Source: Gracilibacter sp. BRH_c7a | GTDB taxonomy: Bacteria; Bacillota; Desulfitobacteriia; Desulfitobacteriales; Syntrophobotulaceae | Length of the DNA: 64,000 nt | NCBI GenBank assembly: GCA_001516055.1 | Contig: LOEZ01000091.1 | Location: 1-64,000, forward strand | Direction of reading: 5' to 3' | Shown here: piece after piece, positions 1-64,000 of the stretch | Position numbering within the stretch: position 1 is the stretch's first letter | How the letters are laid out: each line of letters starts with the position of its first letter | The notes under the pieces: model-generated | The model's database searches: none | Seen by the model: the letters and a program-made list of their open reading frames with translations, nothing else | What the model was told of the DNA's origin: nothing | Position numbers and translations under genes: made by a program

Positions 1-58
1 AGAGCGTTTGCTGCACTGCGGCTCCCCGCCATAGTTGATGAGATAGGGCATAGGGGGA
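1..58 (+). repeat. Partial copy D of a structured dispersed repeat (cut by window edge)
   Basis: This stretch resembles the distal part of the repeat at 10040-10190: both have CTGCACTGC followed by similar spacing to AGTTG and TGA. It lies between the T-box terminator (about 62-92) and the expected synthetase start, the same place the valS leader carries its copy. Only the edge is visible, so the assignment rests on about 50 bases of imperfect similarity. Confidence 0.45.
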
Positions 59-59
59 T

Positions 60-290
60 AACAAAAATAACCCCCATCCCTAAGGGACGAGAGTCTACTC
101 CCGCGGTACCACCCTAATTCATTTTGCTCTTACATAGAATTTAACGGTTCTCACCGGTGTTCATTACAACCTGAACACAGCTCCGGAGTGAGTTTCTCTG
201 CCTAACGAACACGGCTCGCACCAACCGCCGTTTCTCTGATTCAATCATAGCAGATACTTGCTTCCTTCTGCGCCTTTAGCTTAGTTAATA
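60..290 (-). promoter_or_regulatory. T-box riboswitch leader, probably for leuS
   Basis: Read on the minus strand, the T-box antiterminator core GGGTGGTACCGCG lies at about 101-117. It is followed by a terminator stem CTCGTCCC-TTA-GGGATGGG and a T-rich run at about 62-92. Upstream, the stem I part contains a CTC triplet (in AAACTCACTCC, near 186-196) at the place where a specifier is expected, which would read leucine. The regulated gene lies left of position 1. In Firmicutes leuS commonly follows rsfS, which agrees. Uncharged tRNA would stabilise the antiterminator and switch the gene on. Confidence 0.88.
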
Positions 291-332
291 ACTAAAATTC
301 TATAATATTTAATTACTTAATGTCAATAATAT

Positions 333-674
333 CTAAAAAGTTACTTCCTGAGCATCTCCCCAGAGCCTTTCCAAGCTGTAAAATTCCCTGGTCTCAGGAG
401 TCATAAGATGAATAACAATATCTCCACAATCTATAAGAACCCATTGAGCCTCGGGCAATCCTTCTTTTCTTAGTACAGGTACCCCAAGTTCCGGTAACTT
501 TTCCAAAAGATGATCTGCGATAGCTTTAATCTGCGTTGTGCTATTCCCACTAGCTATCATAAAGAAATCTGTAATAATAGAAATCCCTTGAAGATTTAGA
601 ATGGTGATATCCTTACCTCTTTTGTCATCAATAAAGTCAACCATTTTGCTCAATTCGTTTTGACCTATTACCAA
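333..674 (-). CDS. rsfS: Ribosomal silencing factor RsfS
   Basis: A 113-residue protein of the RsfS/YbeB/Iojap family, the normal family length. The family binds ribosomal protein L14 on the 50S subunit and blocks joining with 30S, damping translation when nutrients run low. The core FFMIASGNSTTQIKAIADH and the AQWVLIDCGDIVIHLM strand are typical. The start is a TTG preceded by AAGGAGG at a good distance. It follows yqeK by 17 bases, so the two are probably cotranscribed, and it is the last gene before the T-box leader at the left edge. Confidence 0.95.
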   Translation of the reverse strand: MVIGQNELSKMVDFIDDKRGKDITILNLQGISIITDFFMIASGNSTTQIKAIADHLLEKLPELGVPVLRKEGLPEAQWVLIDCGDIVIHLMTPETREFYSLERLWGDAQEVTF

Positions 675-691
675 ACTCCCAGCCTCCTTTT

Positions 692-1267
692 TTATAATTC
701 CAATTTGTTCTTTAAGTCCTGATAGGCAAGAACGGTCAGAGGATGTACTGCTCTGTTTATTTGTCTTAGATAACTAAGTGTATATTCCATACAGGCTAGA
801 GTTCCCTCTCTAAGGTCATAATACAACTTCTCACGCAGCTTGTCCACTCCGTCATAGTTCCTGCCAGGTTCAGTAAGATCTGCACTATAAATCAACATTT
901 CCAGATCAGACATATTAGGTCTTCCCAATGTATGATTAGCTACAGCATTAAGAATATCCTGATTGGTTACTCCGTATTCTTCTTTGAGAATATAAGCTGA
1001 GATTCTACCATGAATAACCTGAGGGTTCTGAATGTCTTCAGGATAATGAATCAGCTTCCATTCATTTGCTTTCTTCAATTGTTCTCGATAAGGTAACGAT
1101 TTTGCTAAATCATGGGTAATAGCAGCAAGCTGTGCTGCATAAACATCTAATCCGAATTTCTCGGCTAGTTCTCCAGCTAACACTTCCACCCCAACAGAAT
1201 GCTGAAATCTCTCATAAGAAAGCTTCTCGGCAACTAGTATGCGAAAAAAACCTAGCTGGTTAGACAT
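692..1267 (-). CDS. yqeK: YqeK-type HD-domain hydrolase (Ap4A hydrolase family)
   Basis: A 191-residue HD-domain protein. Visible metal-binding elements are the first His in RFQHSVGV, the THDLAK HD motif and the NHTLGR histidine. YqeK members are reported to split diadenosine tetraphosphate symmetrically. The position between nadD and rsfS is the conserved one. The LytR-CpsA-Psr gene often found between yqeK and rsfS is absent here. Family confidence is high; the substrate comes from family knowledge only. Confidence 0.9.
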   Translation of the reverse strand: MSNQLGFFRILVAEKLSYERFQHSVGVEVLAGELAEKFGLDVYAAQLAAITHDLAKSLPYREQLKKANEWKLIHYPEDIQNPQVIHGRISAYILKEEYGVTNQDILNAVANHTLGRPNMSDLEMLIYSADLTEPGRNYDGVDKLREKLYYDLREGTLACMEYTLSYLRQINRAVHPLTVLAYQDLKNKLEL

Positions 1268-1301
1268 TTATCTCTCACCTTTCTCAGAACTGTTCATTAA
1301 T

Positions 1302-1334
1302 GAAGAATACGGTACGAAATGTACCGCATTCTTC
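1302..1334. other. Stable hairpin between the RRM gene and yqeK
   Basis: The arms GAAGAATACGGTAC (1302-1315) and GTACCGCATTCTTC (1321-1334) pair with one mismatch around a 5-base loop. No T-run follows on either strand, so it is not a textbook terminator. It could be an attenuator, a processing site or a protective 3' structure of the RRM-gene transcript. Confidence 0.5.
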
Positions 1335-1449
1335 GGGTCCAGGGTCCGTATCCTTAAGATAAACCAGTATTTTCAAACACCAACTATATATTAAGTGTAT
1401 CATTAAAATATCAAAATTTATCTTGTTCAGGAAACCCTAAATAAATGGT

Positions 1450-1704
1450 CTAGACAGTTTGACGAGGTCTAGCTTCGTTAACTGTCAAGGCACGGCCATT
1501 GAACTCAGCTCCGTTGAGTTCTTCAGCTAGGCGTTCAGCATCTTCTTCAGCAACTTCCACAAAACCGAAGCCTCTGGAGCGTCCGGTTTCTCTGTCGGTA
1601 ATAATTCTGCTTCCAACTACATTTCCGTACCGAGAAAAGAACTCTGTCAGCTCTTCTGAGGATGTACTCCAAGGAAGATTGCCCACGTACAGGGTTTTGG
1701 TCAT
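1450..1704 (-). CDS. Small single-RRM RNA-binding protein
   Basis: An 84-residue protein made of one RNA recognition motif. RNP2 is LYVGNLPW near the N-terminus and RNP1 is RGFGFVEV near residue 45. It resembles the short bacterial glycine-poor RRM proteins that bind RNA without a known fixed target. The ATG at 1704 is preferred over one three codons upstream because AGAGGTG sits just before it. It lies between nadD and yqeK, an unusual insertion into this otherwise conserved block, and probably has its own promoter. Confidence 0.9.
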   Translation of the reverse strand: MTKTLYVGNLPWSTSSEELTEFFSRYGNVVGSRIITDRETGRSRGFGFVEVAEEDAERLAEELNGAEFNGRALTVNEARPRQTV

Positions 1705-1789
1705 CTGTTTCACCTCTGAAAATATTTTGATAATAGTATAAGCAACTTATACTATAGTATACCCAGCTGGATTAAGTCAAATGTATTTT

Positions 1790-2425
1790 TTAATGGTAAA
1801 GACCTTTATTCTTAATGAAAAGCCTTATTTCATCAGGTAAAAGATACCTGATTGGTTTGTTGTTGGCAACTCTCATCCTGATATCGGTCGAAGAAATAGC
1901 CAAGGCAGGTATCTCAATTTGAGCAATCCTGTTCTTGGTAAAAGGATACATTCGAGAGATTTTCTCTATCAGGTTCTTCGAATCATAACCAGGTCTGGAA
2001 ACTCCGATGATCCTAGCAAGCTTGATAACCTCTTCGTGTTCACGCCAGGTTAACATTTCTTTCAGGGCATCCGTGCCTGTTATGAATTGCAGCTCCTGCT
2101 CCGGAAATATACTATGTAGAATTCTTAACGTATCAACTGTATAGGTCGGACCTTCTCTATCAATCTCCATTCTAGATACCATAAAATTCTTATTGTTTTG
2201 AATAGCCATTTCTACCATTTCATAGCGGAGGCTAGCATCTGTGATCAGGCGATTTTCTTTATGTGGAGGGCTGCCAGTAGGAATAAAAAGCACTCGATCC
2301 AACCCAAACTCTATTCTAGCTGTTTCTGCTGCCACCATATGTCCATAGTGAATAGGATCAAATGTTCCCCCCATTATACCAAGTTTTTTTCCCCCAGCTA
2401 TTGACTCACGAATCTTGGCTTCCAT
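1790..2425 (-). CDS. nadD: Nicotinate-nucleotide adenylyltransferase
   Basis: A 211-residue nucleotidyltransferase that adenylates nicotinate mononucleotide in NAD synthesis. The GGTFDPIHYGHM motif (residues about 19-30) is the phosphate-binding GxFxPxHxGH signature, and ISSTDIRMRV near the C-terminus is the ISSTxIR motif. AAAGGGG precedes the ATG. Its place between yhbY/obgE and yqeK is conserved in Firmicutes; proB and proA, often found between obg and nadD, are absent. Confidence 0.96.
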   Translation of the reverse strand: MEAKIRESIAGGKKLGIMGGTFDPIHYGHMVAAETARIEFGLDRVLFIPTGSPPHKENRLITDASLRYEMVEMAIQNNKNFMVSRMEIDREGPTYTVDTLRILHSIFPEQELQFITGTDALKEMLTWREHEEVIKLARIIGVSRPGYDSKNLIEKISRMYPFTKNRIAQIEIPALAISSTDIRMRVANNKPIRYLLPDEIRLFIKNKGLYH

Positions 2426-2598
2426 CTTTATCCCCTTTATTATATAAAGTGAAACTTCTAACAGTAGTTTATTCCTCTACTGCTAGTTTGTTGAACCAAT
2501 CAGGAACTAGTTTCCCGTTACCCTCATTGTTTTGGTTAAAGAGGTAATTACAAACGGTTAGTGCGTTGTAATAATTGAATTATACATTATTTCTGATT

Positions 2599-2889
2599 TT
2601 ATGGAAGTTCAATTTGGGGTTTCTCCTTTGAAGGTCTATAGAGCAGAAAATTCCGACCTATTACTTGGACTAACTCTGCCTGAACAGCTTCTGCCAATCC
2701 AGAGGCGATGTTTTTCGGATGATCTGCACAGTTCTGAAGGACGCGCCCTTTAATAAACTCTCTTGCCTCTAATACTTCATCCGCCTGTTTAATTACATTT
2801 TTCGTAACCTCTTCCTTACCCACAAAAAGAATAGGTTCCATCTCATTACCTAAAGATCTAAGAAACCTCTTTTGTTTTCCCGTCAACAA
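2599..2889 (-). CDS. yhbY: YhbY-family ribosome assembly RNA-binding protein
   Basis: A 96-residue CRM-domain protein with the family's opening LTGKQKRFLRSLGNEM and the GRNFLLYRPS end motif. YhbY proteins associate with pre-50S particles. The start is TTG with GGAGG about ten bases upstream. It begins six bases after the obgE stop, so the two 50S-assembly genes are almost certainly cotranscribed and translationally coupled. Confidence 0.94.
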   Translation of the reverse strand: MLTGKQKRFLRSLGNEMEPILFVGKEEVTKNVIKQADEVLEAREFIKGRVLQNCADHPKNIASGLAEAVQAELVQVIGRNFLLYRPSKEKPQIELP

Positions 2890-2894
2890 TTAAT

Positions 2895-4178
<1,284 letters not shown>

Positions 4179-4188
4179 TCATTTTAAT

Positions 4189-4689
4189 TTACTCGCCTGC
4201 AATAAAGACCTTATCTACACAAATTTCTTCCTCGTTATAAAGAATAAATCTGCATTTAAAACTTGCGTCGTAGGTATGAAGTTCTATTTTTACCAGCAGA
4301 TTATCAGGATCCTCATCGAAAGGAATAAGACTAGTACATTCATTAGTGTATCCATAAAACTGCTGAGCATATTCTTCCTGCCAATGTTTTTCCCAGAATT
4401 CATCTTCTTGCATTTCAGGAGGAAAGCTTAGTTCCATCGAGACCCCTTTTAGCCTGAGGTCAAAGAATAAGCACATAAGGATTGCTTGCATGGTTTTATT
4501 ATAAAGCTTAGATACCATCTGTTGATAATAAAGACCTTCCATCACTTCATCTATATAATCCATTGCTTTTTGAGGCATCTCCAATTGAAGGTACCCTCTA
4601 ATAACCTGAAAATTATTAAGGAAGTCATGGCGTTGAATTTGATAGTTTTCTAATTGTCGATACAGAAGTTCACGGTCTAACCCGGGCAT
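4189..4689 (-). CDS. spo0B: Spo0B-like sporulation phosphotransferase
   Basis: A 166-residue protein with the Spo0B alpha-helical dimerisation segment. The phosphorylated histidine is expected in RHDFLNNFQV (residues about 20-29), within the usual H-box pattern RHDxxNxLQ. Spo0B passes phosphate from Spo0F to Spo0A. The remainder is a degenerate ATPase-like fold with no visible ATP-binding motifs, as in the family. It is slightly shorter than the Bacillus protein (about 190). The obgE-adjacent position is the diagnostic one. Confidence 0.85.
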   Translation of the reverse strand: MPGLDRELLYRQLENYQIQRHDFLNNFQVIRGYLQLEMPQKAMDYIDEVMEGLYYQQMVSKLYNKTMQAILMCLFFDLRLKGVSMELSFPPEMQEDEFWEKHWQEEYAQQFYGYTNECTSLIPFDEDPDNLLVKIELHTYDASFKCRFILYNEEEICVDKVFIAGE

Positions 4690-4731
4690 AATTATATCCC
4701 CCTAAACCTAAAAAAATAGTCACTTGCATAC

Positions 4732-4758
4732 AAGAAACCCCTGGGCTAAACCCAGGGG
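4732..4758 (-). terminator. Rho-independent terminator after rpmA
   Basis: On the minus strand the stem CCCCTGGG-TTTAG-CCCAGGGG is followed by TTTCTTGT. It separates rplU-rpmA from spo0B-obgE. Confidence 0.85.
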
Positions 4759-4776
4759 CATGACTTTTGAAGGGTA

Positions 4777-5052
4777 TTATTGGGCTTGAGCGATTGTATT
4801 TTCCGCATAAATACTAATCTTTTTACGGAACTTATCTTTCCGTTCAAATTTAACATAACCGTCGATAAGTGCAAACAAAGTATCGTCCTTGCCGATGCCA
4901 CAGTTTTTACCAGGATGTATCTTAGTTCCACGTTGGCGAACTATAATGTTCCCGGCAGTTACGTACTGTCCGTCCGCACGTTTAACTCCTAGTCGTTGAG
5001 CTTGGCTATCTCTACCGTTTCGGGTACTACCTACACCTTTCTTATGAGCCAT
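4777..5052 (-). CDS. rpmA: 50S ribosomal protein L27 without the Prp-cleaved extension
   Basis: A 91-residue L27 starting [17 protein letters not shown]. The ATG at 5052 is preferred because GGAGGTG lies six bases before it. A GTG three codons upstream sits inside that ribosome-binding site and cannot be a sensible start. Most Firmicute L27 proteins carry an N-terminal extension ending in FFA that protease Prp removes. Here the protein begins directly at the mature end, and no prp gene lies between rplU and rpmA (the gap is 73 bases). Confidence 0.96.
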
Positions 5053-5125
5053 GAAGTTCACCTCCTCGAATATAGGACTTCGTTATCTAACGATTCATCT
5101 ATCCTGCTACTAAGCATGACCTAAT

Positions 5126-5437
5126 TTAGGCCCTGATAGATTCAATAGCAATCTTAGTATATGGTTGACGATGACCTTTTTTGACACGAACATTTTTCTT
5201 AGCCTTATAGCGGAAAGCTATAACTTTATCACCTTTGCCGTGTTCAACTACTTTTACAGCAACTACTGCTCCATCGACTACAGGAGTTCCCACATTAATA
5301 TTTCCGTCTTTTTCGACTAACAGTACTTGTTTAATATCTAAAGCTTGGCCTTGTTCAGCGTCAAGTTTCTCAACACTGATGACATCGCCTTCCTGGACTT
5401 TGTACTGTTTGCCTCCGGTCTCAATTATGGCATACAT
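5126..5437 (-). CDS. rplU: 50S ribosomal protein L21
   Basis: A 103-residue L21 of normal length, with [18 protein letters not shown] at the start and [14 protein letters not shown], the L21 signature, near the C-terminus. AGGAGGTG precedes the ATG. It is the first gene of a two-gene unit with rpmA; in most relatives prp sits between them. Confidence 0.97.
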
Positions 5438-5560
5438 ATTTTTTGCACCTCCTCAAACCCAGACTCGCCTACCTAGGTCGGTTTTCTTGGAAAACCTGTT
5501 CTTTAACCTTAATAAGAGCGGTTGTGGTGAGAAGTCACCACGTCTAAACATTTTATCATC
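5438..5560 (-). promoter_or_regulatory. Probable structured leader of rplU (L21 leader candidate)
   Basis: Upstream of rplU the minus strand can fold GTGGTGA-CTTC-TCACCAC (about 5525-5542). A second weaker pairing, AGGTTTTCC with GGAAAACC-like bases, lies nearer the gene. Ribosomal L21 leaders that autoregulate rplU are known in Firmicutes (Rfam L21_leader). I infer the class from position and hairpins only. The first hairpin could instead be the terminator of rng. Confidence 0.4.
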
Positions 5561-5574
5561 ATTGCAACTGTTCG

Positions 5575-6825
5575 TCAATTACTTTTCAGAGCCCAGCCTT
5601 TACCACCACAGTGCTCACATTTCGTAGTATAACGAGCTTCTAAAGTCTGTCCCTCTTTCTTCCGGGTTATCTCTACTAATCCTAGTCGTGTTAATCCCAT
5701 TACTCTACACTTAATCCTATCTTGCTGAAAAGAAATTTCAAGTTGCGCTAGAACCTTGTCCCAATCTTCTTTGTTTTCCAGGTCAATAAAATCAACAATT
5801 ATAATCCCACTGAGATTGCGCAGTCTGATCTGTCGCGAGACTTCTGCAGCAGCCTCAAGATTCAGTATAAGTATCGTGTCCTGGAGGTTTTTGTCACCGA
5901 TATATTTTCCTGAATTAACATCGATTGAAGTAAGTGCTTCTGTCTTTTGAATTACCAGGTATCCTCCATTTTTCAGTTCTACCTTTGGTAAGACAGCATG
6001 TCTTATCTGATTAATCAAATCATAACGTTCAAAAAGATTTCCTCTTAAATCAGTCCAAACTTTGTTTGCGGCAGTACAGTTTATCTCTTGGAGCCTTCTT
6101 CTCAACCGATTAGCCAAATCACCATCATCGATGAAAATCTCATCAACCTCATCATCGATAACTTCCCTGAGCAGTCGAGAAAAAGGGTCATTACTACTAT
6201 AAAGAAGGCCTTTCCCTCTCTTTTCTACTATCTTTTGGTTTATTTCTTCCTTTAGTTTGATTAGTTTATCCAGATCCTCTGATAATTCCTTTTCCGATAC
6301 GTCTTCGGCCAAAGTCCTGATTATCATTCCCGTATCCGACGGTTTAACTCTCTCTCCCCATTCATAGAGGCGCTGTCTATCTTCCTCATTAATTATCTTA
6401 CGCGAGATTCCAAGATGGTGATTATTCCCTAAGAGCAGGACGACGAAACGGCCAGGCAGGGAAAGGTTGGTCGTAACTCTTGCTCCTTTCTCACCTATCT
6501 GTTCCCTCATTATTTGAACAATTATTTCCTGCCCTTCCTTTAACAGATTTTCTATGGCGGGTAAACTGGGAGGCAGAATCTTCTTCTCCCCTTCATAAAT
6601 AGATTGGATGACATCCGCAACATAGAGAAAAGCATTTTTATTCAAACCTATATCCACAAATGCTGCTTGTATCCCAGGAACTACATTGGTAACCCTTCCT
6701 TTAAAGATACCTCCTGAATGACGGGATTCTCTTGCAGTATCATCTATAACCTCTACAAGTCTATTATCTTGCAAGACAGCTGCTGTTATCTGGTTGTTAT
6801 TGGTTGTGATGATTATCTGTTTCAA
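5575..6825 (-). CDS. rng: Ribonuclease G/E family endoribonuclease
   Basis: A 416-residue RNase E/G-type enzyme for rRNA and mRNA processing. An embedded S1 domain lies near residues 35-120 (GGIFKGRVTNVVPGIQAAFVD broken by normal variation). The catalytic Asp region appears as SIDVNSGK and the second acidic site as GIIIVDFIDL. The C-terminal CEHCGGKG matches the zinc-link Cys pair. The length fits RNase G-like Gram-positive forms without the RNase E scaffold. It lies 25 bases after the DUF2344 gene and is probably cotranscribed with it. Confidence 0.93.
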   Translation of the reverse strand: MKQIIITTNNNQITAAVLQDNRLVEVIDDTARESRHSGGIFKGRVTNVVPGIQAAFVDIGLNKNAFLYVADVIQSIYEGEKKILPPSLPAIENLLKEGQEIIVQIMREQIGEKGARVTTNLSLPGRFVVLLLGNNHHLGISRKIINEEDRQRLYEWGERVKPSDTGMIIRTLAEDVSEKELSEDLDKLIKLKEEINQKIVEKRGKGLLYSSNDPFSRLLREVIDDEVDEIFIDDGDLANRLRRRLQEINCTAANKVWTDLRGNLFERYDLINQIRHAVLPKVELKNGGYLVIQKTEALTSIDVNSGKYIGDKNLQDTILILNLEAAAEVSRQIRLRNLSGIIIVDFIDLENKEDWDKVLAQLEISFQQDRIKCRVMGLTRLGLVEITRKKEGQTLEARYTTKCEHCGGKGWALKSN

Positions 6826-6850
6826 AGAATCCCCTGCTTTCTTGCCTAAT

Positions 6851-7570
6851 CTAATAATCTAATGGAGTGAGCTGCTCTCCATCATCCTTTAGAATATATA
6901 CCCCATCCCTGATGATGAAAAGCCCATCAAGGTCTATCTTTATCCCCTCTAAAGTACTGATACTCTCTAATACCTCAACAGGACGTACAGAGCCATCATT
7001 TCCTGTTTTGATATCGAGTCTTAACCAATACCTCAATGGTGATTCTTGAGAGAGTACAGAAATTGTCCTTACGAATGGACGAATGTTTCTGGTAACTTTC
7101 TTCCCTTTTTGATTACGAATACTTAAGACTTCTTCCCTAGCTAGCCAATCTTCGCACGCTGCTGTAAAAGCATGAACATCTATAGGTTCTAAAAAAGGTA
7201 CTTCTGCCCTGTAACAGGCTTGGTTAATCACAGCCATCAACGCTTTATTCCCTTGGGGCAAGATACTAAAATCAACAATCTCGATACCTTCAGGTAACTG
7301 CTTTTGAAGTAGTTGCAATGCCTTATCAACAAATGAATGTTCATCATTGTCGGACGTTACCTTTATGCCAATATCTACGTATTCCCGTTCCCCTTCAACC
7401 CCAACAGGCAACGGTGGACCAAAGGCAATCTTGGGATGAGGGTTGAAGCCTTCCGAATAGGCAACTTCAATACCAGTTCGCCTTAATGCCCTATCGAATA
7501 CCCTAGTCAGGTCCAGATGAGCTATGTATCTTGCTTCTTTTTTCTTCGTATAAGCCACTCTAATCTTCAA
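6851..7570 (-). CDS. TIGR03936 / DUF2344 radical SAM-linked protein
   Basis: A 239-residue DUF2344 protein starting MKIRVAYTKKKEARYIAHLD, the family's hallmark opening. The function is not settled. It almost always neighbours the B12-binding radical SAM gene, here at 8079-9965. The two are normally adjacent; in this genome a plus-strand DUF2935 gene has come between them. A tRNA or rRNA modification role has been suggested for the pair because of the rng/rplU context, but the sequence does not show it. Confidence 0.9.
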   Translation of the reverse strand: MKIRVAYTKKKEARYIAHLDLTRVFDRALRRTGIEVAYSEGFNPHPKIAFGPPLPVGVEGEREYVDIGIKVTSDNDEHSFVDKALQLLQKQLPEGIEIVDFSILPQGNKALMAVINQACYRAEVPFLEPIDVHAFTAACEDWLAREEVLSIRNQKGKKVTRNIRPFVRTISVLSQESPLRYWLRLDIKTGNDGSVRPVEVLESISTLEGIKIDLDGLFIIRDGVYILKDDGEQLTPLDY

Positions 7571-7662
7571 GAAAAACCGCCTCTTTCTTAATCTTTCTCT
7601 CTACTTGACATTTTTAAGCAAATAATGAATAAACTTTTTATATGTAGAGAGGGGGAATACCT

Positions 7663-8088
7663 ATGCACTTTCATTACGGTGAACTTATGCCTCTAAGACT
7701 ACTTGATGAGGCTATGTTCTGGAAACACCAAGAACAAGAACATACGGTAGTTATCCGAGAATTGGTCCCCAACCTGGAGAAAAAATTCGTGGAAGAACTT
7801 AAAGAGTGGGAAATCTCTTTTACCAAAACCCACGGACAGGTTATCCAACTCATTAAAACCGTCGTCCGCTCCGGGGATCCCGTGCCCCCGGCCGTAACAG
7901 ATCAAGTTATGCATTTGATTAACTTTTGTTTGGAACAAAGCAAACGTTTTGTCCAACAACTACTTGAAATCCTCAAACTCAGTCAAGCTATTCAAGAAGT
8001 TCCTACAGCTATTACTGTGATTAAGCATATAATTAGAGAATCAGAATATTTTATCGGGATTGCCCAAACCATTTGTTATCAAAGATGA
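7663..8088 (+). CDS. DUF2935-like four-helix protein (single repeat)
   Basis: A 141-residue, helix-rich, His/Glu-rich protein on the plus strand. MFWKHQEQEHTVVIRELVP resembles the metal-binding helix of DUF2935 proteins, which usually have two such repeats in about 260 residues, so this looks like a half-length version. AGAGGGGGAA precedes the ATG. Its 3' end overlaps the convergent radical SAM gene by ten bases. Function unknown; family assignment is moderate. Confidence 0.65.
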   Translation: MHFHYGELMPLRLLDEAMFWKHQEQEHTVVIRELVPNLEKKFVEELKEWEISFTKTHGQVIQLIKTVVRSGDPVPPAVTDQVMHLINFCLEQSKRFVQQLLEILKLSQAIQEVPTAITVIKHIIRESEYFIGIAQTICYQR

Positions 8089-9965
8089 TACGTAACAGTT
8101 TTCGCAATGTCAGGACACACTCCACAAAGTCCACATTTTCCCCTGCAGTCTGGTGTAACAACCTCTGCCAGGGCTTTTTTATATTCTTCTTCAAGGAAAC
8201 CCTTAAGCACTCCGGGACTCAAATGGTCCCAGGGGAGGATTTCTGATACAGAATACTCCCTATTAGCATAAAAATGGGGATCTATCTTCAGCTCATTCAT
8301 TCCTTGCTGCCAAAGATCAAAACGAAAATGCTCTGACCATCCATCGAATTTACATCCAGCCTTCACAGCCCATTCCAACAAATCAGCTAATCTGCGATCC
8401 CCTCTAGCCATTACCGCTTCCAGAAAGCTACCCTCGATATCATGGTAAAGAAACTTAATTCTTTGGTCTCTTAACCGCTTCTTGAGATAATCTTGTTTCT
8501 CTCGCAGAACTGTCATAGAATCCTGGCTCACCCACTGAAAAGGAGTATGAGGCTTAGGTACAAACGAACTAGCAGATACTGTCACCTTAGCATTCCGACG
8601 TCCTGCTTTTCTGGCAGTTTCCAAAACCATTCTAGCCTGTTCTATTATCCCATCCAGATCTTCATAGGTCTCAGTAGGAAGACCTATCATATAATACAGC
8701 TTAATATTACTCCATCCAGCTCTAAAAGCAGCTTCAGTCGTCTTTAGCAAATCCTCTTGTGTAACTCCTTTGTTAATCACATCACGCAGACGTTGTGTTC
8801 CAGCTTCCGGAGCAAAAGTAAGACCTGATTTACGAACCTTCTGAACTTGTTCGGCCATTTTGACATCGAAGGAATCTAATCGAAGAGAGGGCAAGGAAAC
8901 ACTTACTTTTTGGGACGTAAGCTTGTCCATCATCTCTTCCAGAACCCTGTTCACACATGTATAATCTCCCGTTGATAGTGATACTAAAGATATCTCTTCA
9001 TACCCAGTTGCTTTGACTGCCTTTTCCGCTTGTTCCAACAGGGTATCGGGAGATCTTTCCCTCAGTGGTCTGTAAATCATTCCTGCCTGACAGAATCTGC
9101 AGCCTCGTGTACAACCCCTCATCACCTCTAACATTACCCTATCATGAATAGCTTCAGTGTAAGGTACTATCACCTTTTCAGGGAAGTATGCTGAATCGAA
9201 ATCTTTCATCACCGCTTTGGTTACTACTTGGGGTGCACGTGAATCAACAACCATATCTTGAATCGTACCATCAGTATTATAAGTAAAATCATAGAACCGA
9301 GGGATATATATCCCCTGTAACTTAACAAGTTCTGTGAGAATCTCTTCCTTGGATAACCCTTTATCCTTACTCGTTCTTATAATTTCCAAGACAGCTGGAA
9401 GCTGCTCTTCACCTTCTCCCAGTAAGAAAATGTCTACAAACGGTGCCAAAGGCTCAGGATTATAAGCGCAGGGACCCCCTGCAAAAATGAAAGGATCGTC
9501 ATCCCCTCTAGAAGAAGACCTTAGGGGTATATCACTCAATCGTAAAACGTTCAAGATATTAGAATAACTAAGCTCATATTGGAGAGTAAAGGAGACTACA
9601 TCGAAATCCCTAAGAGGATGGAAGGACTCTAAAGAATAAAGGGGGATTTCTTCCGCTATCATCTTTTCTTCCATATCAGGCCAAGGGGCAAATGCCCGTT
9701 CACAAAGATAATGAGGATATGAATTCACCAAACCATACAGAATCCTAAGAGCAAGGTTAGACATCCCCACCTCATATACATCAGGAAAGACAAATGCCAT
9801 CCGTACATCTGCCTTCTCCCAGTCTTTGCGTATAATATTCCATTCCCCACCTACATATCGGCCCGGTTTCATCACTTTGGGAAGTATACGATCAAGCCTG
9901 CGGCGAAGGGTGACATTGTCAATTTTTTCCATCAAATTTCTAATTTCCTCCTTGGATAGCTTCAA
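8079..9965 (-). CDS. TIGR03960 B12-binding-type radical SAM protein
   Basis: A 628-residue protein with an N-terminal cobalamin-binding-like fold (about residues 50-200, GEGEEQLPAVLEII) and a radical SAM domain whose cluster motif is CTRGCRFCQAG. A further conserved GLPTETYEDL segment lies near residue 430. The C-terminal Cys cluster CRGKCGLCGVCPD may bind another iron-sulfur centre. Radical SAM enzymes cleave S-adenosylmethionine to start radical chemistry; the substrate of this family is unknown. It pairs with DUF2344. Confidence 0.92.
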   Translation of the reverse strand: MKLSKEEIRNLMEKIDNVTLRRRLDRILPKVMKPGRYVGGEWNIIRKDWEKADVRMAFVFPDVYEVGMSNLALRILYGLVNSYPHYLCERAFAPWPDMEEKMIAEEIPLYSLESFHPLRDFDVVSFTLQYELSYSNILNVLRLSDIPLRSSSRGDDDPFIFAGGPCAYNPEPLAPFVDIFLLGEGEEQLPAVLEIIRTSKDKGLSKEEILTELVKLQGIYIPRFYDFTYNTDGTIQDMVVDSRAPQVVTKAVMKDFDSAYFPEKVIVPYTEAIHDRVMLEVMRGCTRGCRFCQAGMIYRPLRERSPDTLLEQAEKAVKATGYEEISLVSLSTGDYTCVNRVLEEMMDKLTSQKVSVSLPSLRLDSFDVKMAEQVQKVRKSGLTFAPEAGTQRLRDVINKGVTQEDLLKTTEAAFRAGWSNIKLYYMIGLPTETYEDLDGIIEQARMVLETARKAGRRNAKVTVSASSFVPKPHTPFQWVSQDSMTVLREKQDYLKKRLRDQRIKFLYHDIEGSFLEAVMARGDRRLADLLEWAVKAGCKFDGWSEHFRFDLWQQGMNELKIDPHFYANREYSVSEILPWDHLSPGVLKGFLEEEYKKALAEVVTPDCRGKCGLCGVCPDIAKTVTYHL

Positions 9966-10039
9966 TGCCTTATTATAACATAGGGGATTTGGGTGAGCAA
10001 AGTCGCTACGAATCGAGTAAAGTACAGTTAGAGATAAGG

Positions 10040-10190
10040 GAAGCCATTACTGCTTGAGACGTAGTGCAGTATGCCCGACAAGTGGAACAAGGATGCGGAG
10101 CGCAGCACTTAGCCACAGGAGGTGGCTAGTGCCGAAAAGTGCTTACTGCACTGCAACTACTCACCGAAAGTTGGGTGACATAAGCTGTTA
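10040..10190 (+). repeat. Copy A of a structured dispersed repeat
   Basis: An outer stem AGTGCAGTA (10063-10071) with TACTGCACT (10144-10152) encloses GGATGCGGAGCGC. It also encloses a hairpin TAGCCAC-AGGAG-GTGGCTA (10110-10128) and GCCGAAAAGTGCTT. Copy C at 30319-30571 has the same conserved loops with compensating changes in the outer stem. It lies between the radical SAM gene and spoIVFB. The true ends are uncertain. Confidence 0.7.
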
Positions 10191-10196
10191 GAGTGG

Positions 10197-11066
10197 CTAG
10201 CTTAGATCACCAACTTTGTGATTTAAGCCCCTCTCCAACATCCCTTGCACTACCTCAGTCTCACTTAAAGTCTTCTCAATACTATCTTTGTTGTTTATGA
10301 CATTGACAATACTATATTTATCTGTACTGAATTCATCTATTATTCTCCCCAATGGTGTATTCTTACGAACCGAAATGCAACTGCTATGCATTAATCCCTT
10401 GCTAAGAAGCTGTTCTTTTTTACGGCAAAGCTGTTTAAGGAAAACAATTCGAGCATTTGCTAATTCCTTTCTACTACCGAACCAAATGAAAACTCCTAAC
10501 AAAACAAACATAAACGGCTCATATATATAGTACCCAAATGCCTGCAATAAGAATCCTATAATTACCAGAGCACCCCCTACCCATTTTCCAAGAGATGCTA
10601 GAAACTTTGTTGTCTTAACAAATCCAAAAGTGCCCGCAAAAAAAGCTCTCGTTATCCTGCCCCCATCTAAAGGCAAGATAGGAAGAAGGTTAAAAGCAGC
10701 TAACCAAAAGTTTATTCTTGCAAACTCAAGGGCCCATTCCCCTATTACAATTCCCTCCCAACGTAAAATCTGTATAAAAAAAAGCAGCACTAAATTAAAC
10801 GCCGGCCCGGCAAAAGCTATAGCTGCTTCTTCTTTCCTTTTCCCTTCAAAGGTGTCCTCCATAACAGCTGTTCCTCCATAGGGATAAAGCTCGATACTAT
10901 TTACTTTAATTCCGTACCCTCTAGCAGTAACTATATGGGCTAGCTCATGCAAGATGACCAAGCTAAAAATAACAATAGATTGGAGAAACAAACCTAAAAG
11001 AGCATAGAGAACCAAGAGTCCGATAAAGGTCGGGTGAATTCTTATTCTGATACCTTTGAACCGCAT
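10197..11066 (-). CDS. spoIVFB: SpoIVFB-like M50 intramembrane metalloprotease
   Basis: A 289-residue site-2 protease that in Bacillus cuts pro-sigma-K in the mother cell. It has about four to five membrane segments. The zinc-binding HELAH motif lies near residue 46 and the second ligand motif is NLLPILPLDGGR (NPDG-like). A C-terminal CBS-like region follows. The ATG at 11066 is chosen because AAGGAG precedes it; an upstream frame extension of 19 codons has no ribosome-binding site. Its usual partner spoIVFA lies 0.9 kb upstream, with cotJC in between on the other strand. Confidence 0.88.
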   Translation of the reverse strand: MRFKGIRIRIHPTFIGLLVLYALLGLFLQSIVIFSLVILHELAHIVTARGYGIKVNSIELYPYGGTAVMEDTFEGKRKEEAAIAFAGPAFNLVLLFFIQILRWEGIVIGEWALEFARINFWLAAFNLLPILPLDGGRITRAFFAGTFGFVKTTKFLASLGKWVGGALVIIGFLLQAFGYYIYEPFMFVLLGVFIWFGSRKELANARIVFLKQLCRKKEQLLSKGLMHSSCISVRKNTPLGRIIDEFSTDKYSIVNVINNKDSIEKTLSETEVVQGMLERGLNHKVGDLS

Positions 11067-11121
11067 ATTTATACTCCTTACAAACTCATACTTCCCTAAA
11101 ACCTTATGCGGACAAATAAGC

Positions 11122-11194
11122 AATTAGCACCCGTGGCAAGGGGACGCCCGCGTGGCAAGGGGACGTTTCGTTTGCCACCTTCGGTAATTAGCAC
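11122..11194. repeat. 55-base insert flanked by 9-base direct repeats
   Basis: AATTAGCAC occurs at 11122-11130 and again at 11186-11194. Between them, CGTGGCAAGGGGACG is repeated in tandem (11132-11146 and 11151-11165), and GTGGCAA (11152-11158) pairs with TTGCCAC (11172-11178). The flanking repeat looks like a target-site duplication around a tiny insertion. GTGGCAAGGGGACG-type sequences are common dispersed repeats in Clostridia (from memory). Confidence 0.6.
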
Positions 11195-11288
11195 ATATTC
11201 ATGCTTCGTGTCAATTACTAAATATAATGTGACCAGTTAACAATCTATGTAATATAATACATTAACTTGGGCCAAAGGAGGAATAAGT

Positions 11289-11837
11289 ATGTTTAAATTT
11301 GCCAATGGATTATTATACCCTGTTGAGGTAAGCTATTCTGACCCCAGATTTGGACAGATTATGTTCGAACATTACGGAGGAAAGGATAGTGAGTTTTCAG
11401 CTGCGACCCAGTATCTAAACCACCGCTCCAATATGCCTAATCCTTATGTCAAAGAACTATTAGGCATGATAGCTGCAGAAGAACATAGCCATATGGAAAT
11501 GATTGCTGTCACCATCAATAAACTAGGGGGGCCTCCACTTTGTTATGTAAACTCAGAGGGGGTTCCGTGGAATCTTGGTTACATCGATCAGAGCCTTGAT
11601 CCGGTTGCTATGCTACAAGCGGACGCTGAAGCAGAAATCAGGGCGCGGAAGTTATATGATCTACATTTCACTATGACTGAAGACCCAGGACTAAAAAAAA
11701 TGATCAGCTTCCTAGGAAGCCGAGAAGACGTTCACAAATATCTATTTGAAAAGTCTCAGATGCTCATCATCAAAGGAGCGGGACCAGAACATTTCAAGCG
11801 ATTGATAAAAGAATACAGAATGAGCTTCCCTACGTAA
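11289..11837 (+). CDS. cotJC: CotJC-type spore coat protein / manganese-catalase fold
   Basis: A 182-residue protein of the manganese catalase family, short CotJC type, starting MFKFANGLLYPVEVSYSDPRF. The di-manganese ligands expected in the helices appear as Glu in AAEEHSHMEM and AEAEIRARKLYD and His in REDVHKYLFE. CotJC is a spore-coat component in Bacillus, and some homologues show catalase activity. AAAGGAGG precedes the ATG. It stands alone on the plus strand between spoIVFA and spoIVFB, with a shared terminator at its 3' end. Confidence 0.9.
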   Translation: MFKFANGLLYPVEVSYSDPRFGQIMFEHYGGKDSEFSAATQYLNHRSNMPNPYVKELLGMIAAEEHSHMEMIAVTINKLGGPPLCYVNSEGVPWNLGYIDQSLDPVAMLQADAEAEIRARKLYDLHFTMTEDPGLKKMISFLGSREDVHKYLFEKSQMLIIKGAGPEHFKRLIKEYRMSFPT

Positions 11838-11878
11838 ACAGTATTTCTTATTGTTCTAAGACCTTGACAGAACATAGC

Positions 11879-11927
11879 AAACATCCGCCAAATTACAGTT
11901 TACAACTTAATTTGGCGGATGTTTTTT
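11879..11927. terminator. Bidirectional terminator between cotJC and spoIVFA
   Basis: A 17-base arm AAACATCCGCCAAATTA (11879-11895) pairs perfectly with 11908-11924, followed by a T-run on the plus strand. Short A-rich sequence on the left may serve the minus strand. It lies in the gap between two convergent genes. Confidence 0.88.
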
Positions 11928-11932
11928 TGATA

Positions 11933-12682
11933 CTACTTATTTTGAATAAGATAGTTTAAGGGATTCACCGACTTCCCATCTTTCGCTAATTCAAAGTATA
12001 ACCAAGGTTTTTGTCTGGCTGAACTTATCCCTACCGTTCCTAACTTTAAACCCATAGACACTGGCTCTCCCTGCTTAACGGTAATTTCCCCCAGGTTACC
12101 CAATATCCCTTCCCAACCATCTCCAAAGTTCACTCTAATTACTCTTCCTAAATTTTCTGTTTCGTTTATTTCCAGTACAACTCCTGAAGCTGGACAAAGA
12201 ACCACGTTCCCAAGTGAACTTTCGATTTCTATTCCTCTACTTAAGCTACCATTAATACCCGTTCCTCTGTAACCAACTTTTACTGTCCCCGCTACCGGAG
12301 GGTAAAAAATTTCTTGAACCCCAGCACTAACCGCTAGCCCTTCACTTTGTTGGATGCCCATAGCTTCTTTAGCCATAGAATTCATAGCGGTGTAATAGTT
12401 CCCACTATTCATCCCATTTCTATATACTGAATAAACGCTTTGAGAGACTAAATCTTCTCCCCGAGAACTGAAAACAACAGTTAGAAATAACAGTGCAGAT
12501 AAGACAACTCTTTTTTGGCTCCCTGTAAAACTATCTATCAAACTATTGGAAGGTTGATTTATATAATACCTCTCCCTGGGAATGCCGCTTTGATCATATT
12601 TCCCCTCATACTTATAATCGTTACCAATACTATGAGCTGCCTTTTCCCACTCCCAATCATCCCAACGCTCAAATGGATTCAT
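11933..12682 (-). CDS. spoIVFA: SpoIVFA-like membrane protein with LytM/M23 domain
   Basis: A 249-residue protein with one central membrane segment (VVLSALLFLTVVF, about residues 60-75) and a C-terminal M23/LytM fold (about residues 125-245). The HxxxD and HxH zinc motifs of active M23 enzymes are not visible, so it is probably a non-catalytic domain, as in SpoIVFA. SpoIVFA holds SpoIVFB inactive until a forespore signal arrives. The assignment rests on the domain layout and on spoIVFB lying downstream. Confidence 0.78.
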   Translation of the reverse strand: MNPFERWDDWEWEKAAHSIGNDYKYEGKYDQSGIPRERYYINQPSNSLIDSFTGSQKRVVLSALLFLTVVFSSRGEDLVSQSVYSVYRNGMNSGNYYTAMNSMAKEAMGIQQSEGLAVSAGVQEIFYPPVAGTVKVGYRGTGINGSLSRGIEIESSLGNVVLCPASGVVLEINETENLGRVIRVNFGDGWEGILGNLGEITVKQGEPVSMGLKLGTVGISSARQKPWLYFELAKDGKSVNPLNYLIQNK

Positions 12683-12742
12683 TTGCCCACCACCTTCTAA
12701 AGGGTTTTCCTAATTGAGACAACCCTGCTAAAAGATATGCAG

Positions 12743-12779
12743 ATAAAAAAAAGAAAAGAACATATCACTATGTTCTTTT
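12743..12779 (-). terminator. Rho-independent terminator after rodA
   Basis: On the minus strand AAAAGAACATA-GTGA-TATGTTCTTTT is followed by CTTTTTTTTATC. It separates rodA from spoIVFA. Confidence 0.88.
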
Positions 12780-12794
12780 TACTCTAACTTATTC

Positions 12795-13967
12795 CTAAAA
12801 CATTGGCTTCTCTCCCCTAATCCCCACACTGATAACCAAACCCAGAGCCAACATATTCGTCCACATTGAACTCCCACCTGCACTGATAAAGGGGAGGGGA
12901 AGTCCTGTTATGGGCATGATTCCTGAAGACATCCCAACATTGACAAGAATCTGAAAAGCTAACATCGTTACAACACCGCTAACTATAAGCATTCCGAAAT
13001 CATTCATTGCCTTGGCGGCGATAGCTATCATACGTATAATAAATATACAGAAAATGAACAGAAGGATAGATGTTCCGATGAATCCAAACTCCTCACCTAA
13101 TACAGAAAAAATAAAGTCGGTATGGTGTTCCGGCAAAAAGTTGAGCTGAGATTGTGTCCCTTCCCTAAATCCTTTACCCCATAACCCTCCAGAACCGATA
13201 GCCCATACTGATTGAATAACGTGATAACCATCTCCCGAAGTGTCCTTGGTGGAGTCAATAAAAGACAGGAGGCGATTAAGCTGATATTCTTTCATAGGAA
13301 TAGGCATTCCTTCTAGGTACTTAAACGGCCATGGAAGATTTGTTGCAACGTGGAAGTAGATTGCTGTTATGGCCACAGAAATCGTCCCTAGTATAATAGA
13401 GCCGAATTTAATAGGGTTAGCCCCAGCCATAAACATCATTCCAATAAAGATTGCTCCAAAGACTAAAGCCGTCCCCAAATCCGGTTGAAGAAAGATCAAT
13501 ATAGTAGGCGGCAGAACAAAAAGCAAAGGTGGCAAAAAATCTTTAACGTTATTTAGCTTATCTCTTCTATCAGCGAGAAAGCAAGCAAAAGTTAGGATAA
13601 CAAATACCTTGGCAAACTCCGATGGTTGTATCCCAATGGAAGATGTAATCTGCAACCAGCGCTGAGCACCTTTTGCTGTAGACCCCATAACAAAAACTAG
13701 CAGTAAAAGTGAAATATTAAGGCCATAAATCCACCAGTTTAATTTTTTCCAGATATTGTAGTCGATTGCCGCAACTATTATCATCATAAAAGTTCCCGTC
13801 AAAATCCAGATAGCCTGATTTTTGACATAATGATAGGGGTCAGATTTAACAAGATTAATAGACGCCGTACTTAGTATAATCAAACTGGCTGCCAATAAGG
13901 CCAAAAGGGTGATAACCAGTATAAAATCAATTCCCCTGAAATATTTTTTATCGGAGTTCTTTAACAT
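12795..13967 (-). CDS. rodA: RodA/FtsW SEDS-family peptidoglycan polymerase
   Basis: A protein of about 390 residues with ten predicted membrane segments. It has the SEDS features QPSEFAKV, QPDLGTALV and the C-terminal GLPLPFISAGGSSMW. SEDS proteins polymerise glycan strands with a cognate class B PBP, here probably the mrdA product. The ATG at 13967 has GGAG nine bases upstream, whereas one five codons further up has no such site. In many Firmicutes rodA closes the mre-min block as here. About 250 bases upstream (13968-14235) contain no gene, only weak inverted repeats. Confidence 0.92.
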   Translation of the reverse strand: MLKNSDKKYFRGIDFILVITLLALLAASLIILSTASINLVKSDPYHYVKNQAIWILTGTFMMIIVAAIDYNIWKKLNWWIYGLNISLLLLVFVMGSTAKGAQRWLQITSSIGIQPSEFAKVFVILTFACFLADRRDKLNNVKDFLPPLLFVLPPTILIFLQPDLGTALVFGAIFIGMMFMAGANPIKFGSIILGTISVAITAIYFHVATNLPWPFKYLEGMPIPMKEYQLNRLLSFIDSTKDTSGDGYHVIQSVWAIGSGGLWGKGFREGTQSQLNFLPEHHTDFIFSVLGEEFGFIGTSILLFIFCIFIIRMIAIAAKAMNDFGMLIVSGVVTMLAFQILVNVGMSSGIMPITGLPLPFISAGGSSMWTNMLALGLVISVGIRGEKPMF

Positions 13968-14235
13968 CTGATTTTTCTCCATTTTAAAATGAATATTGCT
14001 TTTTTGATTATATCATACGAAAAGATGTAAATACATATCAACATCTGTCAATTATCCCCTGGTATTCTTTACCTTCCAGGATATATAACTGATATTAGGA
14101 TTGGGGTTGAATAAGTTAAGAACCATATGAAAAAGGCATATCAAAAATTGCAATGCAGCAAATTTATGACATGCCTTTATAATCTGATGGAATAGATATC
14201 ATTCCCTCTGATGTTATATGTTTTAGAATAAATGC

Positions 14236-14526
14236 TTATAAACTTATTTGAGTTCTCTCCATATAATCTCTTCGAATTTGTTTAATGGGAATATTGGCAA
14301 CGAGAACAACCTCTCTATCATTTTGATTCAAGTGTAATTCCATTTCTTCTTCCTCAATAATCATATAGTTAGAAATCACTTGAATAAGATCTTCTTTAAG
14401 CCTATTCATCAGATAAGGTGAAATGCTGGCACGATCATGAACTAGAACCAACCGCAAGCGCTCTTTGGCATGTTTACGACTGCTTGAATTATCCCTGCCC
14501 AGCACACGAAATATAAATTCCCACAA
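14236..14526 (-). CDS. minE: Cell division topological factor MinE
   Basis: A 96-residue MinE. The N-terminal membrane-targeting helix (MWEFIFRVLGR) and the MinD-stimulating segment (AKERLRLVLVHDR) are followed by the beta-rich dimer domain ending in VVLVANIPI. MinE stimulates MinD ATPase and drives Min oscillation. The start is TTG with AGGAGGT upstream. It lies 27 bases after minD. Confidence 0.95.
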   Translation of the reverse strand: MWEFIFRVLGRDNSSSRKHAKERLRLVLVHDRASISPYLMNRLKEDLIQVISNYMIIEEEEMELHLNQNDREVVLVANIPIKQIRRDYMERTQISL

Positions 14527-14553
14527 AACTATTACCTCCTCTCTGTGCTAGGA

Positions 14554-15348
14554 CTAATTCATGCCAACTAATCTTCTCAGCTTATCCATTATACTATTAG
14601 AAACATCAAGGTTCATGAGGGGGACTTCCTCACCTCTTATCCTTTTGGAGATTCTCCGATATGCTTCTCCTGCCGGAGAAAGAACATCCATCACGGCAGG
14701 TTCGCCCTTATTCGTGGACACGATTATTTTTTCATCTTCTGGTATTACCCCGATAAGATCTATGGCTAAAATATCCACAATATCTTCTATGTCCATCATA
14801 TCTCCGTGTTTGACCATCCGAGGACGAATACGATTGATAATTAGTTTGGGGTTGCGAAGCTCAGCACTCTCGAGAAGCCCAATAATCCTGTCGGCATCAC
14901 GGACTGCACTCACTTCAGGGGTTGTAACTACTATCGCCTTATTAGCACCAGCTATAGCGTTATAGAAACCTTGTTCTATTCCTGCAGGACAGTCTATGAG
15001 AACATAATCAAATTCCTCTTGCAAATCTTCACATAGATATCTCATCTCATCTGGGCTGACAGCGGTCTTATCCTTAGTTTGGGCAGCAGGGAGCAAATAG
15101 AGACTATCAAATCTCTTATCTTTGATCAATGCTTGTTTAAGTCGACAATTGCCACTCGTTACATCAACTATATCGTAGACAATTCTGTTCTCTAGACCCA
15201 TAACTACATCGAGATTACGCAGGCCAATATCGGTATCAACGAGAACAACTCTGAAGCCGGCAAAAGCCAATGCCGTTCCCAGATTAGCCGTCGTGGTGGT
15301 TTTACCCACACCACCTTTTCCTGAAGTTACTACAATTGTATCACCCAT
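14554..15348 (-). CDS. minD: Septum site-determining ATPase MinD
   Basis: A 264-residue ParA/MinD ATPase. It has the deviant Walker A SGKGGVGKTTTT, a DTDIGLRNLD switch, LIDCPAGIE as Walker B and a C-terminal amphipathic helix (SIMDKLRRLVGM) for membrane binding. MinD recruits MinC to the membrane to inhibit FtsZ. No minC gene is found in this cluster; the 219 bases upstream hold only the mrdA terminator and a likely promoter region. minDE thus forms its own transcription unit. Confidence 0.96.
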   Translation of the reverse strand: MGDTIVVTSGKGGVGKTTTTANLGTALAFAGFRVVLVDTDIGLRNLDVVMGLENRIVYDIVDVTSGNCRLKQALIKDKRFDSLYLLPAAQTKDKTAVSPDEMRYLCEDLQEEFDYVLIDCPAGIEQGFYNAIAGANKAIVVTTPEVSAVRDADRIIGLLESAELRNPKLIINRIRPRMVKHGDMMDIEDIVDILAIDLIGVIPEDEKIIVSTNKGEPAVMDVLSPAGEAYRRISKRIRGEEVPLMNLDVSNSIMDKLRRLVGMN

Positions 15349-15519
15349 ATCCTAGCCTACCTTTCATCAAATACATAATTATTTCCACCTACAACCATTC
15401 CAGGAAATATTTACCATATAAATACAAAAAAAATTCTTCTCCTGGAAACTACCTGACTATGATAATCTCAGGTTTGATGAAAAGAATTCTACAATCACCC
15501 TCATATTTCCTTTGCCTAA

Positions 15520-15550
15520 ACAGAAAAACCGAGGTTTAAATTCCTCGGTT
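15520..15550 (-). terminator. Rho-independent terminator after mrdA
   Basis: On the minus strand AACCGAGG-AATTTAAA-CCTCGGTT is followed by TTTCTG. It ends the mreBCD-mrdA unit before minDE. Confidence 0.85.
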
Positions 15551-15567
15551 ATTCTTATTAAATCGAC

Positions 15568-17646
15568 CTATTTCCAGTTGAAATAGTGAATAAAGGCCTC
15601 TTTGGCGACACGACCTGCTGTTTCTCCACCATGTCCTCCAAATTCTACTACACCAGCATAAGCAATCTGTGGATTATCATATGGAGCAAAGGCTACGAAC
15701 ATACCGTTATAGAATTGTCCTTTAGCTGTATTCTTCGATCCTATCTGGGCAGTACCCGTTTTCCCACCGCCACTAAACTGAGGAACATCCCAAAACAACC
15801 AATTGGCGGTTCCTTCCCCACCGGTTACCCCAGACATAGCCTTTTTGATTATCTCCAATGTTTCCGGTGAAACTGAAACTTCGTTTCTGACTTCAGGTAC
15901 ATTCTCATGAATTACTTCTCCCGTAAGAGTATCATATATTTTATCGACTAGGTAAGGCTTATAAAGCTTACCCCCATTGACCATGGTAGCAACAGCATTA
16001 GCTAATTGAACAAGCGTATAGGAATTATATCCTTGGCCAATAGAGTTATTAAAGCTATCAAATAATCTCCAATTAACATAGAAATCTACCTTTTGCTTAT
16101 AATCCAGTTCAACGTTAGAAATCTCCCGGTTTTTTTCTCTGAGGATTCCTGTCCTTTTACTTTCATCAGTAACATCAGCCAGTAACTTCTCATATTTGTC
16201 TTCTATTTCTTTCAGGCTATCTTCTCTGAGCTTATCCCAATAAGGTTTAAAATAATCTCTTTTCCAATCAGGCGAAGGGGCTACACCTACTCCTTCTCCC
16301 GGAATATCTATCCCGCTAGGTACAGCTAAACCAAATTCATTTGCTATCTTCTTAATAAGTTCAGGTTCTTTCTCAAAAACTCTGCGGCCAACTATTTGGA
16401 AATAAATATTAGAGGATTTAGCTAACCCTCGATAGAGGTTAACCATACCAAAATGATTGCCACCCCACTCAGCTATTCCTTGTCTTTGGACTTCATAAGG
16501 GCCAAGGGAAGACATGCTATCATTAAAATAATCATTGGTGGTAACGACTCCAGCTTCCAATGCCGACATCCCTGTAATCATTTTAAAGGTAGAGCCTGGC
16601 GGGTATACCCCGCTTAGGGCGCGGTTGAATGATGCCGCATCCTCAGTTCTGAAATATCTTTCTGCTGTTTCGTCAGAAATAATTCCTATAAGTTCATTCG
16701 GATCCATAAAGGGTCTAGAGGCCATAGCCAAAATTTTGCCGGTATTGACCTCTATTACTACAGCTGCTCCTGCCTGAGCTAAAGGCTCGGTTTTTTGAAT
16801 GTTACGAATCACTTCATCCAGCGTATTTTCAACTACTATCTGCAGTTCACTATCTACTGTTAGCTGAACAGTATTCCCCGGCTGTGCATCCTGGATGACC
16901 TCTTTATCTATAGGTCGCGCATTACTGTCGATTCCTATTCTTTCAAGACCATGATCTCCACGCAACCATTTATCATAGCTTTTCTCTATTCCGTCCTTAC
17001 CGACAAGATCACCTGGTTCATACCGATAAGGATCATCTGTATCTTCAGCTTGTTGGTTAAACTGCTCCAACTCAGTTCCACTAACTTCTCTCACATAGCC
17101 CAGTACCTGACCAAGTACTGTTTTCTGTGGATACTCCCTTACTGCGATAGCTTCAATACTCACTCCAGGAAGTTCGTTACTATGTTCAGCGATAATCGCC
17201 TGGAGTTCGGGAGCTATATCCACTAGTATTGTGACAGGATCATAATTATTCCTTTGTTGGTTCTGAACCATGACTAAAATGTCTTCAGTTATTAGTTCAA
17301 TGGATTGATTAGGGTAGTGCCAATAGGGCTTGATGTAACCTGCCAGATTAGTCACGACATCAATCAAATCTTTGTTTACTCTCTGGAGGTCAGCCCAGTC
17401 CAATACTAAAGCAAACTTAGGAACACTTTGAGCCATAACAACCTGATTGGTATCCACGATTGGTCCGCGTACAGCAGGGGTTGATACTGTTTTCAAAACA
17501 TTGCTCGCAGCTAACTCAGCATAATGAGAGGCATTAGCTATTTGTAGTCTCCAGAGATTAAATCCTAGGATAAGAAAAATAATGATAACTGCAATCCCTA
17601 ATCCTGTAAGCCTTTTCTGAGATTCCTTTCGATTCATTGATTCCAT
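15568..17646 (-). CDS. mrdA: Penicillin-binding protein 2 (elongasome transpeptidase)
   Basis: A 692-residue class B PBP with an N-terminal membrane anchor (residues about 12-30) and a dimerisation/pedestal domain. The transpeptidase domain has SXXK motif PPGSTFKMI, SXN motif KSSNIYF and KTG motif GGKTGTAQIG. It crosslinks peptidoglycan during side-wall elongation with RodA. A charged helical insertion near residues 465-520 (KLREDSLKEIEDKYEKLL) is typical of clostridial PBP2. It lies 15 bases after mreD. Confidence 0.95.
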   Translation of the reverse strand: MESMNRKESQKRLTGLGIAVIIIFLILGFNLWRLQIANASHYAELAASNVLKTVSTPAVRGPIVDTNQVVMAQSVPKFALVLDWADLQRVNKDLIDVVTNLAGYIKPYWHYPNQSIELITEDILVMVQNQQRNNYDPVTILVDIAPELQAIIAEHSNELPGVSIEAIAVREYPQKTVLGQVLGYVREVSGTELEQFNQQAEDTDDPYRYEPGDLVGKDGIEKSYDKWLRGDHGLERIGIDSNARPIDKEVIQDAQPGNTVQLTVDSELQIVVENTLDEVIRNIQKTEPLAQAGAAVVIEVNTGKILAMASRPFMDPNELIGIISDETAERYFRTEDAASFNRALSGVYPPGSTFKMITGMSALEAGVVTTNDYFNDSMSSLGPYEVQRQGIAEWGGNHFGMVNLYRGLAKSSNIYFQIVGRRVFEKEPELIKKIANEFGLAVPSGIDIPGEGVGVAPSPDWKRDYFKPYWDKLREDSLKEIEDKYEKLLADVTDESKRTGILREKNREISNVELDYKQKVDFYVNWRLFDSFNNSIGQGYNSYTLVQLANAVATMVNGGKLYKPYLVDKIYDTLTGEVIHENVPEVRNEVSVSPETLEIIKKAMSGVTGGEGTANWLFWDVPQFSGGGKTGTAQIGSKNTAKGQFYNGMFVAFAPYDNPQIAYAGVVEFGGHGGETAGRVAKEAFIHYFNWK

Positions 17647-17661
17647 CTCTGTTCAACCCCT

Positions 17662-18180
17662 TTAATAACCACGTTCGTAATTAGACTTTTGTTTTAATAT
17701 CCCTTGTGTAAATGATCTATTAACAAGAGGATAAGTAATTGGCACCAAAAGTGCGTTGTAAAGAGATATGCCAAATATCATCCGAAAAGCATTCCCAAAA
17801 TCCCAATTGAGTCCTGCTATATTAGCGAGCAAAGACACAATTATCTGGCCTAAGAAAGACGCCAAAAAAACAAGCAGAACGGTAAGAGGGATATTATCTC
17901 TATACCAACGCTGCTGCAGCAAGCTTATTAAGAATGCAACAACTGCTAAAGTTATGGTATACATTCCAATATATCTACTGAAATACATATCGACAATCAA
18001 GCCCGTCGCAAAACCGTACGCTACCCCTTCACTTGGTCGATGATGCAAAGCGATATAAATAATCCATAACATAGCCAGATCCGGTTTGATCCCGTTCCAA
18101 GACAAGTAATGAAAAACTGTTCCAGGTAAGATAAGGCAGAAGATGAGAATTATCAGCATAAAGATATAACGTCTCATCAT
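17662..18180 (-). CDS. mreD: Rod-shape protein MreD
   Basis: A 172-residue integral membrane protein with about five to six hydrophobic segments and the family's WIIYIALHHRPSEGVAYGFATGL core. MreD links MreC to the elongation machinery. Its ATG overlaps the end of mreC by four bases, so the two are translationally coupled. Confidence 0.92.
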   Translation of the reverse strand: MMRRYIFMLIILIFCLILPGTVFHYLSWNGIKPDLAMLWIIYIALHHRPSEGVAYGFATGLIVDMYFSRYIGMYTITLAVVAFLISLLQQRWYRDNIPLTVLLVFLASFLGQIIVSLLANIAGLNWDFGNAFRMIFGISLYNALLVPITYPLVNRSFTQGILKQKSNYERGY

Positions 18181-19043
18181 CTTACCTCCGGCATCTTAAC
18201 TATATATACTTCTTCCAAAGAGTCAAAGTTCACAATTGGTTCGATGTAAGCATTCTTGAGTAGAGCAGAAGCATCCAGCTTAAGGCTAGTTATAATTCCG
18301 ATCGGTATACCTTTAGGATAGATTCCTCCCAAACCGGAGGTGAAGACAATATCACCGATATTAATCTCATCTTCCTGTCGGAAAGCCATTACTAGTTGTC
18401 CTTCTTCGTTCAGTCTGTCAGTCTTCCTATAAGTTCCTTGAACTATTCCCGATATAGCCCTGCCCATACTATCACGCACCAATGCTCCTGCCTGTCCTTC
18501 TCCGTCAAGGATAAGCAGAACATCAGAACTCGTCCCTGACACTGCAATAACTTTTCCTACTAACCCAAGATTACCGATAACCGCATCGTTGATTTTAACA
18601 CCATCCGCACTTCCCCGATTCACAGTAACGGTATGATACCAGGCTGTAGGATTTCGATTAACTACACTCGCACCTATCTTCTCAAGCTTGTTAAAGGTGG
18701 GGCTTTCAAAAACCTTTTCAGCGAATTCCTCATACCTAAGAGCAGCAAGGACTTGCTGTTTCAACTGAAGATTATCCCCAGTAAGTTTATCAACTTGTCT
18801 TTGCAGTTCCTCATTCTCAGCTTTGACAACACGAAAACGAAAAATAGCTCTAAAGTTATCTTTTATACTATCACCAATATTCCAGATAACTCTTTCCATA
18901 GGAACAAAGACTCTGTCCATAGCTTTTCCAAGAGGATTGAAAAACTCGGTACCCAGTCCTGTGATCCTAATAGCCGTCACAGTAATGAGGAGAACCGCGA
19001 AAATTACTACGGCAATCCCCATGGGATTGATCTTTTTCCCCAC
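18177..19043 (-). CDS. mreC: Rod-shape protein MreC
   Basis: A 288-residue protein with an N-terminal membrane anchor (GIAVVIFAVLLITVTAI), a coiled coil (VVKAENEELQRQVDKL, about residues 72-100) and two beta domains. The conserved AVIGNLGLVGKVI and FTSGLGGIYPKGIPIG segments are present. It scaffolds the elongasome outside the membrane. The start is GTG with GGGGGAG upstream. Confidence 0.94.
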   Translation of the reverse strand: MGKKINPMGIAVVIFAVLLITVTAIRITGLGTEFFNPLGKAMDRVFVPMERVIWNIGDSIKDNFRAIFRFRVVKAENEELQRQVDKLTGDNLQLKQQVLAALRYEEFAEKVFESPTFNKLEKIGASVVNRNPTAWYHTVTVNRGSADGVKINDAVIGNLGLVGKVIAVSGTSSDVLLILDGEGQAGALVRDSMGRAISGIVQGTYRKTDRLNEEGQLVMAFRQEDEINIGDIVFTSGLGGIYPKGIPIGIITSLKLDASALLKNAYIEPIVNFDSLEEVYIVKMPEVR

Positions 19044-19063
19044 CTATTTCTCCCCCAGCTTTA

Positions 19064-20080
19064 TTAGTTCTTTTGTAAAGCTACAATCTTTCTTAGGATT
19101 TCATCATCTTCCAGAACCTTTCCTGTTCCTAGTGCTACACAAGATAGGGGATCTTCAGCTAAATGCACAGGGATTCCTGTTTCATTGGCTATTAGTCGAT
19201 CCAGATTCTTGAGCAGTGATCCTCCTCCAGCTAAGATTATCCCTCTATCCATAATATCTGCAGCTAACTCCGGAGGCGTTCTTTCCAGACAGCTTTTTAC
19301 TGCTTCTATAATAGCTGATACTGGCTCACTTAAAGCTTCAACTATTTCCTGAGATGATATATCTACATTCTTGGGCAAACCAGTTAAAAGATCTCGCCCC
19401 TTGATAGAATAATTTGCACCCGCGGAAGGCAAGTAGGCAGCACCAATCACTTTCTTAATCTGTTCCGCAGATTGATACCCAATGAAAAGATTATAAGTTT
19501 TCTTGATATGGGCAATGATAGCATCATCCATCTCATCTCCTGCCACCCGGATGGATCCAGCAGTTACAATCCCGCCCATGGAAATTACAGCAACCTCAGT
19601 GGTGCCACCACCAATATCTACAATCATATTCCCTGTAGGTTCACCTACAGGTAGACCCGCTCCGATAGCTGCGGCCATGGGTTCTTCCATAATTATAGGA
19701 TCTTTGGCTCCGGCTGCAATAGCTGCCTCTTTGACAGCTCTCTCTTCAACTGCCGTAACCCCTGAAGGAACACAAATAACCACACGTGGGCGAGCGAACT
19801 GAAACTTTGAGCCTAAAGCCCTACCAATAAAATATTTCAGCATCTTTTGAGTAACATTGAAATCAGAGATAACCCCATCTTTCAATGGTCTAATAGCAAC
19901 TATATTACCAGGAGTTCTCCCGATCATCTCTTTAGCTCTGTCTCCTACAGCTAGGGGTTCATTCTTCTCTATATTCATCGCAACCACTGATGGTTCTCGT
20001 ACTACTATCCCTTTACCCTTCATATGTACAAGAGTATTGGCTGTTCCTAAATCTATCCCCAAATCTTTTGAAAAAAACAT
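19064..20080 (-). CDS. mreB: Rod-shape-determining actin homologue MreB
   Basis: A 338-residue MreB. The phosphate 1 motif [10 protein letters not shown], the adenosine-binding [11 protein letters not shown] and [12 protein letters not shown] are visible. It organises cell-wall synthesis along short membrane filaments. The ATG at 20080 is preferred because AAAGGGAG lies before it; the reading frame stays open 21 codons upstream but has no better site. It heads the mreB-mreC-mreD-mrdA unit. Confidence 0.96.
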
Positions 20081-20194
20081 ATGCAGTCTCCCTTTCTTGC
20101 TTGTATATATCCAAACTTTTCTTAGTTTACCACCAAATAACATTTTAATGCTTATATTTGTTTTTCCCTATAGAGATCTATCTTAAGATCCATA

Positions 20195-20878
20195 TTAGAT
20201 AATTCCCTGTTCCTTGAGACTCACATACCTTTTCTCACCTATGATGACATGATCCAAAATCTCAATCCCCAAGATCTTCCCGCCTTCAGTTAACCTCCTG
20301 GTGATGTCGAGATCTTCCCTACTTGGTGTAGGGTCACCGCTAGGATGATTATGCAGAAGAATTATACTATTTGCATTACGCCGGATTGCTTCCTTGAAGC
20401 ACTCGCGTGGATGTACGATAGAAGAGTTAAGTGAACCCACAGAAACCGCACTTATACCCAAAACATTATTCCGTGTGCTTAAATGCATAATACGAAAATG
20501 TTCTCGGTCTAGAATTCTCATTTCCTCCATCACTAAATCCGCTACATCGGAGGGAGAATTGATAACAGGTCTAGCCGCTGGATCTGCAGAAATACTCCTT
20601 TTTCCTAACTCCAGAGCAGCTTTCACCTGAGCTGCTTTGGCAGGCCCTATCCCATGAACTTGTTCAAGTTCGTAGATGGATAAACGGGCAAGCCCAATCA
20701 GACCCCCTGCCTCTGTCAAGATTCTCTCAGCCAGTTCCAGAACATTCTCTCCTTGAGTTCCTGTCCTTAGAAGAATAGCAAGTATCTCTCTATTAGATAG
20801 AACTTCCGGTCCCAACTGATAAAGTCTCTCTCTTGGCTTAAGATCCTCAGGTAGATCCTTAAGTCGACGATACATCAT
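20195..20878 (-). CDS. radC: RadC/JAB-domain protein
   Basis: A 227-residue RadC-family protein with an N-terminal helix-hairpin-helix (LEQVHGIGPAKAAQVKAAL) and a C-terminal JAB/MPN domain with the metal motif HNHPSGDPTPSRED. The historic DNA-repair role is not well supported, and the biochemical function is open. It follows maf by 12 bases and precedes mreB, the usual Firmicute order maf-radC-mreB. Confidence 0.95.
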   Translation of the reverse strand: MMYRRLKDLPEDLKPRERLYQLGPEVLSNREILAILLRTGTQGENVLELAERILTEAGGLIGLARLSIYELEQVHGIGPAKAAQVKAALELGKRSISADPAARPVINSPSDVADLVMEEMRILDREHFRIMHLSTRNNVLGISAVSVGSLNSSIVHPRECFKEAIRRNANSIILLHNHPSGDPTPSREDLDITRRLTEGGKILGIEILDHVIIGEKRYVSLKEQGII

Positions 20879-20890
20879 CTCTAAGCCCTT

Positions 20891-21493
20891 TCAACGGTTA
20901 GGATAGACATTCTTCTCTTGTAGTTTTGTTGACAAGAGTTCCATAGGCAACCCGATAACATTAGTTAGGGAACCCTGGGTCCAAGCCACAAATTTTTCAG
21001 CTTGTCCTTGAATTCCATAAGCTGCTGCCTTATCCATCGGTTCTCCAGTAGAGATATAATCCCAGATTTCCTGGTCGCTAATATCCCGAAAAGATACCGT
21101 AGTAATATCCAAACTTGTATCTATGCTTAGACTTTGATTATCACTACCCATATCAGCTAAAGCTATAGCCGTCATCACTTTATGGGTCCTTCCACTTAAA
21201 ACCTGGAGCATTTTCCGAGCATCTTCTTCACTAGCAGGTTTACCAAATATTCTCTCATCTAAAACCACTATGGTATCAGCAGCCAAAAGGATATCAGCTT
21301 CTAACCCTTGCTGACTTCGCCATACTTCAAGCCCATCAAGAGCCTTCCGTTTTGCCAAATCTTGCACGATATCCTCTGGAAGCTCCGTTGCGGAAAATTC
21401 CTCCGATACAGAAGGCTGTACCACCCTGAATTCATATCCCCACTCTTGAAGGAGTTCAATCCTTCTAGGCGAGGAAGAAGCTAGCACGAGCAT
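20891..21493 (-). CDS. maf: Maf-family nucleoside triphosphate pyrophosphatase
   Basis: A 200-residue Maf protein that hydrolyses non-canonical or modified nucleotides. LVLASSSPRRIELLQEWG is the N-terminal signature, followed by DTIVVLDERIFGKP and GKP...SGRTHKVMTA. YGIQGQAEKFV and SLTNVIGLPMELL close the fold. The ribosome-binding site is weak. It sits directly upstream of radC. Confidence 0.95.
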   Translation of the reverse strand: MLVLASSSPRRIELLQEWGYEFRVVQPSVSEEFSATELPEDIVQDLAKRKALDGLEVWRSQQGLEADILLAADTIVVLDERIFGKPASEEDARKMLQVLSGRTHKVMTAIALADMGSDNQSLSIDTSLDITTVSFRDISDQEIWDYISTGEPMDKAAAYGIQGQAEKFVAWTQGSLTNVIGLPMELLSTKLQEKNVYPNR

Positions 21494-21524
21494 CTTCTTG
21501 CGTCACATCCATAGTCACAATAAT

Positions 21525-21551
21525 TGCAAAGCCGGGCCTTAGTCCCCGGCT
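21525..21551 (-). terminator. Terminator after cimA
   Basis: On the minus strand AGCCGGG-GACTAAGG-CCCGGCT is followed by TTGCAATTATT. It lies about 140 bases downstream of cimA and just before maf. Confidence 0.7.
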
Positions 21552-21691
21552 GCTAATCCTTGATTTTAAGTTTAGCACTTTAGATTTTTTTTGGCAAGAT
21601 AACAGAAAATTTTCCTAAAATATTCTATTTGCATTAAAATACAATAATTTCTTTCATTACCAAATTGTCCTAAGATCCTAGGTAATATCGT

Positions 21692-23347
21692 TTAAGAGAA
21701 GGTGCTTTTTAGTTTTCCTTGATCTCTCAGGATTACAATATAAAGAGCATCTAATAAAGCTTTGGCACTTGCCCGTAGAATGTTACTGGATACACCAATG
21801 GTTCCCCAGCTATCAAGTCCATGCCTAGTCTCCACAACCACACGTACAACTGACCCCGTACCAAAGGAACCATCCAAAACCCTTACTTTATAATCTATGA
21901 GTTCACTCTCCTCAATCACAGGAAAAAATGCACTTAAGGTTCGCCTCAGAGCTCTATCAAGAGCATGGACCGGGCCATCCCCCTCGGCAGCGATATGAAC
22001 CGATTCATCTTCAACTTTCACTTTAATTACAGCAACAGAATCAAGCTCACCGCGCAGTGGATCACTCCAAACATGATAATCTTCCAAGGTGAACGGTGGT
22101 TGATACTCATCAAGAATCTCCATAAGAAGCAAGTCGAGGCTCCCTTCAGCAGTTTCATACTGGAACCCTTCATTTTCAGCTTGCTTAATCTTTTCCATAG
22201 CCAGTTCCACTAGAGGATGGTCCTTTTCTATATCTGGTTTAAAAGCACGCATTCTTGCACAAATATTTGCTTTACCAGATTGATCAGAAACTAAGATTCT
22301 TCGTTCATTACCTACCATTGAAGGATCAATATGCTCAAAAGTTCTATTATTCTTCAATACAGCATCCACATGCATTCCTGCCTTATGGGCAAAAGCACTT
22401 TTACCTACGAACGGCTGCTTTTCATCAAATGGATAATTAGCCAGTTCCGCTACATATCTGGTCAAGTGGGTCAGATTGGAGATCACTTCCTGGTCCAAAA
22501 GTTTGTAACCCATTTTCAATTGCAACCACGGAAGTAATGTGCTCAGGTTAGCATTACCGCATCTTTCCCCGAAGCCATTCCAACTCCCTTGAATTTGATT
22601 AGCACCGCTTCCAACGGCAGCCAGGGTATTGGCAACTGCCAGTCCTCCATCATTATGAGCATGAATACCTAATACCTGGGGAGCAAACTTATTTCGGACT
22701 ACTTCTATTCCTTTGATAATCTCAGTGGGAAAGGCTCCTCCATTAGTATCACAAAGTACTATCCCCCGAGCTCCTCCTTCAAGGGCAGCCTCCAAACAGT
22801 TTAAAGCAAAATCTGGATTATCAGCAAAACCATCAAAAAAGTGTTCTGCATCAAAAAAAACTTCCCTTCCTGCTTGGACAAGAAAATTGACTGACTCCCT
22901 GATTATTCGTAAATTCTCTGTATTATTAGTTCGCAGAACTTCATCCACATGCATCTTCCAAGTTTTACCGAATATAGTAAGCGTTGACGCCCCTGAAGCT
23001 AGGAGCTTTGCTAATATCTCGCTATTCTCAGGGTCTTCGTTCACTCTACATGTACTTCCAAAGGCCACAATTTTCGTTTTACCTCTTAATAATTCTGTAA
23101 TATCAGCAATTAGCTCTGAGTACGATTCCTTCTTAGAGTCCAAAAGGTTTGGCTGTAAGGAAGTTAACCGGAAGAACTCATCATCTTTAGGGTTAGCCCC
23201 AGGCCACCCCGCCTCTACAAAATCAATTCCGGCCTCAGCCATTTTATGCAGGTAAACAAGCTTATCTTTAACTGAAAAGTGTACTCCTTCACCTTGAGCA
23301 CCATCTCTTAAAGTTGTATCATATATACTTATCCTGTTACCTGTCAT
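21692..23347 (-). CDS. cimA: (R)-citramalate synthase
   Basis: A 551-residue TIGR00977-type citramalate synthase. It condenses pyruvate and acetyl-CoA, giving isoleucine without threonine. The HMGL-like TIM barrel starts IYDTTLRDGAQGEGV and contains the metal histidines in IHAHNDGG. The C-terminal LeuA allosteric domain (about residues 405-540) suggests feedback by isoleucine. GGAGGGG precedes the ATG. It stands alone between terminators, so it is probably a single-gene unit. Confidence 0.93.
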   Translation of the reverse strand: MTGNRISIYDTTLRDGAQGEGVHFSVKDKLVYLHKMAEAGIDFVEAGWPGANPKDDEFFRLTSLQPNLLDSKKESYSELIADITELLRGKTKIVAFGSTCRVNEDPENSEILAKLLASGASTLTIFGKTWKMHVDEVLRTNNTENLRIIRESVNFLVQAGREVFFDAEHFFDGFADNPDFALNCLEAALEGGARGIVLCDTNGGAFPTEIIKGIEVVRNKFAPQVLGIHAHNDGGLAVANTLAAVGSGANQIQGSWNGFGERCGNANLSTLLPWLQLKMGYKLLDQEVISNLTHLTRYVAELANYPFDEKQPFVGKSAFAHKAGMHVDAVLKNNRTFEHIDPSMVGNERRILVSDQSGKANICARMRAFKPDIEKDHPLVELAMEKIKQAENEGFQYETAEGSLDLLLMEILDEYQPPFTLEDYHVWSDPLRGELDSVAVIKVKVEDESVHIAAEGDGPVHALDRALRRTLSAFFPVIEESELIDYKVRVLDGSFGTGSVVRVVVETRHGLDSWGTIGVSSNILRASAKALLDALYIVILRDQGKLKSTFS

Positions 23348-23447
23348 TGTTTTCCCCTCCAGACAATATTAGAGCATCAATACATTTTAATTTTATAATC
23401 ATTCTATACATTTTACATATATTTGTTCAATAAAGTAAAGCTAAACT

Positions 23448-23480
23448 TTAAAAACCACCCACGAAAAAATCGGGGTGGTT
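23448..23480 (-). terminator. Rho-independent terminator after rex
   Basis: On the minus strand AACCACCC-12-base loop-GGGTGGTT is followed by TTTAAAG. Confidence 0.8.
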
Positions 23481-23505
23481 ACGAAAACCAATATTATAAC
23501 TACTA

Positions 23506-24135
23506 TTAAATTCTGCCTCCAACATTGAAAGTAAGAACCTCTAAATTCACTGATAAATCCACATTACGCAATTCTACTTCTGGAGGAACATTCAAAACTA
23601 TAGGAGCAAAATTAAGAATAGCACTTACTCCACACTTGACCAGCATATCAGCGACCTCTTGGGCAAATGCTCCTGGGACAGTGATTACTCCTATCTGAGG
23701 CTTAGTCTTAGGGACTACCTCTTCGATCATTTCGACAGGCATTACTTCCACTCCATCAACGACCATCCCAATCTTTTTGGGATCCTTATCGAATATGCTG
23801 GTAATGATGAATCCTCTTTCTTTAAAACCTTTATAAGTACTTAAAGCCAAGCCCAGATTACCTAAACCGACAAGAGAGACACTCCATTCAGCACTAAGAC
23901 CCAAAATCTTCAAGATATCTTTATGGAGATCTTTCACGTTATATCCCACACCGCGGATTCCAAATTCACCAAAATAAGCCAAATCTTTACGAACCTGTGC
24001 TGGACTAACCCCAACTCCTTCTGCGATATCACCAGAAGAGATGGTAATTATACCCTTACGATCAACTTCAGTTAAATAGCGAGAATATACGGATAGACGC
24101 ATGATAGTTGCTTCAGGTATTTTTAAAGTTTTCAA
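23506..24135 (-). CDS. rex: Redox-sensing repressor Rex
   Basis: A protein of about 209 residues. The N-terminal winged helix (PEATIMRLSVYSRYL, VSPAQVRKDLAYFG) is followed by a Rossmann fold with LVGLGNLGLALS for NAD(H). Rex leaves DNA when NADH rises and controls fermentative and respiratory genes. A TTG at 24135 with GGGGG just upstream gives KTLKIPEATI, the usual Rex N-terminus; an in-frame TTG six codons further up is less likely. The NADH-linked operon at 31873-41188 is a plausible target. Confidence 0.95.
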   Translation of the reverse strand: MKTLKIPEATIMRLSVYSRYLTEVDRKGIITISSGDIAEGVGVSPAQVRKDLAYFGEFGIRGVGYNVKDLHKDILKILGLSAEWSVSLVGLGNLGLALSTYKGFKERGFIITSIFDKDPKKIGMVVDGVEVMPVEMIEEVVPKTKPQIGVITVPGAFAQEVADMLVKCGVSAILNFAPIVLNVPPEVELRNVDLSVNLEVLTFNVGGRI

Positions 24136-24264
24136 CTGAATCCCCCATTTCAAAAAATCATATGCTAATTATATCACTACCTATTCATATTGCAAGCAAA
24201 TTGCCGGAATATAAAGAAAAGATGATGTAACATATGGTACAAGTCTAAATTTAAAGTCAATATT

Positions 24265-24972
24265 TTAGTTAATTTCACCTTTTGGCAAGAATTTTGTCGT
24301 TATTGACTTGTACTCGAGCAAAAGTTTAAGTAAATCTTGGTTGTATCTAGAATCATCTACTTCGTATTCCTTAATCAGGATGGAATATAGGTTATCATTT
24401 AAACTCTGGACTTCTGTCGGACAGCCACCTGTAAAAAGAAAGTCCATATCTCCAGCTAATTCTTCATTAATCTTATCCTTGTCAGTTCCCCTCAATAGAG
24501 CATTTGATAACTTTAGAATAGTTGAGACAATTTCAACGCTTTTACCATTAACCTTATAATGAAGTTCGGGAAAATTTTCTCTTCTTATCCAAGAGTCTAT
24601 CCCTTTATCCTTCATACTTTGACTCTGAAAACCAGCTTTCTCCTTGGAATCAAATAAGCCAACTGCTACAACAAAAGGGTCTTCTTGAATTATCTCTGCC
24701 TTCCATCCTTTAGCGAGCATACTTTCTATCATGTTTTGGGCATTTTTTTGCTCTTCAAAAACCCCTATTTGGCAGGTCCAAAAATCAAATTGTGGTAAAA
24801 TTAAAATCTCGCTGGTCGTAACCTTCAACTGTTCCTGGTCTTCTATCGGGCTTTTAGACACTAAGTCAAGGAAGAGCTGTCCGATATTCCAAGTAAACCA
24901 ACCTATAGCACTTATTCCTATTGTTACCACAACTACAGTAATCAAAACTCTCAACCATCTATTTTTTTTCAT
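24265..24972 (-). CDS. Membrane-anchored SPOR-domain protein
   Basis: A 235-residue protein with one N-terminal membrane segment (VLITVVVVTIGISAIGWF, about residues 9-27) and a SPOR-like domain near residues 60-135 (CQIGVFEEQKNAQNM, PFVVAVGLFDSKEKA). SPOR domains bind denuded glycan at division or engulfment septa. The remaining helical region has no recognised motif. A sporulation or division role is inferred. Confidence 0.7.
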   Translation of the reverse strand: MKKNRWLRVLITVVVVTIGISAIGWFTWNIGQLFLDLVSKSPIEDQEQLKVTTSEILILPQFDFWTCQIGVFEEQKNAQNMIESMLAKGWKAEIIQEDPFVVAVGLFDSKEKAGFQSQSMKDKGIDSWIRRENFPELHYKVNGKSVEIVSTILKLSNALLRGTDKDKINEELAGDMDFLFTGGCPTEVQSLNDNLYSILIKEYEVDDSRYNQDLLKLLLEYKSITTKFLPKGEIN

Positions 24973-25087
24973 AAAAAAACCCTCATTTGCTTTTCTTTTT
25001 TATTTCAAACATATGAGGGATTGGAAAATTTTAGTACATATCATAAGGCTTCTGCCCGTAGAATTCGCTGGATTGCCGATAGTTAGC

Positions 25088-25840
25088 CTATAGATCACTA
25101 ATATGAACTCTTCGCAACTTTACTTCCGAAGTTTCAGCTCCTTGACTTATCTCAAGATTAATTCTAGACCCTACCTCACCTATCAGTCTATATGGGATTT
25201 CTTCTCCCCCATATTTCATGTCCTTTAATTCAACCCCATCAATAGATAGAATGATATCACCGCTTTGAATGTCTGCATTTTCAGCTGGAGATTTATCAGT
25301 TATTTTCGTGACTACAATCTTACCATCTTGAGCCTCAGCTTCCAGTCCAATCGTACCTACCGCAACCTTTTCGATCATATCGACGGATTCTTTAAGATGT
25401 TTAATTTCCCATCTAACTATTTTTCCATCCTGTACTTCAAACATTTCCTTGGTTTTAATAATATCAATACCGGCTATCTGAAAAAGAGGTATCTTATTAG
25501 CTATGATATAAGTTATTTTACTTTCATCAATCTTCTGAGTTTCAAGAATTTCGATGCTATTGTCCTTTTCATAATTAAGGCTAATCATCTGTTTGATAAC
25601 TTCTATACCTTCCATTTGTCCACTATCGGTTGACATCTCCGCATCATCAGCAACATGTTCAATAGCGTTGTCTATTTCCCCTCGACTATAATAATCAAGA
25701 AAACTGCCAGTTACCTGCTCAGTAATAGCATAGTCAGGTTTTGTTTGATAATTTTTCGTCGAAAAACACCCTGTAAGTAATAAGCTTATTGAGATTATCA
25801 AGATTAGAAATACAATATATTTGCTTTTCTTCTTTACCAA
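25088..25840 (-). CDS. Lipoprotein with C-terminal PDZ domain
   Basis: A 250-residue predicted lipoprotein: signal peptide ending LLLTGC with Cys25 as the lipidation site. Residues about 35-150 look like an NTF2/SnoaL-type fold, and residues about 160-245 form a PDZ domain (ENADIQSGDIILSIDGVEL). There is no protease domain, so a binding or scaffolding role outside the membrane is likely. The start is TTG after AAAGGGTG. Substrate and partners are unknown. Confidence 0.72.
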   Translation of the reverse strand: MVKKKSKYIVFLILIISISLLLTGCFSTKNYQTKPDYAITEQVTGSFLDYYSRGEIDNAIEHVADDAEMSTDSGQMEGIEVIKQMISLNYEKDNSIEILETQKIDESKITYIIANKIPLFQIAGIDIIKTKEMFEVQDGKIVRWEIKHLKESVDMIEKVAVGTIGLEAEAQDGKIVVTKITDKSPAENADIQSGDIILSIDGVELKDMKYGGEEIPYRLIGEVGSRINLEISQGAETSEVKLRRVHISDL

Positions 25841-26028
25841 TTGTTACACCCTTTCGCCCACATTGTCATTTAACACTTAAATCAAACTACACTAGATTAT
25901 TATAGGCTTAATTGACTACGTTCTATTTTACCTAACTCTTAAGACAAAATCTATTAGAAAAATAAGAAAGTTTTTAATAATCTTGATATTAAGATATATT
26001 TGTGCATTGCTATACTAATCGATGATAT

Positions 26029-27375
26029 TTAATGTTTAATTTTCTTTAATAGATATTGCCTCACAGGACCTAACATGTACAGTGAGCCTGTAATACAAAG
26101 CATATCCTCCGGATTTAACATCTCCAGACATTTACTAACTGCTAAGACTGGGTCTTCAATAACATACAGGTTATCCTTACTAACATATTGCTCAGCTATC
26201 AATGCCGGATATTTCCAATCGCCTGCTCTAGAAGAATCAGGCTTAGTTACCATAATAACATCAGCAAGCGGTCCAATAAGCCCAACAGCTTTCTCTATCT
26301 CCTTGTCTCCCAACATACCCAGGCAAAGAACAAGTCTCTGGTGCTTATATAGTCCTTGTTGATAATATTTCAGAGCATTCACTAAAGAATTCATCCCATC
26401 AACATTGTGGGCTCCATCTAAAAGAATCTTTGGATTTTCAGACATTAACTCTAATCTTCCCGGCCATTTAACGATATTTAATCCTTGGCGTATGGCTACC
26501 TCAGAAATATCATAACCAAATCTATCTCGAAGAAGTTCACTCACAGCCAAAGCCGTTGAAGCATTAGCATACTGATGTTCGCCTCGGAGGGTAAGTTTTA
26601 GTTCAAGATAGAAGCTGTTTAGTCCATGATAATTAAAACTATCAATTTTATTATTTACTCTCTCCCAGCGAACATCCTGCCCAACAGTTATAAGATTCGA
26701 ACCTTTTCGTTCAGCATTTTCCTGAATAACATTGAGGGCTTCAGCTCTCCCGGCTGAAGTCACAACCGGAACTCCTTCTTTGATAATCCCTGCCTTAACC
26801 TGAGCGATTTTTTCAATGGTGTTACCCAAATAGTCCATATGATCCATACCGATGTTAGTTATAACGGAAATAAGCGGTCGGACAACGTTGGTAGAATCGA
26901 TCTCTCCCCCTAGACCAACTTCTAGAAGAACAAAATCAGGTTGTTGACGCGCAAAATAAAGCAAAGCTATGGCCGTACTAACCTCAAATTCTGTAGGATG
27001 TTCTACCCCTTTAGCTAATAAATCATCCAAATGAGGCCTAATTTCCCTGATTACTGCCACCACATCTTCCGGCTGAATTATCTCTCCGTTGATACTGATC
27101 CGTTCCCTAAAGTCATGAAGATGAGGAGATATAAACATCCCTACCTTATACCCTGCCTGTTCTAGGACTGCCTGTAGAATAGCAGCTGTTGATCCTTTAC
27201 CATTCGTACCGCCTATATGAATAATCTTTAACTTTTGCTCCGGATTCCCTAACCTATCCAGCAAAGCTCTTATTCGTTCCAAACCAAAATTAATCCCGAA
27301 CTTTGTTAGATCCTTGATAAAAGCTAAGGTCTCTTCATATTCCGCATTCTTTTCCCTATAATAATTATCAGTCAT
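26029..27375 (-). CDS. folC: Folylpolyglutamate / dihydrofolate synthase
   Basis: A 448-residue Mur-ligase-type enzyme adding glutamate to folates. GGTNGKGSTAAIL is the P-loop, MDHMDYLGNTIEKIA the metal/folate loop and DGAHNVDGM the C-terminal domain motif. It lies downstream of valS with a repeat element (27436-27605) between them, an order common in Clostridia. Confidence 0.95.
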   Translation of the reverse strand: MTDNYYREKNAEYEETLAFIKDLTKFGINFGLERIRALLDRLGNPEQKLKIIHIGGTNGKGSTAAILQAVLEQAGYKVGMFISPHLHDFRERISINGEIIQPEDVVAVIREIRPHLDDLLAKGVEHPTEFEVSTAIALLYFARQQPDFVLLEVGLGGEIDSTNVVRPLISVITNIGMDHMDYLGNTIEKIAQVKAGIIKEGVPVVTSAGRAEALNVIQENAERKGSNLITVGQDVRWERVNNKIDSFNYHGLNSFYLELKLTLRGEHQYANASTALAVSELLRDRFGYDISEVAIRQGLNIVKWPGRLELMSENPKILLDGAHNVDGMNSLVNALKYYQQGLYKHQRLVLCLGMLGDKEIEKAVGLIGPLADVIMVTKPDSSRAGDWKYPALIAEQYVSKDNLYVIEDPVLAVSKCLEMLNPEDMLCITGSLYMLGPVRQYLLKKIKH

Positions 27376-27435
27376 TACCTATTTCCTTTTTCCTGTTACT
27401 TCTCATTACTACTGCTTAAAAATGATCTTAACGAT

Positions 27436-27605
27436 ATTTGAGCATTACTTAGCGAACCTTTAGAGCAGAGAAGCGTCGAGAACGCAGCTGATAAGCGTTA
27501 AGATGTGCCACGGTTAACGTCAGGTATTACCCTAAGGTTTGGCACATTAGCGAAATCAGCAAGTGAACAGCTTCGGCGCGCGGTAAGCGGGTAATGCTCA
27601 AATAT
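27436..27605. repeat. Copy B: repeat element with terminal inverted repeats
   Basis: ATATTTGAGCATTAC (27436-27450) matches GTAATGCTCAAATAT (27590-27604) as a perfect 15-base terminal inverted repeat. The next 25 bases on the left (TAGCGAACC to AGAGAAGC) resemble the left part of copy C at 30319. The interior folds through ATGTGCCA with TGGCACAT (about 27503-27546) and lacks the GGATGCGGAGCGC core of copies A and C. Confidence 0.7.
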
Positions 27606-27615
27606 GTGATATCAC

Positions 27616-30270
27616 TCACTTACCTTCATCCTCACTAAGATCATCCAATCTTTGCTTCAGTGAAGCTAGTCTCGCCAAGATGGCCTCAAGCTTTTCCTTC
27701 TCCTTGGCTATTACATCTTCCGGAGCTTTAGCAACAAATCCTGGATTATTCAGCTTTCCTTCTAATCTCTTCTGCTCACCAATAGCATTATCGATATCTT
27801 TACGCGTTTTTGCTAATTCTTTATCCAAATCAAGCAACCCTGTAAGAGGCAGATAGATAGTAACCGTCGGAAGGACAGCACTGGCTGATTGGGGGATATT
27901 GTTATCCAATTGTTCCATAAGCGTGATGTTTTCACTACTGGACAATTGTTTCATCTCATCTATACCTTTTTTTAATATCTCCCTAATTTCTTTTTCAGGC
28001 GATACCATTATGATGTCGGCTTTCTTTCCAGGAGCTACATTCATCTCAGCTCGGATGTTACGAACCGCCTTGATGACATCCATCAATAGAGTCATCTCTC
28101 TTTCAGCTTGCTCGTCCCTATACTCTTCAATCTGGGGATAGCTACTAAGCATAATGGTCTGGCCGTTGGTAGGCAGGTGCTGCCATATTTCCTCCGTCAA
28201 GAAGGGCATGAACGGATGAAGAAGTCTCATCGTACCTTCAAGCACTTCAAGAAGTATACTCTGGGCGGTATTCCTACCCACTTGATCTTCCTTGTTATAA
28301 AGCCTCTTCTTAGATAGTTCTATATACCAATCACAGTATTCATTCCAGATAAATTCATAAAGTAACCTTCCTGCTTCCCCCAGATCAAAGCGATCTAAAG
28401 CAGCGGTTACTCCTTGTACCGTATCTTCATAACGCGAAAGAATCCATCTATCGGATAGAGTCAATTCCCCTCTAGGCATCCCTTCGTAATCGACGAGATT
28501 CATCATAACAAACCGAGAAGCGTTCCAAATCTTATTTAGAAAGTTCCTCGTAGCTTCCAATCTTTCCACATGGAATCTCAAATCATTCCCTGGGGTATTC
28601 CCGGTTATAAGCATAAATCTCAGGTTATCCGCCCCATATTTTTCTATTACTTCAATGGGGTCAATGCCATTCCCTAAAGATTTGCTCATTTTACGTCCCT
28701 GAGGATCAAGAATTAATCCATGGATCATTACTTTGTGAAATGGAACTTCCTGCTGGAATTCCAGTCCCATGAAGATCATTCTTGCCACCCAAAAGAAGAT
28801 GATATCCCTTCCTGTTACAAGGACACTAGTCGGGTAGAATTGCTTCAATTCTGCTGTCTCTTCAGGCCAACCCATAGTAGAAAATGGCCAAAGCGCTGAT
28901 GAGAACCAAGTATCGAGAACATCTGGATCTTGCACTAGTTTTTCACTACCACATTTCGCACATGACGTTGGTTCTTCCTTATGACATAGCTCTTCTCCAC
29001 AGTCCTGGCAATACCAAACAGGGATACGATGTCCCCACCAGAGCTGACGAGAGATACACCAATCTCTGATATTCTCCAGCCAACTTATATATATCCTTGA
29101 GAAACGTTCAGGTACAAATTGCAGAGTGCCATCCAGAACAACTTTCATAGCGGGTTCAGCAAGTGGTTTCATCTTAACGAACCATTGTTTACTAACTCTA
29201 GGTTCAACCGTAGTTGAGCAGCGATAACATTCTCCGACAGCATGAGTATGAGGCTCAATCTTTACTAAAAGACCCAAATCCTCCAGGTCCTTAACAATAG
29301 CCTTACGAGCATCATATCTGTCCATTCCCTGATACTTACCACCGTTCTCATTAACGGTTGCATCGCTGTTTAGAATATTAAGCTGTGGGAGTTTATGCCG
29401 TAGCCCCATCTCAAAGTCATTAATGTCATGAGCTGGCGTTATCTTAACTGCCCCAGTCCCAAATTCCTTATCTACATATTCATCGGTTATGACCGGTAAT
29501 TCCTTATTTAATAATGGCAGGATAACTGTCTTCCCTACAAGGTGAATATATCTTTCATCTTCCGGGTGTACAGCTACCGCCACATCTCCGAGCATAGTCT
29601 CAGGTCGAGTAGTGGCAACGATAACCCCTTGTCCCCCATCTTTGGCAGGATAATGGATATGCCATAGGTTCCCTTCTTTTTCGTTATGCTCAACTTCGAT
29701 ATCAGAAATGGTAGTGTGACATTTGGAGCACCAATTCACAATATAGTTTCCTCGATATATGAGGCCCTTTTCATATAATTTGACGAATACTTCACGTACA
29801 GCCTGAGAACAGCCTTCATCCATAGTGAACCTTTCCCTAGACCAGTCACAGGAGGCACCTAACTTGCGAAGCTGACGAGTGATGGTTCCACCATACTCTT
29901 CTTTCCATTCCCAAACTCTCTCCAAGAATTTATCCCGACCTAACTCATGCCTGTTGGTTCCTTCTATTGCTAATTGTTCTTCTACCTTAGCTTGAGTAGC
30001 TATCCCGGCATGGTCGGTCCCTGGCAGCCATAAAGTATTAAACCCCTGCATCCTTTTAAAACGGGTTAAGATATCCTGAAGAGTATTATCCATTGCATGG
30101 CCTAAGTGAAGAGATCCCGTAACATTAGGAGGAGGCATAACAATACTGAATCCCTCCTTGTCCGGCTCTACCTTTGGAGTGAAAAATCCATTCTCCTCCC
30201 AATATTTATACCATTTCTCTTCTACTTGACCAGGATCATATACTTTAGCCAAATTTAATTCATCACTCAT
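27616..30270 (-). CDS. valS: Valyl-tRNA synthetase
   Basis: An 884-residue class I synthetase. PNVTGSLHLGHAMD carries the HIGH motif and GRKMSKSLGNGIDP the KMSKS motif. A zinc-ribbon insert (CQDCGEELCHKEEPTSC) and the C-terminal coiled coil (LAKTRKDIDNAIGEQKRLEG) typical of ValRS are present. The ATG at 30270 is preferred (AAAGGGG upstream) over one ten codons earlier inside the leader. It is controlled by the T-box at 30578-30895; a repeat element sits between the two. Confidence 0.97.
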   Translation of the reverse strand: MSDELNLAKVYDPGQVEEKWYKYWEENGFFTPKVEPDKEGFSIVMPPPNVTGSLHLGHAMDNTLQDILTRFKRMQGFNTLWLPGTDHAGIATQAKVEEQLAIEGTNRHELGRDKFLERVWEWKEEYGGTITRQLRKLGASCDWSRERFTMDEGCSQAVREVFVKLYEKGLIYRGNYIVNWCSKCHTTISDIEVEHNEKEGNLWHIHYPAKDGGQGVIVATTRPETMLGDVAVAVHPEDERYIHLVGKTVILPLLNKELPVITDEYVDKEFGTGAVKITPAHDINDFEMGLRHKLPQLNILNSDATVNENGGKYQGMDRYDARKAIVKDLEDLGLLVKIEPHTHAVGECYRCSTTVEPRVSKQWFVKMKPLAEPAMKVVLDGTLQFVPERFSRIYISWLENIRDWCISRQLWWGHRIPVWYCQDCGEELCHKEEPTSCAKCGSEKLVQDPDVLDTWFSSALWPFSTMGWPEETAELKQFYPTSVLVTGRDIIFFWVARMIFMGLEFQQEVPFHKVMIHGLILDPQGRKMSKSLGNGIDPIEVIEKYGADNLRFMLITGNTPGNDLRFHVERLEATRNFLNKIWNASRFVMMNLVDYEGMPRGELTLSDRWILSRYEDTVQGVTAALDRFDLGEAGRLLYEFIWNEYCDWYIELSKKRLYNKEDQVGRNTAQSILLEVLEGTMRLLHPFMPFLTEEIWQHLPTNGQTIMLSSYPQIEEYRDEQAEREMTLLMDVIKAVRNIRAEMNVAPGKKADIIMVSPEKEIREILKKGIDEMKQLSSSENITLMEQLDNNIPQSASAVLPTVTIYLPLTGLLDLDKELAKTRKDIDNAIGEQKRLEGKLNNPGFVAKAPEDVIAKEKEKLEAILARLASLKQRLDDLSEDEGK

Positions 30271-30318
30271 ATGTATAACCCCTTTCACCTTTTCTGGCAT
30301 ACTTTTTTTATGTTATTT

Positions 30319-30571
30319 ATATTAGTGTGTTACTAAGCGAAACTTTATAGCAGAGAAGCTAATCTACAATTTATAGCTGCACCGTAGCATGCAGACAAGC
30401 GGAGCACGGATGCGGAGCGCGGCAGTTTACCGCTCCTTGCCATCCATGGCACCGCGGTATTTGTCCATCCGTGGACTTTACGACAGGAGGTCGCTATTGC
30501 CGAAAAGTGCTTGCTGCGGTGTAGCGTTCACCTTGACTGACAGATTCCGGTGAGTAGGTAATGCACAAATA
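30319..30571 (+). repeat. Copy C: structured repeat inside the valS leader
   Basis: Its left end ATATTAGTGTGTTACT and right end GGTAATGCACAAATAT are imperfect inverted repeats matching those of copy B. The interior shares GGATGCGGAGCGC, ACAGGAGGT and TGCCGAAAAGTGCTT with copy A. The outer stem CACCGTAGCA (30380-30389) pairs with TGCTGCGGTG (30512-30521). Additional hairpins TGCCAT-CC-ATGGCA and GTCCA-TCCG-TGGAC are present only here. The element fills the space between T-box terminator and valS start. Confidence 0.75.
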
Positions 30572-30577
30572 TCCTCT

Positions 30578-30895
30578 AATAAATAAAGCCTCTCAACCCA
30601 AAGGACGAAAGACTCGCGGTACCACCTTTATTCCGAAAAAAGTAACATTCTTTAAGACATTACTGCCCCACAAAAAAATCAATCAACACTTTCCCGGCAC
30701 TTTATAGCTATAACGGGCTACCCGCTGGTAACTACTAGGCAAAAGCTTTTCCCTACCATCCCTCCTGTGCGACCCCGGTTACGTATCGAGGAATCTTCCA
30801 CCTCCAGAGCATTATCCATGACTAAAATGCACCTGTCTATTCCCTCTCTAAACGACCGAACCTACCGTTTTTCACCATCATAGGGTTTATTAATT
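30578..30895 (-). promoter_or_regulatory. T-box riboswitch leader of valS
   Basis: The antiterminator core AGGTGGTACCGCGAG lies at about 30612-30628 on the minus strand. The terminator stem GTCTTTCGTCC-TTTG-GGTTGAGAGGC and the T-rich TTTATTTATT (30576-30612) follow. A GTC triplet in GGGGTCGCACAGG (about 30764-30776) may be the valine specifier, though I cannot fold stem I with certainty. Downstream valS agrees with valine sensing. Confidence 0.92.
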
Positions 30896-31070
30896 GTTTT
30901 CAATTTATAATAATTCATTATATCTTACACTCCCTAAATATGTCAAAAATTATTCTAGATGAATCAGCCGTAAAAGCTGTTTGGTAATTACAAGGGCCTC
31001 AACAGTCTTAATTACGTGCTCAGCAACATGACATAAAACAGCAAAGCGTAATATAATAAGCTTAGAAGTA

Positions 31071-31095
31071 ATTTGAATATTTTTAATATTCAAAT
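31071..31095. promoter_or_regulatory. Perfect palindrome, probable operator of the AbrB-RelE gene
   Basis: ATTTGAATATT (31071-31081) and AATATTCAAAT (31085-31095) form an 11-base perfect inverted repeat with a TTT centre. It ends 27 bases before the start codon, where an autoregulatory antitoxin-type protein would bind. Confidence 0.6.
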
Positions 31096-31122
31096 ATATA
31101 AAGAATGTTTGGAGGGGAACTG

Positions 31123-31788
31123 ATGAAAAGTTACAGGGTAAAGATGAAGGCTCGTGGAGAAATCGCTCTGCCTGCTGAGCTGCAGAATTTCCTCGGTCTT
31201 ATGCCGGGCGATTACCTAGAAATAAGAATAGATCCTGAAGGCAAACTTAATCTGTGTACTGCAGAACGTTCAGTAGGTCCGTTATCTGATTTCTTCGAAG
31301 ATTTCATTCTTAATGACCTTCATAAAGAGGGGTGTTCCGGAGACCTGCTGCAAACGAGGTACCTTGAACGGAAAATCCAGTTGAGTACAGTATTGGATCG
31401 TTTGTCAGAAGAAGCCCGCCTCTCTTTAAGTCAAGGACATACGTTATGGTGGCGTGAAATTCCCATACTTGATAATGGTCATCCACAGTATCAAAGTGAA
31501 GAGTGGAAGGTATTCCTTACAAGTAGAGCCGAAAGGAATCTAATTAAACTGCAGGGGAGGGTTCTTAAGGAAATCCCTCAAGTGATGTTAAACTTAGAGC
31601 ATGACCCGTTAGAGTTTAAACGTTTAAACGGACCCTATTATTCGATTCACAGAGTATCACTAGCCAGTGAGATATCAAAGCATTACCGAGTGATATATAC
31701 TGTTTTCCCTGAAGAAAAAGCGGTGGAGATCCTAACTGTGGGAGAACGAAAAGAAATCTATGATTTCTTGAAGGGAATGGCTCTCTAG
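31123..31788 (+). CDS. AbrB-like / RelE-like single-chain fusion protein
   Basis: A 221-residue protein. Residues about 1-48 form an AbrB/SpoVT swapped-hairpin domain (KARGEIALPAELQNFLGL, PGDYLEIRIDPEGKL), the type used by antitoxins and transition regulators. Residues about 128-219 resemble a RelE/ParE toxin (WKVFLTSRAERNLIKL, LNGPYYSIHRVSL, HYRVIYTVFPEEKAVEI, VGERKEIYDFL). About 80 helical residues link them. In toxin-antitoxin pairs these are separate genes. GGAGGGG precedes the ATG at 31123. It has its own palindrome upstream and a terminator downstream. Function unproven; the toxin half may be inactive. Confidence 0.75.
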   Translation: MKSYRVKMKARGEIALPAELQNFLGLMPGDYLEIRIDPEGKLNLCTAERSVGPLSDFFEDFILNDLHKEGCSGDLLQTRYLERKIQLSTVLDRLSEEARLSLSQGHTLWWREIPILDNGHPQYQSEEWKVFLTSRAERNLIKLQGRVLKEIPQVMLNLEHDPLEFKRLNGPYYSIHRVSLASEISKHYRVIYTVFPEEKAVEILTVGERKEIYDFLKGMAL

Positions 31789-31824
31789 GGGAGCAAAATA
31801 AAGATGGTCAAGTCCTTAAGTTGA

Positions 31825-31855
31825 GACCCGTATCATCACATGATACGGGTCTTTT
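31825..31855 (+). terminator. Terminator after the AbrB-RelE fusion gene
   Basis: GACCCGTATCAT (31825-31836) pairs perfectly with ATGATACGGGTC (31840-31851), followed by TTTT. The convergent flxA stop is just beyond. Confidence 0.85.
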
Positions 31856-31872
31856 CATTCAAATATGTTAAC

Positions 31873-32736
31873 TTAATATTCCTGCGGCAAATCTTTCATT
31901 TCCGCCAGTGTAAACACCGGTCCATCCAGACAGACATACTTAGATCCAATGTTACAACGGCCGCATTTACCTACGCCGCATTTCATCCGCATTTCCAAAG
32001 TAGTGATGATATCTGTATCAGCATAACCCATCTTCTGCAGACCCGGTAGAGTGAATTTAATCATAATAGGGGGTCCGCATACAACAGTAACTTGTGGTTT
32101 TAAGGCCAGCTCTTCCACATAAGACGGCACAAATCCAACATGACCATCCCAACCTTCTTCTTCTCTGTCAATCGTAACAAAGACATCCATGTTGGGGACT
32201 TTGGGCCAGTTTTCAAACAAGTCTTCTTTAAAGCATAAGTCTGCTTTAGACCTAGCTCCATAAATAACCGTCAGTTTGCCATAATCATCACGGTTTCTGA
32301 TACAATGCATAATCAGGCTACGAACAGGGGCAAGACCGATTCCTCCTCCGATAAAGAGAAGGTCTTTACCTTTGCAAAAATCAAGTGGGAACCCATTGCC
32401 ATATGCTCCTCTGATACCTACTTCCTGCCCAACTTCTACTTCATGCAGGGCATTAGTAAGCTCACCTACGGCTTTGATTGCCATTTCGATGTGGTTCTCC
32501 CCTTTATTCGTTACCGAGAAGATAGCCTCTCCGACATTCCCTAACGACAGCATCCCGAGTTGACCGGGCTGTGGATCGAAGGGTTTTTTATCATCTATCG
32601 TACTAATAGAGAAGGTCTTAGTATCTGAAGTTTCTTCGACGATATTAATTATCTTTCCTCTTTGAGGAATCAATACATTTTGGTCATGGTCATGATCGTG
32701 GTTATGGTCATTACCGCAACTACAATTTTCACACAT
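31873..32736 (-). CDS. flxA: FlxA-like NAD(H):FAD oxidoreductase subunit
   Basis: A 287-residue ferredoxin-NADP reductase-type subunit. An FAD-binding barrel is followed by an NAD domain (LLFIGGGIGLAPVRSLI) and a C-terminal [2Fe-2S] site formed by Cys253, 258, 261 and 269 in MKCGVGKCGRCNIG. Related subunits are AsrB and hydrogenase gamma. In FlxABCD it takes electrons from NADH and feeds HdrABC. The N-terminus has a Cys/His-rich stretch (CENCSCGNDHNHDHDHD) not normal for the family; it may bind metal. It is the last gene of the operon, starting right at the flxB stop. Confidence 0.85.
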   Translation of the reverse strand: MCENCSCGNDHNHDHDHDQNVLIPQRGKIINIVEETSDTKTFSISTIDDKKPFDPQPGQLGMLSLGNVGEAIFSVTNKGENHIEMAIKAVGELTNALHEVEVGQEVGIRGAYGNGFPLDFCKGKDLLFIGGGIGLAPVRSLIMHCIRNRDDYGKLTVIYGARSKADLCFKEDLFENWPKVPNMDVFVTIDREEEGWDGHVGFVPSYVEELALKPQVTVVCGPPIMIKFTLPGLQKMGYADTDIITTLEMRMKCGVGKCGRCNIGSKYVCLDGPVFTLAEMKDLPQEY

Positions 32737-33729
32737 CTACTCCGCCTCCTTTATCTGCTTAATAACGGAGGTAATATCCAAGTTAACAGGACAAACATTT
32801 ATACACCTTCCGCAGCCAGTACATAAGAGCATATTGTACCGATCAGGGAAGTAGTTCAGCTTATGCATGAACCTGTTCCTGACCCTTTCTTTTTTGGTCG
32901 GTCTGGGATTGTGGCCTCCTGCCATCTGGGTATATTCTCCAAACATGCAAGAATCCCAACAGCGATACTTGGTTACATTTTCGCCTCTAACTTCTTGAGA
33001 TATATCAAAGCAGTGACAGGTTGGGCAAACGTAAGTACAAGCACCACAATTCAGGCACTTCTTAGATACATCGTCCCAGATTGGAGATTCAAACATACCA
33101 TTAAGCTTTTCAGATACTCCATCTGCGTCTACTTTTAAATAGAACTCTCCAGGCTGGGGTACCTCGGCTCCCTCCTCCGTCAGCTGTCCTTTGATTAATT
33201 CAATTACCTTGCTGCCTTCATCGGAGATAGCTTCCAGCCCTATTTTATCTCCCAGATCGTACGCTTGGACGTCTGCACCTACAGCTTTTTGAGAATCAAC
33301 CCCCATGGCTGAACAGAAACAGGTCTGCATCGGTTGAGAACAACTAAGAGCTATAGTTACAACACTATCCCTTTTATTTTTATAGAACTCGTCTATATAC
33401 CCTTTGGTCAAAAACACCTGATCGAAACAATCCAGACTTTTCATGTCACAAGATCTGACGCCGAAAAGAAGCTTCTTTCCTGCTTCGTCAGTTATGTTTT
33501 CCAACTCCATAGATGTCTTTACCGTTTTCATCTTATACATTTTCTCTGTTTGCGGAAAAAAGACATCCTTGGGAGACAGCTTAACATTTTCGTCCAGTAT
33601 TATATCAACATTATCCTTATAAGAGATAAATTTAGAAGTATCCTCTATCTTGGCCGGTACCAAAACTTTATATTCTTCAGCTAGAGTATTCAGAATATCT
33701 TTGAGCTTCGCTTTTAGAACAACAAGCAT
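32737..33729 (-). CDS. flxB: FlxB-like 4Fe-4S subunit
   Basis: A 330-residue iron-sulfur protein of the AsrA / hydrogenase beta-like group. Two C-terminal [4Fe-4S] motifs are visible: CLNCGACTYVCPTC near residues 225-238 and CTGCGRCINVCP near residues 303-314. Conserved FGVRSCDMKSLDCFD lies in the N-terminal half. It would relay electrons from FlxA towards FlxC/D. GGGAGGTGG precedes the ATG; the gap to flxC is 12 bases. Confidence 0.82.
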   Translation of the reverse strand: MLVVLKAKLKDILNTLAEEYKVLVPAKIEDTSKFISYKDNVDIILDENVKLSPKDVFFPQTEKMYKMKTVKTSMELENITDEAGKKLLFGVRSCDMKSLDCFDQVFLTKGYIDEFYKNKRDSVVTIALSCSQPMQTCFCSAMGVDSQKAVGADVQAYDLGDKIGLEAISDEGSKVIELIKGQLTEEGAEVPQPGEFYLKVDADGVSEKLNGMFESPIWDDVSKKCLNCGACTYVCPTCHCFDISQEVRGENVTKYRCWDSCMFGEYTQMAGGHNPRPTKKERVRNRFMHKLNYFPDRYNMLLCTGCGRCINVCPVNLDITSVIKQIKEAE

Positions 33730-33741
33730 TTTTCCACCTCC

Positions 33742-34629
33742 CTACATAAATTCTTCAGGATCAGTATAATCATAGCCACCAAGTGGAAGCCTTTCTTCTG
33801 TTTCAAGACCTGCGTCGTAGTCACCGAAAAGGAAATTGATATCCTTGATTATCTTTTTGTTGAGAAGCATGATAGGAATATTCACCGAACATACCCTTTC
33901 ACACTCACCACACTCGATACATCTGCCACCAACATGCATAGCTCTAGTTAACGCAAAGAACATGTTATTAGACACGTTATTAGCCTTTGCCAACCAACCG
34001 GTAGCAGTCTGATCAAATATACATTCTTTACAGTTACAAGCAGGACAGACGTTACGACAAGCATAGCAACGCAGACATTTCTCATAATTTGTAGTGAAGA
34101 ATCGATATTTTTCATCGGGACTCTTGGTTTCCATCTCCTCAACATCTGATGTATCAATTTTTTCAGGTACTTTTTTGTTCTGCTTCTCACCTAGGAATAC
34201 ATCATAGACCACAGGATCTGGATACCGACAATCCTGACACTTTTGAGCCATAGGGATATCGGCATTAGGCCCTAATTCTTTAGCTTTTTTCTCATCTTTC
34301 ATACCTGGACAAGATAAACCTATCAAGATCACCTTTTCTCGGTCCAACTGCTTGTCTTGGACTAGCCTGTTGATTCCCCTGGAATCACACCCTTTGACGA
34401 AGATCCCAACTTTACCATCGAGGTGCTTGTAATCCAGCATGTAAAGAGCAAGATTATTAATACAGTACTCATCCCAAATAAGCCTTTCAGTATCCTCAGG
34501 TTTATCGATAAAAACAGGTGTGGTCGAATAGGGGAAGTTACCTTTTTCCCAACCCAGCACTACTTTGGCCTCACCTTTTTCCAGTAATTCTTTGGCTGTT
34601 TTTCTAATCTCTAATGTCAAATCTACCAT
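33742..34629 (-). CDS. flxC: FlxC-like FrhB/4Fe-4S subunit
   Basis: A 295-residue protein whose first half resembles the FrhB/FdhB-like domain (GIFVKGCDSRGINRLV, LIGLSCPGM). The second half carries clusters CLRCYACRNVCPACNCKEC and CIECGECERVCSV. An additional CQDCRYPDP pair lies between. It would link FlxB to FlxD-HdrA. Its ATG overlaps the end of flxD by seven bases, showing translational coupling. Confidence 0.8.
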   Translation of the reverse strand: MVDLTLEIRKTAKELLEKGEAKVVLGWEKGNFPYSTTPVFIDKPEDTERLIWDEYCINNLALYMLDYKHLDGKVGIFVKGCDSRGINRLVQDKQLDREKVILIGLSCPGMKDEKKAKELGPNADIPMAQKCQDCRYPDPVVYDVFLGEKQNKKVPEKIDTSDVEEMETKSPDEKYRFFTTNYEKCLRCYACRNVCPACNCKECIFDQTATGWLAKANNVSNNMFFALTRAMHVGGRCIECGECERVCSVNIPIMLLNKKIIKDINFLFGDYDAGLETEERLPLGGYDYTDPEEFM

Positions 34630-35081
34630 TGGTCATCCCTCAACTTCCTGTTAGGTCCTAAAGTCCTTATTTCTTCAGTCATCTCCGTAATAACCTGCTG
34701 AAATTTAGGAGCTTCCGCAGCTGAAATCCAACGGTTCTGAAATCTTTGGGGTTCCATTCCGATATATTCCATCAAACGTCTCATCAAAAGAAATCTGCGT
34801 CTGGTGAAATAATTACCTGAAGTATAATGGCAGTCTCCAGGATGACATCCCGCTACCAGTACCCCGTCTACTCCTTTTTGAAAAGCCTTGATAACGAACT
34901 GAGGGTTAACCCTGCCTGAACAGGGAACTTTTAAAATTCTGATGTTTGGCGGGTACTGAAGTCTGCTCAGTCCTGTCAAATCAGCACCTGCATACGTACA
35001 CCAGGTACAAGCAAAAACTAAAATCTTAGGTTCCCAGTTTTGCTCAACTTCTTTATTTTGCTGAACTTCATTTACAGACAC
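34623..35081 (-). CDS. flxD: FlxD / MvhD-like [2Fe-2S] subunit
   Basis: A 152-residue MvhD-type protein that docks an electron donor onto HdrA. FACTWCTYAGADLTG and VAGCHPGDCHYTSGN hold the Cys residues of the [2Fe-2S] site, with IRILKVPCSGRVNP between. It starts at GTG (35081), ten bases inside the hdrA 3' end. Confidence 0.9.
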   Translation of the reverse strand: MSVNEVQQNKEVEQNWEPKILVFACTWCTYAGADLTGLSRLQYPPNIRILKVPCSGRVNPQFVIKAFQKGVDGVLVAGCHPGDCHYTSGNYFTRRRFLLMRRLMEYIGMEPQRFQNRWISAAEAPKFQQVITEMTEEIRTLGPNRKLRDDQW

Positions 35082-37054
35082 AACGCATTCACCTCCGCCA
35101 GGATTTGTTGATCAGTAAAGTGTTTCAAATCAAGGGCACCGGAACGGCACGCAACCGTACAGGCTCCACAACCTTGACATAATCCACCGTTAACATCTGC
35201 TACTAAGCGTTCAATGGTCTTGCCATGGTCACGCTCCGATATAGTCTTTAAGTCGATAGCTTTGTATGGACAAATAGGAACACATAGTCCACAGCCCACA
35301 CAGATACTCTCATTCACTACGGATATAATCGGTTCTGTAAGCATTTCCGATTTGGATAAAAGGCCACAAGCCTTAGCAGCTGCAGCACTCGCTTGAGCAA
35401 CTGATTCCGGAATGTCTTTTGGACCTTGACATGCGCCAGCCAGATAGACTCCCTGAGTATGGGTCTCAACCGGTGCTAACTTCGGATGAGCTTCGGTAAA
35501 GAAATGATCCTTATCATACCCGATTCCGATCTTCTGAGCTAATTTAGAAGCATCTGCCTGAGGTACCATCGCTGTCGCTAAAACCACCATATCCGCTTCG
35601 ATTTCCACTGCTTGAGATAGTAAAGTATCTTCTCCACGGACAATTAGTTTATCACCTTGTTTAAATACTTTTGATACCCTACCTCGGATGTATTGCGCAT
35701 CATATTTTTCTCTAGTGCGATTATAGAACTCTTCATATCCCTTACCACCTGTCCGCACATCCATATAAAAGATATAGACATTGGAGTCTTCAATTTTTTC
35801 GGTAACAAGGGTAGCATGTTTAGCAGTATACATACAGCATGTTTTGGAACAATAAGACTTACCTTTAGCCACATCTCTGGAACCCACACATTTGATAAAG
35901 ACAACATTTTTAGGCACTTTACCATCAGAAGGTCTTTTGATCTTGCCCATGGTTGGGCCAGAGGCATTAATCAGTCTTTCAAAATGCATACCTGTGATGA
36001 CATCCGGATACTTTCCATAGCCATATTCACCGTAGACAGAATGATCGAACTGTTCAAACCCGGTAGATATCACTATCGCTCCATAACGAGTAACGACAAA
36101 TTCATCTTCCTGGGTATAATCAATTGCGCCTAAAGTACAGACTTTTTGGCAAATCCCACATTTTCCAGTTTTAAAATAAGTGCAATTATCCCGGTCGATT
36201 ACGGGCTTATTCGGTATGGCTTGGGGAAACGGAGTATAAATCGCTTTCCTCTTAGACAGCAGCATCTCAAATTCACTGTCAACTTTGGAAGGACATTTTG
36301 ACATACATACACCGCAACCTGTACACACCGACATATCAACAGAACGTGCTTTTTTTCTTATAGTAACATCAAAGTTACCAACAAAACCTTCTACTTTTTC
36401 AACCTCTGAGTAAGTGATGAGATTGATGTTTGGATGACTGGAAGCATCAACCATCTTCGGGGTTAGAATACAAGCTGAGCAGTCTAAAGTGGGGAAGGTC
36501 TTATCGATTTGAGCCATCTTACCACCGATGGAAGGCTCTTTTTCAACTATATCAACCACGTGTCCAGCATTGGCTAGATCCAAAGCCGCCTGAATCCCTG
36601 CGATACCGCCACCAATTACCAAAGCTCTATCCGTTACTGGAATCGTAGCTTTCTGTAAAGGCTTATTCATAATGGCTTTAGCTACTGCCATCTTAACTAA
36701 ATCGCATGCTTTTTCTGTGGCTTTATCTTTTTCTGAGGCATGAACCCAAGAACAATGTTCTCTAATATTGGCCATTTCCATGAAATAGGCATTCATCCCC
36801 GCGTTTTCCACACATCTCCGAAAAGTCGGTTCATGCATACGAGGGGAACAGGAAGCAACAACAACCCTGTCCAGGTTTTGCTCTTTTATTGCTTTCTTAA
36901 TAAGTTCTTGCCCTGGTTCGGAACACATGTATTTATTATCTACCGAGTAAACTACACCAGGGTAGTCTTTAGCTATTTCTGCTACTTTGGGACAGTCTAC
37001 CACCCCACCAATATTGGTACCACAATGACAAATAAATACTCCTACACGCTTCAT
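35072..37054 (-). CDS. hdrA: HdrA-like heterodisulfide reductase subunit A
   Basis: A 660-residue HdrA, the subunit whose FAD is the site of electron bifurcation in methanogen and Flx-linked complexes. N-terminal FICHCGTNIGGVVD is followed by FAD-binding ALVIGGGIAGIQAALDLANAG. Ferredoxin clusters occur as CTGCGVCMSKCP, CGICQKVC, CVGCGLCVPICP and CQGCGACTVACRSGA. The CSACILTPKM position has Cys, not selenocysteine. Its ATG overlaps the hdrB stop as ATGA. Confidence 0.93.
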   Translation of the reverse strand: MKRVGVFICHCGTNIGGVVDCPKVAEIAKDYPGVVYSVDNKYMCSEPGQELIKKAIKEQNLDRVVVASCSPRMHEPTFRRCVENAGMNAYFMEMANIREHCSWVHASEKDKATEKACDLVKMAVAKAIMNKPLQKATIPVTDRALVIGGGIAGIQAALDLANAGHVVDIVEKEPSIGGKMAQIDKTFPTLDCSACILTPKMVDASSHPNINLITYSEVEKVEGFVGNFDVTIRKKARSVDMSVCTGCGVCMSKCPSKVDSEFEMLLSKRKAIYTPFPQAIPNKPVIDRDNCTYFKTGKCGICQKVCTLGAIDYTQEDEFVVTRYGAIVISTGFEQFDHSVYGEYGYGKYPDVITGMHFERLINASGPTMGKIKRPSDGKVPKNVVFIKCVGSRDVAKGKSYCSKTCCMYTAKHATLVTEKIEDSNVYIFYMDVRTGGKGYEEFYNRTREKYDAQYIRGRVSKVFKQGDKLIVRGEDTLLSQAVEIEADMVVLATAMVPQADASKLAQKIGIGYDKDHFFTEAHPKLAPVETHTQGVYLAGACQGPKDIPESVAQASAAAAKACGLLSKSEMLTEPIISVVNESICVGCGLCVPICPYKAIDLKTISERDHGKTIERLVADVNGGLCQGCGACTVACRSGALDLKHFTDQQILAEVNALCL

Positions 37055-37938
37055 GCAGTTTCCCTCCTGCCATCAGCTTTTAACACTTCATTAACCAGAC
37101 CCATAGCATCTACAAAGTGTTTGTTCAACCCTAGTTTGGTTGGTTCAACACCGAAAGCCAAGCCAGTTAATTCAGTGAAATAAAATACAGGCATATCATA
37201 TTTTTTACTATATGTCTTCTCTACCTGACCTTGTCTCATATCAAGATTGTTCAGGCACATGGGACAAGCTGTAACTAAACAGTTTGCACCTGCATTTTTT
37301 GCTGATTCAAAAATTCTTTCCAGCATCTTTTTGCCTGTTTCCGGTACAGTTGTAGGACAGCTTGCTCCGCAGCATTCAGTCTTATAAGCCCAATCCACAG
37401 TTTCTCCTCCAAGGCTCTTCACTAAGTTATCCATGGATTGTGGATCTTCAGGATCATCAAATCCAACAGCAAGCGGCCGAACCAGAAGACAACCGTAATA
37501 ACAGGCTGCTTTGATTCCTTTTAATTCTTTGTGAACTTTTTCTTTTATAACCTCGGCTTGGATATCATTCGCAATAATATCGAGTAAGGCTCTGGCTTTC
37601 GCTTTGCCTTCATATTTCCGTTCAATAACTTCTTCGATTTCCTGTCTCATCTCTGCTGAATTACATACAGCTAATTCTGTATTCTTACTGCGTGCATAAC
37701 AGGCCGCACAGGGGATCGCAACATCTAGTCCCGCTTCTTCCGCTATTGCCATATTCCTGGCAGGAAGTGCCAGGGAAAGCAGATGATCGGTCAAGTGCCC
37801 GCTGGAAGCTCCGCAGCAATTCCATTCCGGAATTTCCCACAAATCGATTCCTAATACCCGGGCTGTTTCTCTAGTAGACAAATCATATTCTATTCCTGTA
37901 GAACTTAAAGAGCAGCCGGGAAAGTACGCATACTTCAT
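37051..37938 (-). CDS. hdrB: HdrB-like heterodisulfide reductase subunit B
   Basis: A 295-residue protein with two CCG domains that hold the non-cubane [4Fe-4S] clusters reducing a disulfide. The first motif is Cys9, CysCys41-42 (NCCGASSG) and PCAACYARS. The second is TECCGASCPTT with ACPMCLNNLD. The physiological disulfide in a non-methanogen is unknown; DsrC or a small thiol are candidates from related systems. ATGA overlaps join it to hdrC and hdrA. Confidence 0.93.
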   Translation of the reverse strand: MKYAYFPGCSLSSTGIEYDLSTRETARVLGIDLWEIPEWNCCGASSGHLTDHLLSLALPARNMAIAEEAGLDVAIPCAACYARSKNTELAVCNSAEMRQEIEEVIERKYEGKAKARALLDIIANDIQAEVIKEKVHKELKGIKAACYYGCLLVRPLAVGFDDPEDPQSMDNLVKSLGGETVDWAYKTECCGASCPTTVPETGKKMLERIFESAKNAGANCLVTACPMCLNNLDMRQGQVEKTYSKKYDMPVFYFTELTGLAFGVEPTKLGLNKHFVDAMGLVNEVLKADGRRETA

Positions 37939-38507
37939 ACTTTTGCACCCCGTTTCCGAGCATTTTCGAATATTTTTTTCACTTCACCATTATCTTTAAT
38001 CTTATGAGGCATAAGTGCCAGCTTACCCCTTGTTATCATAGGCAGACCAAACTCCGCATCTTTTAGAGGTTTCATTCCAATAATGTTGGCACCAAGAATC
38101 AGACCCATTTCGTAAACTCTTCCTGTTGCTTCTACAGACTTCAGGAATAGTTCATGAAAAAGATTAATGCTTTTCTCCGTAATGTAGCCTTTTTCTCTAG
38201 CAAGAATCCTTAGGCTCTCCATTACTCTGGCAATATCCACTTCTTTGGGGCAGCGTACTGAACAAGTCTGACAACCTGCACACATCCAGATAGTATTGGA
38301 CTTCAAAGCTTCGTCGACCATACTAAGTTGAAGAAATCTCATAATTTGGCGCGGGGTATTATCCATCCCAAAGACAACAGGACAGCCTGCACTACACTTC
38401 CCACATTGGTAGCAATCTTCAGCTTTAACTCCGCCGCTTTCCTTAATAACTTCCTGCAGTTTCTCCTTGTTACTTTCTCTAATACCAGTAAGGCTAATAT
38501 TACCCAT
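37935..38507 (-). CDS. hdrC: HdrC-like heterodisulfide reductase subunit C
   Basis: A 190-residue subunit with two [4Fe-4S] motifs, CYQCGKCSAGCPVVF and CAGCQTCSVRCPKEV, wiring HdrA to HdrB. The C-terminal helices resemble membrane-facing DsrK/HdrC regions but lack clear transmembrane segments. It follows a 128-base gap containing an inverted repeat (38565-38609). Confidence 0.92.
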   Translation of the reverse strand: MGNISLTGIRESNKEKLQEVIKESGGVKAEDCYQCGKCSAGCPVVFGMDNTPRQIMRFLQLSMVDEALKSNTIWMCAGCQTCSVRCPKEVDIARVMESLRILAREKGYITEKSINLFHELFLKSVEATGRVYEMGLILGANIIGMKPLKDAEFGLPMITRGKLALMPHKIKDNGEVKKIFENARKRGAKV

Positions 38508-38564
38508 CTATCCCTCTCCTCCTTTCATTATTTAACTCCTGAAAATCATGAAATATTATTGCTA

Positions 38565-38609
38565 TATAGAGTACTTCACAGGTCATATTACCCTATAAAG
38601 TACTCTATA
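38565..38609. promoter_or_regulatory. 12-base inverted repeat between the GltD/HdrD fusion gene and hdrC
   Basis: TATAGAGTACTT (38565-38576) and AAGTACTCTATA (38598-38609) are perfect inverted repeats with a 21-base spacer. They sit 58 bases before hdrC. They could be an operator for an internal promoter or an mRNA stem setting the ratio of the fusion protein to Hdr-Flx. Confidence 0.5.
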
Positions 38610-38635
38610 AACCTTACAAATAATTTAGAAAAGAT

Positions 38636-41188
38636 CTAGTTTTTCAAGTGTGCTTTCTTAATTTGCAGCTTGGATTTGTAACGATTCATCCAACTATTCA
38701 GAGGTCCCCCAAGACCCGGAGCTTCTTTATCAGCACACCCTGGTAGGAAAATTAAATCCATGAGGTGAAAACCTTTTTTACCTCCCCTTACCATGGACTC
38801 CCGACAGGCCGCACAGTAGGTTACGATAGTATCCGACTTGGCTTCAGCTGTCCTGCGCTTCATAACTCTCATAGCAAGGTCGGGATTAGCTGGGACTATC
38901 ATTCCTCCAAAACCACAGCAGCGCGTATTCTCTCTCGAATTCTCCAGTTCCTCAATCTCAAAGCCTGCTTCTTTCATGATATACCGCACACCGTCATGAA
39001 TCTCTGATACATTTCGAGTAACACAAGAATCGTGGAGAGCAAACTTTTTGCCTTTCCCTGTTCCCTTAGCGGCTTCGGGGATACCATGTTCCATCATAAC
39101 TTGATAGAGAGAGATAACCTTCTTGTCCGGACTATACGTGCTCACTGTATCGTAACAAGATTGACAAGCAACGATAATCTCATCTACTCCTAATTGATTA
39201 AAAGCTGCTTCCAATTGAGAGTATCTCTCTTTAAAGTCTTTCTCTTGGCCTAGAGCTTTGGTCGGTTTACCGCAGCATTTAAGCACTGCTCCGGTACCGG
39301 GCAGGACTTCCTGCAGATATTTCAAGATACCTCCTACGGCTTCAGGGTTATAAGAAGGTAAGGCACAACCAGGCATGAATACTCTCTTAGTGAAACCGGC
39401 TTTCAAGTCAGGCTGAACGATATTGAAGGCAGCCGAGAATCCAAGTGTCTGGTGTATTTTTATCGGTTTGTGCTTAGGTAACGGTCCGTCCCCAGATTTT
39501 ACAAGCTCTTTTCTGATATCCATGAATATCTCAGCAAACTTGAATTCCCGTGGACAGTTGATGGTACATTGGCTGCACATGTTACAAGAATATGCGAGTA
39601 AAGGTTCGATTCCTTGATCTTGCATGGTCTTTTCCATAATCTGCTTCGGATACTCGCAGAAATCATTAAGCATCTCACAGTGTTTCATACAAGTTTTACA
39701 TTCACACTGCAGACACCGGGAAGCTTCCTCTTTAGCCTGATCTTCAGTAAACCCAAGCTCGACTTCCTCGAAGCTTGCCTTGCGTCGTTCGATTGAGATT
39801 CTTGCCATATGTTTTCTGACAGTGCCTCTGTCTTCATCCTTAAAATCTTTTATAAGCTTCGTTTCATATGTTCCTTCATTATCTCTGTCAACTGCAAGGT
39901 CTTCACCTTTAAAGTATCTATCTATAGAAATAGCAGCTTTCTTACCATGGGCAAGTGCTTCGATAGCCAATAGCGGTCTGCCGACAGCGTCTCCTCCAGC
40001 AAAAACCTTAGGATTAGCAGTCTGTAAAGTAACTTGATCAGCCTGCATTTTACCGTTTGGAGCAAGCAAGTTCTTGTCCTCTACAAAATCATTAATCATG
40101 GTCTGGCCAATGGCTATTACTACTGTATCTGCATTAATAAATTTGGTATTACTTTCATTGTATTGCGGATTAAATTTACCATCCTCATCAAATACACTGC
40201 TGCATTCCATCAGTTCAATCTGGTTTAATTGCCCTTCACCTCGGAAAGATTTGACTCCGAAAGAATTGACCACTTCAATGTCTTCTTCTTTTGCTTCCTC
40301 AACTTCCCATTGATGGGCAGGCATTTCGTCACATTTCTCTAAGCAGACTAAAGTAACTTTTTCTGCTCCTAATCTCACAGCAGTACGGGCAACATCTATC
40401 GCAACATTTCCTCCACCGATAACCGTAACCTTTTTGCCCATTTCTATTGGATTACCCAGACTTGCATTTCTTAGGAAATCTGTTCCAGGTAGTATTCCGT
40501 CTAAATCAGCACCCGGCAGATTCATCATGAAGCTCTTATGAGCCCCCACTGCTACAAACACGGCATCGAAATCTGATTCCAGTTTACTAAATGGTATGTC
40601 CTCACCTATTTTGGTATTAAGCTTGACTTCAACACCCAGTTTCTCCAGAATACTATATTCAAAGTCAATAACATTTCGAGGTAGTCTATAAGATGGAATC
40701 CCGACTCTCAACATTCCGCCCACTACAGGCAGTGCTTCAAAAATCGTTACATTATATCCTTTTCTTCTCAATAGGTAGGCAGCCATTGCTCCTGCAGGAC
40801 CAGCCCCAACCACTGCAACTTTTTGCTCTTTTTCAGCTTCAATATCTAGATTCCATGTATTTTCATTGTCATAGTCTGCAGCGAAACGTTTGAGTGCCAT
40901 TATGGAAATCGGTTGTTTTTCTCCCTTACATACATCTTCTCCCCGTTTGCATTTTTCTTCACAGGGATGGGCACAGATACGCCCTAGAATGCCAGGGAAA
41001 GGTACATCCTTACGGATGATATCTAAGGCTTTATTATACTCTCCTTCACCGATTTTGCCAACATATCCTTTAACATCTAGGTGTAAAGGACATGTAGCTG
41101 AACAAAACGCTGGAGAATCTCCCATACAGTCATCGATGACTGCTTTCATCTTTGCCTTGAGTAATTCATTAATACTAAGATTAGCCAT
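38636..41188 (-). CDS. GltD-like NAD(P)H oxidoreductase fused to HdrD-like CCG domains
   Basis: An 850-residue fusion. Residues about 1-130 carry a GltD/DPD-type cluster domain (CSATCPLHLDVKGYVGKI, CAHPCEEKCKRG). An FAD site (VAVVGAGPAGAMAAYLL) and an NAD(P) site (VTVIGGGNVAIDVARTA) follow. Residues about 490-550 hold clusters CLQCECKTCMKHCEM and CNMCSQCTINCP. The C-terminal third has two CCG modules (FMPGCALPSYNP with KCCGKPTKA; HDSCVTRNV with NTRCCGFGGM). This links pyridine nucleotide to disulfide reduction in one chain. It leads the operon ahead of hdrCBA-flxDCBA. Electron acceptor unknown. Confidence 0.85.
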   Translation of the reverse strand: MANLSINELLKAKMKAVIDDCMGDSPAFCSATCPLHLDVKGYVGKIGEGEYNKALDIIRKDVPFPGILGRICAHPCEEKCKRGEDVCKGEKQPISIMALKRFAADYDNENTWNLDIEAEKEQKVAVVGAGPAGAMAAYLLRRKGYNVTIFEALPVVGGMLRVGIPSYRLPRNVIDFEYSILEKLGVEVKLNTKIGEDIPFSKLESDFDAVFVAVGAHKSFMMNLPGADLDGILPGTDFLRNASLGNPIEMGKKVTVIGGGNVAIDVARTAVRLGAEKVTLVCLEKCDEMPAHQWEVEEAKEEDIEVVNSFGVKSFRGEGQLNQIELMECSSVFDEDGKFNPQYNESNTKFINADTVVIAIGQTMINDFVEDKNLLAPNGKMQADQVTLQTANPKVFAGGDAVGRPLLAIEALAHGKKAAISIDRYFKGEDLAVDRDNEGTYETKLIKDFKDEDRGTVRKHMARISIERRKASFEEVELGFTEDQAKEEASRCLQCECKTCMKHCEMLNDFCEYPKQIMEKTMQDQGIEPLLAYSCNMCSQCTINCPREFKFAEIFMDIRKELVKSGDGPLPKHKPIKIHQTLGFSAAFNIVQPDLKAGFTKRVFMPGCALPSYNPEAVGGILKYLQEVLPGTGAVLKCCGKPTKALGQEKDFKERYSQLEAAFNQLGVDEIIVACQSCYDTVSTYSPDKKVISLYQVMMEHGIPEAAKGTGKGKKFALHDSCVTRNVSEIHDGVRYIMKEAGFEIEELENSRENTRCCGFGGMIVPANPDLAMRVMKRRTAEAKSDTIVTYCAACRESMVRGGKKGFHLMDLIFLPGCADKEAPGLGGPLNSWMNRYKSKLQIKKAHLKN

Positions 41189-41251
41189 TATAAGGTACCC
41201 CTTTCTTCACTATCCTTTTTAATCCGATTCATAAATGTGATACTACAAATC

Positions 41252-41440
41252 TAATTATAAAGAAATAATTCACAAACAAGAGATAACACTTTATAATGTA
41301 CTATGATTTTTATTTATAGATAGTTAAAAATTTAACAACCTATAAAAAGAATAATATACACTAATTTATAATGCAATATAAATTATACTATACAATATAA
41401 AAAATTGTTATAGAAATTTGTGAATGATTTCTCATAATTA
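41252..41440. promoter_or_regulatory. Facing TTGTGAAT-ATTTCT elements upstream of the Flx-Hdr operon
   Basis: The 270-base AT-rich gap before the fusion gene holds two near-identical 24-25-base elements in opposite orientation (41252-41276 and 41417-41440), each with TTGTGAAT-n-ATTTCT. TTGTGAA is the Rex half-site, but the second half TTCACAA is not complete. Rex control is therefore only a suggestion. GTTAAAAATTTAAC lies between them. Confidence 0.4.
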
Positions 41441-41458
41441 TAATTTTATTATTAAATA

Positions 41459-42514
41459 TTATTTAAATTTTATATTTGGAAATAATTCTTTGATAAAATT
41501 TGGCTCTACGTAACTTTTTATTTTCGTAAAAGTATCTTCATTACGCAATAATCTTCCAGGACTAGTATACTCAACCCAAGCCATTGCACACCAGGAAACT
41601 GCTCTAAGATGGATAAAAGGCTTGAACATCTCTACCCGCTCCAATAAAGTAGACTTTAGAGGAGATCCTGGAACACCTTTGAGATATTCAGTCAAAAAGT
41701 ATTTTTCCTCTTCTGTCGAAAGAATATAGTCAGCCTTCCATAGAGTTGTTGTACGTATAAGAAAATGACTTAAGTCCTGAGCAGGTTCTCCTAAGATAGG
41801 TTTCTCCCAATCTATCAGGTAGGTTATTCCTCTGTCTTCATTTACAATGAAATTATGGGAATTCACTTCGGTATTGATAATACACTGCCATGGATCGCTG
41901 CGAAAATACTTTTCCTCCTCCTTTGCTTTGTAAGCCCAATCCATTATCCTATAAAACATTTCTTTAAGTTCTGAATCTACCCGTTCACAAGCGAAGAATG
42001 TCTTAAGCAAGCAATCAGCTTCTTTATAGATGGCTGTAAATGGATATTCTTCTTTCACAAGGGCAGCTGCATCAGTGTCACTTACAGGGATACTGTGAAT
42101 CTTGGCAAAGGTATAGGCCGCCCTTTTCAAGTCAGTTGCATAGTTTAAAGGCCTGCCAGGTAAATATTCCATGATAAGTAATCCATAAGGTATATCTTTT
42201 TTACTGCCATCAAGATAGATAGGTCTCGGGGTAACACCACTATCACCTAAAATCTCCAATGCCCGATACTCATACCCTATCTGATCTTTTAGTTGCATCT
42301 GACTTCCAGTATTAACCCTGAAAACATAAGCTCTATTCTTGTCCTTTTCTTTCCCATCTCCATCAAAAACTCTTAAGAGATAATTTAGATTATACTCCCC
42401 TTGGGCTAGGTCATCGACGATTATAGCCTGACTGGAGGGTACTGTTAATCTTTCCTTAACTTCCTTGCTATTGACATAACGACAAACGCTATCCCTTAAT
42501 TCATCTTTCAACAT
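41459..42514 (-). CDS. Aminoglycoside-phosphotransferase-fold kinase (choline/thiamine kinase-like)
   Basis: A 351-residue APH-fold protein. The catalytic loop with NSHNFIV (an H-x-D-like variant; the usual HGDxxxxN is altered) and IDWEKPILGEPAQDL as the metal-binding DW motif are present. Its small-molecule substrate is unknown. It ends the run of genes downstream of the Ynj-like transporter and may phosphorylate the imported compound. ATG with GGAGATG upstream. Confidence 0.75.
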   Translation of the reverse strand: MLKDELRDSVCRYVNSKEVKERLTVPSSQAIIVDDLAQGEYNLNYLLRVFDGDGKEKDKNRAYVFRVNTGSQMQLKDQIGYEYRALEILGDSGVTPRPIYLDGSKKDIPYGLLIMEYLPGRPLNYATDLKRAAYTFAKIHSIPVSDTDAAALVKEEYPFTAIYKEADCLLKTFFACERVDSELKEMFYRIMDWAYKAKEEEKYFRSDPWQCIINTEVNSHNFIVNEDRGITYLIDWEKPILGEPAQDLSHFLIRTTTLWKADYILSTEEEKYFLTEYLKGVPGSPLKSTLLERVEMFKPFIHLRAVSWCAMAWVEYTSPGRLLRNEDTFTKIKSYVEPNFIKELFPNIKFK

Positions 42515-42532
42515 TGTCCATCATCTCCTTTC

Positions 42533-43201
42533 TCAGCTTAAATCCTTAAGACTCATTAAGTATTCACTGGTATGGATGGGATAGAATTCCAAAAAGTTAG
42601 CTCGATTAGCCAGAGAATCTCTCAAATCGACCAGGTCTTCCCATACATCAATATCTCTCAGCTTGGGTAACAACGTCCAGCTAAGTTCAAGCTCTTCCAG
42701 AATTGCAACAGTCTGCTCCAGCACAGAACCTTTTCCCCAGCTTAGATTTCCAAAGACTTCGGGGATTACTCTCTTCATACCTATGAAGCAGTATCCTCCA
42801 TCTAAAGTTGGTCCAATAACGACATCGTACCTGTCAAGTAATTCATCAGCTTTTTTCAAATAAGATGGTTGGATATCAGGCATATCTGTCCCTATTAACC
42901 CAATCTTTGCAAAACCTTTGTCACACCCCCATTGAACACAACTCTGCATCCTCTCTCCTAAATATTCTCCTTGTTGCGGAAATAATGGTAACGATTTCCC
43001 GGTGATAGAAGCCATAATCCTTTCACCCGAAGCTGGTGTAAAAGCAAGAGCTGTTTCTAACCCTGAACCTCGCAACATAAATATCATATCCTTAATAAAA
43101 GCCTCATGGAGCTGAGCACACTTTTCCCCGCTTAAATGAGTTTGCAGCCTAGTCTTCGTATAGCCAGGAACAGGAGTCCTTGACATTAGTACAATCAGCA
43201 T
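42533..43201 (-). CDS. TIGR04282 / DUF2064 glycosyltransferase-like protein
   Basis: A 222-residue nucleotidyl/glycosyl-transferase-fold protein starting MLIVLMSRTPVPGYTKTRL, the family signature. LIGTDMPDI carries the metal-binding Asp and VIGPTLDGGYCFIGM is conserved. The ATG at 43201 has AGGTGA upstream and is preferred over GTG at 43210. It is often paired with TIGR04283, as here, and with YnjBCD-type transporters. Substrate unknown. Confidence 0.85.
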   Translation of the reverse strand: MLIVLMSRTPVPGYTKTRLQTHLSGEKCAQLHEAFIKDMIFMLRGSGLETALAFTPASGERIMASITGKSLPLFPQQGEYLGERMQSCVQWGCDKGFAKIGLIGTDMPDIQPSYLKKADELLDRYDVVIGPTLDGGYCFIGMKRVIPEVFGNLSWGKGSVLEQTVAILEELELSWTLLPKLRDIDVWEDLVDLRDSLANRANFLEFYPIHTSEYLMSLKDLS

Positions 43202-43206
43202 TATTC

Positions 43207-43884
43207 TCACCTCGCATCCCTGTAAATACGGTTCAGTTCTTCTGGGGGTACTCCTCTGAGATAAAGTGCTTTCAACTTATGCATTATCCATATAGTTTTC
43301 CAAATGCCATTTTTGTGCCATCTTCTTGCCGAAGTAACTATCCTCTCAGGTAGTTGCACAAGCTTGCCAACCTTTTTCAGCTTGCGGCAGAACTCCCATT
43401 CCTCCATAAGCTCGATGTCTGGGAAACCACCGACCCTCTTAAATGCTTCTCTCCGCACGAAGATACCTTGGTCACCGAAAAAAATACCACTCATCTTGGG
43501 TCTTAGGTTGGACCCGAAGGAGATAATCTTAAAAATAAAGCGCGGATCATCTATCTCCAACGTACACCCTCCACCTATTACCTTAGTATCCATCAATGCC
43601 TTGCCAATACATTTCAAAATACTCCTCCCAACTTTGCTGTCACAATGTAAAAAAAGGATAGCCTCTCCAGTTGTTACCTCAGCTCCTTGGTTCATCTGCT
43701 TGGCTCTGCCTTTAGGACTCTTCACTAATTTAGCCCGATCACCAATTAGTTCAATGGTTTTATCGGTACTACCCCCGTCCACCAAAACTACCTCTTTATC
43801 CCCTTCGAGCTCATCCAGCATATCCAGGGTATCAAGAATTGTAGCTTCTTCATTAAATATGGGCACAACCACTGATATTTTCAT
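43207..43884 (-). CDS. TIGR04283 family 2 glycosyltransferase
   Basis: A 225-residue GT2 enzyme. VVVPIFNEEATILDTLDML and VLVDGGSTDKTIEL form the nucleotide-sugar fold, FLHCDSKVG is the DXD-like site and GDQGIFVRREAFKRVGGF is conserved in the family. It overlaps the ABC ATPase gene by 32 bases and the next gene slightly, so it is cotranscribed. Acceptor and sugar are unknown. Confidence 0.87.
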   Translation of the reverse strand: MKISVVVPIFNEEATILDTLDMLDELEGDKEVVLVDGGSTDKTIELIGDRAKLVKSPKGRAKQMNQGAEVTTGEAILFLHCDSKVGRSILKCIGKALMDTKVIGGGCTLEIDDPRFIFKIISFGSNLRPKMSGIFFGDQGIFVRREAFKRVGGFPDIELMEEWEFCRKLKKVGKLVQLPERIVTSARRWHKNGIWKTIWIMHKLKALYLRGVPPEELNRIYRDAR

Positions 43885-44914
43885 CTTCTTCCCCGCTTTT
43901 CCCCAAACAGTCTTCCCATCTTATATTAAAAAATAATTTATCTCCTGCTTTATATTCCTGCCTTCCCCACGAATAGGCTACTAATTCCTTATCATTGTAG
44001 GAGAAACAGACTATTCTCTTTTCTCCAATAAAAATGGTTCTCAAAACCTTTCCGATTAGAGCATCCTTTGTTGGCGTCTTCGTTATCCATATACTCTCAG
44101 GCCGCACATAAACCACCGTTTCGCATGTTAGTGCTTGAGCTTCTGTCAATACCTTACACTTCTGTAACAAGGTACCATCAAAGAGAGGGCATTCCAGGAT
44201 GTTGTATCTACCGAAAAGATGGGCAACCTTACCGCTTAAAGGTCTGTAGTAGATTTCTTGAGGCACGGCATATTGTACAATAGATCCTTCAAACATTGCA
44301 GCTATTTTGTCTGCCATATGAAGGGCTTCCTCGCAATCATGGGTGACACAGATTGTTGTCATATCTAATGTTTTGTGAATCTCCAGAATAAAATCTCTCA
44401 TATCACATCTTAAAGCTGGATCTAAGCTTGATAAAGGTTCATCCAAGAGAAGAACTTTAGGTTCTAGTGCTAATGCCCGGGCTAAAGCTACCCTTTGCCT
44501 CTGTCCACCAGATAATTGGTCTGGGTAACGTTCTTCCATTCCTTCAAGTTGGATAAGACTGAGCATCTCCTGTACCTTGGCTTTAATCTTGTCTTCTTTA
44601 ACCCCTTTCATCTTCAGCCCGAATCCTATATTTTGAGCAACTGTGATATGCGGAAATAATAAATTATCTTGAAAAACCATAACTACATCTCTTTTTTCTG
44701 CTGATAGGTTAGTAACGTTTTGTCCATCTATAGTAATCGAGCCACTATCCGGTTCTATCAGCCCCGCCAGAAGCTTGAGAGTTGTCGTCTTCCCACACCC
44801 TGAAGGCCCTACCAGGACCACGAACTCTCCATGGTTTACACACAGGGATATATGGTCAATGACTACCTGACCTTTGTAAAGCTTGCTGAGTTTTTGTATT
44901 TGGATGTATGGCAT
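43853..44914 (-). CDS. ABC transporter ATPase, YnjD-like
   Basis: A 353-residue import-type ATPase. Walker A is GPSGCGKTTTL, signature LSGGQRQRVALARALAL, Walker B LLLDEPLSSLD and the switch His lies in CVTHDCEEAL. A C-terminal TOBE-like extension (about residues 240-345) is present, as in spermidine, iron and thiamine importers. The upstream permeases and a YnjB-like binding protein complete the transporter. Confidence 0.9.
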   Translation of the reverse strand: MPYIQIQKLSKLYKGQVVIDHISLCVNHGEFVVLVGPSGCGKTTTLKLLAGLIEPDSGSITIDGQNVTNLSAEKRDVVMVFQDNLLFPHITVAQNIGFGLKMKGVKEDKIKAKVQEMLSLIQLEGMEERYPDQLSGGQRQRVALARALALEPKVLLLDEPLSSLDPALRCDMRDFILEIHKTLDMTTICVTHDCEEALHMADKIAAMFEGSIVQYAVPQEIYYRPLSGKVAHLFGRYNILECPLFDGTLLQKCKVLTEAQALTCETVVYVRPESIWITKTPTKDALIGKVLRTIFIGEKRIVCFSYNDKELVAYSWGRQEYKAGDKLFFNIRWEDCLGKSGEEDENISGCAHI

Positions 44915-44927
44915 TATTACTTCTCTC

Positions 44928-45722
44928 CTATAAATAATAGAACTCCGACTGTCTCTGGTTATCTTCTATACATTTTTCTGCGATAATCATAAAAAACAAA
45001 GATGATAAAATAAAGATAAGACTAAGCGATGAAGCGATAACTCTATCCCCGCTATTAATAAAAGGAAATAGTATTAGCGGAAGGGTAATCACTTTTCCCC
45101 CTCCAATCAAGAATGTAAGAAAATACTGACTGAAAGAAACATTAAAGACCAGTGCGCTGCCTGTTACTAAACCGGGCTTAATCAAGTACCAAGTGATATA
45201 TCTGAAACGGGCCCACCAATTAGCCTTGAGAGTTCTACCTTGTTCATCCCATTTTGTGCCTGCAGCTTTAAATACACTGATAAAGATACGTACTGAATAC
45301 GGCAACGTAACCGTTAGGTGGATAAGAAGCACACCTAAGAATGAATCAGCTAACCCATACTTAATAAAAGAAAGATGTATCCCCATTCCCACCGCAATCG
45401 GAGGAACAATGATAGGTGCTAGAATTAATGTTTCAACCAGACTCTTACCAACAAAATCATAATGAGCGATAGCCTTACCTGCCGGTATACTTATGATTAG
45501 GCTTATTAATGTCACCGCTCCCGAGAGAGACAAACTAACCAGTAAACTATGCCAGACTTTACTGTGAGGTTCAAGGATATACCTCCATCCTCTAAATCCG
45601 AATTCGCTAGGCAGCAGTTCTCCTGCAGGCCACGTTTGAGTAAAAGACCACAAAATCAGCACGATAAATGGTGTTATTAGTAGATAAAAAATTGTAAGAG
45701 AAAATATTTTGTTAAGTCTCAT
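44928..45722 (-). CDS. ABC transporter permease 2 (YnjC C-terminal half-like)
   Basis: A protein of about 264 residues with six membrane segments and an EAA-like loop (AAGTKWDEQGRTLKANWWARF). The start at 45722 (ATG) follows GTGAGG; an in-frame TTG two codons earlier is less likely. In E. coli the two permease halves are fused as YnjC; here they are separate genes 13 bases apart. Confidence 0.85.
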   Translation of the reverse strand: MRLNKIFSLTIFYLLITPFIVLILWSFTQTWPAGELLPSEFGFRGWRYILEPHSKVWHSLLVSLSLSGAVTLISLIISIPAGKAIAHYDFVGKSLVETLILAPIIVPPIAVGMGIHLSFIKYGLADSFLGVLLIHLTVTLPYSVRIFISVFKAAGTKWDEQGRTLKANWWARFRYITWYLIKPGLVTGSALVFNVSFSQYFLTFLIGGGKVITLPLILFPFINSGDRVIASSLSLIFILSSLFFMIIAEKCIEDNQRQSEFYYL

Positions 45723-45735
45723 GAGCAAACCTCAC

Positions 45736-46617
45736 TTATAGTTTGTACCTTACCAACTTTTTCAGGGAAGCAGTATAGAGCCAGACCATGATTATAGCCA
45801 AAACAGTTATAATCATACTGATAACCATAGCTATAGGTCTATTGGTGAGGTCAGGAGAGATATAGTTTAAATAAGCCCAAACCGGAAGAGTTCGTGGATA
45901 AGTAGCTCCAAGGAGGTAGGGAATCTCAAAAGCTCCGAATGAGTAGGCAAAAACGATAACCGATGCAGACATAATTGCCGGAGTACTTAAAGGGAGGATT
46001 ACATGGTAAAAAACTTGTCTCTTGCTTGCTCCCAGAGTAAGAGCTACTTCCCCCAGATTTTTTTGGATGTTTGCCATAACGGTATAGACCATTAACGTGA
46101 TGAAGGGAACCTCTTTCCAGATATATATAAGAATGATTCCAATAGCATTCTTAGAATAAATCAGACTTGGGAACTGATTCGGTTCAGATATAAATCCCAT
46201 CTTCATTACCAAACGAGCGATAATCCCCCCTTGGGATACCATGAACACAATCATGAGAGCGGCAACGATATGGGGAACAGCTATTGGGATTTTATATAGA
46301 AAATCAATTCCTTTATTTTTATGCGATAACCCAGCGATATAATATGCAAGATATACTCCGATTACTGTTGAAATCAGAGTTGAAACAACACAGATATAAA
46401 AAGAATGTCCTAGTGCAGCCATGAAATCCGGTGAAGTTATTACTTCCTTATAATAAATAAGAGTAAATTTTTCCAGTCCTATAATGGGAAAGTATCCCAG
46501 ACTTTGTAAAAAGGCCAAAAGGATGCCTCCAATAAAGAAGGCACCCAATATAAAAAGGACAGGAGAGAGCATTAAGTATGGCAACCAAGTTGATTTTTTT
46601 AATATTAAGGACCTCAA
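45736..46617 (-). CDS. ABC transporter permease 1 (YnjC N-terminal half-like)
   Basis: A 293-residue permease with six membrane segments and the EAA loop ALTLGASKRQVFYHVILPLS. It starts with TTG overlapping the stop of the binding-protein gene (TTGA), preceded by AGAGGTG. It forms the channel with permease 2. Confidence 0.88.
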   Translation of the reverse strand: MRSLILKKSTWLPYLMLSPVLFILGAFFIGGILLAFLQSLGYFPIIGLEKFTLIYYKEVITSPDFMAALGHSFYICVVSTLISTVIGVYLAYYIAGLSHKNKGIDFLYKIPIAVPHIVAALMIVFMVSQGGIIARLVMKMGFISEPNQFPSLIYSKNAIGIILIYIWKEVPFITLMVYTVMANIQKNLGEVALTLGASKRQVFYHVILPLSTPAIMSASVIVFAYSFGAFEIPYLLGATYPRTLPVWAYLNYISPDLTNRPIAMVISMIITVLAIIMVWLYTASLKKLVRYKL

Positions 46618-47864
46618 TTTCCTACACCTCTGGCAACTTCTTTATACCAAGCTTCCTCAATCCAAGGAATATAGCCTGCAGGAATCTCCGGAACTCTGTG
46701 GGCAGCTAAGACAGAAGCGGGTAAGCTTGCCTCACCCAAAGGTATATCTGCGACTTGATCCTGATACTCTTTTTCCATTTTATTGATATCAATGCCCAGA
46801 AGATCACCCCATTTTAGAGGATCATATTTGGATATTTGGGCTTCAGGACTTTCTAAGAAATCAGCCACCACCATAGCTCCCGCTTTATTAGAAGCATTGA
46901 ATGGTATCGCCAAGAAATGAGTATTACCAATAGTCCCCTTCTCCCACACCATAGTCTGGGAAGTCTTGGGGAATAACCCTTGCTCCACTAGTCCTGCAGT
47001 ACGGGTAGGATGATAACACATCGTCATCAAAATCTCACCATCAGCATAGAGCTGATCCAAAACAGCGAGGTCAGGAGGATAAGTCTCACCTTTTCTCCAG
47101 AGGTATGGTTTAAGCTCATTTAAATATTCCCACAGGGGTTCTAATTGTCCTTCAAGCCTTTGCTCATCGATTTCCTCAGGAAAGCTTTCATATCCTGCCG
47201 CCACCTCATACATAACTTGACGGATGAACACACTGCCTGTAAAGTCAGGGGCTTGAGGATAGGTGAACTTCCCAGGATTATCTTTAACCCACTGAAGCAA
47301 TTCTTCGGCTGATTTGGGTGGATTGGCTACTTTAGCAGAGTCATAAGTAAATACGAATTGCGCTTTCCCATAGGGAACTTCATAGCCGTTGACCGGGTAT
47401 CCAAAATCAAACGCTACATCGGGAGCTTCTTTTTCCACATATTTATTAAAATTGGGAAGTTTTTCAGCGAATGGACCCCAAAGCATATCTGCTTCCCTTG
47501 CAGTCTTGAAATTTTCCCCGTTAATCCATAAAAGATCGATGGAACCGTTCTCGCGATTCACTTGCCTCTCACCCAGGAGCTTATTGATGAATTCTGCTGC
47601 ATCCATAGGAACACGATTGACTGAGATATTATACTTTTCTTTCATATTGGAAGAGACATAAGTATCTACCCATTTGTTGATTCTTTCATCTCCGCCCCAC
47701 ATATAGAAGTTAACCGTTGTTCCCTCGGCAGTACTTACTATGGTTTCCCAGTCACTGGTAAGCAAATCCTGCTGTTCAGCTGGTTTAGCAGAAGTACTGC
47801 AACCAGAAATCAGAACTGCTAATGCTAAAATTATACAGATATATCTTTTGAACAACGATAACAC
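46614..47864 (-). CDS. YnjB-like ABC substrate-binding lipoprotein
   Basis: A 416-residue lipoprotein, lipobox LISGC with Cys22 as the lipid site. It has family features of COG4134 (YnjB): VNFYMWGGDERINKW, SIDLLWINGENFKTA, YGKAQFVFTYDS and TYPQAPDFTGSVFIRQ. The ligand of the YnjBCD system is not known. It heads the transporter operon (binding protein, permease 1, permease 2, ATPase, TIGR04283, TIGR04282, kinase). Confidence 0.85.
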   Translation of the reverse strand: MLSLFKRYICIILALAVLISGCSTSAKPAEQQDLLTSDWETIVSTAEGTTVNFYMWGGDERINKWVDTYVSSNMKEKYNISVNRVPMDAAEFINKLLGERQVNRENGSIDLLWINGENFKTAREADMLWGPFAEKLPNFNKYVEKEAPDVAFDFGYPVNGYEVPYGKAQFVFTYDSAKVANPPKSAEELLQWVKDNPGKFTYPQAPDFTGSVFIRQVMYEVAAGYESFPEEIDEQRLEGQLEPLWEYLNELKPYLWRKGETYPPDLAVLDQLYADGEILMTMCYHPTRTAGLVEQGLFPKTSQTMVWEKGTIGNTHFLAIPFNASNKAGAMVVADFLESPEAQISKYDPLKWGDLLGIDINKMEKEYQDQVADIPLGEASLPASVLAAHRVPEIPAGYIPWIEEAWYKEVARGVGN

Positions 47865-47971
47865 TCCCTTCTAAATCATGAATTATATTCTAATACCGGT
47901 TAACCGTAGATGTAAAAAAATACAAAAATATAATATTAAATATAAGTTCAAAGTTAAATGTTCGAAACAGA

Positions 47972-47998
47972 TAAAAAGGAGGGGAGGAAATCCCCTCC
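47972..47998 (-). terminator. Terminator after the rhodanese gene
   Basis: On the minus strand GGAGGGGA-TTTCC-TCCCCTCC is followed by TTTTTAT. It separates the rhodanese lipoprotein gene from the Ynj-like operon. Confidence 0.88.
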
Positions 47999-48021
47999 CT
48001 TGCGGTTAGTAATATGCTTTA

Positions 48022-48978
48022 CTATTCTCCTGTTACCAGTGGAAGATCGTCATAGATACTCCATTCGATCCAGGAACCATCAAAGTTCTTGACGTTCTCA
48101 TAACCTAAGAGGTTTAACGTAAACCAAAGGTTGGCAGAACGAACGCCTGACTGACAGTAAGGAATTATGGTCTTATCTTTACTAACTCCAGCATCAGCTA
48201 ATAACTTCTCCAAGTCTGCTTTACTCTTGACAGTCTCATCTTCATTTAGGGTTTCTTTCCAGTTGATAAAGACAGCACTCGGGATACGTCCTTTTCTATA
48301 AGCACCGCTCTTAAGATCTTCCCCTGTCCATTCCTTGAGCTCACGAGTGTCAATGATTACATAGTCAGGATTATCGATAGCAGCTTTCACTTCATCAAGT
48401 GTAGCTAATGTACTGGTATCAAAGGCCTTAGCTTTATAAGTCTTGGCTTCTACAGTAGGGGATGTTCCAAGTTCAGTTGCACCGCCCTTAGCTTTCCATA
48501 CATCGAAACCTCCGTTTAAGACCTGCATATTCTCATGACCGTAGCCATAGAATTGCCAATAAAGCCTTGCGCTGTCATATAATCCATTGTCATCATACAC
48601 AACTACCTGAGTATCATTGGAGATCCCAAGTTTCCCCAAAAGTTCTTCCCACTGAGCTTGGTCACAGGTCATTCCACTCAAATCTCTGCCTGGTACGATA
48701 TCAACAACTTTGGGAGCACTGATATCAGGTCTCCAAACATTCTGCGCACCCTTGATATGTCCAAGCAAATACTTCTTAGGATCTCTTATGTCTAGAATGA
48801 CAACATTTGGATCTTCCAGCAGTGCTGTGAGCGCATCAACTTCGATAAGCATATCAGGATTAGCGAATTTGGTTGTATCAACCGCTGGACCTACAGTAGT
48901 CTGGGAACAGCCTGTAACGATGAAGGTGATTGCCACGAGGGCAATGATGAAAGCAACGACTCTTTTGTTTCTTAACAT
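48022..48978 (-). CDS. Two-domain rhodanese lipoprotein, YnjE-like
   Basis: A 318-residue thiosulfate sulfurtransferase-type lipoprotein (lipobox IVTGC, Cys24). Two rhodanese domains follow. The first has YDDNGLYDSARLYW at the active-site position without Cys, as in inert N-terminal domains. The second has PYCQSGVRSANLW with the catalytic Cys. E. coli keeps a related exported rhodanese, YnjE, next to YnjBCD. It faces a LysR gene across a 359-base gap and is its likely target. Confidence 0.9.
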   Translation of the reverse strand: MLRNKRVVAFIIALVAITFIVTGCSQTTVGPAVDTTKFANPDMLIEVDALTALLEDPNVVILDIRDPKKYLLGHIKGAQNVWRPDISAPKVVDIVPGRDLSGMTCDQAQWEELLGKLGISNDTQVVVYDDNGLYDSARLYWQFYGYGHENMQVLNGGFDVWKAKGGATELGTSPTVEAKTYKAKAFDTSTLATLDEVKAAIDNPDYVIIDTRELKEWTGEDLKSGAYRKGRIPSAVFINWKETLNEDETVKSKADLEKLLADAGVSKDKTIIPYCQSGVRSANLWFTLNLLGYENVKNFDGSWIEWSIYDDLPLVTGE

Positions 48979-49104
48979 GTCTAAGTTCCTCCCTTTAGTT
49001 TTCTTTTCGAAAAAAATTTTCTCTTTTTTTCACAAGCTTAGATGTACCAATCCTGTACAAATCCCTCCTTTACCAAGAGAAATGCGGATTTTTGTTCTCA
49101 CTTT

Positions 49105-49170
49105 CACAATCTTAAACAAACAGGATTTGTAATTAAATATAAAAAGAGTGTTTAAGATGTTTAAGATTGT
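49105..49170. promoter_or_regulatory. Inverted repeat between rhodanese and LysR genes, likely LysR operator
   Basis: ACAATCTTAAACA (49106-49118) and TGTTTAAGATTGT (49158-49170) are a perfect 13-base inverted repeat; TGTTTAAGAT recurs at 49149. The spacing across 39 bases suits a LysR tetramer. The rest of the 48979-49337 gap is AT-rich and holds no gene; a 62-codon Cys/Phe/Tyr-rich frame there looks spurious. Confidence 0.6.
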
Positions 49171-49337
49171 AAAATTCTGCTTGTTTTGTTCAAGCATGAT
49201 ATTTTGTATACATTTTTTTATGAATAATATATACTTGAACTATAAATCACTAACATTGTATCACCTTTGTGAAATGTTTTATTATTGCAATTTATCATAC
49301 TGCATTACTTATTATTATGATATGGAGGTAGGATAAT

Positions 49338-50231
49338 TTGAATTTAGAATACTTAAAAACTTTTTATACTACTGTGAAGGAAAATAGCATATCCAAAACA
49401 GCGAAACTCCTTCATATGTCCCAACCGGGTGTAAGTGTCCAATTACAAGCTTTGGAAAAAGAACTTGGCTTTCAACTCTTGGTTCGCAGTAATAAAGGGG
49501 TTGTGCTTACCGATGCAGGGAAAATAGTATACGATTATGCTGTCTCACTTCTATCTATCCAAAAAGAGATTGAACGTGATTTAGACTCCCTAAAAACGCT
49601 TGTGCAAGAGATGGTGGTCAGCTCCTGCACTTCTGTTGGTTCTTATGCTTTGCCTTGCAGTATATATCTTTTTAAAAAGAAATATCCTAACATCAAGGTT
49701 CTTCTGGATATATGCAATTCGGAGACGGTAATAAGGAACCTATTAGATAACAGCTCTCATATTGGTATAATAGAAGGCGATCCTCATAATTGCCTAATAG
49801 AGACCAACAAGGTGACAACAAGTAACTTTGTCCTAGTATGTGCTAAGAAAATCTGTCGCTATACAAAGATTTCTAATAATCAATTAAGTGAGATTCCGCT
49901 CATTATCAGAGAAAAAGGTTCCGGTAACCGCAAATGTTTGGAAGCTAGCTTACGCAATAATGGCTTGAATCTAGAAGAGATGAACGTAGTTCTTGAATTA
50001 ACTTCTACTGAAGCTATTAAATCTGCAGTATCCGCCGGTAAAGGTTATGCGTTCCTACCGGAACTCGCGATCAAATATGAACTATGTTCTGGTTTTTTAA
50101 AAAATGTTGAGATGGAAGATGCTATTCTTGAGTCCCATTTTTATCTTGCTAATGTTAAGGACAAGCCACCCAAAGGGCCACAAAAAGATTTCTATGATTT
50201 TATCAAATCAGGACGTCGAGGATTCTGTTAG
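49338..50231 (+). CDS. LysR-family transcriptional regulator
   Basis: A 297-residue LTTR. The N-terminal winged helix (LEYLKTFYTTVKENSISKTAKLL) is followed by the effector domain (about residues 90-290). The closest feel is the CysL/CysR sulfur-responsive group, though this cannot be proven by eye. The TTG start follows GGAGG. Divergent from the rhodanese gene and followed by sulfur-uptake genes, it may sense a sulfur compound. Confidence 0.85.
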   Translation: MNLEYLKTFYTTVKENSISKTAKLLHMSQPGVSVQLQALEKELGFQLLVRSNKGVVLTDAGKIVYDYAVSLLSIQKEIERDLDSLKTLVQEMVVSSCTSVGSYALPCSIYLFKKKYPNIKVLLDICNSETVIRNLLDNSSHIGIIEGDPHNCLIETNKVTTSNFVLVCAKKICRYTKISNNQLSEIPLIIREKGSGNRKCLEASLRNNGLNLEEMNVVLELTSTEAIKSAVSAGKGYAFLPELAIKYELCSGFLKNVEMEDAILESHFYLANVKDKPPKGPQKDFYDFIKSGRRGFC

Positions 50232-50266
50232 AGCCTTCTTGGAATATAAGCAGGGAATTTTATATA

Positions 50267-50314
50267 ACCCCCAGATTTAAGCGGTTTATATACACGCTAA
50301 TCTGGGGGTCTTTA
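50267..50314. terminator. Terminator between the LysR and TVP38 genes
   Basis: ACCCCCAGATT (50267-50277) pairs perfectly with AATCTGGGGGT (50299-50309), followed by CTTTATT on the plus strand. The two genes converge here, so it may serve both. Confidence 0.85.
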
Positions 50315-50338
50315 TTCGACTTAAAGTTAACAAAGCTC

Positions 50339-51058
50339 CTAGACTTTATGTCTTTTTTTAATGAATCCCGGAAGTAAAGAAAGCAGAACGAAAAATACAG
50401 CTGCTACCCCAAGGTACATAAGTGTCTTGGTCAAATCTCCCTGGCCACTTACAACTGATCCTCCGGCGAAACTGAAAGCAATAGTCGCCGGCAGCATACA
50501 GACCCAGGAAACCACAGCATAAGTCTTTAGGTCAATTTTAGTTAAGCCGTAGGCATAATTTTGGAGATTAAAAGGAAATACCGGTACTAGTCTGGTAATC
50601 ATAATCATTCTCCAACCCTGGGTTTTAACACCTTCGTCAATTTTCTTGAACTGTTCATTATCGGACACCCACTCTTCAACCATGCTTCTCGCAGCATAAC
50701 GTGCCACCAGAAAAGCCGTTAAACATCCAAGTGTAGAGCCTATAGATGAATAAATAGTTCCATAGATAGGACCAAAAGCCAAGCCCCCTAATAAAGCTAC
50801 AGGTAAGCCCGGTAAGAAGAATACACAGGCGGCTATCCAAAGAAAGATATAAATAATCGGACCAATCATTCCGAAGCTGTTAATCCATACAGTAAGCTTA
50901 GTAATATTCTCAATGCTAAAGTATTGGAAAATTCCAAGTTGTTTCATCACTACAACTGCAATCACTAGAACTGCCAAGATTATTAAAAGCTTCTTTTTGC
51001 TCTTTTTAGGTTTAGCAACCTCAACCTGAGGCTGTCCACTTAAAGACGGATTGCTCAT
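50339..51058 (-). CDS. TVP38/TMEM64 (DedA-like) membrane protein
   Basis: A 239-residue membrane protein. A basic N-terminus (KPKKSKKKLL) and first helix are followed by the SNARE-associated/VTT domain with FLPGLPVALLGGLAFG and the conserved RLVPVFPFNLQNYAYGLT. VTT proteins are proposed lipid scramblases, and some clusters associate with selenite or sulfur metabolism. The ATG at 51058 follows GGGAGGTG. The 295 bases upstream (51059-51353) hold no gene, only TTTCACA/TGTGAAA-type inverted fragments. Confidence 0.88.
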   Translation of the reverse strand: MSNPSLSGQPQVEVAKPKKSKKKLLIILAVLVIAVVVMKQLGIFQYFSIENITKLTVWINSFGMIGPIIYIFLWIAACVFFLPGLPVALLGGLAFGPIYGTIYSSIGSTLGCLTAFLVARYAARSMVEEWVSDNEQFKKIDEGVKTQGWRMIMITRLVPVFPFNLQNYAYGLTKIDLKTYAVVSWVCMLPATIAFSFAGGSVVSGQGDLTKTLMYLGVAAVFFVLLSLLPGFIKKRHKV

Positions 51059-51353
51059 AAAGGCACCTCCCATAAAAATAAAATTTTTCATTATTCATTA
51101 TTTAATAAAAAAACAAGTACAAATAGACAACACAGTAGAAATTAAGTCTAATTCTCCCCTTTCGCAAATGATACGGCAGTAATTTGTAATAACTTTCACA
51201 TTTTTAGCTGCTCTTGTGAAATATAGTGTTTGAGATATTATGCTTTTTTGCTACCACCATAATAATTCTATCATTGTTTGTGAAAGTTTTTTTATTCTAT
51301 TTTGTCATACAGGATAACTTATTCTAATAGACAAAACTGACAATGATTATTTA

Positions 51354-51902
51354 TCACAACAAAAACTTTACTAAGAACTTGCTCCCAAGCCACGCTCCGA
51401 TAACAACAAACAAGCCGAATACATAGCCACTTAACGACAAGGAAGGAACAGCACTAAAAAAAGCTCCTATGTTGCAGCCGAGTGCGATTCTGCTTGCATA
51501 GCCCATTATGATACCTCCCGCTAAAGCTGCAATAGCTTGCTTAGTTGTTTTTATTTTTTTAATCTTAAATTGCCCTGAAAGGAGGACCGACAAAAGAGCT
51601 CCAAGAATAACCCCAAAGCTAACAAGGCTTAAATCATTGCTGAAAAAGCACTGCTCTACTTCTGTCTGTCTACCGGTTTCTACAAAATATGACCACTCTT
51701 GAGGCTTTCCTCCGAATGCTTGCACTACCCAAGCACTCCAATAAGTGAAACCCGTAGTAATCCTCCAGGCCCTTCCCAAGAGCAGAAGATAGACAGTATT
51801 AAGAGCGGCAAGTATGACTCCGCCCACCCAAAGAGGCCATATATTCTTGAAAACAACAGTATAGAGTTTTTTTAACAAACCCATCTCCTGATTTTCTTTC
51901 AA
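51354..51902 (-). CDS. YeeE/YedE (TsuA-like) sulfur transporter, second half
   Basis: A protein of about 182 residues with four to five membrane segments and the YeeE motif GYASRIALGCNIGAFFSAV, containing a Cys that in TsuA handles thiosulfate. Full TsuA has about 330-350 residues; here two half-size genes flank a TusA-like gene. The start is uncertain: TTG at 51902 with GGAG eight bases away is preferred. Confidence 0.83.
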   Translation of the reverse strand: MKENQEMGLLKKLYTVVFKNIWPLWVGGVILAALNTVYLLLLGRAWRITTGFTYWSAWVVQAFGGKPQEWSYFVETGRQTEVEQCFFSNDLSLVSFGVILGALLSVLLSGQFKIKKIKTTKQAIAALAGGIIMGYASRIALGCNIGAFFSAVPSLSLSGYVFGLFVVIGAWLGSKFLVKFLL

Positions 51903-51988
51903 GCATAACACTCCTAATAATTTGTTCCTTCTTTAAGCTTAAATCAATTCAAAAATATCCCTACATTAGGCTATAAATTGAGTTTTCA

Positions 51989-52213
51989 TCAAGTCTTTTT
52001 TATATAAATGTTCCAATCTCCCGACCTTGTTTCTTCTATCCAACAATCCAATTTTTCTTTCTCTGCCCATTCGGTAATATTGGCGATAGCACAAGAATGG
52101 TCTGTCTCTATTAATACCACATCGCCTAACTCGAGACTCGATAATTCCCGGGCGGCTTTTAACAAGGGAATGGGACAAGGTTCATACATACAATCGATTT
52201 TTACTTGAGCCAT
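51989..52213 (-). CDS. TusA/TsuB-like sulfur carrier protein
   Basis: A 74-residue SirA/TusA-fold protein with the CPxP motif in MYEPCPIPLLKAAREL; the Cys carries persulfide sulfur. In YeeE-YeeD pairs (TsuA-TsuB) the carrier receives sulfur from imported thiosulfate. Its position between the two transporter halves supports that role. AGGAG precedes the ATG. Confidence 0.92.
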   Translation of the reverse strand: MAQVKIDCMYEPCPIPLLKAARELSSLELGDVVLIETDHSCAIANITEWAEKEKLDCWIEETRSGDWNIYIKKT

Positions 52214-52242
52214 TCTCTAACTCCTCGCAATTCTTTCTGAAT

Positions 52243-52878
52243 CTATATTTTTATTTTTTTTCGAGAACTGTAATGCTTGATAAAAAAGTACAGCACTAAT
52301 AATACGCCAAGTTGAAAAATTACAGCTCTAATCCAACCAAAATACTGAGGTAGATAAATAACAGGAGCTTCAGCGATGAATCTGTCATACCACCAACCGA
52401 AGTTGAGTACGCCTAGAAGAACTCCAATAAGGAATCCTATGAGGACAATCACCTGCATAAGATATCCCTCTCCAACTCTCATCAGCGTTCCTGAGGCACA
52501 AGCCCCGGCAATAACCATCCCAAAACCAAATAAAAGGGCACCAACAGCAGTATGGATACCCACGGGATGAACTTGCCCCACAATCTTTCCTATTGATTGT
52601 AGTTGGATATTTTGAATGATAGGAAAAGCTACAGTCATTATCGCTAAAGATAGCAGTAAAGCATTTACAGATCTTGTATTGCCAAATAAAACAGGGTCTC
52701 TTGCACACGATACAAAACAGAATCTACTCCTTTGAAGAGTGAAGCCAAATAATACGCCAAATAATAAATTCACGGAAGAACGCTCAGCCATTCTTGAGAT
52801 AATTAACACAAGAACAAAGATAAGTAAAACTCCTCCGACATATTGCCATAGCCTATCATTCTTTCCTTGGTTTATCAT
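52243..52878 (-). CDS. YeeE/YedE (TsuA-like) sulfur transporter, first half
   Basis: A 211-residue membrane protein with about five membrane segments and the motifs LQRSRFCFVSCARDP and GAGACASGTLMRVGEGY, holding the Cys residues expected along the thiosulfate path. It starts the three-gene unit. The 239-base gap upstream (52879-53117), shared with the divergent methyltransferase gene, is very AT-rich and shows no gene. Confidence 0.87.
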   Translation of the reverse strand: MINQGKNDRLWQYVGGVLLIFVLVLIISRMAERSSVNLLFGVLFGFTLQRSRFCFVSCARDPVLFGNTRSVNALLLSLAIMTVAFPIIQNIQLQSIGKIVGQVHPVGIHTAVGALLFGFGMVIAGACASGTLMRVGEGYLMQVIVLIGFLIGVLLGVLNFGWWYDRFIAEAPVIYLPQYFGWIRAVIFQLGVLLVLYFFIKHYSSRKKIKI

Positions 52879-53117
52879 CTCAATCCCCCCTAGGGCAACG
52901 TTAAAACTTCTTATTTAAATGTACTATATTATTATAATATTAACAACTATTATTAGAAGCATAATGTAAGTATAATCACACTTTACCAATGAGATAATTC
53001 TGTACTTATCGTTTGCTTGTTAATATTTCAGCGATTCCGTATAATATTAATAATAATTATTCTTAACCACTAAACTTGTAAGTACTAATTCATAAGTTCT
53101 CAAGAAAGCAGGAAAAA

Positions 53118-53753
53118 ATGTTACAAATAGAATGCTCCCTCTGTCATGGGAAAGCAGCCCTATTCCATGAAATAGACCGCAAAAAATACTATAAATGTAC
53201 AAACTGTTTATCCGTACTTCTCCATCCGGCTTATTATATATCCCCTGAAGAAGAAAGAAATCGGTATCGAGAACATAACAACGATGTCGAAGACTCGGGT
53301 TATCAAAAATTTGTCTCTCCAATTGTAAATAGCATCAAAGAATCCTACAATACTCAACATATAGGGTTAGACTTTGGTTCTGGTACCGGACCAGTAATCA
53401 CGAAACTGCTTCGTGATGAAGGATACAAGATAGAATTATATGATCCATTCTTTTGTGATAATCCTGAGAAACTAACAATACAGTATGACTATATAGCTTG
53501 CTGTGAGGTAATTGAGCATTTTCATTGCCCAGAAAAAGAATTCAGGCTCTTGCGTTCTCTGCTCAAGCCTGGAGGATCATTATTCTGTATGACCGAGGTT
53601 TACTCGGAAGACCTTGATTTTGTTAAATGGTACTATAAAAATGATTCGACCCATGTCTTTTTTTATCACGTAAAAGCTTTCAATTGGATTAAATCAAATC
53701 TAAACTACTCGAAAGTGATAATCGACAAAAGGTTAATCACACTCATCGCATAG
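53118..53753 (+). CDS. Class I SAM methyltransferase with N-terminal zinc knuckle
   Basis: A 211-residue protein. An N-terminal CSLCHGKAAL...CTNC knuckle (residues about 6-32) precedes a Rossmann methyltransferase domain with GLDFGSGTGPVITKLL and the CCEVIEHFHCPEKEF segment. It resembles UbiE/ArsM-like Methyltransf_23 proteins. It sits between sulfur-uptake and ars genes, so sulfur or metalloid methylation is conceivable, but the three-Cys pattern of ArsM is not obvious. The upstream ribosome-binding site is weak. Confidence 0.8.
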   Translation: MLQIECSLCHGKAALFHEIDRKKYYKCTNCLSVLLHPAYYISPEEERNRYREHNNDVEDSGYQKFVSPIVNSIKESYNTQHIGLDFGSGTGPVITKLLRDEGYKIELYDPFFCDNPEKLTIQYDYIACCEVIEHFHCPEKEFRLLRSLLKPGGSLFCMTEVYSEDLDFVKWYYKNDSTHVFFYHVKAFNWIKSNLNYSKVIIDKRLITLIA

Positions 53754-53830
53754 TGAAATAGGCTCTTTAGCAACAACCGCCTTTTTTTATCTTAGCAACG
53801 TCATCAAATTATTTTGGATCTAATATAATG

Positions 53831-54208
53831 TCAATCTCTCTCCACCTTAATCTTTTCCTTAATTTTATTGACTTGTTCATTCTCCGCCAAGCCTTCCATC
53901 CGTTCATACTCTTCACCGTATCCTTCAAGCTCCCTTAAATCAGCGGATAAGAAATCCTTAAAACCATTCCACACGTCATCCATCTTCTTTTTATCAAGGG
54001 AATAATGTACCCAGTATCCTTCTTTCTTTTCACTAATCAGACCTGCTTCTTTCAAGATCTTCAGGTGTTGTGATACTCTGGGCTGGAGCATATCAAGCGT
54101 TTCACTTAGTTCACAGACACATAGCCCTTGGACTGATAGCATCTTAATTATCTTTAACCTGGTCGGTTCACCCAGAGCTTTAAACACCTTATATAGTTCT
54201 TTTGCCAC
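53831..54208 (-). CDS. ArsR/SmtB-family repressor 1
   Basis: A 125-residue winged-helix repressor. LCVCELSETLDMLQPRVSQHLKIL contains the CxC metalloid site (alpha-3 type) seen in As(III)-sensing ArsR. GTG start. It is downstream of the permease gene by 67 bases and probably controls the permease, thioredoxin and CcdA genes through the repeated AT-rich sites. Confidence 0.92.
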   Translation of the reverse strand: MAKELYKVFKALGEPTRLKIIKMLSVQGLCVCELSETLDMLQPRVSQHLKILKEAGLISEKKEGYWVHYSLDKKKMDDVWNGFKDFLSADLRELEGYGEEYERMEGLAENEQVNKIKEKIKVERD

Positions 54209-54275
54209 GGTTCTATCAACCTCGCTTTAAAAGTCTTATTTATTATTGGTTTTCGCCGATAATTGTTATAGTTGA

Positions 54276-55445
54276 TTATATCATGTTTCCAAACATATAA
54301 CCTGCTACGGTAGACATGAATACTACCAGGATGATATAGGTTAACGTTTTCTTAGTTCCCAGCACACTTTTAATAACCAACATATTTGGCAGACTCAGCG
54401 CAGGACCTGCCAGCAATAAGGCCAAGGCTGGGCCTTTACCCATACCGGCACCTAGCAGTCCCTGAATAATCGGCACCTCAGTCAGAGTAGCGAAGTACAT
54501 CAATGATCCCACAAACGAAGCGATCAGATTGGCCTGAATTGAATTACCTCCCACTAAAGAGGAAATCCATTCGGCTGGGATTATCCCACCATTGGTTCCC
54601 GGTCTTCCCATCAGGAATCCTGCTGCCAGAACCCCAATAAACAATAGCGGTAAAATTAGTTTAGCAAAGTCCCAGGAAGAATCAACCCATTGTTTCAACT
54701 CATCTTTCTGGAACCAGCGAATAAGCATGTAAGCTAGTATGGCCAGTAATACAAAAGTTATTGGCCAATGCATCTGGTAAACCGTATACCAGAAACCTTC
54801 TGCAGTCTGTGGTTTGGCCCAAGCAGCAAATATGAGAATAAGTACCAGGGTCGAAAAATAAAGAAAATTCCTCGTGCCGCTTCTGCCAGATTCCTCTTCA
54901 AATCCTTCTTCAAATCCTAGAGCTTCATTCTTAGATTCTTCTTTACCATAAATCAAGGACATAATCAACCCAATGACTACAGCAAAAATGATTGCCCCTA
55001 CCGCCCTAGCCAAACCCAATTCCCAACCCAGAATACGGGCAGTTAAGATTATGGCAAGAACATTAATGGCTGGTCCTGAATAAAGAAAGGCCACCGCAGG
55101 ACCGATACCGGCACCTCTCCTATAGATTCCGGCAAAAAGCGGTAGTACGGTACAGGAACACACAGCCAATACCGTGCCTGAAACCGAAGCTACAGAATAC
55201 GACATCAATTTATTGGCCTGGGGACCGAAATATCTAAGCACTGCACCCTGAGATACGAAGTTTGCTATAGCCCCAGCAATAAAAAATGCGGGAATCAGAC
55301 AAAACAACACATGCTCCCTGGCATATTCCCCCAGCATCTTAAACGCCTCAAGGGTAGCAACCTCAACCGCCGGGTTCCCGAACGGAATCAGATAAGCTGC
55401 CAGAAATACACTGACAAATAGTAATAATTTTTGCCACTCTTTCAT
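54276..55445 (-). CDS. DUF318/ArsP-like permease
   Basis: A 389-residue membrane protein with eight to ten segments. Conserved sites include AVCSCTVLPLFAGIYRRGAGIGPAVAFL and GPAINVLAI. A cytoplasmic acidic loop (KEESKNEALGFEEGFEEESGR, about residues 170-190) is in the middle. Members export organoarsenicals (ArsP) or metals; with ArsR and a thioredoxin this is a metalloid efflux candidate. A decayed second copy lies at 62688-62812. Confidence 0.85.
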   Translation of the reverse strand: MKEWQKLLLFVSVFLAAYLIPFGNPAVEVATLEAFKMLGEYAREHVLFCLIPAFFIAGAIANFVSQGAVLRYFGPQANKLMSYSVASVSGTVLAVCSCTVLPLFAGIYRRGAGIGPAVAFLYSGPAINVLAIILTARILGWELGLARAVGAIIFAVVIGLIMSLIYGKEESKNEALGFEEGFEEESGRSGTRNFLYFSTLVLILIFAAWAKPQTAEGFWYTVYQMHWPITFVLLAILAYMLIRWFQKDELKQWVDSSWDFAKLILPLLFIGVLAAGFLMGRPGTNGGIIPAEWISSLVGGNSIQANLIASFVGSLMYFATLTEVPIIQGLLGAGMGKGPALALLLAGPALSLPNMLVIKSVLGTKKTLTYIILVVFMSTVAGYMFGNMI

Positions 55446-55468
55446 TTGATCATCTCCAATTTCCTTAT

Positions 55469-55494
55469 CAGTATATTCTTATTTACTTATATTG
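55469..55494. promoter_or_regulatory. AT-rich operator site 1 (before permease gene)
   Basis: AGTATATTCTTATTTACTTATAT lies 25 bases before the permease start. The same AGTATATTC-k-TAT core recurs at 55829, 57276 and 63052. Confidence 0.5.
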
Positions 55495-55552
55495 TTTACG
55501 AGCCATATTATTAGCTTCCTAAATGAAAGCTAATAATATAACTTTGCGAACA

Positions 55553-55789
55553 TTAAGACGACTTGAGAATTTTCTCGACTTCCTCCTTCGAAGGGAGCTT
55601 ACCGGCTAACTTCACTTTGCCATCAATAATAAGACCTGGGGTCATCAGTATACCAGTCTGGGCAATCTCTTTTATATCCGTCATCTTGTTAATAGAAGCA
55701 TCAACTCCTTGTTCGGCGGCAACTTCCCTGACTATTTCTTCAAGCTTCTTGCATTTCATGCAACCAGTTCCTACGATAGTAATATCCAT
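55553..55789 (-). CDS. Redox-active disulfide protein (thioredoxin fold)
   Basis: A 78-residue minimal thioredoxin-fold protein of the TIGR00412 kind with redox pair GCMKCKK (CxxC) near residue 10 and the cis-Pro in LMTPGLIIDG. It sits next to a permease and CcdA as in many anaerobes. It may reduce a metalloid-binding protein or arsenate reductase. A truncated paralogue lies at 62836-63009. Confidence 0.9.
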   Translation of the reverse strand: MDITIVGTGCMKCKKLEEIVREVAAEQGVDASINKMTDIKEIAQTGILMTPGLIIDGKVKLAGKLPSKEEVEKILKSS

Positions 55790-55824
55790 GTTTTCATTCC
55801 CTCCTAATTTATATCAAAGAATTC

Positions 55825-55858
55825 AATAAGTATATTCGTATATTATTATATGCTTATT
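55825..55858. promoter_or_regulatory. AT-rich operator site 2 (before small thioredoxin gene)
   Basis: AATAAGTATAT and ATATGCTTATT form an inverted repeat around AGTATATTCGTATATT, 36 bases before the thioredoxin start. Confidence 0.55.
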
Positions 55859-55948
55859 GAATTTTTAGTTCAAGCGAAATCTATAAAAAGATTAATTATT
55901 TTTTCTTTCAAATACAAATGCAAGCCGAGCAATGGGTACTTTTCTCGC

Positions 55949-56650
55949 TTACAGTCCTAAATAAAACATATAAAATCCTATCAGCAATATGACCAAACCC
56001 ATAAATATTTTTAATAAACTACTTGCCCTCCCATATCTTTCACTTGCCGATAACTTCTGAACAAAACCTACGGATGTCCCTGCAATCAGAACGAGTACAC
56101 TATGCCCCATCGAATAAAGCAATAGGAGTACAATACCAAAGAAAAGGCTACCTTCTTTAGCAACCATAGCAAGCAATACCACTAGAACCGGAGTTGCACA
56201 AGGGGAGGAGAAGAACCCTCCTAACACCCCCGCTATAAACGCACCCAAAAAACCGCGTTTGGTATTTTTGCTTATTAAATAAGTAGATGGAATAAAATTA
56301 TATATTTCCCATATCTGGAGTGCCATCATTACCATTAGCATACCAAGAATTAAATACCACCACGACCCTGTAGCTTGCATCAGTCTTCCAAGCAGAGAGG
56401 CCGCCGTTCCAAGTACGGTAAATGTAACCGCCATGCCAACCGCAAATACCACTGATAGTCTAAAAGCCCTTCGTGTATCCTTACCTCCTGTACTACCTAC
56501 GTATCCTATCACCAGCGGAACACTAGTCAGTGAACAGGGCGTAACTGAAGTAAGCAACCCTGCGAGGAGTGCCAGGATTGGTGCCAACCATATATTCGCA
56601 GTAATAGCAGATGAGAGTATTTCTAACCACTGATTGATCATGGTCTCCAT
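55949..56650 (-). CDS. CcdA-like membrane thiol-disulfide transporter
   Basis: A 233-residue CcdA/DsbD-type protein with about six membrane segments. The paired redox Cys are in LTSVTPCSLTSVPLV and GGFFSSPCATPVLV. It moves reducing power across the membrane, here probably to the adjoining exported thioredoxin. Its ATG overlaps the stop of that gene by one base. Confidence 0.92.
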   Translation of the reverse strand: METMINQWLEILSSAITANIWLAPILALLAGLLTSVTPCSLTSVPLVIGYVGSTGGKDTRRAFRLSVVFAVGMAVTFTVLGTAASLLGRLMQATGSWWYLILGMLMVMMALQIWEIYNFIPSTYLISKNTKRGFLGAFIAGVLGGFFSSPCATPVLVVLLAMVAKEGSLFFGIVLLLLYSMGHSVLVLIAGTSVGFVQKLSASERYGRASSLLKIFMGLVILLIGFYMFYLGL

Positions 56651-57219
56651 TATTCCACTCCCATTTCCTTTAACACTGCCAGAAGTTGTTCTTTTGTCAT
56701 CCCACCTTCATGTGTGGTAAAGACATGTTCATTAGTGGTCTTCGCGTTATACTTTTTTAATGGTAACGTATTCGGATCTTCAGGAGTATACGGCTTACCC
56801 TTGGCGTCAATAAAGACCTGAGTTGGAATCACACTAATTGGATAGCCCTTTGCCAAGTCCGGGAATTTCCAGACATCTACAAATCTAATAATAGCCTTAC
56901 CTTGAAGTTCTTCATTTAGCTCCTTTAACACAGGAGCCATCTCTTTACAAGGAATACAGGAGTCCGCACCAAAGTCAATAATAATCGGAATACCATAAGA
57001 TTTTAGCTTTTCCATGTCTATTTCTTTCGTAACAAGTAACGAAAAATCAGAGTTACTATCGGCCACACCAGCCGACAGTTGACTTTGATTGCTATCTATT
57101 TCGGACTCAGTAGGTTGATTTTTCATATACCAGATTCCTACAATGACTACAACGATAAAGATCGGTACCATCATTCTAATCCAAGGAGATTTTGAAGGAT
57201 TTGATGCCATGATGAACAT
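56650..57219 (-). CDS. Membrane-anchored thioredoxin-like protein
   Basis: A 189-residue protein with one N-terminal anchor (MVPIFIVVVIVGIWYM, about residues 18-33) and a thioredoxin domain with GADSCIPCKEMAPVL (CxxC). The domain probably faces outside and is reduced through CcdA. It may handle arsenic-thiol stress or cytochrome maturation. Confidence 0.9.
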   Translation of the reverse strand: MFIMASNPSKSPWIRMMVPIFIVVVIVGIWYMKNQPTESEIDSNQSQLSAGVADSNSDFSLLVTKEIDMEKLKSYGIPIIIDFGADSCIPCKEMAPVLKELNEELQGKAIIRFVDVWKFPDLAKGYPISVIPTQVFIDAKGKPYTPEDPNTLPLKKYNAKTTNEHVFTTHEGGMTKEQLLAVLKEMGVE

Positions 57220-57274
57220 ATTTAACTCAACCTTTCAACATTATTTGGGAAACACTATTTGCTTTTACTAATAT

Positions 57275-57300
57275 AAGTATATTCTTATTTACTAATATAT
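57275..57300. promoter_or_regulatory. AT-rich operator site 3 (before thioredoxin/ccdA)
   Basis: AAGTATATTCTTATTTACTAATAT lies about 56 bases upstream of the membrane thioredoxin start and matches sites 1, 2 and 4. Confidence 0.5.
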
Positions 57301-57343
57301 AATAGTATGCCTATCATTTCAAGTATAAGATAGACAAAAGCAA

Positions 57344-57378
57344 AGACAAATGAAACAGGTTTTCTGTCTCATTTGTCT
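57344..57378. other. Hairpin downstream of the ars operon
   Basis: AGACAAATGAAACAG (57344-57358) pairs with 57364-57378 (one mismatch), followed by TTTTAT on the plus strand. The 57220-57609 gap holds no gene; this and the next hairpin are its main features, with site 3 at 57275. Confidence 0.5.
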
Positions 57379-57550
57379 TTTATACCATTAACAACAACCG
57401 TTTTTTTAATAGTAAGCAAAAAAGGTATGAGCAACAAGCTATACTTTTTCCTCAATATATCTGAGTATTGTTAAAACTATACCATTGTATATGATAAAAT
57501 GTCGATACTATAAATGCGTGACAAAAATTAGCATAAAACTTTCTTTTAAC

Positions 57551-57588
57551 TAGCAGTAACTCAAGCTATGACGCTTGAGTTACTGCTA
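57551..57588. other. Perfect 16-base hairpin just after arsC
   Basis: TAGCAGTAACTCAAGC pairs perfectly with 57573-57588 around a six-base loop. No T-run follows on the minus strand, so it may be a weak terminator or 3' stabiliser of the ars message. Confidence 0.55.
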
Positions 57589-57609
57589 TATGCCGGAAAC
57601 GCAAGGATA

Positions 57610-58017
57610 TTACCAGAGACTATTAATCCTTTTCTTAAGATCCAAGATCTTTTCTTCAATTATCTTGGCTGTTCTAATAAATTCTTCTTTCTCTTTACCT
57701 GTCGGATCCTCTAATCCCCAGTCTTCTCTATGCTTCGATGGCAGGTAAGGGCAGTCGACATTACATCCCATTGTGATAACCACATCTACCGGCGGGATGT
57801 CTGAGATTAATTTAGATGTTTGAGTCTCGTTCATATCCACGTCATAGAGTTCCTTGATTACGGCTACTGCATCCTGGTTGATCTGAGGCTTTGTTTCCGT
57901 TCCTGCGGAAAAAGCTTCAAAACTATCGGAGGCAATCAGTCTCGAAATCGCTTCCGCCATCTGGGAACGGCAGGAATTATGAACACAAACGAAGGCAACT
58001 TTGATTCTTTCAGTCAT
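57610..58017 (-). CDS. arsC: Thioredoxin-type arsenate reductase ArsC
   Basis: A 135-residue low-molecular-weight phosphatase-fold reductase converting arsenate to arsenite. P-loop CX5R is CVHNSCRSQ. The resolving Cys pair lies in TMGCNVDCPYLP. Last gene of arsR-arsD-arsA-acr3-arsC; GGAG precedes the ATG. Confidence 0.95.
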   Translation of the reverse strand: MTERIKVAFVCVHNSCRSQMAEAISRLIASDSFEAFSAGTETKPQINQDAVAVIKELYDVDMNETQTSKLISDIPPVDVVITMGCNVDCPYLPSKHREDWGLEDPTGKEKEEFIRTAKIIEEKILDLKKRINSLW

Positions 58018-58030
58018 TGGCGTACTCCTT

Positions 58031-59068
58031 TTACATGTCTAATTTGGACTCTGGAAACCAATTTCTCGTTTTATTGGCTATACGTACCAGCGCCAACATC
58101 AAAGGCACCTCTACTAAAACTCCTACGACAGTAGCAAGAGTTGCGCCAGAATCTAAGCCAAACAAAGCAATAGCAACAGCGACAGCTAATTCAAAAAAAT
58201 TGCTGGCTCCGATCATCCCTGCAGGCGCAGCGATATTATGAGGAAGTTTCCAGGCTTTAGCCCAACCATATGCGATAGTAAAGATTAAGAACGTCTGGAT
58301 GGTTAAGGGAATTGCGATCATGGCAATATGCAGTGGGTTACCCAGAATCACATCACCCTGGAAGGAGAAGATAATAATCAGAGTCAGCAATAGGCCGACT
58401 ATGGTCGTATTATTAAACTTCGAAATAAAATTATTCTCAAAGTAATGAAGACCTTTATTCTTAATAATGTATTTTCTCGAAAAGTATCCTGCTGTAAATG
58501 GAATCACGACAAATAACAGCACGGAGAGAAACAACGTTTCATATGGTACAAAAACATCACTTACACCTAATAGAAAAGCCACTATAGGGGTAAAGGCAAA
58601 AAGCAATATTATATCGTTGACCGCAACTTGAACTAAAGTATATGCTGGATTCCCTTTCGTAAGATGGCTCCAGACAAACACCATAGCAGTACAGGGTGCT
58701 GCTCCTAATAGAATCGCTCCTGCCAAATACTGAGTTCCCAAGTCTTCAGATATCCAGGGTGCAAAAACGATCTTCAGAAAGAAAAATGCTATCAGATACA
58801 TAGTAAAAGGCTTAATTAGCCAGTTGATAACCGTCGTCACTGTCAGGCCTTTTGGGTTTTTGGTTGCTTGCAGAATACTGCTGAAATCAATTTTTAACAT
58901 CATCGGATAGATCATAAGCCAGATTAGAATAGCAACGGGTATCGATACATTGGCATATTCGAATTGGCTTAGAAATTCAGGTACTCCTGGAAAAAATTGA
59001 CCAATGGCGACTCCGACAACTATACATATGGCTACCCAAAGGGTTAGATATCTTTCAAAAAATCCCAT
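58031..59068 (-). CDS. acr3: Arsenite efflux permease Acr3
   Basis: A 345-residue Acr3 carrier with ten membrane segments. It shows the functional Cys/charged element GAAPCTAMVFVWSHLTKG and C-terminal GASNFFELAVAVAIALFG. It is an Acr3, not an ArsB-type pump. It is preceded by ArsA, which may energise it. Confidence 0.95.
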   Translation of the reverse strand: MGFFERYLTLWVAICIVVGVAIGQFFPGVPEFLSQFEYANVSIPVAILIWLMIYPMMLKIDFSSILQATKNPKGLTVTTVINWLIKPFTMYLIAFFFLKIVFAPWISEDLGTQYLAGAILLGAAPCTAMVFVWSHLTKGNPAYTLVQVAVNDIILLFAFTPIVAFLLGVSDVFVPYETLFLSVLLFVVIPFTAGYFSRKYIIKNKGLHYFENNFISKFNNTTIVGLLLTLIIIFSFQGDVILGNPLHIAMIAIPLTIQTFLIFTIAYGWAKAWKLPHNIAAPAGMIGASNFFELAVAVAIALFGLDSGATLATVVGVLVEVPLMLALVRIANKTRNWFPESKLDM

Positions 59069-59122
59069 AAACTTTCTCCTTAATAAATTTAACGTTTCGA
59101 TAAATTCAATGTCTCACGCTTA

Positions 59123-60862
59123 TCACAACTCACTCAGCTTTTCACCCTTAATATCATCAGCACTCCAGGCGATGATCGCAAACTTACCGTTGGTGTGAGC
59201 ATCGACCTTATTGATCCACTCAATTTCATTACTTGCTTTCGCTGCTAATATCTGATTTGTCGTGCCAGTACGGTACAATGAGGAATTGATAACCCACCAT
59301 TTTGTACCTATCTTTGCACGTTTTAAATCTTCTTCCAGCCGCATTGCTTCATATACGGGTGTGGCCTCAGCAAGAGTTACAATAATGACTTCGGTTTCCT
59401 CCAGGTTACGCAGACGCGGCAACAATTTCTTGGCAGATTCGGGTACCCCCCCTTGTGAACGCTTAATTTCTTGGTTATAGCTTTGGGTGGAGTCCAGCAG
59501 AAGGAGCGTATGCCCTGTAGGAGCTGTATCGATAACTACGACTTCCTGCTCAGCTTTTTCCACAATCTCCGCGAAAGCACGGAATACAGCTATTTCCTGG
59601 GTGCAGGGTGATCTCAGATCCTCCTCCACATAGGCAACATCTTCTTCCGACATGGTCTCTCTTACTTTTGATAATACTTCCTCCTGATATTTCTTCAGTT
59701 CGGCATCTTCATCAATGTGACTCATGGTGATCCCACTGTTCTCATCGATTACAGATTTGAGGTGGGCTGCGGGATCGGTTGTGGTCAAATGAACTTTTTT
59801 ACCTTTAGACGATAATCCTAAAGCAATCGCTGCGGCGATAGTGGTCTTACCTACACCTCCTTTGCCCATGGTAAAGATTACTTTTTTTTGGCTCTTGTAA
59901 AGATCATCAATCACATCTTTCAGATTGAGAATGTTTTGAGCGTGTATCTTCTCGTTACTGACAACATAATTATCCTTGGTGAGAAAGGCACGTACATTAT
60001 CTATCCCTGTGATGTTATAAGCTCTCAGGGGTATCATATAAGAGGTGATTCCCTGTAGACTCTGCGGGATTTCGCTTAGTGCTTTTTGTTGTTTATGATA
60101 CAGGCTTGCGGAGACAGAATCATCGTGGGATGTCAATACACCGTTGATAACCAACATCTGATTATTTACACCGATTTCCTCAAGCTCCTTGGCTGCTCTT
60201 TCCGCTTCTTTCAGTGGAGATTCCTCAGGACGGGAGACCAAAACCAGGGTAGTTAGTTTTGCATCAGCCAAGGTATCAACTGCTTTTTTATAGGTATCTT
60301 TCTGGCTCTCCAATCCGGACAGCTGTCCCAGGCAAGATGCCCCGTGTGTACTCTCACTGATAAAGCTGCTCCAGGCTGAAGGCAGCTGCATCATCCTCAG
60401 GGTATGACCTGTAGGCGCAGTATCGAAGATTACATAGTCGTATTCTTCCTGCACCTTTTCATCGGTGATAAAAGCTGAGAATTCGTTGAAAGCTGCAATC
60501 TCAACCGTGCAGGATCCGGAAAGCTGTTCTTCCATGTTATTAAGGACAGTCTCAGGTAATTTACCCCTGTAAGGACCAATAACTTTCTCACGATATTCAG
60601 CTGCTGCCTCGATAGGATCAAGGTTGGCCACCACAAGGTTTGAAACCTCTTCTATTGGCACCCCTTTATTGCTCAGCTCAGTACCGAATACATCCTGTAA
60701 GTTCGAGGCCGGATCGGTACTGATTAAAAGTACCTTTTTACCGCTATCGGCCAGGGTAACAGCTGTAGCACAGGCGGTCGAAGTTTTGCCAACTCCGCCT
60801 TTACCTGTAAAAAATAAATATTTGGTGAGACTTATCTTGCTTAGATCAAATGCTTCAAACAT
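59123..60862 (-). CDS. arsA: Arsenical pump-driving ATPase ArsA
   Basis: A 579-residue duplicated ATPase with P-loops GKGGVGKTSTACA (N-half) and GKGGVGKTTIAAA (C-half). DTAPTGHTLRM and DTAPTGHTLLL are the paired signature motifs. The As(III)-sensing Cys are in SGSCTVEIAAF and RSPCTQEIAVF. The length is that of full-size ArsA. It lies just after arsD. Confidence 0.96.
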   Translation of the reverse strand: MFEAFDLSKISLTKYLFFTGKGGVGKTSTACATAVTLADSGKKVLLISTDPASNLQDVFGTELSNKGVPIEEVSNLVVANLDPIEAAAEYREKVIGPYRGKLPETVLNNMEEQLSGSCTVEIAAFNEFSAFITDEKVQEEYDYVIFDTAPTGHTLRMMQLPSAWSSFISESTHGASCLGQLSGLESQKDTYKKAVDTLADAKLTTLVLVSRPEESPLKEAERAAKELEEIGVNNQMLVINGVLTSHDDSVSASLYHKQQKALSEIPQSLQGITSYMIPLRAYNITGIDNVRAFLTKDNYVVSNEKIHAQNILNLKDVIDDLYKSQKKVIFTMGKGGVGKTTIAAAIALGLSSKGKKVHLTTTDPAAHLKSVIDENSGITMSHIDEDAELKKYQEEVLSKVRETMSEEDVAYVEEDLRSPCTQEIAVFRAFAEIVEKAEQEVVVIDTAPTGHTLLLLDSTQSYNQEIKRSQGGVPESAKKLLPRLRNLEETEVIIVTLAEATPVYEAMRLEEDLKRAKIGTKWWVINSSLYRTGTTNQILAAKASNEIEWINKVDAHTNGKFAIIAWSADDIKGEKLSEL

Positions 60863-60872
60863 AATTCACCTC

Positions 60873-61247
60873 TTAACAGCAGCCGTTCGGACCGCAGCAA
60901 CCGCTGTCTTCTTGTTTTAGCACAAAGGTATGCTTAGCTTTTATTTCCACACCTAACAAGGTAGAAAGTTCTTCGTTGGTAGGATATTCTTTCTTTTTGA
61001 CAACTTCACCATCTATGATTGTAACAGGCAGGACGTCTACACCATCTTCCTTAAGAAGATCATTAATTGTTTTGTTGGAGATAAATTCCTGAGGCTCATT
61101 AGCTAAGCCATATCTCTTGATGTCAATACCTTTTTCTTTTAGCACATTGATTAAAGAAGCCATTCTCAGAAGCTCAGGATCAATAGCTGGTCCACAAACT
61201 CCTGTATCACAACACATTGCCGGGTCAAAGATTTTGATTTTCTTCAT
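60873..61247 (-). CDS. arsD: Arsenic metallochaperone ArsD
   Basis: A 124-residue ArsD that carries arsenite to ArsA. Cys12-Cys13 and Cys18 in AMCCDTGVCGP form the chaperone site. The C-terminal CCGPNGCC adds four Cys in two vicinal pairs. Start ATG with AAGGAGG. Ten bases separate it from arsA. Confidence 0.95.
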   Translation of the reverse strand: MKKIKIFDPAMCCDTGVCGPAIDPELLRMASLINVLKEKGIDIKRYGLANEPQEFISNKTINDLLKEDGVDVLPVTIIDGEVVKKKEYPTNEELSTLLGVEIKAKHTFVLKQEDSGCCGPNGCC

Positions 61248-61282
61248 GAGTTTCCTCCTTAAATTATATAATAGGCCTTACC

Positions 61283-61600
61283 TTAGCACTTCGTATTCTT
61301 ATTTATCATACAAATACATTTTTCCTTTGGTGTCGTAATCTCATTTATAAAATATACAATTGCATCCGTTTTATCCTTATTGAGTGTGTATCTCATCCAT
61401 GCTCCATCACGAACAGCGTTTACGAGGTTGCTTTCCGCTAAAATTTTCATATGATAGCTGAGCGTTGATTGAGATATACTCAGATTTTCCAAAATGTCAC
61501 AAGCGCACATCTCCCCACATGACAGCATATCTACGATTTTTAAGCGTGTTTCATCTGATAATGCCTTAAATACGGAAGCAAACTCAATATAAGAATTCAT
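61283..61600 (-). CDS. arsR: ArsR-family arsenite-responsive repressor 2
   Basis: A 105-residue ArsR. GEMCACDILENLSISQSTLSYHM has the CxC As(III) site in the DNA-binding helix; the C-terminus adds CICMINKNTKC. The ATG at 61600 with GGGG upstream is preferred over a frame extended 33 codons upstream. It leads the ars operon and is divergent from the rhodanese gene. Confidence 0.93.
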   Translation of the reverse strand: MNSYIEFASVFKALSDETRLKIVDMLSCGEMCACDILENLSISQSTLSYHMKILAESNLVNAVRDGAWMRYTLNKDKTDAIVYFINEITTPKEKCICMINKNTKC

Positions 61601-61813
61601 AAAACCCCACACTCCATTGTCATATTGATATCTTTGAATGATATTCAATTTTATCGATATCTTAGTGCTTATTTTAATGGTCATATCGATATATGTCAAT
61701 ATGATTTAAATAGTAACAAATATCACTGATTAAAACAATTTCGCCTGATACAATGGGTTTGAACAAGTGAACATATTCTCATGTTATTTTCTTATATTAT
61801 AGGAGGAGCAAAA

Positions 61814-62683
61814 ATGGTGTTCAAGAATTTTAAACCAGATACCATGATAGTAGCCCTGATTCTCGTCATCAGTCTTATTACAGGCTGCAGCTCTCAACCC
61901 ATCATCCAGCCATCTCCGTCGTCTTCACCACAATCCCCATCCTCTGCCCCTGCAGCTGCCACAATTCAAGATCCAATTCAAACCAACATACTAGAAATCG
62001 AAGAATGGAAAGCAAAAATGACCGGTGAAATCAATAAAGATTATTATGTGATAGACCTCCGTACCCCCGGAGAAATTGAGTATGCAACAGCAATAAAGGG
62101 ATCAATCAATATCGACGCCAATGAAACGCTGGCCAAAGGTAATGTGGCCATTATAGCTGAAAAGCTGGCTGATGTTCCTAAGGATGCCTTGATTCTGCTT
62201 CACTGCAGGTCTGGCGGCCGTGTCAAGGCTAGCCTGGCGAAATTTACTGAAGCCGGCTATACCAATGTATTTGGACTGGATGGCTGGACTGTATTTGATG
62301 CTAAAGGCTATATGAGCGCAGCTAAAATAAATCCGAACACCGAGCACCTGAAACCAGAAGCTTGGGAGCCCAAGATTAACGGAAAAATTGGCAAAGACTA
62401 CTATGTTATCGACAGCCGTACCAAGGAACTTTATGATGCCGGACACATCGAAGGTGCTATGAACTTAGATTCCAGTGTAACGTTCACTGTAGATCATGCT
62501 GTTACAATGGCTCAAGTAGAGCAAGCTATTCCTGAGAAAGATGCGATTATTCTAGTACACTGTGGTGCCGGGACAAAGGCCAGAATAGTACAGACTCATC
62601 TTAAAGCAGAAGGTTATACTAATGTCTTTGTTCTGGATAACCCGATAACCATTGATAAGGATGGAAACTATAGATTTGAATAA
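61814..62683 (+). CDS. Two-domain rhodanese lipoprotein
   Basis: A 289-residue lipoprotein (lipobox LITGC, Cys25) with a Ser/Pro-rich linker and two rhodanese domains. Both carry catalytic Cys: LLHCRSGGRVKAS and LVHCGAGTKARIV. The ATG at 61814 follows AGGAGGAG. It may move sulfane sulfur outside the membrane. It lies against ars genes on the opposite strand, and its 3' end abuts a decayed permease copy, suggesting insertion. Confidence 0.88.
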   Translation: MVFKNFKPDTMIVALILVISLITGCSSQPIIQPSPSSSPQSPSSAPAAATIQDPIQTNILEIEEWKAKMTGEINKDYYVIDLRTPGEIEYATAIKGSINIDANETLAKGNVAIIAEKLADVPKDALILLHCRSGGRVKASLAKFTEAGYTNVFGLDGWTVFDAKGYMSAAKINPNTEHLKPEAWEPKINGKIGKDYYVIDSRTKELYDAGHIEGAMNLDSSVTFTVDHAVTMAQVEQAIPEKDAIILVHCGAGTKARIVQTHLKAEGYTNVFVLDNPITIDKDGNYRFE

Positions 62684-62687
62684 GAAA

Positions 62688-62812
62688 GTGCCCACAACCG
62701 AAGCTATCAAATTAGCTTGAATGGAATTACCACCTACCAAGACTCCGATAAATAATAGCGGTAAAATTAGCTTTGCAAAATCCCAGGAAGAAACAACCCA
62801 TTGTTTTACATC
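62688..62812 (-). pseudogene. Remnant of a second DUF318/ArsP-like permease
   Basis: Minus-strand translation gives KQWVVSSWDFAKLIL and then VGGNSIQANLIAS, matching the 54276-55445 permease. An in-frame deletion of about 24 residues lies between the two pieces. Both ends are lost. The right end falls at the hairpin TTTACATCC-TTCTTTGA-GGATGTAAA. Confidence 0.85.
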
Positions 62813-62835
62813 CTTCTTTGAGGATGTAAATCAAT

Positions 62836-63009
62836 TTAACCATCAATAATAAGTCCTGGAGTCATCAGGATGCCGGTCTGGGCAATCTCCTTAATATCTG
62901 TCATCTTGGTGATAGAAGCATCAACACCTTGTTCACCGACAACTTCCCGAACAGTATCTTCAAGCTTCTTACATTTGGCACACCCAGTTCCAACAATAGT
63001 AATCTCCAT
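62836..63009 (-). pseudogene. Truncated second copy of the small thioredoxin gene
   Basis: A 57-codon frame begins MEITIVGTGCAKCKKLED and follows the 78-residue protein at 55553-55789 to LMTPGLIIDG, where a stop replaces the Lys codon. The CxxC pair remains. The same order (permease then thioredoxin) as the intact set is kept. Confidence 0.85.
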
Positions 63010-63050
63010 TTTTGTTTACCTCCTCGTATTTATTTATTAAAATTAAACAA

Positions 63051-63082
63051 CAGTATATTCGTATATCATTATATATTTATGC
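63051..63082. promoter_or_regulatory. AT-rich operator site 4 (before the truncated thioredoxin copy)
   Basis: AGTATATTCGTATATCATTATA, about 43 bases before the truncated gene, matches site 2 almost base for base in its core. Confidence 0.5.
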
Positions 63083-63163
63083 TTCAAGAAAAAATGTTTC
63101 TTTAAATTACTTACTCCAATTTTATCTCTATTAAAATATCCTACTTCAAAATTCTTACTCTCG

Positions 63164-63613
63164 TTAACAGCAACCGCCACCACCGCAACAGCAGCCAGAA
63201 TTTCCTGCACGTGCAGCCGGTGCTTTTGTTGCTTCCTCTATACCTAAAACCTTAAGGGCCGCCTGCCGAATGGCCTTAGCAGGAATGTCTTCATACTCCT
63301 CACCGTCATATTGTATCGTACGACAGTAAGTTTCATTCCCTAGTAAGGTTGTACAGGAATCACAGTAGTTCTGCGATACCTCAATATTCAGAATATCTTC
63401 AATCCCAACTCCATTGAAGAGGATAGTATTTGATTGAGGGATTTGAGTATCATCAAGCTTGGTCTCGAACCATTCTACCTCAATTCCCTGTGGTTGCAGG
63501 GCTCTGTTTAATCTTTTTACTTCCTGATTTAGATTTTCACCCGTATCATAACAACGATTACAGGTCTCCCCTTCCACATCCAGGTGTCTCCATTCAATGA
63601 TTAACTTTTTCAT
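63164..63613 (-). CDS. DUF2703 Cys-rich protein
   Basis: A 149-residue DUF2703 protein with Cys pairs ETCNRCYDT and YCDSCTTLL. Its C-terminal tail GCCCGGGGCC is rich in vicinal Cys. The family is thioredoxin-like and common near metalloid-handling genes; its function is unknown. The ATG at 63613 follows GGAGGT; an in-frame start further up is less likely. It follows the ferredoxin by 43 bases. Confidence 0.85.
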   Translation of the reverse strand: MKKLIIEWRHLDVEGETCNRCYDTGENLNQEVKRLNRALQPQGIEVEWFETKLDDTQIPQSNTILFNGVGIEDILNIEVSQNYCDSCTTLLGNETYCRTIQYDGEEYEDIPAKAIRQAALKVLGIEEATKAPAARAGNSGCCCGGGGCC

Positions 63614-63656
63614 TCTTATTACCTCCGACAATATTTAATATTTTCATCCCAAACTT

Positions 63657-63959
63657 TTAACAACAGCCTCCACTTCCGCAGCCATCTGAACAGTCGCAGC
63701 TAGGTTCATCACCCTTCAGCCACCCTGAGATAACTGCAGCCGCACACCCAACACCCGGTCTTACTTCTATGGCCATAAAAGGACAGTTTTTGGCGCATGC
63801 CCCACATTCCATACAACTGTCTTTATTGATGATCTCAGATTTTCCGTTCTTCAAAGCAAAAACCTGATGAGGGCATACCTCAATACATCTTTCACAGCCG
63901 GTGCACGCATTCGTATTGAGTTTAAGCGTAGTGACATTCTTTAAATATTGATGCTTCAT
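63657..63959 (-). CDS. hgcB: HgcB-type ferredoxin (mercury methylation partner)
   Basis: A 100-residue ferredoxin with two [4Fe-4S] motifs: Cys19-22-25-29 (CTGCERCIEVC) and Cys49-52-55-59 (CMECGACAKNC). PGVGCAAAVI (Cys72) and a C-terminal Cys pair (99-100) follow, the features that set HgcB apart from ordinary ferredoxins. HgcB reduces the corrinoid protein HgcA and hands Hg(II) on. The tail here (CDCSDGCGSGGCC) is richer in Cys than usual. hgcA would lie off the right edge. A related ferredoxin without HgcA cannot be excluded. Confidence 0.85.
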   Translation of the reverse strand: MKHQYLKNVTTLKLNTNACTGCERCIEVCPHQVFALKNGKSEIINKDSCMECGACAKNCPFMAIEVRPGVGCAAAVISGWLKGDEPSCDCSDGCGSGGCC

Positions 63960-63976
63960 GCTTCATCATACCCTCC

Positions 63977-64000
63977 TTAAATCTGGATAAAACCGCTAAT
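63977..64000 (-). CDS. Possible 3' end of the gene upstream of hgcB (hgcA expected)
   Basis: One minus-strand frame reads ISGFIQI then TAA at 63977-63979, with the stop overlapping the AAGGAGGG of hgcB. That suits an upstream coupled gene, but only eight codons are visible, so the gene cannot be identified. Confidence 0.25.
   Translation of the reverse strand: MSGFIQI

Follow-up and report, generated by a model that had tools for sequence, protein, structure and literature searches.

The function of type II toxin-antitoxin systems is usually explained by the differing lifetimes or ratios of two separate proteins. Fusions of both partners in one gene are known for toxins of the BECR fold, with 195 such genes recorded (Gerdes, 2025; PMC11980606), and Table 2 of that survey gives combinations such as YefM-YoeB, PrlF-YhaV, and ParD-ParE, in which the antitoxin comes first. 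EzeT of E. coli carries an N-terminal antitoxin that is fused to a zeta-type toxin and acts in cis, and it was proposed that cleavage or partial digestion activates this protein (PMC4826407). A Phd-RelE fusion of Ralstonia eutropha is thought to be truncated and inactive (cited in PMC4826407). CapRel, which likewise holds both partners in a single polypeptide, is a direct sensor of phage proteins (PMC9712102, PMC13423816), and the CARF-RelE protein Cami1 joins a control domain to RelE in one chain (cited in PMC11980606).

The gene described here, located in a stretch of 64,000 nucleotides that was analyzed as a whole (the window), encodes a BECR toxin and a recognized antitoxin domain in one gene with the antitoxin first, as do the fusions surveyed by Gerdes (2025). 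However, the combination of an AbrB/MazE-type antitoxin with a RelE/ParE-like toxin does not appear in Table 2 of that survey (PMC11980606), and the combinations listed there have low counts, whereas the present fusion is fixed in several genera, all of anaerobes. A literature search likewise found no paper on an AbrB-RelE combination. The fusion shares with EzeT the single chain containing an antitoxin, while the kinase toxin of EzeT has an unrelated fold. With the Phd-RelE protein it shares the antitoxin-RelE chain, but differs in that, by sequence, it has kept its active site and its antitoxin body intact. As in CapRel and Cami1, one chain houses a translation toxin together with a controlling part, and the toxin of Cami1 is also a RelE domain; still, the toxin domain of CapRel and the sensor domain of Cami1 are unrelated to the parts of the fusion, and Pfam and NCBIfam scans found neither an alarmone-synthetase nor a CARF domain in it, which places it outside both groups. 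The novel points are the AbrB-RelE combination, the fact that several genera have it fixed, and a conserved, apparently private operator.

Gene layout

The features of the locus are listed in Table 1. In addition to the start codon given there, an in-frame ATG is located upstream at 31105, from which a product of 227 amino acids would result. Since 3.0 promoter-like sites of this quality are expected by chance in the region, the promoter assignment rests mainly on its position in front of the operator and the gene. The inverted repeat behind the gene was missed by the terminator scan.

Table 1. Features of the fusion gene and its surroundings (positions in the window).
Feature	Position	Strand	Basis
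valS T-box leader	30598..30890	-	Rfam match
Promoter-like site ATGACA-18-TATAAT	31028..31057	+	11/12 match
Inverted repeat ATTTGAATATT-TTT-AATATTCAAAT, probable operator	31071..31095	.	directly behind -10 box
Ribosome-binding site GGAGGGG	31111..31117	+	sequence; 5 nt before ATG 31123
Fusion gene, 221 codons, ATG 31123, TAG 31786-31788	31123..31788	+	read from sequence
AbrB/MazE-type domain, residues 1-48	31123..31266	+	profile matches
Antitoxin body, residues 49-105, predicted helical	31267..31437	+	homology to C-terminal part of stand-alone antitoxins
Variable hinge, residues 106-127, gene junction	31438..31503	+	lowest conservation
RelE-type (BECR) toxin domain, residues 128-221	31504..31785	+	PF05016, fold model, active-site residues
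Inverted repeat AGACCCGTATCAT-CAC-ATGATACGGGTCT, then TTTTCATT; probable terminator	31824..31852	.	sequence

The fusion gene stands alone between the divergent valS, which is preceded by a T-box leader, and a convergent gene cluster, which from our own reading of the sequences we take to encode iron-sulfur and flavin proteins; by layout it is monocistronic. The T-box was the sole match of the Rfam scan, in which no RNA element was found at the palindrome. This leader scores 78.3 bits, below the gathering score of 93, and so escapes the default Rfam threshold.

Two-gene type II modules encode toxin and antitoxin as two proteins, which does not apply here. The reading frame is uninterrupted, and no in-frame ATG, GTG or TTG occurs between codons 94 and 154, which rules out an internal start yielding free RelE. 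Moreover, no antitoxin-like open reading frame was found in the 450-nt flanks of the gene. On these three grounds the locus is not a bicistronic module. A weak BLAST match in the same flanks proved to be due to chance.

The toxin half

A first-pass annotation, made from the sequence alone, had described an antitoxin-type DNA-binding part and a RelE part in one chain of 221 residues, and this description is borne out by the single open reading frame together with profile matches in both halves. The C-terminus matches the Pfam family ParE_toxin (PF05016) over residues 130-213 with an E-value of 1.3e-6, above the curated cut-off; across the family, PF05016 is matched by 20 of 23 members and PF15781 by 14. 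A model of the RelE domain, built from a nine-row alignment that included viral RelE relatives, showed RelE topology at a pLDDT of 79.7. Its best Foldseek match was E. coli RelE, with a Z-score of 10.7 to the ribosome-bound form, and further matches comprised M. tuberculosis RelG (RelBE2), YoeB and others. The fold prediction that the annotation had proposed as a check therefore supports the assignment at a pLDDT of about 80, and profile and model together place this half in the RelE branch of the BECR toxins (RelE/ParE).

The equivalents of the E. coli RelE residues K52, R61, R81, and Y87 are R177, R189, R209, and Y213, respectively. All three arginines are invariant in the 23 aligned sequences, whereas Y213 is a tyrosine in 21 and a phenylalanine in two of them; a comparison of the catalytic residues had been suggested as a check in the first-pass annotation. 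K166 and L168 in the decoding-centre loop are invariant too, and the position of RelE K54 is occupied by S179 in the window and by serine or alanine in the members. In E. coli RelE, cleavage was lowered by the exchanges R61A, R81A, and Y87A, no significant effect was seen for K52A, K54A, and Y87F, and R61, R81, and Y87 matter most (PMC2807027). As equivalents of these latter three are kept in the fusion and changes at K52 and K54 are without significant effect in RelE, the active site, judged by its sequence, is intact.

This finding is accompanied by low rates of amino acid change. A comparison of the window with its sister gave a dN/dS of about 0.11, alike in both halves (overall dN about 0.06 and dS about 0.5-0.6; RelE part 0.07/0.69), and judged from these rates purifying selection still acts on both halves and on the RelE active site within them. 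Gyrase inhibitors of the ParE type have the BECR fold without the RNase catalytic residues, and these residues are present here, a feature that sets the toxin half apart from that group. An identity of the toxin half with YhaV was rejected, as PF05016 was matched instead and no YhaV model reached an E-value of up to 10; nor is the protein a PrlF-YhaV fusion, with PrlF matched only at E 0.1 (Pfam).

The antitoxin half and the hinge

At the N-terminus, residues 5-44 match the AbrB model TIGR01439 with an E-value of 5e-5, which for this member alone is under the curated cut-off. PF04014 was found in 9 of the 23 members with a best E-value of 6e-7, the window member lying below the curated cut-offs, and a PDB search with the family profile gave B. 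subtilis AbrB (E 3e-5). The AbrB/MazE assignment thus holds at the family level. The N-terminal model, inspected for the swapped-hairpin fold, is of low confidence (pLDDT 38-58). Position 13 is a glutamate, where AbrB has a DNA-contacting arginine, and for this reason DNA binding by the AbrB part may be weak.

The region behind this domain had been regarded as a long linker in the first-pass annotation, a view that does not hold, since residues from about 49 to 105 form a conserved antitoxin body homologous to stand-alone antitoxins. The latter align to residues 1-105 of the fusion via the signature (E)DxIxxDLxxxG...ERKxxLxxxL, and helices are predicted for residues 54-68 and 73-104 in a low-confidence full-length model. 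A full-length structure model from a two-row alignment was discarded for too weak confidence, and a mixed alignment with split partners because the N-termini of the toxins were misaligned. The sole poorly conserved part is the stretch of residues 101-127, where conservation is 0.59 compared to 0.71-0.82 elsewhere.

A cysteine at codon 71 (31333-31335), situated in a G-C-S-G-D motif of the antitoxin body, is present in 21 of the 23 fused proteins but missing from most split antitoxins; it is possible that it serves as a sensing residue.

Distribution and origin of the fusion

Among 82 genomes from the class, the fusion was found in 30, counting the own genome, as one gene each with an uninterrupted frame. 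Its homologues are 45-88% identical and essentially full length but for one, which is split over two contig ends, and the 23 aligned sequences have a mean column identity of 74%. The homologue survey suggested in the first-pass annotation hence recovered the same fusion, and the 29 other genomes carrying the uninterrupted frame rule out the frameshift that had been named there as a possible objection. That a sequencing frameshift or a lost stop codon joined two genes in one assembly is accordingly so improbable as to be negligible.

In a genus here called g15, which at a guess could be Desulfosporosinus, the same flanking genes are present in 11-12 genomes; judged from sequence reading only, we take one flank to encode an aminotransferase, a DsrE-like and an RNase H-like protein, and the opposite flank a methyltransferase together with a very large protein. 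A different conserved gene set adjoins the fusion in the genera g12, g17, and g19, and in the genus of the window it is found beside valS and an electron-transfer cluster. A search of 398 genomes from the phylum with a profile of the fusion gave full-length fusions only in the order of the window, so that their absence outside the class refers to a 398-genome sample of one phylum. A role as mobile cargo was rejected, as neither a phage match nor a relative of the fusion on a viral contig was found; one distant plasmid RelE was matched.

Elsewhere in the 398 genomes, the profile matched loci in which a single stop codon interrupts the match or two adjacent genes share it. At these loci, an AbrB-type gene of about 110-130 residues lies immediately upstream of a RelE gene that encodes about 93-105 residues. 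Such pairs also occur on viral contigs (AbrB-type antitoxin and RelE pairs on the IMG/VR contigs L080-L086 and L093-L099); the split relatives are mobile, and the fusion was not seen on IMG/VR viral contigs. A separate antitoxin search in 199 genomes yielded 10 stand-alone matches in which a RelE gene starts about 10 nt or less from the antitoxin stop codon, and several matches to the AbrB domain only that have other partners, e.g., PIN toxins. At two loci, antitoxins of this type (L061, 1489-1830; L133, 1345-1824) have no recognizable RelE gene downstream.

The bicistronic Bacillota operons of AbrB/MazE and RelE/ParE-like (PF15781/PF05016) proteins are homologous to the fusion over its full length and have the same domain order, but encode two proteins instead of one. 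Compared to these split pairs, the fused chain is extended by a short insert behind the AbrB domain and by a longer hinge, and its invariant R177, the equivalent of K52, is lacking in the split toxins examined. The split toxins tested matched PF15781 best, which the survey of Gerdes (2025; PMC11980606) places in one cluster with the RelE toxins that cleave mRNA. In a phylogenetic tree, fused and split sequences were parted by a branch with 100/100 support and the fused ones form a single side, which means that a single fusion event suffices; several split sequences form long branches, which makes the choice of any one of them as sister of the fusion tentative. These relationships show that the fusion descends from a two-gene operon by joining of the reading frames, most simply once.

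The palindrome as putative operator

The perfect 11-base palindrome reported in front of the gene was confirmed: its arms (31071-31081 and 31085-31095) are 11 nt long each, 100% complementary and separated by a 3-nt spacer. An arm of 11 nt was reached in 4 of 3000 simulated 200-nt upstream regions of matched dinucleotide composition, and the 64-kb window contains such arms at four places only, another one being the terminator-like repeat of this gene. In most g15 genomes the core GAATATT-N3-AATATT precedes the gene with 12-13 of 13 matches, often shortly downstream of a -10-like hexamer, within intergenic DNA that is barely alignable with that of the window; since the g15 promoters share descent, these recurrences are not independent. 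The sister genome, whose homologue is 88% identical, has a palindrome with an imperfect right arm, and the motif is absent before the g12, g17, and g19 genes.

The extended site occurs exactly once in the own genome of 4.1 Mb, namely at this promoter, and three relatives have exact copies only in front of the orthologue. Near-matches in the own genome showed no clear excess (17 vs. 10 for the control), which gives no sign of a regulon, and a wider regulon under this operator was rejected on the same grounds. As its core is found again behind the -10 box of relatives and the genome holds no other exact copy, the palindrome looks like a private autoregulatory operator.

Four copies with two mismatches in the own genome (L101-L104) all lie outside predicted open reading frames of at least 70 amino acids; either they act as weak secondary targets, or such copies arise by chance in AT-rich DNA. 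In many g15 promoters the operator core is followed by TTGTTGAA or TTGACGAA (e.g., L007, about 1420-1430), which resembles the consensus of a Spo0A box.

Proposed mechanism and alternatives

On balance, the sequence features make it fairly probable that the fusion is an autoregulated, cis-inhibited RNase of the RelE type, i.e., a one-gene toxin-antitoxin unit that arose from a two-gene operon. The protein would dimerize through its AbrB parts, and the dimer would bind to the palindrome and repress its own transcription. We infer that the antitoxin half neutralizes the toxin half in cis, with the helical body (residues 49-105) folding over the RelE domain, which would thereby be barred from the ribosomal A site. 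As both halves are always present 1:1, the operator could read only the amount of protein and not a toxin:antitoxin ratio, and classical ratio sensing (conditional cooperativity) is thus excluded. Release of the toxin would have to be an event acting on the chain itself; by default this might be the loss of the antitoxin half by proteolysis, which would start at the N-terminus or cut within the variable hinge; alternatively, a trigger molecule might bind to the chain, as happens in CapRel. Proteolysis, which the first-pass annotation had also considered, is one among several possible triggers. The freed RelE domain would be expected to cut mRNA on ribosomes, in a ribosome-dependent manner. Altogether, the fusion is probably a self-locked switch in stress or defence. 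The more specific proposal of a chromosomally fixed, self-locked RelE RNase, whose cis antitoxin would act as both repressor and lock and which a chain-directed signal would open, is put forward as a tentative one.

It is conceivable, though rather unlikely, that the antitoxin half is not degraded but serves as the sensor of a trigger-gated defence protein that is opened by a phage or host signal. CapRel and Cami1 are precedents for such a design, the RelE domain of Cami1 is among the fold matches of the toxin-half model, and the split relatives occur on viral contigs. On the other hand, the fusion lies in a conserved neighborhood of ordinary genes and not in a defence island, PADLOC returned no match for it and no known defence family, and the antitoxin half is among the best conserved parts instead of evolving fast. 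The single-copy, syntenic inheritance across a genus and the purifying selection would also suit a domesticated regulator or ribosome-associated RNase, a protein that would not be a latent poison but would use its preserved active site for mild, regulated RNA processing; fixation at conserved chromosomal places could fit a protein whose toxin role was lost and whose active site was put to another use. We nevertheless consider this improbable, as all key RelE catalytic residues are retained and the antitoxin body is co-conserved, which is to be expected if inhibition matters. The first-pass annotation had additionally offered a regulator with a borrowed toxin fold. A pure transcription factor of this kind, with a dead RelE fold serving dimerization or ligand binding, would account for the AbrB domain and the operator-like palindrome, but it is disfavored to the point of being very improbable by the invariant catalytic arginines, the strong purifying selection on the RelE half (dN/dS about 0.1) and the near-match counts, which gave no regulon.

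In the fusion the covalent link sets a 1:1 ratio, and still the active site and the antitoxin body, as well as an operator motif in two genera, have persisted through long divergence. If the protein is indeed a cis-inhibited toxin-antitoxin unit, it would offer a clean test of toxin-antitoxin function without ratio sensing and of the events that release a cis-inhibited toxin, as well as a natural fused reference for the uncharacterized operons of AbrB and ParE-like (PF15781) proteins.

Other toxin-antitoxin genes

The own genome also encodes an AbrB-type antitoxin with a PIN-type toxin as an ordinary two-gene pair (L003, 1399-1758 and 935-1402), and apparent Phd/YefM-type antitoxins with ParE-family toxins at two further loci (L073, 1224-1788; L074, 1196-1809). 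Separately, at the locus L063 (391-2163), a RelE domain is found at the N-terminus of a long UvrD-helicase-like protein, the sequence of which is partly masked.

Follow-up and report, generated by a model that had tools for sequence, protein, structure and literature searches.

A predicted mercury-methylation operon, probably under MarR control, in metalloid-detoxification DNA of Gracilibacter sp. BRH_c7a

Two standing questions about hgcAB are why bacteria retain these genes and what switches them on. Both are raised by a locus at the end of the window, i.e. the 64,000-nucleotide stretch of DNA analysed here, which corresponds to the first 64000 bases of contig C91 (101870 bases) in a 4.1-Mb genome of 98 contigs. 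The initial annotation had recognised an HgcB-type ferredoxin at the edge of an arsenic-resistance block, and had proposed that the organism would be a mercury methylator if hgcA were next door. The gene in question, hgcB, which encodes the dicluster ferredoxin of the mercury-methylation pair, is an ATG-started open reading frame of 100 aa on the reverse strand, with coordinates confirmed as exactly 63657..63959. All of the Cys features described in the annotation are present. Cys19/22/25/29 and Cys49/52/55/59 form two CxxCxxCxxxC motifs, each followed by a Pro, Cys72 lies within GVGCA ∼12 residues past the second motif, and the tail contains Cys88, Cys90, Cys94 and the C-terminal pair Cys99-Cys100. 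The protein passes the curated cut-off of the HgcB equivalog NF040864 from NCBIfam (132 bits for a cut-off of 99, with 93/93 positions covered), and the only other matches to this model across the genome are ordinary dicluster ferredoxins with at most 41 bits. In an HgcB tree, whose 99 columns resolve no single clade and whose outgroup rows are long, the nearest rows are all HgcB from hgcAB operons of the same order or near it.

Because the contig runs beyond position 64000, the rightward extension suggested in the annotation was possible. Directly upstream of hgcB lies a full-length hgcA (reverse strand, contig 63977-65065; ORF L012 978-2066, with the NVWCAAAKGTFGT motif), which ends 17 nt before hgcB and of which only the 3′ end (63977..64000) falls in the window. 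It starts at ∼65047-65065 with a TTG codon, the second TTG, behind GGAGGTG, looking better. The protein scores 490 bits with profile NF040863 (cut-off of 275), and consists of a corrinoid-binding domain, with NVWC at residue 116, and a membrane domain of about five C-terminal hydrophobic segments past residue 207. The presence of an hgcAB pair is thus near certain. With a full-length hgcA next to hgcB, and both above their equivalog cut-offs, the organism is a predicted mercury methylator, as the annotation had anticipated; methylation of Hg(II) is a prediction from sequence. Neither outcome that would have contradicted the annotation, a lack of hgcA close by or a place outside HgcB in the tree, was seen.

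The cap helix of this HgcA reads NVWCAAAK, which departs from the exact NVWCA(A/S)GK motif. NVWCAAGK is found in 79 of the 86 HgcA collected, the other seven are single variants, and NVWCAAAK is unique to the present sequence. Since this motif stands outside the curated cut-off, the departure lowers the certainty of activity and not that of HgcA membership. A decaying or inactive pair, impaired by this Gly to Ala change, would fit the uniqueness of the motif, but we regard it as very improbable, considering that hgcA and hgcB are intact full-length frames with high scores and that this HgcA shares 56-74% identity with other aligned Bacillota HgcA, bar a distant one at 41%. Moreover, Gly to Ala is a mild change in a helix, and two Clostridium HgcA have a Ser at that position. 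The residues known to matter are all there: the cap-helix Cys and the membrane part in HgcA, and the two CxxCxxCxxxCP motifs, the GVGC Cys and the tail pair in HgcB. According to mutagenesis summarised in PMC7305189, HgcA requires its cap-helix Cys and membrane domain, and HgcB requires the GVGC Cys together with one or more tail Cys. The pair resembles hgcAB of the type found in Pseudodesulfovibrio mercurii ND132, with adjacent genes, the same HgcA domains and cap-helix Cys, and a dicluster ferredoxin with a GVGC Cys and a terminal CC. It differs by its NVWCAAAK motif, an N-terminal HgcA extension with one Cys, a MarR-led operon and a DUF2703 gene in third position.

The gene order is marR-hgcA-hgcB-DUF2703. 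All genes are co-directional and every gap is ∼50 nt or less, that between marR and hgcA being ∼28-46 nt. Judging from this spacing and the shared strand, the four genes are very probably cotranscribed. The third operon gene after the regulator (63164..63613, reverse strand) encodes a 149-aa DUF2703 protein with the tail GCCCGGGGCC (PF10865, 138 bits). Its predicted structure has a pLDDT of 85, and comparison with the PDB gave nothing below an E value of 0.001, only weak thioredoxin-like matches; DUF2703 has been assigned a thioredoxin-like fold (PMC3091736), and has been described in an ars cluster of Rhodococcus (PMC6514093). We rejected the idea that hgcAB operons generally have DUF2703 in third place, since no copy adjoins hgcA in relatives. 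As it is found beside hgcB in this genome only, it may be a bystander. In a Desulfosporosinus-group relative (L089), a DUF2703 protein 87% identical to this one is encoded in an acr3-marR-arsP-DUF2703 arrangement. A search of the genome for MerB returned no match, and none was returned from the control either.

The upstream gene, co-directional with hgcA, encodes a MarR-family protein (contig 65094-65591; PF01047, wing-helix). It is a member of a distinct MarR subfamily, of which eight others were found among 74 genomes of the order and five further genomes were added by 398 of the phylum. Two Cys pairs (Cys28, Cys29 and Cys89, Cys90) are invariant across 13 homologues. In 13 of 14 other loci the gene after marR encodes an ArsP_1 (PF03773) permease, although at one of these marR is broken and the permease split. 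ArsP-type permeases belong to a family known for organoarsenical efflux. Here the next gene is hgcA, so that hgcAB stands in the place of the permease, whose best relative elsewhere in the genome shares only 34% identity. These marR-arsP(-DUF2703) cassettes, found in the Desulfosporosinus/Dehalobacter group and other Bacillota, otherwise share with our locus the MarR (48-63% identity) with its four Cys, a pair of putative operators and, where present, a DUF2703 protein up to 87-90% identical. Two of them have further arsenic genes in front, in arsM-marR-arsP (L184) and arsC-marR-arsP (L186) order. One genome (G451; L185, L188) has a marR with no detectable adjoining ArsP gene, plus another marR, which is broken and precedes a split ArsP gene.

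The regions upstream of marR contain palindromes close to TAGTTGAC-N3-GTCAACTA. Most loci have two, separated by 32-34 bp (by 41 bp in one case), and only 2/14 marR loci show a single one. The first palindrome overlaps the −35 element (TTGACN), and a TATAAT-like −10 element follows 16-18 bp on, just before or touching the second palindrome. At our locus, an exact palindrome (65651-65669) and a copy with three mismatches (65617-65635) are 34 bp apart; the exact form occurs once in the genome, and two sites per 20-kb stretch were seen in 0/200 shuffles. Other candidate operators were discarded: a site with one mismatch on another contig (C19) lies among purine genes and seems to be a chance match, and for sites with three mismatches genome-wide a control pattern scored higher. 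The putative operator pair bracketing the marR promoter is a classical repressor layout, and MarR control of hgcAB is likely. That this MarR would respond to a metal(loid) is suggested by its Cys pairs and the neighbouring genes, and arsenic or mercury as its signal is a reasoned guess. The annotation had pointed to reported links between hgcAB and ArsR-type genes and considered shared regulation worth testing. Shared metalloid control is plausible, but the likely regulator is a Cys-rich MarR and not ArsR, which we rejected because no arsR lies closer than one that begins 1.9 kb beyond hgcB, at the head of arsDA.

The ars block at whose edge hgcB lies is real. On the reverse strand, it consists of arsR (61283..61699; NF033788), arsD (60873..61247; NF033727, 136 bits for a cut-off of 90), arsA (59123..60862; TIGR04291, 840 bits for a cut-off of 650), an Acr3-type arsenite exporter (58031..59068) and an arsC-type arsenate reductase (57610..58017). 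The last two were named by sequence and context, homologues being found in ars operons of relatives and, for arsC, in hgcAB operons too. A rhodanese-domain lipoprotein gene (61781..62683, forward strand; PF00581) separates the block from a decayed small-thioredoxin and ArsP copy (62684..63109, reverse strand). This had also been noticed in the annotation, and its 62684-63080 part consists of copies, 81% (240 nt) and 89% (65 nt) identical, of genes at 55.6 and 54.6 kb. We rejected this decayed permease as the lost partner of MarR, since it copies the long ArsP at 54.3 kb and not the short one. The intact genes belong to a second metalloid block (53831..57219, reverse strand) encoding a thioredoxin, a DsbD-like protein, a small thioredoxin, an ArsP_1 permease and an ArsR, whose ArsR-ArsP-small thioredoxin part is collinear with a sister species (L204 5-2258). 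The duplicated small-thioredoxin/ArsP pair (62684-63080 and 54276-55789), of which one copy is decayed, brackets an arsRDA-acr3-arsC insert that is also missing from the equivalent place in the sister species.

The metalloid context is wider than the annotation had described, with hgcAB apparently inserted between genes for arsenic resistance and genes for arsenic respiration. Beyond marR, a divergent NapH-like/FMN-binding gene pair is followed by a respiratory arsenate reductase (arr) cluster (L012:4501-12588, contig 67500-75587), with genes for a TorD-like chaperone, ArrB, ArrA, an NrfD-like subunit, a sensor kinase, a response regulator and a PhnD-like binding protein. ArrB scores 328 bits for a cut-off of 450. 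ArrA scores 1176 bits over 848/848 positions for an equivalog cut-off of 1600, which is unreached in all 6 genomes with a match, this one included, and its nearest solved structure by sequence is ArrA 6cz7 (1057 bits).

The sister species (G001), which belongs to the same genus, also has this cluster, and the two are collinear at 82% nucleotide identity from position 65687 of our contig onward (L204 2340-15802 in the sister). Just before it, the sister has the small-thioredoxin/ArsP genes, to which the decayed thioredoxin copy and its promoter (62840 to ∼63109) align, the decayed copy thus forming the left flank of an empty site. Between these flanks, ∼2.58 kb in our genome (DUF2703, hgcB, hgcA, marR and both putative operators) correspond to ∼70 bp in the sister. 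No hgcA, close MarR or DUF2703 was found elsewhere in the sister genome, an 84% complete assembly in which a contig spans the site. This clean empty site indicates that the whole set, four genes and operators together, is either present or absent. Inspection by eye of the 2.6-kb unit revealed no evident terminal repeats or target duplications. Its GC content (39.6%) matches that of the contig (40.1%), so both a transfer from within the group and a loss in the sister are possible, and a single empty site likewise fits gain or loss.

These findings bear on whether the locus is simply an ordinary hgcAB in a metal-resistance island, with its own promoter and with MarR and DUF2703 as unlinked neighbours. 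Proximity of ars genes to hgcAB is common and has been reported (PMC7438021, PMC10349881), and DUF2703 is not beside hgcAB in the other genomes checked. We nevertheless consider this explanation unlikely, because the gap between marR and hgcA is too small for a promoter, marR retains two putative operators with −35 and −10 elements, marR is almost always co-directional with the gene that follows it in the homologous loci, and the 2.6-kb unit comes and goes whole.

Cobalamin-dependent methyl transfer to Hg(II), with HgcB supplying electrons, is established for other HgcAB. Considering the locus as a whole, we think it quite likely that it is a complete, probably functional hgcAB, in an operon repressed by its own MarR and originating from a metalloid cassette. 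MarR would occupy both putative operators until its Cys pairs bind a soft metal(loid), releasing the promoter; candidate ligands, guessed from the neighbours, are As(III), a methylated arsenical or Hg(II). HgcA, through a cobalamin with Cys119 as axial ligand, would then transfer a methyl group onto Hg(II), HgcB supplying the electrons, and thiol-bound metal would be handed on by the Cys-rich tails of HgcB and of DUF2703. As for its origin, hgcAB probably entered a marR-arsP-(DUF2703) cassette, in which it took the place of the permease.

We surveyed 102 distinct hgcA loci from relatives and named GTDB genomes, using a BLAST-based procedure whose counts are lower bounds. The gene just upstream of hgcA encodes an ArsR in at least 39 and a MarR in at least 17 of the 102 loci, and acr3/arsC are within 2.5 kb of hgcA in at least 24. 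In an HgcA tree, the sister of our protein comes from Peptococcaceae bacterium AS27yjCOA_185 (SH-aLRT 93, not starred), which has an arsR-hgcA-hgcB-acr3 order, and HgcA from BRH_c20a and Ruminiclostridium sp. MnB_11 follow next. Because all of these nearest relatives have ArsR, the simplest reading is that ArsR was exchanged for MarR in the present lineage. Bacillota operons of the kind arsR-hgcA-hgcB(-acr3-arsC), such as those of AS27yjCOA_185 and MnB_11, contain the closest HgcA and have arsenic genes in or beside them, whereas here MarR replaces ArsR, and acr3 and arsC remain with arsDA in an ars operon of their own. Dethiobacter alkaliphilus and Geobacter daltonii, by their description in PMC10349881, have a MarR-family gene before hgcA as here.

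The survey also revealed a second kind of MarR (CCGVTMAQCHALVE), distinct from ours, upstream of hgcA in 16 loci (L064, L106, L128, L135-L138, L141, L143, L147, L152, L153, L156 and L167-L169). It represents another class of hgcAB regulator that has drawn little comment. Its hosts include Bacillota, Aminicenantes and Atribacterota, among others, and C(C)G(V/I)T(M/L/V)(A/G/S)QCH is present as a motif in the four examples read.

Could HgcAB instead act on arsenic or another metalloid, by methylation or by disposal of methylated arsenic, with Hg methylation as a side reaction? In favour are its position in the place of an ArsP-type permease, the arsM gene beside one of the homologous marR-arsP cassettes, and the ars genes found at about half of the 102 hgcA loci. 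ArsR control of hgcAB has also been published, an ArsR-like regulator in P. mercurii ND132 responding to arsenic according to PMC10349881, where the work is cited. However, purified HgcAB is known to methylate Hg, using SAM as methyl donor (PMC11588087), no arsenic activity of HgcAB was found in the literature searched, and the catalytic residues look canonical. We find such a role improbable. Also improbable, and speculative, is the idea that hgcAB was captured as effector of an organometalloid-sensing MarR regulon, in which (methylated) arsenic would switch on Hg methylation and HgcAB would help to handle the metalloid.

Arsenic-linked hgcAB is already known, and the MarR/ArsP-cassette wiring is a new regulatory variant of it. 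A literature search, which covered few subscription papers, found no description of hgcAB within a MarR-ArsP cassette, of arr next to hgcAB, or of DUF2703 in third place, and no clean hgcAB empty site was reported in the literature searched. One small unit brings together the regulator and its operators, the displaced permease, the arsenic flanks and the empty site, so that the question of arsenic control of methylmercury production is reducible to two experiments, a DNA-binding assay and a reporter assay. Methylmercury output could rise in arsenic-rich anoxic sediments if the operon proves to be induced by arsenic.

Two minor observations concern Cys-rich proteins. In many HgcA (e.g. L060, L062, L078, L095, L127 and L140), the N-terminus is extended and contains CC or CCC clusters reminiscent of the HgcB, ArsD and DUF2703 tails; this extension is absent from most HgcA of the Desulfosporosinus group. 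At another locus (L091:8796-9780), an HgcB-like ferredoxin with 33% identity, a Cys-rich tail and 20 bits to the HgcB model adjoins DUF2703, with no hgcA, and is possibly a cousin of HgcB in metalloid islands.
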